From positions 1 to 30,203 of the IMG/VR virus record IMGVR_UViG_3300025133_004616: DNA of 30,203 bases, one strand, 5' to 3'. The notes below the pieces were generated by a model that saw only the letters and a list, made by a program, of their open reading frames with translations, was not told where the DNA came from and searched no databases. Shown in pieces: positions 1 through 30,203 of this stretch (position 1 is the stretch's first letter; every line of letters begins with the position of its first letter). This DNA comes from a virus. A program made the position numbers and the translations under genes.

Positions 1-414
1 ATCTCGCCTCATAACGTCAGTTGCTATATCTGAAAATTCAACGTTTGATGGTCTTCTAGAATCCTCATAACCAGACTCGGACCTAAATGTTGCGATTTCG
101 TACTCATCATTATCGGTCAATGCATTTATAACCCCGAAGGATTTTCCAGTCTCTATGATGTTGGTAATGAATGATTCAACCTTAAGCATTTGAATAACCT
201 CATCAGGGGTGGCGTCAGTTGCTAAATCCCAGTCTTTTATTGGCTTTTTAAGTAATGAGTCACGCACAGCCCCACCGACTAAGTATAAATCTTTACCTTT
301 GGACTTAAATACCTTTTGTATCTTTCTGATATCACTTGGTATATCCATTTTAAACTTGATTCGGACTTCATCAGACTCAATTAACAGTTGTTCCTTTATT
401 AACTTTCTAAACAT
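1..414 (-). CDS. cca: CCA-adding enzyme / poly(A) polymerase family nucleotidyltransferase, N-terminal part
   Basis: Partial gene: the ATG is at 414 and the frame stays open to base 1, giving 138 codons of the N-terminal domain. The class II nucleotidyltransferase signature is visible: LVGGAVRD near residues 45-52, then KDWDLATDA with the metal-binding DxD-type acidic residues, then a fragment ending RRD, the start of the family's RRDFT motif. These enzymes add or repair the 3' CCA of tRNAs. The tmRNA at 1923-2291 has no encoded CCA, so this enzyme could mature it and host tRNAs; that link is inferred. A TATATTTG box lies at 443-450. Poly(A) polymerase is the main alternative, because the specificity region lies outside the window. 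Confidence 0.88.
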   Translation of the reverse strand, partial: MFRKLIKEQLLIESDEVRIKFKMDIPSDIRKIQKVFKSKGKDLYLVGGAVRDSLLKKPIKDWDLATDATPDEVIQMLKVESFITNIIETGKSFGVINALTDNDEYEIATFRSESGYEDSRRPSNVEFSDIATDVMRRD

Positions 415-442
415 AATATAATCGTTTATTGTAAATAGTTTA

Positions 443-450
443 CAAATATA
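443..450 (-). promoter_or_regulatory. Bacteroidota-type -7 box for the CCA-adding enzyme gene
   Basis: On the minus strand this reads TATATTTG, matching the TAnnTTTG element of Bacteroidota promoters. A TTG lies 19 bases upstream, inside the hairpin that ends the preceding gene. The start codon is 28 bases downstream. Confidence 0.6.
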
Positions 451-485
451 ACAAAAAAGGTCAGGTTAACAACCTGACCTTAAAA
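450..485 (-). terminator. Intrinsic terminator after the dNMP kinase gene
   Basis: A perfect 10-bp stem (458-467 with 471-480, AGGTCAGGTT/AACCTGACCT) has a 3-base loop. On the minus strand it is followed by a run of six T. It lies just beyond the stop of the gene at 510-1139 and immediately upstream of the next promoter, so it separates two transcription units. Confidence 0.85.
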
Positions 486-509
486 AACTATAATACAGTT
501 TTTACCTAT

Positions 510-1139
510 TTAAGCATAGCTTGGTGCTATGGGAACGCCATGTTTAAACATGAATCGTCTTACCTTTTCTTGAAAGTGGTCAACGTCAGCAACATCGTTT
601 TCAATTATATCGGTAAATTTTTGATAATCATTTAATGATGTTTCTGATGGATGGTTTAAATCTCGTTTACTGTTAGCCCTAACATCCATTGGGTCACCAA
701 TAATCTTAATTAAGATACCACCATGTTTTAAAACGTACTCAGCTTCATTTGGGAATCTGACATCAGGAATTACCAATGTATTACCACGTTTAACCGCATC
801 TTCACCAACGGAGGAAAATAATGATTTAACCCAAACATCCGAATCAAAATTATCTCTAAGGGCGTCAGTCCCCAACTCTTGTAGTATCTGACCAACGGTT
901 TTACCCCACATGTCTAGATACACATTTTTATCGTCTTGCGTGAAATTATATACTGGATTGTAAAATGGTTTGTTTGGTTCGTGGGTCATTTTCATTTCGT
1001 AACCAGTTAGTTCTTCAGCTATTAACCTTAGTTTATCAGCAAAAGCGTGTCGCTCTACTGGTTTAGAACTGAATTCAGCAAGAGTTTCGGCAAAGAAATC
1101 CTTACCGCTACCTATTGAACCATTTATACCTATAATCAT
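510..1139 (-). CDS. Deoxynucleoside monophosphate kinase (T4 gp1-like)
   Basis: A 209-residue P-loop kinase. The Walker A motif GSIGSGKD is at residues 7-14, close to the N-terminus as in the phage dNMP kinase family, and a conserved IPDVRFPNEAEYV segment lies near residue 125. These enzymes phosphorylate dNMPs to dNDPs for phage DNA synthesis. The ATG at 1139 sits directly before the P-loop strand and no earlier start fits. The gene has its own terminator (450-485) and a promoter about 100 bases upstream (1243-1250), so it is probably expressed alone from a long, structured leader. I am sure of the kinase fold and fairly sure of the dNMP substrate class. Confidence 0.85.
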   Translation of the reverse strand: MIIGINGSIGSGKDFFAETLAEFSSKPVERHAFADKLRLIAEELTGYEMKMTHEPNKPFYNPVYNFTQDDKNVYLDMWGKTVGQILQELGTDALRDNFDSDVWVKSLFSSVGEDAVKRGNTLVIPDVRFPNEAEYVLKHGGILIKIIGDPMDVRANSKRDLNHPSETSLNDYQKFTDIIENDVADVDHFQEKVRRFMFKHGVPIAPSYA

Positions 1140-1164
1140 TTGTTAACCAATTATTGTGAAGTAC

Positions 1165-1217
1165 AGAGAGGTGGTTTTAAACACATATGATAGTTTCTAG
1201 TTTGCTGAAACCTCTCT
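1165..1217 (-). other. Inverted repeat in the leader of the dNMP kinase gene
   Basis: Bases 1165-1172 (AGAGAGGT) are exactly complementary to 1210-1217, with a 37-base loop. The repeat lies between the putative promoter at 1243-1250 and the ATG at 1139, so it would fold in the 5' untranslated RNA. No T run follows on either strand, so a terminator is unlikely. I do not recognise a known riboswitch. Confidence 0.4.
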
Positions 1218-1242
1218 TTAATCACTATTTTCACTTATGGTA

Positions 1243-1250
1243 CAAATATA
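1243..1250 (-). promoter_or_regulatory. Promoter TTTG-N20-TATATTTG upstream of dNMP kinase
   Basis: The minus strand reads TATATTTG, with TTTG exactly 20 bases upstream. This is a full match to the Bacteroidota -33/-7 promoter. It lies just beyond the stop of the small gene at 1275-1487 and about 100 bases before the dNMP kinase start. Confidence 0.7.
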
Positions 1251-1274
1251 CATTAAAAATAATAAACATACAAA

Positions 1275-1487
1275 TTAATCTTGGCTTGAAGGTTTATTCA
1301 CCTCTTCAACCACAATATATGTTGTATTATGAAGTGGTGTTTCCTTATGTATTACATTCAATACTGTATAATATTCACTAATAACCTTAACGTATAGCAT
1401 TTCATTAGCTCTGGGTGTTTCAGATAACCTAAGTGTTGTTATCACATCCCATTCTTTAGTTATTATATTGTACTTTCGCTTAAACAC
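1275..1487 (-). CDS. Small conserved-looking hypothetical protein, coupled to bS21
   Basis: Seventy residues, not recognised. It is soluble-looking with alternating hydrophobic strands and no Cys motif or membrane segment. The start is a GTG at 1487 that shares its first base with the TAG stop of the bS21 gene (TAGTG), an arrangement typical of translational coupling. This supports the gene being real and cotranscribed with bS21. It could be a bS21-linked accessory protein, but nothing in the sequence shows that. Confidence 0.7.
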   Translation of the reverse strand: MFKRKYNIITKEWDVITTLRLSETPRANEMLYVKVISEYYTVLNVIHKETPLHNTTYIVVEEVNKPSSQD

Positions 1488-1675
1488 TAGTCGTTAGTAT
1501 TTGAATATTTTTGGTTTCGGATAGCTTTTTTTCTTTGCTTTCGCCTCTTAGATGTCGGTTTCTCGTATTCTTTATGTTCTCGCAATCGTTGTATTATTTT
1601 TAACGATTTAGCCCTATTCTTATAACGCTTAAGGGCTTTATTAATGTTACCATCCACTACTTTAACTATAATCAT
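1487..1675 (-). CDS. rpsU: Ribosomal protein bS21
   Basis: Sixty-two residues. The first half (MIIVKVVDGNINKALKRYK, then a LREHKEYEKP segment) and the strongly basic helix KRRKQRKKAI match bacterial bS21 in order and length. bS21 sits by the 3' end of 16S rRNA on the small subunit. In flavobacteria it helps form a pocket that hides the anti-Shine-Dalgarno sequence (published work on the F. johnsoniae ribosome). Phages encoding bS21 have been reported from metagenomes and are thought to swap it into host ribosomes. The 20 bases before the ATG contain no purine-rich AGGAG-like site. The gene is coupled to 1275-1487. Function is well supported; the effect on infection is inferred. Confidence 0.88.
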   Translation of the reverse strand: MIIVKVVDGNINKALKRYKNRAKSLKIIQRLREHKEYEKPTSKRRKQRKKAIRNQKYSNTND

Positions 1676-1709
1676 CTTACTAATCTTTACTGATTTGTTT
1701 TTTTACGTA

Positions 1710-1717
1710 TATTTATA
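1710..1717 (+). promoter_or_regulatory. TATTTATA motif upstream of the CxC peptide
   Basis: TATTTATA lies within TATATTTATA, 33 bases before the ATG at 1751. The same octamer precedes the tmRNA and several other genes on both strands, so I treat it as a possible second promoter class. AT-rich chance matches cannot be excluded. Confidence 0.35.
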
Positions 1718-1750
1718 TATAGATAACAATTTACAAAAAAATCAAACAAA

Positions 1751-1798
1751 ATGAAAGGATGTGGATGTAAACCAAACAAGCCTAGGGTTAGTGCTTAA
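1751..1798 (+). CDS. 15-residue CxC peptide with its own terminator
   Basis: ATG to TAA encodes MKGCGCKPNKPRVSA, a basic peptide with a CGC motif. It stands alone on the plus strand between divergent bS21 and the oppositely oriented tmRNA. A TATTTATA box precedes it and a strong hairpin with a T run follows 6 bases after the stop, so the unit has promoter, ORF and terminator in about 150 bases. I do not recognise the peptide. It could be a metal-binding or virion microprotein, or a leader peptide. There is no Shine-Dalgarno. The ORF is too short for certainty, but the tidy transcription unit favours a real gene. Confidence 0.5.
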   Translation: MKGCGCKPNKPRVSA

Positions 1799-1800
1799 GT

Positions 1801-1856
1801 TAATGTACCCTAGCTATATTAATGATTAAATACGGCTAGGGTACAATATTTTTTGT
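1801..1856 (+). terminator. Strong intrinsic terminator after the CxC peptide
   Basis: A perfect 10-bp stem joins 1805-1814 (GTACCCTAGC) and 1835-1844 (GCTAGGGTAC), with a 20-base loop, then ATATTTTTTG. It acts on the plus strand and would stop transcription before it ran antisense through the tmRNA. The end of the peptide gene (CTAGGGT within 1782-1788) can also pair with the left arm, giving a competing fold. On the minus strand the T run is weak. Confidence 0.75.
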
Positions 1857-1922
1857 TAACCTTTTGACATCATTTCTGATGTGCGGTAGCTACTACGTGC
1901 AAGTAGGTTAACCTCAGCCACC

Positions 1923-2291
1923 TGTAGATGGAGGGAATCGAACCCTCGTCTTACATTTGCCAATAACACTTTCTACAAGCTTAGTCACATTTTCTAATCT
2001 GACGAAATATCAAATCTTTACAGGGATTTGCAGACCCGCCATTGACTTTTATTACCCTTAAAAGTCACTGAAGAAAAAAGGGTTTGTTAAGCTGTCTTAA
2101 CTCGGCACCTATTATGCAGTTGGTGCAAACTTCCTTTACACTAAAACTTCTGCTTCAGTAGTAAAGAATCTTTCATAATTAACGAAATCTTCGCCTTTTA
2201 CAATTGCCAAGTAAATTTTATACTGCTATAACCTGAGTCGCAGTGCTTGCTTATATCAAAGAACTTAATGCAATCAAATCCAGTCATCCAC
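1923..2291 (-). ncRNA. ssrA: Transfer-messenger RNA (tmRNA)
   Basis: A 369-base RNA. The 5' arm GUGGAUG (2291-2285) pairs over seven positions with CAUCUAC (1930-1924), including a G3.U70 pair, the alanine identity element; base 1923 is the A discriminator. The T-arm is at 1931-1947 (GAGGG/CCCUC with loop UUCGAUU). The conserved UGGAUUUGAU follows the 5' arm. Helix 2 begins UUGCAUU (2273-2267) with AAUGUAA (1951-1957). Several hairpins follow the tag, for example GACUUUUA/UAAAAGUC. CCA is not encoded. tmRNA with SmpB rescues stalled ribosomes and adds a tag; no SmpB gene is seen here, so the host's is probably used. The tag reading frame is listed separately and its end is unusual. Confidence 0.93.
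2136..2195 (-). CDS. tmRNA tag reading frame
   Basis: The resume codon is probably GGC at 2195, preceded by GUAAAA, giving GEDFVNYERFFTTEAEVLV then TAA. The GE- start matches Bacteroidota tags such as GENNYALAA and GETNYALAA. The tag is 19 residues, longer than the usual 8-12, and ends -EVLV instead of -ALAA, the signal read by ClpX and ClpA. Three in-frame codons upstream (including a GCA) are open, so a resume point a few codons earlier cannot be excluded, but the C-terminus would be the same. Confidence 0.8.
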   Translation of the reverse strand, partial: GEDFVNYERFFTTEAEVLV

Positions 2292-2299
2292 ATTCATTT

Positions 2300-2320
2300 T
2301 ATAAATATACAACAAATATA
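2300..2320 (-). promoter_or_regulatory. Double promoter region of the tmRNA
   Basis: On the minus strand TATATTTG (2320-2313) lies exactly 20 bases after TTTG, a full Bacteroidota promoter. Immediately downstream is TATTTATA (2307-2300), ending 8 bases before the mature 5' end at 2291. The first box would give a short precursor cut by RNase P; the second could start close to the mature end. Confidence 0.65.
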
Positions 2321-2331
2321 TAATATTTACT

Positions 2332-4185
2332 CTAATATTCCAAATTAATGGTACATTTTGAATTAAAATATTCATTTAAAAAATTAGATACATCTTCATC
2401 GTATCTTATTTTTAGTAGTTGAATATTGTTATCAATACAGTATCCCTCCTTTATTTTATCCCGATACTGTCGATTTTCAAACCCTGAAACCCCACCAAAG
2501 AAGTCAACTGGTTCATAATGTTGCCTACCTTGATATTCAATACAGACATTATGTTCTGGTAGATAAAAATCAAATCGTAATGGTAATATATTTTTACAAT
2601 CATCGAAAGTGTGTTCTTGATTAAAATCGATATCTTTATCGATTAATAAAATCCTAATTTCCCGCTCACCTTTAGATTCTGTACAACTAGGACAACCCTG
2701 ACCCCTTTTATGACCACTTGGCGGTTGTTTAAATTCACCATGCTCTGGACATATGATAGTTACTTTGGTATAACTATCGATATAGTTAACCTTGGAATAA
2801 TCATACCTATCACCATGGACCTCTCTGAATTGTTTAACTACATCTTCAGTAGTTAATTTTGCATTAGGATGACACTTAGGGCAACCCATACCTTCTTTAT
2901 GACTATCTGGTCTTTGTTCAAATTCACCATGTTCTGGACATATGATAGTTACTTTGGTATAATTATAGATATAGTTAACCTTTGAATAATCATATTTATC
3001 GCCATGAATCTCTCTGAACTGTTCAATTAATTCTTCAGTTGTTGGTACATATTTACCAACACATTTAGGACAACGGCTACCTTTTTTATGTATATGTGGT
3101 GCTTGTTCAAATTCACCATGTTTAGGACATATGATAGTTACTTTAGTTTTGGAATGAATATACTCAACTTTGGAATAATCATATTTATCACTATGAACAT
3201 CTCTGAACTGTTCAATTATCTCTTTAGTTGTTAGACCTTGACCAACACATTTAGGGCAATCAGAACCCCTTTTATGACCACTTGGCGGTTGTTTAAATTC
3301 ACCATGCTCTGGACATATAATTGTTACTTTAGTTTTGGCGTTAATATAATTAACCATGGAATAATCATATTTATCACCATGAACCTCTCTAAACTGTTCG
3401 ATTACTTCTTCAGTAGTTAATTTAACATTACCAACACATTTAGGGCAATCAGAACCCCTTTTATGACCACTTGGCGGTTGTTTAAATTCACCATGCTCTG
3501 GACATATAATTGTTACCTTTGTATTGTTTTTACTATATAGAACCTTTGAATAATCGTATTTATCACCATGGACCTCTCTGAATTGTTCAATTAATTCTTC
3601 AGTTGTTAGTACATAGTTACCAACACATTTAGGACAACGGCTACCTGATTTATGGATATGTGGTGTTTGTTCAAATTCACCATGTTTAGGGCATATAATT
3701 GTTACCTTTGTATTGTTTTTACTATATAGAACCTTTGAATAATCGTATTTATCACCATGGACCTCTCTGAATTGTTTAACTACATCTTCAGTAGTTAATT
3801 TTGTGTTAGGATGACACTTAGGACAACCCTGACCCCCTTTATGGTTACATGGTTTCTGTTCAAATTCACCATGTTTAGGACATATGATAGTTACTTTAGT
3901 TTTGGAATGAATATACTCAACTTTGGAATAATCATATTTATCACTATGAACATCTCTGAACTGTTCAATTAGGTATACGGTTTTATCAACAGCGTTCTTA
4001 ATATTACATTTAGACCCAATCATTAGTCTTGTTGGTGTCATTAAATGTTCTCTATCATACTTCTTATCGATTACAATTACTTTGGTAGTATTAATTACAT
4101 AGTCAACCTTAGAATAATCATAATAATCATTCCAATGCCCACTATCCTTTAACTTCTGAAGAAATCTTTTGGTCTTATCGGTCAC
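2332..4185 (-). CDS. Giant zinc-ribbon-repeat endonuclease (DUF723 repeats plus Vsr-like nuclease domain)
   Basis: The protein has 617 residues. Residues about 64-504 hold seven tandem 63-residue units, each with YDYSKV, TKVTIICP.HGEF.Q, H..G and CP.C, four likely zinc ligands per unit (DUF723-type ribbons seen in phage homing enzymes). A degenerate eighth copy at the N-terminus has lost most of its ligands. The last 110 residues have a PD-(D/E)XK/Vsr-like core: GEREI, RFDFYLP and CIEYQGRQHY. I infer a site-specific homing endonuclease with an unusually long DNA-binding array. The start is a GTG at 4185, four bases after a TATCTTTG box, so the mRNA should be leaderless. The gene lies just upstream of the tmRNA. 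Confidence 0.82.
   Translation of the reverse strand: MTDKTKRFLQKLKDSGHWNDYYDYSKVDYVINTTKVIVIDKKYDREHLMTPTRLMIGSKCNIKNAVDKTVYLIEQFRDVHSDKYDYSKVEYIHSKTKVTIICPKHGEFEQKPCNHKGGQGCPKCHPNTKLTTEDVVKQFREVHGDKYDYSKVLYSKNNTKVTIICPKHGEFEQTPHIHKSGSRCPKCVGNYVLTTEELIEQFREVHGDKYDYSKVLYSKNNTKVTIICPEHGEFKQPPSGHKRGSDCPKCVGNVKLTTEEVIEQFREVHGDKYDYSMVNYINAKTKVTIICPEHGEFKQPPSGHKRGSDCPKCVGQGLTTKEIIEQFRDVHSDKYDYSKVEYIHSKTKVTIICPKHGEFEQAPHIHKKGSRCPKCVGKYVPTTEELIEQFREIHGDKYDYSKVNYIYNYTKVTIICPEHGEFEQRPDSHKEGMGCPKCHPNAKLTTEDVVKQFREVHGDRYDYSKVNYIDSYTKVTIICPEHGEFKQPPSGHKRGQGCPSCTESKGEREIRILLIDKDIDFNQEHTFDDCKNILPLRFDFYLPEHNVCIEYQGRQHYEPVDFFGGVSGFENRQYRDKIKEGYCIDNNIQLLKIRYDEDVSNFLNEYFNSKCTINLEY
2674..3996 (-). repeat. Seven 189-bp tandem repeats inside the zinc-ribbon endonuclease
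   Basis: The unit is 189 bp (63 codons). Neighbouring copies share long identical stretches: 3241 onward equals 3430 onward for roughly 85 bases, the segment near 3509 equals that near 3698, and copies 756 bp (four units) apart near 3118 and 3874 share about 100 identical bases. The mosaic pattern points to recent duplication or gene conversion between units. Confidence 0.85.
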
Positions 4186-4189
4186 ACTG

Positions 4190-4197
4190 CAAAGATA
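4190..4197 (-). promoter_or_regulatory. Leaderless -7 box for the zinc-ribbon endonuclease
   Basis: TATCTTTG on the minus strand, with four bases between it and the GTG start at 4185. With the usual Bacteroidota geometry transcription would begin at or within two bases of the start codon. No TTG is seen 19-21 bases upstream. A further TATATTTG occurs upstream near 4217-4224. Confidence 0.5.
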
Positions 4198-4279
4198 TAA
4201 TAATCATTTTATTGTTCATTAATGGCAAATATACCACATTTATTTTACTTACACAAACATTATCACTATATTTATCTAC

Positions 4280-4411
4280 ATGAGCACTAAGAAATCTAAA
4301 ATAGGTATTGCATTGTCACCTGAAGTATTGAAACTTCTTGAAGAGGGTAACTACAACAAATCCAAGTTAATCAACTCACTGCTGACCAAACACTTCAAAA
4401 ATAAAAAATAA
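4280..4411 (+). CDS. Small ribbon-helix-helix protein, first copy
   Basis: Forty-three residues. A basic N-terminus is followed by a beta strand (KIGIALSPE) and two helices ending in KSKLINSLLTKHF, the compact pattern of Arc/MetJ-type RHH DNA-binding proteins. These bind DNA as dimers and usually act as repressors. A TATATTTA box lies five bases before the ATG. The next gene encodes a similar RHH protein, suggesting duplication, and a GIY-YIG endonuclease follows. Regulation of the neighbouring endonucleases is plausible but inferred. The start is chosen because the strand begins only eight residues later. Confidence 0.75.
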   Translation: MSTKKSKIGIALSPEVLKLLEEGNYNKSKLINSLLTKHFKNKK

Positions 4412-4430
4412 ATTTCCGATTTATCATACT

Positions 4431-4460
4431 TTTACTAAATAGCACCATATTTATAGTAAA
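4431..4460 (+). promoter_or_regulatory. Inverted repeat around a TATTTATA box: possible RHH operator
   Basis: TTTACTA (4431-4437) and TAGTAAA (4454-4460) form a perfect 7-bp inverted repeat. The TATTTATA box at 4448-4455 lies between and partly within the arms, ahead of the second RHH gene. A repressor bound here would cover the promoter, which suits autoregulation by an RHH protein. An AAAGGA, a weak Shine-Dalgarno-like site rare in this window, lies about 10 bases before the ATG. Confidence 0.4.
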
Positions 4461-4472
4461 GGAATAATCGAT

Positions 4473-4649
4473 ATGGGAAGACCAAAGAAGAAAGATGATG
4501 AGAAGAAAGGTAAGATAAGCGTCACCATCTCCACAGATAATTATGAATTGCTTTCAGAAAGCAATATTAATAAATCCAAACTGATTAATTGGCTATTGGA
4601 ACAACATTTTGGTTTAACCAATTCAAATAACAATAACCTGATAGAATAA
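4473..4649 (+). CDS. Small ribbon-helix-helix protein, second copy
   Basis: Fifty-eight residues. It begins MGRPKKK, an AT-hook-like basic arm, then an RHH core (KISVTISTDNYELL ... NKSKLINWLLEQHF) and an Asn-rich tail. The core matches the first RHH protein at NKSKLIN.LL..HF, so the two are probably paralogues. The stop is 6 bases before the GIY-YIG start, suggesting one operon and a role in controlling the endonuclease or its own promoter. DNA targets are unknown. Confidence 0.75.
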   Translation: MGRPKKKDDEKKGKISVTISTDNYELLSESNINKSKLINWLLEQHFGLTNSNNNNLIE

Positions 4650-4655
4650 ACTAAA

Positions 4656-5549
4656 ATGAAACAGACGTTTATTTATGGGTTATATTCCAATAGAAGTGAT
4701 GAAATTAGATATGTTGGTAAGTCTGACAATCCTGATAAAAGATTAATAAAACATATCTGTAATACTAAAGTACATGTTATCAAAAATAAAAAGTTAACGC
4801 ATAAGGAACATTGGTTAATTAAAAATGACTTTAATGTTAAGTGTGTTATACTTGAAGAATGTAATTATGATGTTTGGCCTGAACGTGAGCAGTTTTACAT
4901 CGAAAAATATGATAATTTAACCAACACGGCTAAAGGTGGTCTCGGTGGTGGCACTATAATATACACTAAAACATACGATGAGGTTAAAAACTGGGTACAA
5001 TCGAATTTGGATATTACGTCAAAAAAAGAATGGTATGTTTACGATAAACAAAATAACCTACCTGAATTTATACCAGCAAACCCAAGCACTGTTTATAAAA
5101 ATCGTGGCTGGGTTTCTTGGGGGGATTTTTTAGGTACTGGTAGGGTTTGTGATAATTATTTAGAACGTTTATCTTATTCTGAAGCAAAACGTATATTAAA
5201 ACCATTTAAACTAAAATCAGCAACCGAATATTGTGAGATGTATGATAAAGGTAAGATACCTGACAATATACCAAAAAAAGCTAATAGATATTATAAAGAC
5301 CGTGGCTGGGTATCTTGGGGCGATTTTTTAGGTAACGGATTTGTTGCTAACCAATTAAGAGAATTCTATAGTTATGATGAATTTAAAGCGAAAGTATCCG
5401 AATTAGGTTTTAAAACATATACATCTTATAAACAATATATTAAAAATAATAAACCTGACATTAAATTACCAACCAACCCAAACACTGTGTATAAAGACAA
5501 AGGTTGGGTTGGTTGGTCTAATATGTTTAAATCTGAGTCTTGTTCTTAA
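4656..5549 (+). CDS. GIY-YIG homing endonuclease with integrase-type repeats
   Basis: The 297-residue protein starts with a GIY-YIG nuclease domain: FIYGLYS at residues 4-10, then IRYVGKSDNPDKRLIKH with the usual Tyr, Gly and Arg, and a catalytic Glu in the segment after residue 70. The rest has three repeats ending YK.RGWVSWGDFLG, like the phage integrase repeat family (INT_rpt), probably used for DNA binding; the third is degenerate. It is likely a free-standing homing endonuclease. Its last 23 bases overlap the convergent ClpP gene, so it sits against an essential-looking neighbour. Base composition is similar to adjacent genes. Confidence 0.82.
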   Translation: MKQTFIYGLYSNRSDEIRYVGKSDNPDKRLIKHICNTKVHVIKNKKLTHKEHWLIKNDFNVKCVILEECNYDVWPEREQFYIEKYDNLTNTAKGGLGGGTIIYTKTYDEVKNWVQSNLDITSKKEWYVYDKQNNLPEFIPANPSTVYKNRGWVSWGDFLGTGRVCDNYLERLSYSEAKRILKPFKLKSATEYCEMYDKGKIPDNIPKKANRYYKDRGWVSWGDFLGNGFVANQLREFYSYDEFKAKVSELGFKTYTSYKQYIKNNKPDIKLPTNPNTVYKDKGWVGWSNMFKSESCS

Positions 5550-6228
5550 TAACCGAATCAATGATACCATAATCAACAGCTTCTTCTGCTGTGAGCCAAA
5601 AATCTCTATTAGCATCTGTCTTAACTTGTTCGGGGTCTTTATCACAGTATCCCCCTAATAATACAAATAGACTATCGTTTTCCTTTTCAGCTTCCTCTAC
5701 GGATATTCTCATATCCTGAATGTTACCCTCAGTACCGTAACTTACTTGGTGTAGCATCACTTTTGAACTCGGTAAACTATATCTTTTACCTTTGGTTCCA
5801 CCCCCAAGTAGTACACTACCCATCGATGCTGCCATACCAGTATTGATTGTTACAATATCAGAATCAACATAATTCATAACATCAATCATACTTTTGCCAC
5901 TCTTGGTGCTTCCACCTGGCGAATCAACATGCATTGTAATGTCTTCTTTACCTTGTGTATCCAACCACATTAGTTGAGCTTGAACAACCGTTGACATAGA
6001 GTCATTGACAACACCAGCAACCCATATAATTCGTTCCATCTGCATCCTTGAGAAGATATCCATTTGGATTGCTCTTCTATCAGATTCTTCAGTGATATAT
6101 GGTGTTAACGATGCATTTGCACCATATAACTTATCTTGAAGTTTCTCCCAATAATGTATTTGCATTGGGTTTACGTTCAGATGTTTTGTGGCGTAATTAA
6201 TAAAGTCTTGATTATAGTACATTTTCAT
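5527..6228 (-). CDS. clpP: ClpP-like serine protease
   Basis: 233 residues. The ClpP fold and triad are intact: Ser in GMAASMGSVLL, His in KVMLHQVS, and Asp in the RDFWLTAEEAVDYGIID segment. The oxyanion-type HVDSPGGS loop is also present. A roughly 60-residue N-terminal extension with no homology that I recognise precedes the domain. ClpP forms a barrel protease fed by ClpX or ClpA; neither is visible here, so it would pair with host ATPases or act in head maturation, as ClpP-like phage proteases sometimes do. The start overlaps the end of the disrupted small gene upstream. Nearness to the tmRNA suggests, but does not prove, a link with tagged proteins. Confidence 0.9.
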   Translation of the reverse strand: MKMYYNQDFINYATKHLNVNPMQIHYWEKLQDKLYGANASLTPYITEESDRRAIQMDIFSRMQMERIIWVAGVVNDSMSTVVQAQLMWLDTQGKEDITMHVDSPGGSTKSGKSMIDVMNYVDSDIVTINTGMAASMGSVLLGGGTKGKRYSLPSSKVMLHQVSYGTEGNIQDMRISVEEAEKENDSLFVLLGGYCDKDPEQVKTDANRDFWLTAEEAVDYGIIDSVIKNKTQI

Positions 6229-6425
6229 ATCTTTTTAATGTTTCTAGCGCATCATCAGCTTCAGCTAAACTAACTAACGCTTCGATACGATTATCGTAAA
6301 AATCATCAGTTGAGTGGTCACCAATCCCAACTGGTTTTTGGTGTAAGTAGCTTAAGACTTAATATTACCTTTTCTTTCCTAGCGGTCATCTCTGTCCGCA
6401 ACATATCAATTACCTGTTCTTTCAT
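6212..6425 (-). pseudogene. Small phage gene split by a frameshift
   Basis: The ATG at 6425 overlaps the previous stop (ATGA) and opens a frame (MKEQVIDMLRTEMTARKEKV...) that stops after 35 codons. The +1 frame then continues without a stop from about 6360 as LSYLHQKPVGIGDHSTDD... to a TAA at 6214-6212, inside the start of clpP. Joined, the two halves make one protein of about 71 residues resembling a small T4-like phage family with a helical start, a VGIGDH motif and a helical end. Overlaps at both ends show the gene was intact recently. A single-base change, a sequencing error or programmed +1 frameshifting could explain it. Confidence 0.65.
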
Positions 6426-6850
6426 ACCCTAACCTCTTCTTCCGAATCTTCTTTCTGTGAATACAAAGCGTTGAGAACGTCTTTACAACGCTTAACCACA
6501 TTATAAGTATACTTAGTAATTTGACCACTAAAAGCGTAAAAGTCTGGTTTAGCAATCAATAACTTATCCTTTTCAAAATCATAACCGACATGTGCAATAG
6601 CTTCTTCAGCAATAATCACTCGATGTTGTTCTTCCAACATCTCAAAAATCTGTTCGTTAACAGTAATCACAACATCCTCTTTTGTTAGGAAATTATAAAC
6701 ACCAGTGACTTTCTTTGGTGGTGTGTATACGGTCTTTTGGTTTTCACAACCAATAACTCTAAGGTTTACCACTCTTTCAAGTCCAGCGGTGCTGAACGCT
6801 CTAGTGAAGTACGCTTCGAGGTCTTCACTTAAATCAAAATACTTTGCCAT
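6422..6850 (-). CDS. Conserved phage hypothetical protein
   Basis: 142 residues, function not recognised. Mixed alpha/beta protein with an EEAIAHVGYDFEKDKLLIAKPDF stretch split around residues 82-105, a pattern I associate with conserved small proteins of T4-like phages. There is no obvious signal peptide, membrane segment or metal-binding set. It overlaps the following disrupted gene by 4 bases (ATGA), which indicates cotranslation with that gene and clpP. It could be a minor virion or assembly factor, but that is a guess. Confidence 0.75.
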   Translation of the reverse strand: MAKYFDLSEDLEAYFTRAFSTAGLERVVNLRVIGCENQKTVYTPPKKVTGVYNFLTKEDVVITVNEQIFEMLEEQHRVIIAEEAIAHVGYDFEKDKLLIAKPDFYAFSGQITKYTYNVVKRCKDVLNALYSQKEDSEEEVRV

Positions 6851-6906
6851 TTTTTTATATTAAAATTATTATTGTTATTATATCCACAAACATATAATAT
6901 TATTTG

Positions 6907-7923
6907 TTAAGTGTCAACTGAATCTTTATCTTTTTTCAATTCGGTTAACAATTCCCTATCGGTATCGGTTAATTCCGTTGGGTACTTAACGTTTAGTCGT
7001 ATGTGCATATCACCACGTTCATTGGTAATCCCTAGCCCACGTTGTCTCTTTTTAAACCCTTGACCTTTAACCCTCAACACTTTCCTATCATGTGATAACT
7101 CAGGGATATTCAACTTAATTTTTGTATCAGATATTGTTGGTACCATTTTTTCACAACCCAAAACAATCTCTGGGTATGTTAAATCCATTAAATACGATAT
7201 ATCAAATGGGTTTTCTGGGTTTCGTATAAAATCATCATCATCTTTTATCACTATATCCACGATTAAAGCGCCCACCATACCGTTATTTAGCTCGTTACCA
7301 TGGCCTTGGTATGATAATCTTTCACCATTAAGGATGCTTGGTGGTATGTTTATATTAACATTATTTGTCTTAGGTTTTTTACCTGTTGATGAGCATTGAT
7401 TACATGGTTTTTTATATGTTTTACCTTGACCATTACAGTTTGTGCAAGTCGTTTGTGTTACCATGAACCCATTATCCATTACCATCGCACCACTACCACC
7501 GCAAGATGAACAGGTTTCCGCATCAAACCCACCAGCACCGTCACATGGTTTACACTTTTCGTGTAATGTGTAGCTGATTGGTACTGTCTTACCGTTAAGA
7601 ACATCTTTAAGTTCTATAGCAATTTTGTGATGGATATTAGGTTGTATATCACGTTGTTGGTGTTGATGTGACGCTCTTCTGAAGAACTCTTCAAACCCCA
7701 TAGGACCACCACCTCCCATACCACCAAAAGGTGATGGGTTGTCATACGCTTTTCTTTTTTCAGGGTCTGATAGTATGCCGTAAGCCTCAGAAATTTCTTT
7801 AAACTTTTCTTCGTCACCACCCTTGTCTGGGTGGTGTTTTTTGGAAAGTTTTCTATAAGCTTTTTTCAACTCATCTTGTGTGGCACTTTTATCTACACCT
7901 AACGTTTCATAGTATTTTGACAT
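6907..7923 (-). CDS. dnaJ: DnaJ (Hsp40) co-chaperone
   Basis: 338 residues, type I DnaJ. The J domain (1-62) contains the HPD tripeptide near residue 31. A short Gly/Phe linker follows, then four zinc-binding repeats ([32 protein letters not shown]) and the C-terminal substrate-binding domains. It is about 30-40 residues shorter than typical bacterial DnaJ, mainly in the linker and C-terminus. It should stimulate host DnaK and might help fold virion proteins or redirect the host chaperone. The promoter at 7940-7947 is a full Bacteroidota type. The ATG at 7923 lies 16 bases after the box with no Shine-Dalgarno. Confidence 0.93.
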
Positions 7924-7939
7924 ATATTCACTTTTGTAG

Positions 7940-7947
7940 CAAATATA
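7940..7947 (-). promoter_or_regulatory. Promoter TTG-N20-TATATTTG of dnaJ
   Basis: TATATTTGC on the minus strand with TTG exactly 20 bases upstream. It lies in the 46-base gap between divergent dnaJ and the plus-strand gene at 7970. Confidence 0.7.
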
Positions 7948-7969
7948 CGTAAATTAATTAAAAAAGACA

Positions 7970-8629
7970 ATGGAATATCAGGTAATACTGGTTGGTAACG
8001 GAAAATACATTCGTAGATTCTGTAAATATAAAACAAAGGAATTCGCGTATGAAACTTATAATGAGTTAAAGGCTGATAACCTTAATGTTGCATTTCCAAA
8101 GAAATTTATAAATGATGGTAAAATCATTAGCGTTAGTTATGAATTATTCCTAGTAAAAGAACCTGAAGAGTCGGATAAACCTAGGCTTTTGAGAGATGGT
8201 GGTGGTAAGCTATATGAGGAACCGTTGTTACTTGATAAATGGAGACCTTTGCAGTCGATACCATTTAAAGTTGAGGAAGCTTTCTGGTTATATGGTCATG
8301 AGTCTAAAAAAAATAGAAAGTCGGCTCACGAACTTGTTAAACTATTATTTAAAAAACCAGACACTAAAAACGTTAGACAAGCAATCGTTGTACACAATAA
8401 GTTAGTTATCCACAGTGAGGAGCGATTTGATATGGTAATATGTAAAAATAAGGAGGACGCACAGAGGTTACATCATAAACTAAAGGAAATCTCAAGTAGT
8501 GTAAAGGTCAATGATATTATCTTTATGGGTACTTGTGCTGACGCTAATATTGGTATAATGTATAATGTTATTCAACAAAACACGGATTGGCCTATGACTA
8601 AAATCTATAGAAGAAGCACCAAACCTTAG
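7970..8629 (+). CDS. Hypothetical protein on an isolated plus-strand unit
   Basis: 219 residues, not recognised. It is soluble and rich in Lys and Glu, with no signal peptide, membrane segment or nuclease motif. The N-terminal third looks like a small alpha/beta domain (YQVILVGNGKYIRRFCKYKT). A central LLLDKWRPLQSIPFKVEEAFWLYG region and a C-terminal VHNKLVIHSEERFDMVICKN region follow. It diverges from dnaJ and converges on the minus-strand gene at 8640, with a 10-base gap. No strong promoter box was found in the short divergent region. Confidence 0.75.
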   Translation: MEYQVILVGNGKYIRRFCKYKTKEFAYETYNELKADNLNVAFPKKFINDGKIISVSYELFLVKEPEESDKPRLLRDGGGKLYEEPLLLDKWRPLQSIPFKVEEAFWLYGHESKKNRKSAHELVKLLFKKPDTKNVRQAIVVHNKLVIHSEERFDMVICKNKEDAQRLHHKLKEISSSVKVNDIIFMGTCADANIGIMYNVIQQNTDWPMTKIYRRSTKP

Positions 8630-8639
8630 ATTGGTAACC

Positions 8640-8834
8640 TTAATTCATTTGATTTACAGCGTCCGCAAATACTTCCATTGGTGTTTCGTGTTCCCCATGT
8701 AAGGCTAAAAGTAAAGCATTATAAACTAATTCAGCATCCATATCAATGCGATTGGCTAATTGTAGTTGAGTCCTAATATAATCCAAATCAGTAATTATAT
8801 TATCTTTTGGGGATATGTCTTCAGATTCAAACAT
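8640..8834 (-). CDS. Small hypothetical protein, coupled to the HAD phosphatase
   Basis: Sixty-four acidic residues, predicted mostly helical (ITDLDYIRTQLQLANR, then AELVYNALLLALHG). Its ATG at 8834 shares a base with the TAA stop of the HAD gene (TAATG), so it is probably translated by re-initiation. No recognised domain. Confidence 0.72.
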   Translation of the reverse strand: MFESEDISPKDNIITDLDYIRTQLQLANRIDMDAELVYNALLLALHGEHETPMEVFADAVNQMN

Positions 8835-9247
8835 TATTCACCACCTTCAATATCTTTATACTTATCAAAGTCTGCTTGTGTAGCAAAATCTTCTATTTCA
8901 ATATTTTTCTTTACTAACTCCGTCCATCGACCTTTGTGTGTTACACCCTTAACTGGTTTATTATCTATCCAATAGTAACACTCCCCGTCTTTAATTCTAG
9001 GTTTATCCATTATTAGTGTGTGATAACTAAAACCATTTTCTCTGAGCCAAGTCTCTGTGACCTCTCTCATGTCTTCGGTTCTGGAGGTAAAGAAGTGTAT
9101 CTCATCACCATCACGATGCCAACGGTCAAGCCTGTCCTTGGCATCTGGGAAGACCTTCGCTGTTGCCATTAACTCAACCTGCTCATTAGGGATATCTTCA
9201 CAGATTGTCCCATCTATATCACATAATAATATTTTTTTACACATCAT
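8834..9247 (-). CDS. HAD-superfamily phosphatase
   Basis: 137 residues. Motif I is DIDGT (nucleophile Asp near residue 10), motif II is FFTSRT, and the late acidic motif is in YYWIDNKPV, where the usual DD is reduced to one Asp. The short length means it lacks a large cap domain, as in small phage HAD enzymes. Likely substrates are phosphorylated nucleotides or polynucleotide ends, but no specificity can be read. Two ATGs in a row (9247, 9244) are possible starts. It is followed by a coupled small gene and preceded by small unknown genes in the same direction. Confidence 0.8.
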   Translation of the reverse strand: MMCKKILLCDIDGTICEDIPNEQVELMATAKVFPDAKDRLDRWHRDGDEIHFFTSRTEDMREVTETWLRENGFSYHTLIMDKPRIKDGECYYWIDNKPVKGVTHKGRWTELVKKNIEIEDFATQADFDKYKDIEGGE

Positions 9248-9256
9248 TTAAAAGTT

Positions 9257-9550
9257 TTATAATTCTTTTAATTTGTTTATAACATTTCTTTTCAGAAAAT
9301 AAGGATAGTATGACCAGTCGGTCGATTCAATCAACTTGTTAAAATGACTAACGCCATTAATTAACTCTAACGAACCAAACGCGAACACTATATCAGTGGG
9401 TGTTGTTGGTGTGGTATAGGTTGTGAAGTAAAACTTATCATATTCACAGACATCTAAAGTATCAACACATTCTAACTTATCACCATTTAGATAATAATAA
9501 GAGTTTAATTTGATTCTTGGGTCTTCAAATAGTATATCACTATCCCTCAT
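9257..9550 (-). CDS. Hypothetical protein
   Basis: 97 residues from the ATG at 9550 (MRDSDILFEDPRIKL). An open frame extends 15 codons upstream, but this ATG overlaps the preceding stop by 11 bases, in keeping with the compact operon. The protein has many aromatic residues and a TTYTTPTTPTD linker. No known motif. It lies in a run of three overlapping small genes (9257-10074). Confidence 0.7.
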   Translation of the reverse strand: MRDSDILFEDPRIKLNSYYYLNGDKLECVDTLDVCEYDKFYFTTYTTPTTPTDIVFAFGSLELINGVSHFNKLIESTDWSYYPYFLKRNVINKLKEL

Positions 9551-9824
9551 TTGGTTTGTCTGCTTTGTCAACGTCAAACGCTGTTGAAATCTCATCTAGA
9601 ATCTTATTTACCCTAACAGTATCATCATCTTTCATTTCAACAGGGTTAAGACATTCAATTCTTTCCTCACCATCTGTTGGTAAGAAGAAAGCCATAACAT
9701 TATAACCTCGTTTTTTAATCATAGTATCTACCGAATTGGTAAATTCGGTTGCTATTTGTTTGTTTTTTAATAGTTCTCGGTCAAGATAGAACACAAGAAC
9801 AAGTGGTGTTTTTTTATCAGTCAT
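9540..9824 (-). CDS. Hypothetical protein
   Basis: 94 residues, likely alpha/beta: a buried strand (PLVLVFYLDRELL), helix, strand (YNVMAFFLPTDGEE) and an acidic C-terminal helix. No catalytic motif recognised. It overlaps the upstream gene by 8 bases and the downstream one by 11, so the three are probably translated together. Confidence 0.72.
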   Translation of the reverse strand: MTDKKTPLVLVFYLDRELLKNKQIATEFTNSVDTMIKKRGYNVMAFFLPTDGEERIECLNPVEMKDDDTVRVNKILDEISTAFDVDKADKPNEG

Positions 9825-10074
9825 CTTTTAACGTTTTAATAAAATCTACAAATTGAACTTCTTCCAATACATCAGATAGTTTAATGTTATCATCTTTAAA
9901 GTAGGTCGAGAAAACCTTATTAATTGTTGAGTCTCTATCTGCTGACCCGTAAACAGCTTCGGCATATAAAGGTGATTCACCTTCATCCAAAACGTAGACC
10001 AAGTATTCATTGACTACCTTAGAGTCATGAATCGTACTTACCAACTTGTCACTATTTTTCACTAATATTTTCAT
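9817..10074 (-). CDS. Hypothetical protein
   Basis: 85 residues, acidic and soluble, not recognised. It begins with MKILVKNSDKLVSTIHDSK and ends with a helical FVDFIKTLKDD. It is the first gene of the small overlapping cluster and lies just after the terminator of the TROVE-like gene. I see no consensus promoter between 10075 and 10132. Confidence 0.7.
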   Translation of the reverse strand: MKILVKNSDKLVSTIHDSKVVNEYLVYVLDEGESPLYAEAVYGSADRDSTINKVFSTYFKDDNIKLSDVLEEVQFVDFIKTLKDD

Positions 10075-10132
10075 CTGTAATTATTTATGTGTTAACACTA
10101 AACAAAAAAACCCAATTAGTAAAGTCATAACA

Positions 10133-10162
10133 AAAAAAAAGTGGGAATACTCCCACTTTTAA
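10133..10162 (-). terminator. Intrinsic terminator after the TROVE-like gene
   Basis: The stem GTGGGA/TCCCAC (10141-10146 with 10151-10156), extended by AAAA/TTTT, has a 4-base loop. On the minus strand it is followed by a run of at least eight T. It lies 18 bases beyond the stop of 10180-11643. Confidence 0.85.
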
Positions 10163-10179
10163 TTAATTGTACAATTTTT

Positions 10180-11643
10180 CTATATCGTAACGGCTTCATA
10201 CCTAGATGAGTTTATTACGTTCATCATCATACTATAAGGTGTTATATCTGAACCATCTAAAATGTTGGTTAATAGACTCGTATTAAAACCGCTAACTAAA
10301 GCTGTTTTATCTTCACTGAACTTGACTGGGCTATCACTGTTACGAGCATTAAGATTCCAATAAACCAACTTAGGTATTTCATACCCAGCTTCTTCATACA
10401 TTGAGCTAATCATCTCCTGTGCTGTTGGACTCCAAGAACCCCTAGTACCTCTATGGTGTCTAGAACGAAAACAGTCCGTTGCCTCATTAAATTGCATATC
10501 ACTCAAAATAAGAACCATTGTTGGCATTTCTGATTTAGCAATATTATTCTCTTTAGCCTTATCAAGTATTAACTGAAATACTGCCTCAAGATTGGTACTC
10601 ATACCCCAGTTAGCACTATGTAATTGTGCGTATCTTTCGATTAGATTACCTTTAAGGTATTCAAGCTCAGGTTGTTCTGAGAATGTTATGAAAGAATCTT
10701 TAAAAGAACCCTCATTTCTTTCTGAAATATAAAGACCTAAACTGATTGCAACATCCATACATGTGATTGAACCTGACCCACTTGCTGAACAAGCCATAGA
10801 GCCTGAGACATCAACTACTGGTAATAACATTTCATTATTATTTTCCATATAGTTTGGTAGGTTATTCCACATCGTGTTCGCACCACTTGGATTACCATTA
10901 CTCAACATGTTTATCACGTTATATGGATATACCGCACCAGTGTTGATTTTTACCTCACCTTTATCAACTGACTCAAGATACTCAACGTATCTATCACCAC
11001 CATTTTTAGTGAACGCTCTAGCATAATCAGCCATAGCTTTAGATGGCACTTTTGAGTAATCAATCATAGAGAAATCACGATTACACATATTAGTTTCAAT
11101 AACATTAGTTGCCTCAGCCAACATTTTTCTATAGGTCTTTGGTGTAAGACCCATATACTTAGCTATTTTTTTAGCTATGACCTTTTTCTTAATGTTTGAA
11201 CCGTTTGGTCTTGGTGACCATTTGGCCGCCAATCCATCGCCAGATTTAAGTGCTGACGAAATCATTTTTAATGCGACCTCTTCGAGTGCCGTACCAAACA
11301 ATAAAAATACGTCATCCCATCTACCGTATACTGGTATTAGATTGGTATTCTTAGCCATCACCTCCGTTCTATTATCAGCTAAGTACTTAATGATTGTTCT
11401 GAAGACCTTTCGTTCTCCAGCACCACCTCTAATGTCTCTAACCCAGAAAAGAACTTTCATGGCTGTAAGCGCATCCTCTTCAAAGGCCTTTACAAATAGA
11501 TTGACAACCTCAGTTTCTGATTGTGTTCTCATCGAACCAATTCTCGAAAATAAATCAACACACATGTTTAGTGTTGTTGAATTGGTTGGCATACCGTTTT
11601 CGGTTGTCTTATCTTTAGTTCTTAATGCGTCTACTAATCCCAT
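10180..11643 (-). CDS. TROVE-like (DUF2828-type) RNA-binding protein with vWA domain, Ro60-like
   Basis: 487 residues. The N-terminal half has the helical-repeat signatures VRDIRGGAGER and IPVYGRWDDV typical of TROVE/DUF2828 proteins. The C-terminal half is a von Willebrand A domain with a full MIDAS: DVSGS near residue 278, Thr in GMSTNLEAVF, and Asp in LILSDMQF. Ro60 and its bacterial relative Rsr are ring proteins that bind Y RNAs and misfolded RNAs and can aid RNA decay or quality control. No Y-like RNA was seen next to the gene, and the function in a phage is inferred. It is a single-gene unit with a full promoter (11672-11679) and its own terminator. Confidence 0.85.
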   Translation of the reverse strand: MGLVDALRTKDKTTENGMPTNSTTLNMCVDLFSRIGSMRTQSETEVVNLFVKAFEEDALTAMKVLFWVRDIRGGAGERKVFRTIIKYLADNRTEVMAKNTNLIPVYGRWDDVFLLFGTALEEVALKMISSALKSGDGLAAKWSPRPNGSNIKKKVIAKKIAKYMGLTPKTYRKMLAEATNVIETNMCNRDFSMIDYSKVPSKAMADYARAFTKNGGDRYVEYLESVDKGEVKINTGAVYPYNVINMLSNGNPSGANTMWNNLPNYMENNNEMLLPVVDVSGSMACSASGSGSITCMDVAISLGLYISERNEGSFKDSFITFSEQPELEYLKGNLIERYAQLHSANWGMSTNLEAVFQLILDKAKENNIAKSEMPTMVLILSDMQFNEATDCFRSRHHRGTRGSWSPTAQEMISSMYEEAGYEIPKLVYWNLNARNSDSPVKFSEDKTALVSGFNTSLLTNILDGSDITPYSMMMNVINSSRYEAVTI

Positions 11644-11671
11644 GATTAAATTTTAATTGTGAATTCGACAA

Positions 11672-11679
11672 CAAATATA
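11672..11679 (-). promoter_or_regulatory. Promoter TTTG-N20-TATATTTG of the TROVE-like gene
   Basis: TATATTTG on the minus strand with TTTG exactly 20 bases upstream, a complete Bacteroidota promoter. The ATG is 28 bases downstream and no Shine-Dalgarno is present. Confidence 0.75.
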
Positions 11680-11718
11680 TAACGATTTTATTTTAAATGC
11701 AAACTTTTTTAAAAAAAA

Positions 11719-11961
11719 TTAGTCATGAGTGATTATTACGGTAATTCCACCCACCTCAATTTCGATAATATCGGTATATTTGTAATCCGTACCCTTTGGA
11801 TTCATTTTGTAATATAGTGTCTCATCTAACTTTTTATGGTTATGACCACTAATAACATAATTGAGTGTTAGACCCTCTTTACATATCTTATCGTTGTTAA
11901 CTATCTCAGAAACAGTTTCAACAATATCATTGTAATCGAATAATTTTATTTTACTCTGCAT
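11719..11961 (-). CDS. Hypothetical protein
   Basis: Eighty residues, soluble, not recognised. It has an N-terminal helix and C-terminal strands ending VGGITVIITHD. It starts 5 bases after the stop of the next upstream gene and closes the Nudix operon (12682 to 11719). Confidence 0.7.
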   Translation of the reverse strand: MQSKIKLFDYNDIVETVSEIVNNDKICKEGLTLNYVISGHNHKKLDETLYYKMNPKGTDYKYTDIIEIEVGGITVIITHD

Positions 11962-11966
11962 GATTA

Positions 11967-12269
11967 TTAAAATTTAAGAAAAAAACCTTCAATAAAGCCC
12001 ATTAATTTTTGCCACCTTGTTTTCTCAACACGTCTGACACCACGATTATTTTTTATTTCTTTAGCTAGACCATTTTTAACCTCTTTAACAAATAATTGTT
12101 TCTTTAGTTCAGAGTTTTGTCTATCAGCAATTATCTCACGTCTAACGTTCTCTTCAGTCTCAACCCGTTCGAACTTCTCACCTTCCTCAATAGTTTTTAT
12201 GAAACTCTTTGTTCTTTTATTGGTAACATCCAATAATTCATCTAATGTTAGCTCTTGTTTTTTTGACAT
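11967..12269 (-). CDS. Charged helical hypothetical protein
   Basis: One hundred residues, highly charged and almost wholly helical in pattern, with a short hydrophobic C-terminus (WQKLMGFIEGFFLKF) that could touch a membrane as an amphipathic helix. It overlaps the Nudix gene by 22 bases. No known domain. Confidence 0.7.
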   Translation of the reverse strand: MSKKQELTLDELLDVTNKRTKSFIKTIEEGEKFERVETEENVRREIIADRQNSELKKQLFVKEVKNGLAKEIKNNRGVRRVEKTRWQKLMGFIEGFFLKF

Positions 12270-12682
12270 AACTCTTCAATTTTTTCTCTAGTCTTAGGAT
12301 ATAACGGTGATGGTAGTTCGTCTGCACTGAACCAACCATACTCACCATTCTCTTCGTCTAATTTACATTTAAATTCGCTATTTGTAAACCCCCAGTAAAA
12401 ATAAAACTTATCGTCACCACTATCCTCCGAATATTGATATGTGATATTAAGTTTATCGTCAGCATTAACTTTAATCTCCTCCATTATCTCTCGTTTAAGA
12501 GCTGTCATTTTGGACTCACCCTTATCGACACCACCACTCAGAATTGACCATTTACCCTTGTGTGGGTCAACATTTCTTTTAAGTAATAAAACTTTATTTG
12601 TTTCTTCACATAATACTAAAATACCTGCGGATGTTCGCCCACCATCTTCAAATATTAACTGTCTAATTTTATCTTTAATCAT
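12248..12682 (-). CDS. Nudix hydrolase
   Basis: 144 residues. The Nudix box is clear around residues 50-72 (GGVDKGE, seven residues, then REIMEEIKV); the usual Gly near the end is Lys, and the metal-binding Glu residues are kept. Nudix enzymes cleave nucleoside diphosphates linked to another group, for example oxidised dNTPs, ADP-ribose or capped RNA ends. The substrate cannot be read from the sequence. It heads a three-gene operon, and a TATTTATA box lies 24 bases before its ATG. Confidence 0.88.
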   Translation of the reverse strand: MIKDKIRQLIFEDGGRTSAGILVLCEETNKVLLLKRNVDPHKGKWSILSGGVDKGESKMTALKREIMEEIKVNADDKLNITYQYSEDSGDDKFYFYWGFTNSEFKCKLDEENGEYGWFSADELPSPLYPKTREKIEELCQKNKS

Positions 12683-12706
12683 ATTATTCTTGACTTATAC
12701 ATCAAT

Positions 12707-12720
12707 TATAAATATATTTA
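12707..12720. promoter_or_regulatory. Divergent promoter-like region between Nudix and membrane protein genes
   Basis: The minus strand has TATTTATA (12714-12707) ahead of the Nudix gene. The overlapping plus-strand TATATTTA (12713-12720) lies 16 bases before the membrane protein ATG. Both are AT-only motifs and so weak evidence on their own. Confidence 0.35.
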
Positions 12721-12736
12721 AATAAAAGTTAAAGTC

Positions 12737-13087
12737 ATGGAATTAATATTTGTATACAGTATTATAGCGTATAGCATAACCAACGTATTGGTTTTCGGTA
12801 GTATATTTAAATCTTGGAGAGACTTCTGGGATAAGAAGAGTCCAGAGTTTTTTGGTAAGCTTTTCAGTTGTCCAATGTGTCTTAGTGTTTGGGTTGGTTT
12901 TGCCTTATCATTACTATTTCAACATTTTAACATTGGTACACCTATGACGTTGATTGGTATGTCTCTACCAATAAACTACACAATTGTAATGTTATTAACT
13001 AAGGTATTCTTGGATGGTGTATTTGTTGGTGGTATCGTTTGGTTGATACATAATTTAGAAGAGATGTTTGAGCGATTAGGGTCATAG
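12737..13087 (+). CDS. Small membrane protein with CxxC motif (DUF1360-like)
   Basis: 116 residues. Three hydrophobic segments are visible (about 2-22, 49-62 and 82-105). Between the first two lies SCPMCLSVWVG, the Cys pair plus Trp seen in DUF1360-type membrane proteins. It is probably an inner-membrane protein; the role is unknown, and holin-like or superinfection functions are only possibilities. It stands alone on the plus strand and converges on the gene at 13109 with a 21-base gap. Confidence 0.78.
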   Translation: MELIFVYSIIAYSITNVLVFGSIFKSWRDFWDKKSPEFFGKLFSCPMCLSVWVGFALSLLFQHFNIGTPMTLIGMSLPINYTIVMLLTKVFLDGVFVGGIVWLIHNLEEMFERLGS

Positions 13088-13108
13088 AGATAATTGCGAA
13101 TTAACAGT

Positions 13109-13708
13109 TTACAAATCCGTACATGATGGGCAACTAGACCCGTCCTCACAGTTACATTGTGGTGTATCAAAATCTACCAATACTGGTTTACCGTTTTTAC
13201 TAGGTTCCTCAACAACAACAACCTCATTTTTAGGTTTTTTAGTTTCTGGTGAATCTTCAACTGGTTCTGTTTTAGTAGTTTCTTCAGTTGACTTCTCAGC
13301 TTCAACCTCAGCATCTAAGTCATAACCAGAATTCAAATCCATATAATCTTCGGGTATTGTAAATTTTAAACCATTTAATTTAGATAGTTCAGTTTTATTA
13401 AATAAAGATTTAAGTTCAGACACTTTCGTCTTGAATAGCTCATTCTTCATTTCACGTTCTTTATTAAGTTTTATTGAACGCTTAATAAAGTCTAATAAAT
13501 CATCAATACTTGTTTTTGGTTTCTCGGAATAAACAACACACCTAACGGTTTTTGTTTCAACGCCCTCTTTAATCGCCTTGAAACTTATACTCTCTGATTT
13601 TGGAACGCCCCAATCTACTGGGAACTCCACCTCAACCACAGGGGTTTTATCGTACCTTATTGTTGAAACATACGGATTCAACTCATCTAAACTTTCTTGT
13701 ATTGTCAT
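13109..13708 (-). CDS. Hypothetical protein with acidic linker and C-terminal Cys cluster
   Basis: 199 residues. Residues 1-130 look like a folded domain with a basic helix (FIKRSIKLNKEREMKNELFK). Residues 133-175 are a Glu/Thr/Pro-rich linker. The end carries QCNCEDGSSCPSCTDL, four Cys that could bind one zinc ion. Not recognised. The layout resembles an adaptor with a flexible metal-binding tail. Confidence 0.72.
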   Translation of the reverse strand: MTIQESLDELNPYVSTIRYDKTPVVEVEFPVDWGVPKSESISFKAIKEGVETKTVRCVVYSEKPKTSIDDLLDFIKRSIKLNKEREMKNELFKTKVSELKSLFNKTELSKLNGLKFTIPEDYMDLNSGYDLDAEVEAEKSTEETTKTEPVEDSPETKKPKNEVVVVEEPSKNGKPVLVDFDTPQCNCEDGSSCPSCTDL

Positions 13709-13719
13709 CTATAAAACCT

Positions 13720-13932
13720 TTAAAATGTAACACCAGTTACAATACACATTATAATATATGATAAGGAAAATCCCAATATCAATACTTGTTTATTACTTAT
13801 TGAGTACTTGCTACTTTCACCTCTTCTAGCAACAATAAATGATTGTATAAAAAAATACAAATGTCTTACCAGATTTAATGTTGATAATGCCAATAACATT
13901 ATCATTAATTTATTAATGAATAATAGTAACAT
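13720..13932 (-). CDS. Small two-segment membrane protein
   Basis: Seventy residues with hydrophobic stretches at about 1-32 and 49-68, separated by a basic loop (ARRGESSKYSISNKQ). Its ATG shares a base with the stop of the H1-like gene (TAATG), so it is likely translated by re-initiation. A holin-like role is possible from size and topology, but nothing specific supports it. Confidence 0.65.
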   Translation of the reverse strand: MLLLFINKLMIMLLALSTLNLVRHLYFFIQSFIVARRGESSKYSISNKQVLILGFSLSYIIMCIVTGVTF

Positions 13933-14111
13933 TACAACGACTTTCTTAGTTGTGAAATATCCAATCGAATACCCTGTGCAATCTTTTTAATATCTTGTAA
14001 ACCTACCCTAGCTCTAACACCAGCAGACTTATTACCCTTTTCATAGAACTTTTCAATGTCTTCATCAATTGATTTGACGATTTCCTTTAATTTTGTGAAT
14101 TCTTCTTTCAT
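13932..14111 (-). CDS. Histone H1-like (Hc1-type) DNA-binding protein
   Basis: Fifty-nine residues: a helical start MKEEFTKLKEIVKSIDEDI, then KFYEKGNKSAGVRARVGLQD and IKKIAQGIRLDISQLRKSL. This closely follows the histone H1-like family common in Bacteroidota (FYEKGNKAAGTRVRKGMQ-type core), including length and domain order. Such proteins bind DNA non-specifically and may compact it. In a phage it could package, protect or reorganise phage or host DNA; that is inferred. It heads a pair with the membrane protein (TAATG). It is a short gene that is easily missed. Confidence 0.85.
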   Translation of the reverse strand: MKEEFTKLKEIVKSIDEDIEKFYEKGNKSAGVRARVGLQDIKKIAQGIRLDISQLRKSL

Positions 14112-14123
14112 TTTAATTTATTT

Positions 14124-14345
14124 TTATTCATTATTATCGCTTGGCGGATTAACAATATTATTTTGAATCTCTTGCCATTTTTGAATCTTCATGGATAACA
14201 TCACTTGTTTTTCTAAAACGTCATCAATCTCTTTAACCAAACAATCTGTTTGTGATGTCTTGTCATTTATCAATCGTTCCAAATCATTATCCAATTTAAC
14301 TTGCTCATACGCAAGTTTACTTAAAACTATGTTAAATATCCGCAT
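14124..14345 (-). CDS. Coiled-coil hypothetical protein
   Basis: Seventy-three residues, predicted as two helices with heptad-like spacing (YEQVKLDNDLERLINDK and VKEIDDVLEKQVMLSMKIQKW), and an Asn/Ser-rich tail. No domain recognised. The ATG at 14345 is supported by position 31 bases after the neighbour's stop. Confidence 0.68.
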   Translation of the reverse strand: MRIFNIVLSKLAYEQVKLDNDLERLINDKTSQTDCLVKEIDDVLEKQVMLSMKIQKWQEIQNNIVNPPSDNNE

Positions 14346-14376
14346 AACCTAATTATAATTAAACTATCTATAAAAA

Positions 14377-14859
14377 TCAAGCCCTTATTGGTTGTTTCTC
14401 GTTTATTGACGCTTCGAATAGTTTATAAACTGATAATAGACAATCAATATCAGCCTTTGTCTTAGTGGCATTGTAATCAAACAATTGCTTCCAGAATAAA
14501 TATATATTATCTATTTTATCTTTACAACTTATCTTATTTGGCATGGAATAATAAACCTCAACCAAAAATTCCCTATAGTATTCCCTTAACTCAATTAGAG
14601 TACCTAAATTAATATCTTCTGATTTAAAAGTGTCTACCGTTTTTTCAAAACACCAATTAAAATGTTTCGATTGTTGTTCCTCGTTGGTTATATCATCACC
14701 CATGTATGTATCAAAACAATATTTTAACAGTGTTAATATAAAATCACCATACAAGGATACTCTTTGATGTACCACACCTTCGTTATTTAGCGTTATCAGA
14801 ACACTTTCTTTTGATATTGGTGACTGTATATAATTAAAAAATTCATTGAACTTGCTCAT
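14377..14859 (-). CDS. Hypothetical protein
   Basis: 160 residues, helical and rich in aromatic and acidic residues (LLKYCFDTYMGDD, HFNWCFEKTVDTF, YYREFLVEVYYS). No signal peptide, transmembrane segment or catalytic motif is seen. It lies between the endolysin and the small coiled-coil gene. Function unknown. Confidence 0.7.
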   Translation of the reverse strand: MSKFNEFFNYIQSPISKESVLITLNNEGVVHQRVSLYGDFILTLLKYCFDTYMGDDITNEEQQSKHFNWCFEKTVDTFKSEDINLGTLIELREYYREFLVEVYYSMPNKISCKDKIDNIYLFWKQLFDYNATKTKADIDCLLSVYKLFEASINEKQPIRA

Positions 14860-14913
14860 CCTTATCTAACTTTATCTTTGGATGAATATAACTAATTAAC
14901 TAAATTTGTAAAC

Positions 14914-15606
14914 TTAGAATGATGTTAACATCTGTATTAGTTCTGGTTGTGGGTACACATCAAATTTATCAGTTCTAACTGATGTATGTGACCATACACC
15001 CCAATCACCATTCAATGCGTGGTCATTCAACCCAAAACCTTCACCATTCGGCTCTTCAGCATATTCAGGAAGACCACATCTTAATTCAATACCGTACTTA
15101 TCGTTAAGATATAACATAAGCTCACGTACTGATTCTAACTGTTTGTCGCTATATTTTTGGTAGTATTGGTAACCTTTGAAGTCAAACCCTAAGTCGCAAA
15201 CCTGTGACTCATTAACAACCGAATTAACATAGGTAAGGTACTTACCGTCAGAAGTCTTTGTAAGTGGTCCGTAATTGCATATCTCAATACCAATGGATGT
15301 CTTATTCAACAATGTATTATTACTTGTCTTAAGACCTAAATGATACGCCCAATAGTCTTCATCAAACGCCCTGAATATTTTACCATCCATACCGTCTTTA
15401 TCAGTACCATTTTTATCTAAACCACCAACAACAAACGCTGTTGCAACTCTTATCCGACCATTGCTTGAGTTTCGGTCCCTATTCCAAGCATCAATTGTCC
15501 AATCAGCTCTATGAGAACCAGCTGTGGCATGTAAAAAGATTATGTTCTTTTCAGCTTTCTCTTTTACATATTCACCGTCTTGTAGTATTCTATCAGTTAT
15601 CTCCAA
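14914..15606 (-). CDS. N-acetylmuramoyl-L-alanine amidase (endolysin, Amidase_2)
   Basis: 230 residues with the Amidase_2 (T7 lysozyme-like) core. The first zinc His is in FLHATAG near residue 26. The core strands follow (RIRVATAFVVGG, SIGIEICNYGPL), and the second His plus Asp are in SHTSVRTDKFDVYPQ. It cleaves the amide bond between MurNAc and the stem peptide. No signal peptide is seen, so export needs a holin or another route. No ATG fits the N-terminus; a TTG at 15606 is the likely start and the domain begins shortly after. The spanin-like pair at 18435-19299 would complete lysis. Confidence 0.88.
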   Translation of the reverse strand: MEITDRILQDGEYVKEKAEKNIIFLHATAGSHRADWTIDAWNRDRNSSNGRIRVATAFVVGGLDKNGTDKDGMDGKIFRAFDEDYWAYHLGLKTSNNTLLNKTSIGIEICNYGPLTKTSDGKYLTYVNSVVNESQVCDLGFDFKGYQYYQKYSDKQLESVRELMLYLNDKYGIELRCGLPEYAEEPNGEGFGLNDHALNGDWGVWSHTSVRTDKFDVYPQPELIQMLTSF

Positions 15607-15639
15607 AACTATTTACCGTTTTTTCTAAGCGTGTTGGAT

Positions 15640-17139
15640 TTACTTATCCTCAGACTCCTTATCATCATGAGCATCTTTTTCCAAAGCCTCAATGTGTGCA
15701 TAATCGTCTTTAGCAGCATCCTTAGCGGCATCTTTCATAGCCTCTTCAGTATTACCATCACCATCTAAGTCTAGAAAGTCTGGTTTATCGGTTTCAGCCA
15801 ATTGTTTAAAGTCATTTGCTTTGGACTCAACACCAAACGCTAGTTCCTTAACTTTGGCAAGCACATTTGCTGTAGGTCTATCCACCTCCGTTCGTAAACC
15901 TTGCACCTTTACGTCATTATTATCCTTAAATATTTTAATTTCTTCCATTTTATATCCATCCCAAATAACAACATCCACAAAGTTTGGATTATCATACTCC
16001 TTTATCTTGGCCACTTTACCCTCTCGACCTAAACCGTCTGTTGGTAGGTACTTTACCTCCGTACCGATAACTGGTTTATATTTCAACTCATTAGCGGTAT
16101 CAACTAACGCCGCACCCTTTCTATCACCCCTTTCTAGTCCAGCATCACGTACAGAATCATATGTTTCAGGTGATAGCTCTTGTAGATGTTCACCACCTTC
16201 ACCTTCGGTAATAATGGTTCTGGTTTTTTTAATCATGTCAGCAAATGCTTGATTCTCATCAAGTCTTTGTGAACCTTTAAGGTTACCCAAAGTATCTTGT
16301 GATTTGAAATTCATAAGGTGTTTGATTTTATCAAAGTCCTCTTTAACCAAATTGTCATCGTATGCGTTTAGAACTATAGCAGTACCTTCATTCAATGAAC
16401 CTTCCCATCGGATTTTATAATGCTCATTACCATCGGTCATTTCAAATACCTTGTTATCCACCTTGTATGATTCTGGAATTACGTTAAGTGCTGTTTCAAT
16501 ACCATTGAAAGCCTTCTTGAACTTTAATCTTTTCATTTTAGTTGTTTCTTTTATTTCTGATTTATTATTAGTATTATCTTCACTTATAGCGATAGATTTT
16601 GCTTTTTTATTAGTTATAGAGCTATCTTTAAAGTCTGTAGCATTAACACTAGTTGTGTTTTTGTTACTTAATTCACTAGCAGCATCTCGTTTCTTCTTTG
16701 AACGTTCAATCTTACTTACCAAGTCCTTTCCGAATTCTGGACCAGTAAAGCCTTGTTGTTTTGGCACAACGTTAGCCCATTCTGGATTATTACCCATATT
16801 ATTTGAACCTTCAATAGCTTCTTTAGCTCTTTGGCTGAACTTCTCGGATGGTTTTCTATCATAGTTCAACATCTCCATACCATTACGAATTTCCATGTCC
16901 TCATGGTATTCAACCTCATTCTCATAATCATAGTTGAACTTTGGTTCTTCTATCGCATCTTCAGTTGATGATGTTGACGCTTTTTCATAGTCTTCCATCT
17001 TTTTTGCAACCTCTTTGTAATAGTCGTCATTTTCCTTTTTATCCTTAGCCTTTACTTTGTCAGTAATTGCAAGTCCAACAGGTTTTGCCTCCGACAATGC
17101 GGATTCCATCAATACTTTCTTTAATAATTCTTTATCCAT
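15640..17139 (-). CDS. Large acidic virion- or assembly-type hypothetical protein
   Basis: 499 residues, charged and largely low in hydrophobicity. It starts MDKELLKKVLMESALSEAK, a helical start shared in style with other proteins in this block. Residues 1-190 are Lys/Glu/Ser-rich and probably disordered. A more ordered beta-rich part (VIPESYKVDNKVFEMTDGNE, then YKPVIGTEVKYLPTDGLGREGK) follows, and an Asp/Ala/Lys-rich tail ends the protein. I infer a scaffold or core-type structural protein from size, composition and the neighbouring amidase. No homologue is recognised. A TATTTATA motif lies 18 bases upstream of the ATG. Confidence 0.72.
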   Translation of the reverse strand: MDKELLKKVLMESALSEAKPVGLAITDKVKAKDKKENDDYYKEVAKKMEDYEKASTSSTEDAIEEPKFNYDYENEVEYHEDMEIRNGMEMLNYDRKPSEKFSQRAKEAIEGSNNMGNNPEWANVVPKQQGFTGPEFGKDLVSKIERSKKKRDAASELSNKNTTSVNATDFKDSSITNKKAKSIAISEDNTNNKSEIKETTKMKRLKFKKAFNGIETALNVIPESYKVDNKVFEMTDGNEHYKIRWEGSLNEGTAIVLNAYDDNLVKEDFDKIKHLMNFKSQDTLGNLKGSQRLDENQAFADMIKKTRTIITEGEGGEHLQELSPETYDSVRDAGLERGDRKGAALVDTANELKYKPVIGTEVKYLPTDGLGREGKVAKIKEYDNPNFVDVVIWDGYKMEEIKIFKDNNDVKVQGLRTEVDRPTANVLAKVKELAFGVESKANDFKQLAETDKPDFLDLDGDGNTEEAMKDAAKDAAKDDYAHIEALEKDAHDDKESEDK

Positions 17140-17157
17140 TTTTTTTTTCAGTATATC

Positions 17158-17165
17158 TATAAATA
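17158..17165 (-). promoter_or_regulatory. TATTTATA motif upstream of the large acidic protein gene
   Basis: Reads TATTTATA on the minus strand inside TTATATTTATAG, 18 bases before the ATG at 17139. No TTG is present 20 bases upstream, unlike the host-type promoters in this window. Confidence 0.4.
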
Positions 17166-17192
17166 TAAACCTTTTAGTTAAAGTGGTTTATT

Positions 17193-18104
17193 TTAACCCT
17201 TTTGGTTGGATATTATCGACTTAGGTGTCTTTGTTAATTTAACAACACCTGAATCTCCACTATTACAACCACCGTTTTGGGCAACCTTATTGTTATTTAG
17301 TTTAACACAATCATCAAAATCTACAAACTCACCATCTGGCCATGCTGTTGATTTTAGATTGGTAACATTATCTATACCTTCGTTTTTTGCTAACTTATTT
17401 GTCTGATAAACATCAATATTCTGAACGTATGGGCCAACCTTTGTACCCTTTTTTGTTGGTGCAAAACCTGGCGCATCATACTCACCAGCACTTTCCATTA
17501 CATCTACCTCGCTAAACTCTTCTTCAGAATCTGAAATTATACCACCAATAGCAACGCTAGGTGAACCTCCAGTGGTACTGGTCATTTTACCTATAGGTAG
17601 CTTTAATTCACCTTTACCATCATCACTTGAACTAAGTGGACCCACGAATGCCCCAGAAGCTCCACCAGCAGTAGTAGTTGCTTCATTTGTATTATATAAC
17701 TCACTAATGAATTCATCTATCATTCTTTTTTTATCTTCAACTGGTGAGTTGATAAACTCATCGTTAGCAATATTCTCTATATCTTCAGGTGAGATACCGA
17801 TTGATTGTAGGGTTGGTGATACCGCCTTTACTTCAATACCTGACAACGCATTTTTCAATACTGATAGTATTTCTCTCTTTAGTTCGTTAGCATCAACAGT
17901 TGGTTCAACACCTTCTTTAAATTTATAAGGTGGTACACCAAAACTAGATGCGTTCTTTTTAAAGTTGGCAACAACAGCGTCTGAACCAGACTTAACCTCA
18001 CATAATCGATTAAATTGTTCTGAGGTTAATTTAAGTGTTTTATTTTTAGCACCTATTTTTTTTAATAGTGTCGCTTGTGATTCAGTTATTTTTAGTCGTT
18101 TCAT
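17193..18104 (-). CDS. Probable virion-associated hypothetical protein
   Basis: 303 residues. The N-terminus MKRLKITESQATLLKKIG resembles other short helical starts in this block. A Ser/Gly/Thr-rich central linker (about residues 145-200) separates a helical first half from a C-terminal domain that contains DDCVKLNNNKVAQNGGCNSGDSG with two possible disulfide or metal Cys. No enzyme motif. The ATG shares a base with the preceding stop (TAATG). A structural role is inferred from position and low-complexity content. Confidence 0.72.
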   Translation of the reverse strand: MKRLKITESQATLLKKIGAKNKTLKLTSEQFNRLCEVKSGSDAVVANFKKNASSFGVPPYKFKEGVEPTVDANELKREILSVLKNALSGIEVKAVSPTLQSIGISPEDIENIANDEFINSPVEDKKRMIDEFISELYNTNEATTTAGGASGAFVGPLSSSDDGKGELKLPIGKMTSTTGGSPSVAIGGIISDSEEEFSEVDVMESAGEYDAPGFAPTKKGTKVGPYVQNIDVYQTNKLAKNEGIDNVTNLKSTAWPDGEFVDFDDCVKLNNNKVAQNGGCNSGDSGVVKLTKTPKSIISNQKG

Positions 18105-18349
18105 TATACTGATTTATTTGATAGTGAACTTCTCCAAAAATTTCTTTTTATCCAGAGATTCTTATATAGTTGTGTCAGCACGTTTTTGGTTATATCGACA
18201 ACCTTATCTTCCAACTCTTTATCATTCTTTAGTTTAGCCTTGATTATCTTTCCAATCTTATCTTCAAGGTCTTTAGAGTTAATGATATAAGTCTTAACTT
18301 CCGTTTTATCGGTTTTTGTTATCGCCTCATTTATTTTATGATTACTCAT
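18104..18349 (-). CDS. Small charged hypothetical protein
   Basis: Eighty-one residues, Lys-rich and helical (DLEDKIGKIIKAKLKNDKELEDK), coupled by TAATG to the next gene. A TATTTATC-like box lies about 15-25 bases upstream, in the 85-base gap that also holds the terminator of the spanin-like genes. Function unknown. Confidence 0.7.
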   Translation of the reverse strand: MSNHKINEAITKTDKTEVKTYIINSKDLEDKIGKIIKAKLKNDKELEDKVVDITKNVLTQLYKNLWIKRNFWRSSLSNKSV

Positions 18350-18387
18350 GGTTTAATTAAGTTATATAGATAAATATAACGATTAAA

Positions 18388-18422
18388 CAAAAAAACCTAA
18401 CCATATGGTTAGGTTTTACACT
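18388..18422 (-). terminator. Intrinsic terminator after the spanin-like genes
   Basis: A perfect 11-bp stem (18392-18402 with 18407-18417, AAAACCTAACC/GGTTAGGTTTT) has an ATAT loop. On the minus strand a T run of seven follows. It lies 13 bases past the stop of 18435-19004. It is nearly symmetrical and may work in both directions. Confidence 0.85.
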
Positions 18423-18434
18423 AAAAATATTATA

Positions 18435-19004
18435 TTACCTTAAAGTGAAACCAACTATTATTCCAACAGCAACACCACCGATACCCGCACCGATGAACCC
18501 AAAGGCCTTTTTTAGTTTTTCCCTTCTAACTTGCTTCTCAACATTTTCTATCGTTAAATCTTTAAAAGTACCGATTTCCTCTAGATTATTTAGTATTCCT
18601 TGAAGTCTTAGATTTTGTTCGTCACACAACTCACTTTGTTTTTGTAACTCTTTTATCTTTTTGATATTAAGTGTTATTGCTGACGCTTGTAATGAGTCTC
18701 GTTTAGTATAACCTGGTAATATGCTATCAACGATTAACTCATAATCTAACAAGTCTGTTAAGAATATCTTAGCATCTTCAATATGCATATGAAGATACAT
18801 GTTACCAGCAGAATCAGCCGTACCAATTATAGTACCTCTCGGTATGTCTCGCATGTATGTTGACGCACTGGATGTTCGGTATTCACCTCTTATCCGTTCT
18901 CCGTTTGAGATACTTTGTGAGTTCCCCAGCAATGGAATCATTAGGAAGATTACTAACAAAAGGTTCTTTACTACGCCTGTTTTTATTGAACTTATAAATT
19001 TCAT
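18435..19004 (-). CDS. Secreted protein with C-terminal membrane anchor, overlapping the Rz-like gene (possible outer spanin)
   Basis: 189 residues from the ATG at 19004; a GTG three codons earlier is also possible. The N-terminus has a signal peptide (basic start, hydrophobic core LLLVIFLMIPLLG, then NSQS). There is no lipobox Cys. The middle is helical, and the end has a glycine-rich transmembrane segment (FGFIGAGIGGVAVGIIVGF). Its start lies inside the upstream gene in another frame, as in Rz/Rz1 pairs. With signal peptide and C-terminal anchor the layout also recalls unimolecular spanins, although those are lipoproteins. The spanin role is inferred. Confidence 0.6.
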   Translation of the reverse strand: MKFISSIKTGVVKNLLLVIFLMIPLLGNSQSISNGERIRGEYRTSSASTYMRDIPRGTIIGTADSAGNMYLHMHIEDAKIFLTDLLDYELIVDSILPGYTKRDSLQASAITLNIKKIKELQKQSELCDEQNLRLQGILNNLEEIGTFKDLTIENVEKQVRREKLKKAFGFIGAGIGGVAVGIIVGFTLR

Positions 19005-19299
19005 AGTTAACACTTTTCAATTCTTTATTTATATTATCTAAACCCTTATCAATCTGGTCCGTTATTTTCTTTGAGATTTCTTTCTCCTTTTCTAAACTTT
19101 CAAAGTCAGTTATAAGTTGCTTATTCTCAATTTTTAACGTGACTATCTCAGTTTCATAACGCTCAACCACTGGTGATTTATAGAATACTAGAAAATATAC
19201 TAAAGTACCAATTAATAACAACCCCATAATAACATTAAGTGTTGTCGAAGTACTGACTTGCCTAAGATGGGCCTTTATATAATCGTTTTTATTTTCCAT
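18883..19299 (-). CDS. Inner-membrane coiled-coil protein (Rz-like i-spanin candidate)
   Basis: 138 residues. One transmembrane segment near residues 22-42 (LNVIMGLLLIGTLVYFLVFY) is followed by a long periplasmic coiled coil rich in Glu and Lys (residues 50-110). This is the topology of phage i-spanins. The next gene begins about 120 bases before this one stops, in a different frame, another spanin hallmark. The proteins would link inner and outer membranes in the last step of lysis. Family membership is judged on topology and overlap, not on sequence similarity. Confidence 0.62.
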   Translation of the reverse strand: MENKNDYIKAHLRQVSTSTTLNVIMGLLLIGTLVYFLVFYKSPVVERYETEIVTLKIENKQLITDFESLEKEKEISKKITDQIDKGLDNINKELKSVNYEIYKFNKNRRSKEPFVSNLPNDSIAGELTKYLKRRTDKR

Positions 19300-19303
19300 T
19301 AAA

Positions 19304-19717
19304 CTATTTTAAATCACCAGACTGGCTTAACATTTCTTGTGACCAACTATCAGCAAATTTTACTAGGTTGGTTAGTATTCCAGTGGTTTCTTCATCCACA
19401 GGCACACCATCCATTTTAATTACTAGCTGGTCATTTGGATTTCCTCCAGCATTCATTGTGAAATTAATCACATTATTTATACGACCATTCCAAGTTGCAC
19501 GACCAGCGTCATTATCAATACTTATCGTGTTATCCCTGATATCCGCTGTGCCTAGGAATTCAGTTAATTTCTTTAATTGTTCCTTTTCATTAGATGATAG
19601 ACTAGGCTTATCAGTGGACATATCCTCAGTTTCTTCTTGTTCGCGAATAAGTTTTGACTCATTCAATTTCTGAATAATAGTTTTAGTAATGTCGTGTTCG
19701 TTAATCAGTGATTTCAT
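19304..19717 (-). CDS. Hypothetical protein, virion-type N-terminus
   Basis: 137 residues from the ATG at 19717 (MKSLINEHDITKTIIQKLNES). The frame opens seven codons earlier, but this start matches the short basic helical starts of neighbours and overlaps the previous gene by only 17 bases. A disordered acidic segment follows, then a folded part (FLGTADIRDNTISIDNDAGR ... FTMNAGGNPNDQLVIKMDG). Function unknown. Confidence 0.7.
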   Translation of the reverse strand: MKSLINEHDITKTIIQKLNESKLIREQEETEDMSTDKPSLSSNEKEQLKKLTEFLGTADIRDNTISIDNDAGRATWNGRINNVINFTMNAGGNPNDQLVIKMDGVPVDEETTGILTNLVKFADSWSQEMLSQSGDLK

Positions 19718-20330
19718 TCTTTTTATTTTTAATCTCAATTATTTTTTTAAACTCACCAAAGTTCCATGATGCTGATAAATCCAAATAATGTTTACCAAAA
19801 TTACTTCGATATAACACACCTTCAAACGTATTGGCGTTTTCTATTTTGATTCCATGTCCAACAACATTAGTTGGTATATCGAATCTATTACATAAATATC
19901 TTACTAATTCGGAAACAGCATTAAATTGTTCTTTTGTATAATTATCCCAAAAATCATACCCTCGCCATTTCTTAAAAGCTATATCCTCATCAGTGTGGAT
20001 GTCATTTAACCAATTAACTAAATTACCATCATCAATCTTAAGTCTTAAAAATCCTATATTTTCTAGCGTGATTGATATTGTCTCTTCATCAAATCGATTA
20101 TTAAAAACTTTTGCCGTATAATCAGTGTCTAAATGTTGGTATGTGTCACCTTTCTTGTTAACTGTAAAATGCGTAACTTTATCGTTGGCACCACAAACCC
20201 TATTATTCCAACCCTGAACATGATTCATTCCATAGTTATATGAATTTGCGATTACTATTCTCTTCTTTTTTTTTCGGCTCTTAATGAAATTACCAACATT
20301 TAGTTTATGTGTAGTATTATCAATCTTCAT
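19701..20330 (-). CDS. Amidase_2-like protein lacking the first zinc histidine
   Basis: 209 residues from the ATG at 20330, which shares a base with the previous TGA (TGATG). The layout follows N-acetylmuramoyl-L-alanine amidases: THFTVNKKGDTYQHLD, ETISITLENIGFL, YTKEQFNAVSELVRYLCNRF, VVGH and a final KHYLDLSASWNF. The place of the first ligand (normally VIHHT or similar) reads IVIANSYNYG, so the first zinc His is missing. It may be inactive, use a nearby His, or serve as a peptidoglycan-binding virion protein. The active endolysin is at 14914-15606. Confidence 0.7.
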   Translation of the reverse strand: MKIDNTTHKLNVGNFIKSRKKKKRIVIANSYNYGMNHVQGWNNRVCGANDKVTHFTVNKKGDTYQHLDTDYTAKVFNNRFDEETISITLENIGFLRLKIDDGNLVNWLNDIHTDEDIAFKKWRGYDFWDNYTKEQFNAVSELVRYLCNRFDIPTNVVGHGIKIENANTFEGVLYRSNFGKHYLDLSASWNFGEFKKIIEIKNKKNEITD

Positions 20331-21622
20331 CACCTTCTTTTAGGTTCTGGAACTTTAACTGAAAATCCCCTTGCCAAACCTTCCTTTATTTGTGGAACAT
20401 CCTCTTGTGTTATCTTACCCTTTGTTACGATTGGTTGTTTTTTAGTTGGTTCATCGTTTTCTACCAACTTATTTAATATTTTTTTACCAACATTAATTAA
20501 CTTGTCAGCATTGTTTTCTTCATTTTTAACAATCACAGGTTCTGGTTCAACCACTTCTTCAACAATCACAGGTTCTGGTTCAACAACTTCTTCAACAATC
20601 ACAGGTTCTGGTTCAACCACTTCTTCAACAATCACAGGTTCTGGTTCAACAACTTCAATGGCTTCATTAACCATCTCAACTGTAACACTATCTGGCTCTT
20701 TAAGTGGTTTCTGAATTACACGTTCTTTCCGTTTAAACTTACTTTTAAGTTTACTAAACCATTGTTTCTTTGGTTTTGGTTTATTAGTTAATATACCAGA
20801 TTCAATCTCAACAATTCTATTAGCAACAATTAGTAGACTGACAGCCATTGGGTCGAATACCAACATTATGATAATTATCAATAAATTAACAACCCTATCC
20901 ATTTCCCACCCAGTGAGTTCGGATAAATACTTAAGTGGGCCTAATTCAGCGGTAACCTCACTATTAGACATAGTATCAAGTATCTTGCGTTGATATGTAA
21001 TTGATGAATCGGATAGTACGGAATTTCGACTAATCAATTCACCAATTTCAGAGTTTAATTCAGCTATATCTTCATTAACACCATCTAGTTGTCGTTCTAA
21101 TGTTTTTCGAGTAGAGCTAGATGTTGTTGTAATAATATTACCTTCGTCATCTTTATATTGTATTACATTATTAGATAAACCCTTTGATAGTTGGTTAGCA
21201 CTTTCCGTTAAAGATGTTACCCGACCATTTTTATAATTAATAAGTTCTTTATTTGTTTCCTTTCTACTATCAAACGCCGCTTTTTTCTCCTCATACACAC
21301 CTATCTCACCGTTCTCAATAGTTAAAGAATTTGCAGTTTTTTGATAGCCGTTGGATAAGAACCCGTAGATACCTATCGATGTTAGTGATATTAACACAAG
21401 GACACCTATAGTTAGGTAAGTCTTAAGTAGGAATGATAATCTATCCCAATACCTTTGTAACGCACTGGCAGCAACTAGTTTGGCGAATTCTAACCCACCA
21501 ACCATGACCAATACTACAGTTCCAGCACCAGCAAACAATTGTCCCAACCCAAATACCGATACGAAAGCTGCGCACGATGCCAAAACAAGTGCCGCAACCA
21601 ATACTAAATAGTTAAATTTCAT
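20330..21622 (-). CDS. Multi-pass membrane protein with coiled coil and tandem Glu-Pro repeats
   Basis: 430 residues. Two N-terminal transmembrane segments (about 5-23 and 30-50), a third near 70-92 (TYLTIGVLVLISLTSIGIYGFL), a long periplasmic or cytoplasmic coiled coil (about 95-225) and a fourth hydrophobic segment (NLLIIIIMLVFDPMAVSLLIV). The C-terminal tail has four EPEPVIVEEVV repeats. Similar membrane plus coil proteins are common in marine T4-like phages, but I know no proven function. A TATTTATA motif precedes the gene by 13 bases. Confidence 0.78.
   Translation of the reverse strand: MKFNYLVLVAALVLASCAAFVSVFGLGQLFAGAGTVVLVMVGGLEFAKLVAASALQRYWDRLSFLLKTYLTIGVLVLISLTSIGIYGFLSNGYQKTANSLTIENGEIGVYEEKKAAFDSRKETNKELINYKNGRVTSLTESANQLSKGLSNNVIQYKDDEGNIITTTSSSTRKTLERQLDGVNEDIAELNSEIGELISRNSVLSDSSITYQRKILDTMSNSEVTAELGPLKYLSELTGWEMDRVVNLLIIIIMLVFDPMAVSLLIVANRIVEIESGILTNKPKPKKQWFSKLKSKFKRKERVIQKPLKEPDSVTVEMVNEAIEVVEPEPVIVEEVVEPEPVIVEEVVEPEPVIVEEVVEPEPVIVKNEENNADKLINVGKKILNKLVENDEPTKKQPIVTKGKITQEDVPQIKEGLARGFSVKVPEPKRR
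20530..20661 (-). repeat. Four 33-bp tandem repeats encoding EPEPVIVEEVV
   Basis: Four in-frame 33-bp units. Units 1 and 3 share one base variant (CCAC) and units 2 and 4 the other (ACAAC), so the array looks like a 66-bp pair that was duplicated. It encodes the flexible acidic tail of the membrane protein and is prone to length change. Confidence 0.85.
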
Positions 21623-21635
21623 GTTTATATTTTTA

Positions 21636-21643
21636 TATAAATA
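21636..21643 (-). promoter_or_regulatory. TATTTATA motif upstream of the membrane protein gene
   Basis: Reads TATTTATA on the minus strand, 13 bases before the ATG at 21622, in the 29-base gap after the sigma factor gene. Confidence 0.35.
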
Positions 21644-21651
21644 TCTTAATA

Positions 21652-22491
21652 TTAAGAATTCATGAGTTGGTGTAGGGTTTTTGCGTGATGTCTTAGCTTC
21701 AATATCGCTCGTTCTTTGATTTGTCTAACCCTTTCTTTAGTTAAACCATACTTACTACCTATCACCTCTAGGGTCATAGGTTCATACTCACTATTAATAC
21801 CAAAATACAACTTAAGTATGTCAGCTTCCCTTGGTTCAAGCTTAGATAATATAGTGTTTAACTCTTGCTTAACCATTATATCATCCTCGTTATCAAAAAC
21901 AGTTCTATTTTCGTCAGCACACAGAAGGTCACCAAACTCAGTTGGGTTATTATCGTCATCATTTACGGTTGCGTTAAGGTATAGTCTGTATTGTGACGTT
22001 TCAAAATCATAAAAATCGCCATACTCAGATAGTGCCTCACCAAATACTGGTTCTCGTTCATTCTCATGCTCAAATCGTTCAATTTGAGTCTTCAATGAAC
22101 TTATTTTATTAACTATGTTCGTTGGTAGTCTTACGATACGTGAATTATCATTTAATGATTGTAGTATCGATTGCTTTATCCACCACACGGCATAGGATAT
22201 AAACCTGTAACCTCTTGTTGGTTCAAATTTAGTGGCGGCTTTTATCATACCATAATTACCCTCACTTATTAGGTCACTTAACGGTAACCCGTTCCCCTGA
22301 TAGTCTTTGGCTATTCTTATTACAAACTTAAGGTTCGCTTCCATTAACCGATTTAGTGCGGCCTCATCACCCGCCTTTACCTTTGTGGTTAATTCAAGCT
22401 CCTCATCCTTTGTTATTAAAGTGTATTTTCTTATATCTTTAAAATATGACGATACAGCCGTCTCATTATCGTATTGCATTCTTTTATTCAT
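21652..22491 (-). CDS. Primary-type sigma-70 factor
   Basis: 279 residues. Region 1.2/2 is complete (DELELTTKVKAGDEAALNRL, NLKFVIRIAKDYQ, LSDLISEGNYGMIKAA, YRFISYAVWWIKQSILQ, NSRIVRLP). Region 3 follows, and region 4 has the helix-turn-helix YGLTKERVRQIKERAI. The order and the YAVWWIKQSILQ block are those of Bacteroidota RpoD, not of the short T4 gp55, so it looks like a host primary sigma captured by the phage. The acidic insert near residue 170 is unusual. It could redirect host polymerase to phage promoters; TATTTATA is a candidate site. A weak TACATTTG box is at 22512-22519. Confidence 0.9.
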   Translation of the reverse strand: MNKRMQYDNETAVSSYFKDIRKYTLITKDEELELTTKVKAGDEAALNRLMEANLKFVIRIAKDYQGNGLPLSDLISEGNYGMIKAATKFEPTRGYRFISYAVWWIKQSILQSLNDNSRIVRLPTNIVNKISSLKTQIERFEHENEREPVFGEALSEYGDFYDFETSQYRLYLNATVNDDDNNPTEFGDLLCADENRTVFDNEDDIMVKQELNTILSKLEPREADILKLYFGINSEYEPMTLEVIGSKYGLTKERVRQIKERAILKLRHHAKTLHQLMNS

Positions 22492-22510
22492 AGTCTTACA
22501 ACTCGTTAAA

Positions 22511-24859
22511 TCAAATGTAGTTTATTGTTGATACATTCTCTGATTTTGTTATTGTTATTATTTTATTCGACCAATCCCTAGCCAAGTCATCATGTGTTAT
22601 TACAAACACTTTATCATACATGTCTTTAATCTTATCGAATAGTGGTTTCATGTTTGGTATATTCTCATTAGCAACTTTGTCTAATACCTCATCAAACGCT
22701 ATGAAGTTTGGCATAGGTAGTGTTGAAACAACACCAAGAACACATCTCAACGCAACACCACTAACAGTTCTTTCAAACCCACTGGTTGATTTCAATAACC
22801 CTTCAACACCGTCTTTTAATATAATCAAGTGAACATCGTTCTTCTCATCCATTCTAACTTCAATGTCAAAGTCGCAAACACCTTCAAGTAGTCTTTCAAG
22901 TTCTGAATTTACTATTGGTAGTACCGACCTTAAAACAATTTTAGATACACCCTTTTTACCAACCATATCAATATACAACTTATATAGTTTTTCAACCTTA
23001 AACTCTTTTTCAATATGTTTAACTAATATCGTATTCTGCTCTAATCTATTAGTTAGCGTTGTAATTTCATTTTTAATACTTTCAACCTTCCTAACCAACT
23101 CTTCATGTTCGTGGGTCTTAACTTGAATCTTTGACTTAACAAAACTGATATTAGCTTCAACCTTTTTATTGAAGTCGATAGCCTTTACATTAGCCTCATA
23201 TTCCCTTTTTAGATTGTTAAGTTCTTTTAACTTATTTCTAAGTTCATCTAATTTAACACTAATTCTATCACGTTCCAGTTCTAATCGTTGTTTCTTATTC
23301 AGACCCTCTTTTAGGTCTTTCATTGAATCAATTTCAATTTTTAACTCCGACATCTCACCTTCTAGACCTATTATGATACCCTCAATTTTCTCAATCTCGG
23401 ATTCCAATTCATTAATATTTTCAGTATTATCAATACCATCCAAAGGTCTTTTACATGTACCACAGATTTCAGAGTTCTGTAAAGCCAAAATATTCTTTTG
23501 GTGAGTTATAATATCATTCTTGTTAATACCTATTTTGGTTATAACACCATTTAACTCATCATTAAGTCGTTTCTCTTTATATTCGTCATAGAACACGTCA
23601 CCAATCTCATTTATCGAATTGGTTATCTCTTTTAGATTGTCTTTATACTTAATACCCAATTTAGTTACGTCAGCAATATCAGCATTAACCTTATCTGGGT
23701 TAATCATTAGTAACTTTTCATCAATCTTCTCTTTACTACCAAACAAATCACCCCTTTGTTGGTCCAAATCATTAAGTTCAGACTTTACAGAAGTTTTCTT
23801 TTCATCAGCTTGTACCAATAAATCCTTAGTGACTGATAACATATCAGTGTCAGATGTTACTTGGTTATTTAAATCTACAATGTTATAGACATTGGATTTC
23901 ATTGACTTTTGAAACTCGTTATACATTTTTCGAGCAATGGATTCCTTTATCTCCATTATCTCCAAACCAATAAACTTTGTAAAAATCTTACCGTTCTCAG
24001 TTACGGAGAAATCAATTAATGAATCTAAATTCTTACCAGTTGCCAATGTAACTAAATCAAAATCATCAACACCACCAACAGTTTCTCGTATCTTTTTTGT
24101 TGTTTGAACAGCATCCTCTTCATTCATCTTCTCCTCCTCACCATCAGGTAGGATTCGATAATAATTAACAACATTCTTAACTAACCAACCACCAAACTTC
24201 TTCTGTTTCCTTGTTAGAAGTCTCTCAACGATAAACTCTTCCTCACTCTCAATCTTCATTAAACCCCTTACCGCAAGACTGTCCTTATCACGATACCTGT
24301 TAAATATCTGCTCATTTTTATTCGTTTTACTGGTAGTACCAAATAATAAAAATTTAAACGCATCAATAATTAAGGTACTTTTACCACCTTGGTTCGGTGG
24401 GTCTGAAGTTACTGTGGTTAGACCATTGAACTTATTAATCGGAAAGTAATTGCTGTCACCGAATGATAGGAAATTATCAACCATCACCCATTCAAATTCC
24501 CACCTTTTATTGTTACCAAGAATAATGTCAGAATCCAATTCGGAATTAACTTTATCATCCAGTTGCATCAAGTGGTCAAAATTAACATCCTTCTCCCCCC
24601 TATCAAGCCATTCCTTGAAAAGTTGTCTTTGGTAGTTTACATCACCAATATTATCTATACTAACACCGTCAAGTTTAACAAGGTTACCCTTATTATCCAT
24701 TTTAACGGGCCTGTAAACGACTTTTACCTTATCTTTGTCAATACCGTACTTCTTAGCAAATTTATTGCGTATACTGTTTCTATTCGACCTTGAATAGTTT
24801 TCTGGTCTATCATTCCAATAAACCTTTACCCTACCATATGGTGATAATTTTTTAATCAT
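22511..24859 (-). CDS. SbcC/Rad50-type ATPase (T4 gp46-like recombination endonuclease subunit)
   Basis: 782 residues. The ATPase head starts after residue 118 (EWVMVDNFLSFGDSNYF). Walker A is PPNQGGKST near residue 155, where the second Gly of the P-loop is displaced. Long coiled coils flank a zinc hook (ICGTCKRPL). The C-terminal head carries the signature and Walker B (FIAFDEVLDKV) and a D-loop/His switch (VITHDD). With SbcD it resects DNA ends for recombination-dependent replication. The first 118 residues form an extra domain (GRVKVYWNDRPENYS...) not found in SbcC of cells. It lies 3 bases after the coiled-coil gene, in the recombination operon. Confidence 0.93.
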   Translation of the reverse strand: MIKKLSPYGRVKVYWNDRPENYSRSNRNSIRNKFAKKYGIDKDKVKVVYRPVKMDNKGNLVKLDGVSIDNIGDVNYQRQLFKEWLDRGEKDVNFDHLMQLDDKVNSELDSDIILGNNKRWEFEWVMVDNFLSFGDSNYFPINKFNGLTTVTSDPPNQGGKSTLIIDAFKFLLFGTTSKTNKNEQIFNRYRDKDSLAVRGLMKIESEEEFIVERLLTRKQKKFGGWLVKNVVNYYRILPDGEEEKMNEEDAVQTTKKIRETVGGVDDFDLVTLATGKNLDSLIDFSVTENGKIFTKFIGLEIMEIKESIARKMYNEFQKSMKSNVYNIVDLNNQVTSDTDMLSVTKDLLVQADEKKTSVKSELNDLDQQRGDLFGSKEKIDEKLLMINPDKVNADIADVTKLGIKYKDNLKEITNSINEIGDVFYDEYKEKRLNDELNGVITKIGINKNDIITHQKNILALQNSEICGTCKRPLDGIDNTENINELESEIEKIEGIIIGLEGEMSELKIEIDSMKDLKEGLNKKQRLELERDRISVKLDELRNKLKELNNLKREYEANVKAIDFNKKVEANISFVKSKIQVKTHEHEELVRKVESIKNEITTLTNRLEQNTILVKHIEKEFKVEKLYKLYIDMVGKKGVSKIVLRSVLPIVNSELERLLEGVCDFDIEVRMDEKNDVHLIILKDGVEGLLKSTSGFERTVSGVALRCVLGVVSTLPMPNFIAFDEVLDKVANENIPNMKPLFDKIKDMYDKVFVITHDDLARDWSNKIITITKSENVSTINYI

Positions 24860-24862
24860 ATC

Positions 24863-25375
24863 TTAATCTAATAAATTTGAACCCATTCTACCCTTCAAAC
24901 GCTCACCGTAAATGTCACCTTTATTTACATCGGACTTATTTTTCTCCAATTCAACTATCTTTTCCTCCAATTCAATAACCTTTTTCTCAAATTCAACTAT
25001 ACTACCCTCCAAAGACCCGACCGTTTCGTTATGTTCTGACAATTCGACACTTTGTTTATTATTTAATTCATTTATTTCACTTAATAACTTGTTTGTTTCA
25101 GAATCATCAGACACTTTAACGATTTTTTCAACTGGAACCTCCTTAATCACTTCTTTGATAACCTCTTTTACGACTGGAACTTCCTTAATCACCTCCTTTA
25201 TGACTTCCTTTTCAACAACTTTAGCATTTGACTTACCACCACTTGGGTCATACCCGTATTTTTCAATGGTAAACCCACTTTTAACCAAATTTAGTATTAG
25301 GTTATTCACATCTGTAATGTCATTAGCCATACAATATTGCCAAATCTCATCTTTTAGGTCTTTTGGTAGTTCCAT
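24863..25375 (-). CDS. Coiled-coil protein between the SbcD and SbcC genes
   Basis: 170 residues. An N-terminal helical domain (LPKDLKDEIWQYCMANDITD) is followed by a repeat-rich segment of KEVIKEV-type units (about 55-90) and a long coiled coil with Glu/Leu heptads. The ATG overlaps the SbcD stop. Genes of this style sit between the gp47 and gp46 homologues in some marine T4-like phages as I recall, so a role as an accessory to the nuclease complex is likely but unproven. Confidence 0.75.
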   Translation of the reverse strand: MELPKDLKDEIWQYCMANDITDVNNLILNLVKSGFTIEKYGYDPSGGKSNAKVVEKEVIKEVIKEVPVVKEVIKEVIKEVPVEKIVKVSDDSETNKLLSEINELNNKQSVELSEHNETVGSLEGSIVEFEKKVIELEEKIVELEKNKSDVNKGDIYGERLKGRMGSNLLD

Positions 25376-26193
25376 TAAGAATTCCTTAACACCTCTTTGT
25401 TGTTATCAATATCATCCATAGAGTTAACCTCAAATAGATAATATTCGTATGGGTTCTCAATATCAAAACCCTCGTATGTTCGACTTTCGACATCCCATAA
25501 TAGAAAACCATGATTATCCACAGACTCACCAAAGTCTTGTTGTATCAATGAACCAGTATAAACTACTGGTATATCGAAATTAAGTTGTTGTCGTTTGTGG
25601 ATGTCTCCAAGTAGGACAAAATCACAACCCGAAAAGAAATCGACTCTAGTACCTGTATCAAACGTATAACCTAAATCAGTTTTCGCACCCAAAATCGGTG
25701 CGTGAAATAACCCAATGTAAGTTTTATCATCACCATACTCAGCCCTTGCCGATTCAATATCTGGACGCTCATTATGTTCAAAGATTGAGTAGTTACACCA
25801 TACAATATTATCATCCAAATAACATTTACGTTCTTTATGGTAACTGATTTTATCACTATCCAATAAATCGATTACTGGTGTGATACTATCCAATCTATCA
25901 ATATTATTCTCTAGTAGGTCATGATTCCCAGCAACAATTACTAATGGGGCTATGCTCGATAACCTTTTGAAGAACTTTGATGTTACTAATAATGATTCGT
26001 TTGATATTGTTATCTTCTGGTGTAATATGTCACCAACAATAACTATTCTAACCTCATCATAATCAAAGTCTTTTGTGAGTTCTTCACACTTAACATATAG
26101 ATTGTTAAAAACCTCCTCATACTCACCATGAAAACGATAAGTCCTTATGTGTATGTCCGCTAAATGTATTACGAATCGCACTTTTTTAATCAT
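25375..26193 (-). CDS. SbcD/Mre11-type nuclease (T4 gp47-like)
   Basis: 272 residues. The metallophosphoesterase motifs are in order: HLADIHIR (DxH) near residue 12, VGDILH near 52, GNHDLLE near 90, LFHAPI near 163 and LLGDIHKRQ (the GHxH-type motif, with Asp) near 198. It forms the nuclease of the Mre11/Rad50-like complex with the gene at 22511. Its ATG at 26193 overlaps the exonuclease stop by 4 bases, so the operon is exonuclease, SbcD, coiled-coil protein, SbcC. Confidence 0.93.
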   Translation of the reverse strand: MIKKVRFVIHLADIHIRTYRFHGEYEEVFNNLYVKCEELTKDFDYDEVRIVIVGDILHQKITISNESLLVTSKFFKRLSSIAPLVIVAGNHDLLENNIDRLDSITPVIDLLDSDKISYHKERKCYLDDNIVWCNYSIFEHNERPDIESARAEYGDDKTYIGLFHAPILGAKTDLGYTFDTGTRVDFFSGCDFVLLGDIHKRQQLNFDIPVVYTGSLIQQDFGESVDNHGFLLWDVESRTYEGFDIENPYEYYLFEVNSMDDIDNNKEVLRNS

Positions 26194-26957
26194 AACATTG
26201 TCTTGTATTTATACATCTCAAGTAATTTTTTGGCTTCTGTTTTTAGGTACATGATTGGTATCTTTCTCATCGTCTCCTTCTCCTTTTCCCAATAACCAAT
26301 CCAAATGTGTCTACACTTTCTACCAGTTTCAAGTTCATACATATAAGCGTATGTGCTTAACTGTAATGTATATACCGACCACTGACAATTCTGTAGATGG
26401 TCAAATGGCTTCAATAATGTCTCAAAACCATATGGATTCCAGAAATTAAAAGCCTTATTTGTCTTCCAATCTCCGATATCGAAGAACGTATCGTCAATAT
26501 CAATAACCAAATCGGCAGTACCAGCTAAGTTATATTCCTCAGCAAACATGATACGTTCTGGATACATCATTATACCTTCATCGACCTCTAAACTCTCATA
26601 TCCAGCGATTACTTTTTTCTGAAGTTCGTCCTCTGGGTACCATAACTGATGTTTTAACAGATAGGTCTCAATAGTTTCATGAACATGAGTACCATATTCG
26701 TTTGCCGTATCATTAAGTTCTTGCCAACAATCCAATATCTGGTCAACATCCATTCCGACATACTTAGGATTCTTAACGTCATCCTTCTGTCTAAATATTG
26801 CCTCAGCAACACCTTGTGTATCGAAATGTGGTTCAACCATCTGTAACACAGTTGTAACAGATTTATAATTTGCACCAGTATCACGATGTATATAAACATG
26901 TTCTATTGGTTCCAAATCGACTTTAGGTCTATCGTCTATTTTAATATTCATATTCAT
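26190..26957 (-). CDS. PD-(D/E)XK (RecB-like) exonuclease
   Basis: 255 residues from the ATG at 26957 (MNMNIKIDDRPKVDL). The open frame extends upstream through the promoter box, so the longer TTG start is rejected. The nuclease core is AGTADLVIDIDD and then FDIGDWKTNK (catalytic Asp and Lys), with the RecB motif QWSVYTLQLSTYAYMYE. It probably trims DNA ends with the SbcCD-like pair. The start codon is only four bases after TATATTTG, so the mRNA should be leaderless. Confidence 0.85.
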   Translation of the reverse strand: MNMNIKIDDRPKVDLEPIEHVYIHRDTGANYKSVTTVLQMVEPHFDTQGVAEAIFRQKDDVKNPKYVGMDVDQILDCWQELNDTANEYGTHVHETIETYLLKHQLWYPEDELQKKVIAGYESLEVDEGIMMYPERIMFAEEYNLAGTADLVIDIDDTFFDIGDWKTNKAFNFWNPYGFETLLKPFDHLQNCQWSVYTLQLSTYAYMYELETGRKCRHIWIGYWEKEKETMRKIPIMYLKTEAKKLLEMYKYKTML

Positions 26958-26961
26958 ATGA

Positions 26962-26969
26962 CAAATATA
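26962..26969 (-). promoter_or_regulatory. Promoter TTG-N20-TATATTTG giving a leaderless mRNA (recombination operon)
   Basis: TATATTTG on the minus strand with TTG 20 bases upstream. The ATG at 26957 comes after a four-base gap, so transcription should start at or within about two bases of the start codon. Confidence 0.65.
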
Positions 26970-26993
26970 TAATAACTTAATCAATGTTACAAC

Positions 26994-27001
26994 TATTTAT
27001 A
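26994..27001 (+). promoter_or_regulatory. TATTTATA motif upstream of the GNAT-like gene
   Basis: Plus-strand TATTTATA, five bases before the GTG at 27007. If used as a -10-type element, this message would also have little or no leader. Confidence 0.35.
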
Positions 27002-27006
27002 GTTAA

Positions 27007-27675
27007 GTGATTGGTTTTGATAGATTAGGATATTATACTGAGTATTATCGGAACTTAACACCTAGAGAATTCGGCGTAGAAAATGATGGTGATAAAATTG
27101 TAATATCAAACATTAAAAATCGTAAAAATATAAACGAAATGGAGTTACCTAAATTTAGTATGGTTCAACCAATTGAGGTTTCTGATGATGATAAACAGAA
27201 ATTAAAAGGTGTGTCAATTAGTGAAATAGATTTCGAACCATTAAATTCAACATCACCAATTAATTTTAAAGTTTCAGTTGCTGGTTTTCCCGATATTACC
27301 AATGGTATTGCGTTTGACGCACAGGAAACTAAAAATGAATTACTTCAACCACATATATCGTTACATGATGAGTTGAAGGGTCTTGGTTTAGGTTATAAAC
27401 TATATAAACGTTTTATTGAGCTTTATGGACATCTTTATAGTAGCCCAAGTAGACGTCAAAACCGTGTTGAGGTACCTAAGATATGGGCAAAGTTAAAAAA
27501 TGAGCCAGATATTGAATGTGTATCTAACGGGTTAGGTGATTTATGTACATCAAAAAAGTATACGTCTGATAAAGATAAGGCAGAATTATTAGCTAAGATG
27601 GGTATCGTTGATGAGGGTCTTAAACGAATTAAAAGTAACCTTAACGAATCCCTCAATAGATTCTACTCTCACTAG
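27007..27675 (+). CDS. GNAT-like acetyltransferase domain protein
   Basis: 222 residues from a GTG at 27007. The segment HISLHDELKGLGLGYKLYKRFIE (split near residue 125) has the (Q/R)xxGxG/A-like acetyl-CoA loop of GNAT enzymes, followed by YGHLYSS and KIWAKLKNEPD, a set I associate with conserved phage proteins. Substrate unknown. It is the only plus-strand gene within the replication region and its last 23 bases overlap the primase gene end. The GTG is preferred because no ATG occurs nearby, but the N-terminus is uncertain. Confidence 0.65.
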   Translation: MIGFDRLGYYTEYYRNLTPREFGVENDGDKIVISNIKNRKNINEMELPKFSMVQPIEVSDDDKQKLKGVSISEIDFEPLNSTSPINFKVSVAGFPDITNGIAFDAQETKNELLQPHISLHDELKGLGLGYKLYKRFIELYGHLYSSPSRRQNRVEVPKIWAKLKNEPDIECVSNGLGDLCTSKKYTSDKDKAELLAKMGIVDEGLKRIKSNLNESLNRFYSH

Positions 27676-28612
27676 GTGTGTAGCTACCCTCAATTAACTT
27701 CTTAATACCTCTAGAACCTAACCTCTGATATATGGTGCTTGGGTCATGTCCATCTGGTGGTACATTCATTTTAATTCTACCATAAAACTTACCAGAGTTT
27801 AATTTCTTGTAGATGTTTATGGCATCCTCAACAGCGTCTGAGTCTAATAATATAACAATATAACCTTTGGCTTTTTGTAGTTCAAGGAATAGTTTGTCAG
27901 AAACATATTTACCTAGTAAAGGTATTGAGTTTGGTATAACAATGTGGTCAAATACACCCTCCACCAAATAAATAGTACTGTCAAAGTTGATTTTACCATG
28001 ATTGAATATTATGGTTTGCTTGTCAACATCAGGGTTAAGGTACTTTGGTTTTACTTTGTAATCAAAGGCCCTAGTAACAAAATAATTTAAACCACCAACC
28101 TCGTCAGTAGATGGTATTATAATTCTGTCATGATACTTACCGATACTACTATAACCAATATCGTATTTTTTTATTAATTCATCAGTTACACCACGCTTTT
28201 TAAGATAATACATCACCCTATCGTATAGATAATCATTAGATGTGCATTTTGATAGTCTCTTATAACCTTCTGGTCGTTTTAAATCCTCAGTTACTGTTTT
28301 AGTTTGCGTGTATGTTGTGTCGAAGTCTAAAGATGGTAGTAATAGTCGATAATCTTCTAAATCTTTTTTACTACCATAGGTTTTAATTAACTTGAATATG
28401 TTACCGCGTGTATTGTTATACCCAGAACAGGCCCAACACCGATACACGTTCTTTTTATAGTTTATTTCTAGATTACCCTTACCATCACCTTGCGGCATGT
28501 TTTTCTCTTCAGAACATTCGGGACAGTCAAAAGCTATTTGGGCCGCACCATGATTGTGCTTACGTGAGTTGCCCAATACAGACTCTAATATTTGTGTAAT
28601 AGAATAAACCAT
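27653..28612 (-). CDS. DnaG-type phage primase
   Basis: 319 residues from the ATG at 28612; the frame runs five codons further upstream through the promoter box, which I reject. A zinc-binding N-terminus (CPECSEE ... RCWACSGY) is followed by a linker and a Toprim domain: IYLVEGVFDH with the catalytic Glu near residue 217, and ILLDSDAVEDA with the DxD. It makes RNA primers for lagging-strand synthesis, normally with a helicase that is not in the window. The start lies four bases after TATATTTG, so the message should be leaderless. Confidence 0.88.
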   Translation of the reverse strand: MVYSITQILESVLGNSRKHNHGAAQIAFDCPECSEEKNMPQGDGKGNLEINYKKNVYRCWACSGYNNTRGNIFKLIKTYGSKKDLEDYRLLLPSLDFDTTYTQTKTVTEDLKRPEGYKRLSKCTSNDYLYDRVMYYLKKRGVTDELIKKYDIGYSSIGKYHDRIIIPSTDEVGGLNYFVTRAFDYKVKPKYLNPDVDKQTIIFNHGKINFDSTIYLVEGVFDHIVIPNSIPLLGKYVSDKLFLELQKAKGYIVILLDSDAVEDAINIYKKLNSGKFYGRIKMNVPPDGHDPSTIYQRLGSRGIKKLIEGSYTPSESRIY

Positions 28613-28616
28613 TGCA

Positions 28617-28624
28617 CAAATATA
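28617..28624 (-). promoter_or_regulatory. Leaderless -7 box of the primase gene
   Basis: TATATTTG on the minus strand, four bases before the ATG at 28612. The upstream TTG lies 23 bases away, longer than the 20 seen at the other promoters. Confidence 0.55.
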
Positions 28625-28633
28625 CAAAAAAAA

Positions 28634-28951
28634 TTACATTAATGCATCAATCTTACTAGATAATTGTTTTTTATCCACTAAACCGACTTGGGTATCTTTA
28701 ATCTCACCACCTTGAAATACTAGTGTTGTTGGTATACTTCTAACCCCATACTTCATTGGTGTTAGTCCGTTACTTTCAACATTCATTTTACCAATTACAG
28801 CACGACCTTCATAATCGTTAGCTAATTCATCAATAATTGGACCTAGTACTTTACATGGTCCACACCATGAGGCGAAAAAATCTACCACTACTGGTTTATC
28901 GCTGTTTAATACCAGCTCTTCAAAATTACTATCTGTTATCTCTAATGCCAT
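28634..28951 (-). CDS. trxA: Thioredoxin
   Basis: 105 residues from the ATG at 28951 (MALEITDSNFEELV), the start typical of Bacteroidota thioredoxins; the frame opens six codons earlier but that region overlaps a small upstream ORF. The active site is WCGPC near residue 28, the cis-Pro is in SIPTTLV, and length is normal. It reduces disulfides, for example for ribonucleotide reductase, or may act as a polymerase processivity partner as T7 uses host thioredoxin. A stop 5 bases upstream marks the end of the 20-residue ORF in the same operon. Confidence 0.9.
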   Translation of the reverse strand: MALEITDSNFEELVLNSDKPVVVDFFASWCGPCKVLGPIIDELANDYEGRAVIGKMNVESNGLTPMKYGVRSIPTTLVFQGGEIKDTQVGLVDKKQLSSKIDALM

Positions 28952-28956
28952 TTTAT

Positions 28957-29019
28957 TTATATTTTCCATTTACCAGTTTTATTCATGTAGCCAAGTACAC
29001 AACAGTACGAATCAGCCAT
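28957..29019 (-). CDS. 20-residue ORF matching the C-terminus of the right-edge gene
   Basis: Encodes MADSYCCVLGYMNKTGKWKI, closely matching the last residues of the gene at 30135-30203 (MADAFASVRGYMNKIGKWSLS). The DNA is also similar (GGTAAATGGA and ATGAATAAAA in common). It sits 5 bases before thioredoxin. Two explanations fit: a small gene, or the leftover 3' end of the right-edge gene, separated from it by the endonuclease at 29157-30140. I prefer the second. Confidence 0.5.
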   Translation of the reverse strand: MADSYCCVLGYMNKTGKWKI

Positions 29020-29033
29020 AAGTTATATTAATT

Positions 29034-29041
29034 TAAATATA
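29034..29041 (-). promoter_or_regulatory. TTG-N20-TATATTTA promoter for thioredoxin
   Basis: TATATTTA on the minus strand, with TTG exactly 20 bases upstream; it differs from the host box only in the last base. It would drive the 20-residue ORF and thioredoxin. Confidence 0.5.
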
Positions 29042-29132
29042 ATCTATCCACAGTTAAAAATCAAGGTTTAAACCCCCATTTAAATTTTTTCTCCAAAAAT
29101 ACAGGTATTAGCATCACTTTTCGTCATTTATG

Positions 29133-29140
29133 TATATTTA
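29133..29140 (+). promoter_or_regulatory. TATATTTA box upstream of the second GIY-YIG endonuclease
   Basis: Plus strand, 16 bases before the ATG at 29157. No TTG lies at the usual distance. Weak on its own. Confidence 0.3.
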
Positions 29141-29156
29141 CTAATAAAATATAGTT

Positions 29157-30140
29157 ATGAGCAATAAAATCGTAAGAACCATTAGTGAAAATCCAATATG
29201 TGGAATATATCAAGTAACCAATAAGGTTAATGATAAAATTTATGTTGGTCAATCCATTGACATCGAAAGACGTTGGAATCAACACCGATATGGAAAGGGT
29301 AGTTTGATACTAAGAAACGCAATTAAAAAATATAGTATAGACAATTTTGAATTTTCCATTTTAGAGGAAGTTGAATTTATTAACAAATCAGAAACAACGG
29401 AATTGCTGACTGAATTAGAACAAAAATGGTTTGATTTAAAAGAACCACATAAAAATGGTTATAATATTAATAAAACATCAAAACCAAATTTAACACCTAG
29501 TCGAGATAAGCATTTTGGTGATAAAATCAGTAGGATTAAAATTGAAAATAATCATTGTGGTAAACCAATAAATCAATACGATTTAAATGGTGATTTTATT
29601 AAAAAGTGGAAATCAGCTGCGCAGGTTGAAAGGGTTTTAGGTTATCACGCTGAGAATATATCAGCATGTTGTTTAAAAAAACAACATTCATCCAATAACT
29701 TTATTTGGAGATTTGAAAATGATGTGTTAAGTGAGGATGATATTAATAAAGCTAACAACTCAAAACGAATGTCAAAAGTTAGACAGTACAACTTAAAGGG
29801 TGAATTACTTAATATCTTTGAAAATGTAAAAGATGCATCGGAAAAAACTGGGTTTTCTGCGTCTGGAATTAGAGCGGGTTGTAATGGTTATAGAAAAACT
29901 ACTTTTAATTATATATGGAAATTTAAAAATGAGGAATTAAATTTGCTAGACCATATTACTAAAAAAGATTATCCAATTAAACAAACATCATTAGACGGTG
30001 AACTTATAAATATATGGGATAATTCACAACAGATAATATCAAATTTAAAATTACAAAGATGGGCCACTAAAGGTATATATAAATGTTGTGAAAATAAAAA
30101 AGAAAAGTATCTAAATTATAAGTGGGAATGGGGTTTATGA
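29157..30140 (+). CDS. GIY-YIG homing endonuclease with three NUMOD1-type repeats
   Basis: 327 residues. The GIY-YIG domain is N-terminal: GIYQVTN at 16-22, KIYVGQSIDIERRWNQH with the conserved Tyr, Gly and Arg, and a Glu near residue 89 in ELEQKWFD. Three DNA-binding repeats follow (QYDLNGDFIKKWKSAAQVE, QYNLKGELLNIFENVKDA, QTSLDGELINIWDNSQQ), each ending in a W.F/E-type strand, like NUMOD1/IENR modules. It converges on the gene at the right edge and overlaps its last 6 bases. The related 3' end at 28957-29019 suggests the endonuclease was inserted at this gene's end. Confidence 0.87.
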   Translation: MSNKIVRTISENPICGIYQVTNKVNDKIYVGQSIDIERRWNQHRYGKGSLILRNAIKKYSIDNFEFSILEEVEFINKSETTELLTELEQKWFDLKEPHKNGYNINKTSKPNLTPSRDKHFGDKISRIKIENNHCGKPINQYDLNGDFIKKWKSAAQVERVLGYHAENISACCLKKQHSSNNFIWRFENDVLSEDDINKANNSKRMSKVRQYNLKGELLNIFENVKDASEKTGFSASGIRAGCNGYRKTTFNYIWKFKNEELNLLDHITKKDYPIKQTSLDGELINIWDNSQQIISNLKLQRWATKGIYKCCENKKEKYLNYKWEWGL

Positions 30141-30203
30141 TAAACTCCATTTACCAATTTTATTCATGTACCCCCTCACTGAAGCAAAGGCGTCAGCCAT
30201 ATC
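30135..30203 (-). CDS. C-terminal fragment of a gene running off the right edge
   Basis: Only 22 codons and the stop are visible, ending MADAFASVRGYMNKIGKWSLS. The frame is open to the edge. The matching 20-residue ORF at 28957-29019 shows this end is duplicated in the window. Too little is present to name the product. Confidence 0.55.
   Translation of the reverse strand, partial: DMADAFASVRGYMNKIGKWSLS

Follow-up and report, generated by a model that had tools for sequence, protein, structure and literature searches.

Background

Phage-borne tmRNA genes are known from 402 of 18,146 phage genomes, a count given in the paper on the methylophage Melnitz (PMC9004378). Both tmRNA and SmpB have been reported in huge phages (PMC7162821), and ClpP, ClpA and ClpX in jumbo phages (PMC7824862). 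A reduced form is found in mycobacteriophage DS6A, whose tmRNA consists of the tRNA-like domain only, and inhibition by molecules of this kind has been described (PMC4131195).

The window considered here, i.e., the whole 30,203-nt stretch of DNA that was analysed, is a 30-kb linear virus record encoding a phage primase, SbcC/SbcD-like proteins, a sigma factor and amidases. Searches by DNA similarity to named phages returned no full-length relative. Among its genes are a tmRNA with an unusual tag and a clpP gene (Table 1), and we ask below how the two compare with the systems already described.

Table 1. Coordinates of the tmRNA gene, its parts and the neighbouring genes in the window.
Feature	Positions	Strand	Remarks
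One-piece tmRNA (ssrA) gene	1922..2291	-	RF00023 match; 5' end 2291, discriminator A 1923
pk1 stem 1 ACUGC/GCAGU and loop	2222..2244	-	2244-2240 pairs with 2226-2222
pk1 stem 2, 5' strand UCAGGU	2231..2236	-	Pairs with 2212-2207
pk1 stem 2, 3' strand ACUUGG	2207..2212	-	Holds the start of the rejected upstream frame GNCKRRRFR-stop
Tag reading frame GEDFVNYERFFTTEAEVLV-stop	2136..2195	-	Resume GGC 2195-2193, stop UAA 2138-2136; same frame in L035 and L036
ClpP, 233 aa, cellular type	5527..6228	-	CLP_protease 183.5 bits; GMAASMG serine, MLHQ histidine, NRD aspartate
Putative phage metallopeptidase	6422..6850	-	PF18894 29.0 bits; beside clpP in 14/14 neighbourhoods
DnaJ	6907..7923	-	DnaJ, DnaJ_CXXCXGXG and DnaJ_C domains; upstream of metallopeptidase and clpP in relatives too
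dNMP kinase	510..1139	-	PF21448; next conserved gene after tmRNA in G001 and G003
Treble-clef/DUF723 repeat protein, endonuclease-like C-terminus	2332..4185	-	PF14311, PF05265; between clpP and tmRNA
GIY-YIG-like ORF	4656..5549	+	Sequence reading; between clpP and tmRNA

A one-piece tmRNA gene in the window

The window RNA matches the Rfam tmRNA family RF00023 with 66 bits (gathering score 47; E 8e-24) over model positions 1-374, which is the full length of the model. Its acceptor stem, GTGGATG/CATCTAC, forms seven of seven pairs, with G3.U70 and a discriminator A, the T-stem GAGGG/CCCTC is fully paired, and CCA is not encoded by the gene. A short tag ORF lies 3' of the pseudoknot pk1, with A at -4 of its resume codon (UAAAA followed by GGC). 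ARAGORN made no call on this RNA and likewise missed the tmRNAs of L035 and L036, two records whose ClpP is 80% identical to that of the window. These observations confirm that the window carries a real tmRNA, as a first-pass annotation of this DNA had claimed. The same annotation had assigned an alanine identity, with which the retained G3.U70 pair agrees; every one of the 28 clade tmRNAs (see below) with a parsable T-arm has this pair. We take the gene to encode a working phage tmRNA, which would be charged with alanine and used on stalled ribosomes.

Stem 2 of pk1 pairs ACUUG(A/G) with the loop sequence CAGGU at the same positions in the window, L035, L036 and L267, and the four sequences carry compensatory changes on both sides (U-A/C-G and G-C/A-U). 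Within any single sequence this pairing is not significant by shuffling, so the support for the stem is its recurrence at the same position in four sequences.

Just beyond the tmRNA, positions 1752-1870 hold a tiny plus-strand ORF (MKGCGCKPNKPRVSA) and, after it, an inverted repeat of 11 bp, TGTACCCTAGC/GCTAGGGTACA, and ATATTTTTT; this may be a terminator whose loop exceeds the length allowed by a consensus scan.

Tag sequence and reading frame

In translation the window tag has 19 residues, GEDFVNYERFFTTEAEVLV, and ends in -EVLV. For comparison we used 105 ARAGORN tag calls from Bacteroidota, a few of which look like miscalls (e.g., AEPRCGRAQNRG): 99 end in A (ALAA in 85), and the length is 8-10 aa in 99. 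The window tag is about twice the usual length and its ending is not -ALAA, both as first annotated; it carries neither -LAA nor -MAA, the C-terminal signature of ALAA-type degradation tags. The bases U at -5 and A at -4 of the resume codon are equivalent to U85 and A86, which set the frame in E. coli tmRNA (PMC2481249). The tag and frame given by the first-pass annotation hold. L035 and L036 have the same frame, and their tags, almost identical to that of the window, read GEDFVNYERFFATEAEVLV and GEDFVNYERFFATEAEALV, each followed by a stop codon; the ends ...EVLV and ...EALV are both seen in this pair.

Among the three sequences the tag differs at 1-2 of 60 nt vs 24-40 differences in the ~310 nt elsewhere in the RNA. 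Both tag changes alter the amino acid, so the trio cannot separate constraint on the protein from constraint on the RNA. The conservation bears on whether the gene could be decaying, or be a passenger devoid of function, which we consider very improbable. The acceptor and T-stem are fully paired with G3.U70 kept, the tag has changed less than the remainder of the RNA and two relatives keep the same RNA; on the other side are the modest score of 66 bits, a 2-71 pair that is U-A and not G-C, a mismatched end of pk1 stem 2 in the window and the mobile character of neighbouring genes.

The covariance-model alignment places the resume column elsewhere, at GGC 2208, 13 nt upstream, which would give a basic tag of 9 aa, GNCKRRRFR followed by a stop (ENYKRRRFR followed by a stop in relatives), with the stop codon in the H5 loop of the model. 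This frame is as long as the host tag and also has U at -5 and A at -4 (UACUU followed by GGC), but its resume codon sits inside pk1 stem 2, i.e., within the pairing that four sequences maintain through compensatory changes. It would also resume 83 nt from the 5' end, outside the range of 91-98 nt found in 31 of 31 clade tmRNAs (frame A). The homologous frame in L267, the relative next in closeness after L035 and L036, stops after ENYN, and the downstream frame of that RNA encodes a 27-aa tag; basic tags never occur among the relatives. We therefore reject the upstream frame, whose chance of being the true one appears slight in spite of the Rfam alignment. The first-pass annotation had foreseen that a covariance model might move the resume codon to another frame with a normal -LAA end; the frame was indeed moved, without such an end, and the move is the one rejected here.

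A clade of phage tmRNAs with long tags

Queries with the ClpP, the SbcC-like protein and the vWA protein led to 30 clade tmRNAs beyond the window, in phages of up to 368 kb; 24 of these records came from the SbcC-like and vWA queries and not from ClpP. All 31 tags, the window included, are 19-27 aa long, vs ~9 aa in Bacteroidota. Their last residue is A in 25 and V in six, and nothing else. Most tags end in -AVA, -VAA or similar, with -ALV or -ELV in L270, L280 and L286, and a core common to most of them reads DNDFIVSENFLDEA...GELAVA, with variants.

One subclade has the core (V)SENFL(D)EA, hereafter SENFL. Over all pairs of its 19 distinct tags, core codons differ 406, 324 and 827 times at positions 1, 2 and 3, respectively, and codons with a single difference are synonymous or nonsynonymous in a ratio of 372:172 in frame, compared with 125:594 and 186:562 in the two shifted frames. 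The tested codons contain no stop in frame; the shifted frames contain stops in 19/19 and 5/19 sequences. The preponderance of third-position changes, the synonymous excess, and its reversal together with the stops in shifted frames indicate that the SENFL core is under selection at the protein level.

The window tag resembles the SENFL pattern as DF..E.F..EA.., but in a profile test its match to the SENFL core did not go beyond shuffles (2420 of 20000), and since the match is not significant we do not claim the same motif in both. The window tag is better seen as a probable diverged member of the clade, placed there by its position and by synteny, not by motif. From tags starting with GE or GN we infer a Bacteroidota host; a tag pattern search of genome contigs gave no match, so no host or prophage was identified.

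Other phage tmRNAs came to light during these searches. L002 (9712-10033, minus strand), a 122-kb phage contig, encodes a permuted two-piece tmRNA among tRNA genes, with the normal-looking tag VEENFALAA. A tmRNA call in L090 (8723-9157, plus strand) and in L092 (3949-4383, minus strand) has an odd putative tag, DGSKGVLGCAFQ, that does not end in A. The phage tmRNAs of L004, L083 and L094 have tags of 28-31 aa with LALA, EMAA or LALAA at the end and are, as far as could be seen, unrelated to this clade; tags of such length may be widespread among phage tmRNAs. The 77-nt matches in L037 and L043, the ones checked among L037-L043, are tRNA-Ala and not tmRNA.

The clpP-tmRNA neighbourhood

In 29 of the 31 records a cellular-type clpP precedes the tmRNA on the same strand, within 1 kb in 23 and within 300 bp in 18, a linkage inherited among relatives, so that the records are not independent. 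In G010 and G019 the two genes are separated by ~20 kb. All 14 mapped neighbourhoods show the order DnaJ - metallopeptidase - ClpP - tmRNA, and the ClpP in them is as little as 56% identical to that of the window.

The window ClpP scores 203-205 bits with the ClpP models of NCBIfam vs 65.9 with the ClpP-related head protease model, all of them below the curated cut-offs, and alignment to the solved ClpP 3q7h shows the catalytic Ser-His-Asp triad kept. A head-maturation protease, the best PHROGs match, was rejected: cellular ClpP models score ~3 times higher, and the gene sits beside DnaJ and the tmRNA, not among structural genes. Second, weaker ClpP-like matches occur in G028, G027 and G003 (e.g., G003:69310-69855, which stops at the end); these are probably head-maturation proteases, separate from the tmRNA-linked ClpP.

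The window keeps the conserved gene order, with a clpP-tmRNA gap of 3.2 kb that contains two endonuclease-like genes. Its relative G003 (L314) has neither insertion and a gap of ~200 bp. The protein encoded nearer to the tmRNA (617 aa, with about seven treble-clef repeats of the form GDKYDYSKV.Y...TKVTIICP.HGEF.Q) has a shorter counterpart, 72% identical, at the equivalent site in G001 (L320) and none in G003, and its gene looks like that of a mobile endonuclease. The GIY-YIG-like ORF has no NCBIfam match and was not seen between clpP and tmRNA in any of the 14 mapped relatives. Together with a second such ORF at 29157-30140 (+), it runs on the strand opposite to most genes; both are likely homing endonucleases. 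A DUF7788/DUF2828 vWA-type protein (10180-11643, minus strand) is kept with the DnaJ-ClpP-tmRNA neighbourhood in relatives and may belong to the same quality-control block.

Outside the clade the pairing was sparse. No clpP was found within the 8-kb loci around Bacteroidota tmRNAs, and tmRNA-bearing phages of other groups have clpP in three of 22 cases. One of the three, L006, came from a tmRNA pattern search and has a ClpP 58% identical to that of the window, a tmRNA ~350 bp downstream and a 27-aa tag. Some ClpP-bearing kin have no tmRNA call. In Lak-B5 (10-aa tag DDEIEFRMAA) clpP is ~62 kb away, and in LR756504 (tag DNVNSFEQSILNELFAPVEMAVAA) it is 11 kb away; given these distances, we assign tight clpP-tmRNA linkage to this clade.

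SmpB and Clp ATPase genes in the larger relatives

Five records encode SmpB, and four of them are among the five that exceed 270 kb. All five records of that size have a ClpC-like ATPase, the copy in G027 being counted by domain match only. In the relatives L308-L311 the ATPase has Clp_N, two AAA modules and an [MV]GF loop at the ClpP-docking position, in keeping with the ClpC/ClpA type (Clp_N, two AAA modules, [LIVM]G[FL] loop), a combination not found in the window. Shorter ClpC-like versions are present in G011 and G012 (ORFs of 665-680 aa) and in G019, and that of L312 is also shorter and has no Clp_N match. A ClpS adaptor was looked for and not found. Both SmpB and a Clp ATPase were looked for without success in the 30-kb window and in its close relative G003 (162 kb, incomplete), and in this lineage the two may come from the host.

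Proposed function of the tag

Taken together, we favour the reading, to which we give a probability of roughly 60%, that the gene makes a functional phage tmRNA and that its private tag directs products into Clp proteolysis in which the phage's own ClpP takes part. The host enzyme would load the phage tmRNA with alanine, and the RNA would enter stalled ribosomes with SmpB, where the 19-aa phage-specific tag would be appended and translation would end at a normal stop codon. The tag is probably still a degradation signal, presumably read by a Clp ATPase that works with the phage ClpP; the phage itself encodes both ATPase and SmpB in its largest relatives. The benefit could lie in freeing ribosomes from messages broken during infection, with their products cleared by a route under phage control.

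That some degradation takes place is argued by tag ends that are exclusively A or V and by the linkage to clpP, and the earlier suggestion that a tag lacking -LAA may mean no degradation does not fare well against 31 of 31 clade tags ending in these residues next to a linked clpP. Ribosomes can be released without destruction of the product of trans-translation, and a V-ending tag could evade the host Clp proteases, leaving products intact or protecting truncated proteins of the phage. The -VLV end of the window tag suits this idea, and in E. coli tags ending in AAV and ASV are more stable than those ending in LAA or LVA; however, such V-ending variants are slow degrons and not dead ones (PMC9097571). 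A small hydrophobic A or V closes every clade tag, most often as -AVA, -VAA or similar, and clpP is linked to the tmRNA. Rescue that spares the product is, accordingly, an unlikely explanation, if the least unlikely of the rivals.

Competition would assign little importance to the tag sequence: the phage RNA would divert SmpB, AlaRS or stalled ribosomes from the host tmRNA, for which DS6A and the inhibition by tRNA-like-domain-only molecules offer a precedent (PMC4131195). Yet no part of the RNA is better conserved than the tag in the window and its two close relatives, selection at the protein level maintains the SENFL-subclade tag, and a pure decoy needs no open tag. We find this explanation improbable. 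Of the three options first proposed for the phage (rescue without destruction, competition with the host tmRNA, marking for a different protease), it is the last that gains most, since almost every relative has clpP immediately before the tmRNA. The first-pass annotation did not include the clade of long tags, the linkage to clpP, or the SmpB and ClpC-like ATPase of the largest relatives.

The preferred reading of a tag that feeds Clp proteolysis can be extended to the clade. clpP adjoining the tmRNA in relatives suggests a tag-and-dispose system run by the phage. More tentatively, and with odds that we place somewhat below even, a clade of large, probably Bacteroidota-infecting phages might run private trans-translation, for which the largest members supply their own SmpB. 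Phage ClpC-ClpP, and not host ClpXP, would then recognise the conserved core and the A/V end of the long phage-coded tag, and the phage could choose which stalled products are destroyed.

Comparison with known systems

In the open-access literature, which was the scope of our search, we found no report of a clpP-ssrA pair or of a conserved long phage tag. What appears to be new is the conserved clpP-ssrA neighbourhood and the class of long phage tags; phage tmRNAs, SmpB and Clp genes were known. A conserved neighbourhood with tags that are held at the protein level and are unlike those of the host makes the question of why phages carry tmRNA testable. If the tag is private, it would be a case of a virus rewriting the label by which host quality control addresses proteins, and it could serve as an orthogonal tag for protein degradation in Bacteroidota.

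The one-piece tmRNA of Bacteroidota (RF00023) is alike in architecture and in G3.U70, and the window tag starts with GE as most Bacteroidota tags do, but those tags have ~9 aa and end in -ALAA, compared with 19 aa and -EVLV here. Mycobacteriophage tmRNAs (annotated tags, e.g., AVDTDVDFAMWEAELASDLVAA and AADVAADYAAVGA) are, like that of the window, phage-borne, one-piece and equipped with long or odd-ended tags; they belong to unrelated phages, and their tags end in A whereas that of the window ends in V. The tmRNA of the methylophage Melnitz was likewise proposed to tag proteins in infection; unlike that of the window, it is a two-piece molecule under a glutamine riboswitch, with no protease link reported in the available excerpt of its description (PMC9004378). 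Cellular ClpCP resembles the set found in the large relatives, i.e., an ATPase with Clp_N, two AAA modules and a docking loop, together with ClpP, but the relatives' set is encoded by the phage and came without a detectable ClpS adaptor. Finally, the tmRNA and SmpB genes of huge phages (PMC7162821) and the ClpP, ClpA and ClpX genes of jumbo phages (PMC7824862) are of the same kinds and were reported separately, whereas the present clade keeps clpP and ssrA together as neighbours and has a phage-specific tag peptide that is itself conserved.
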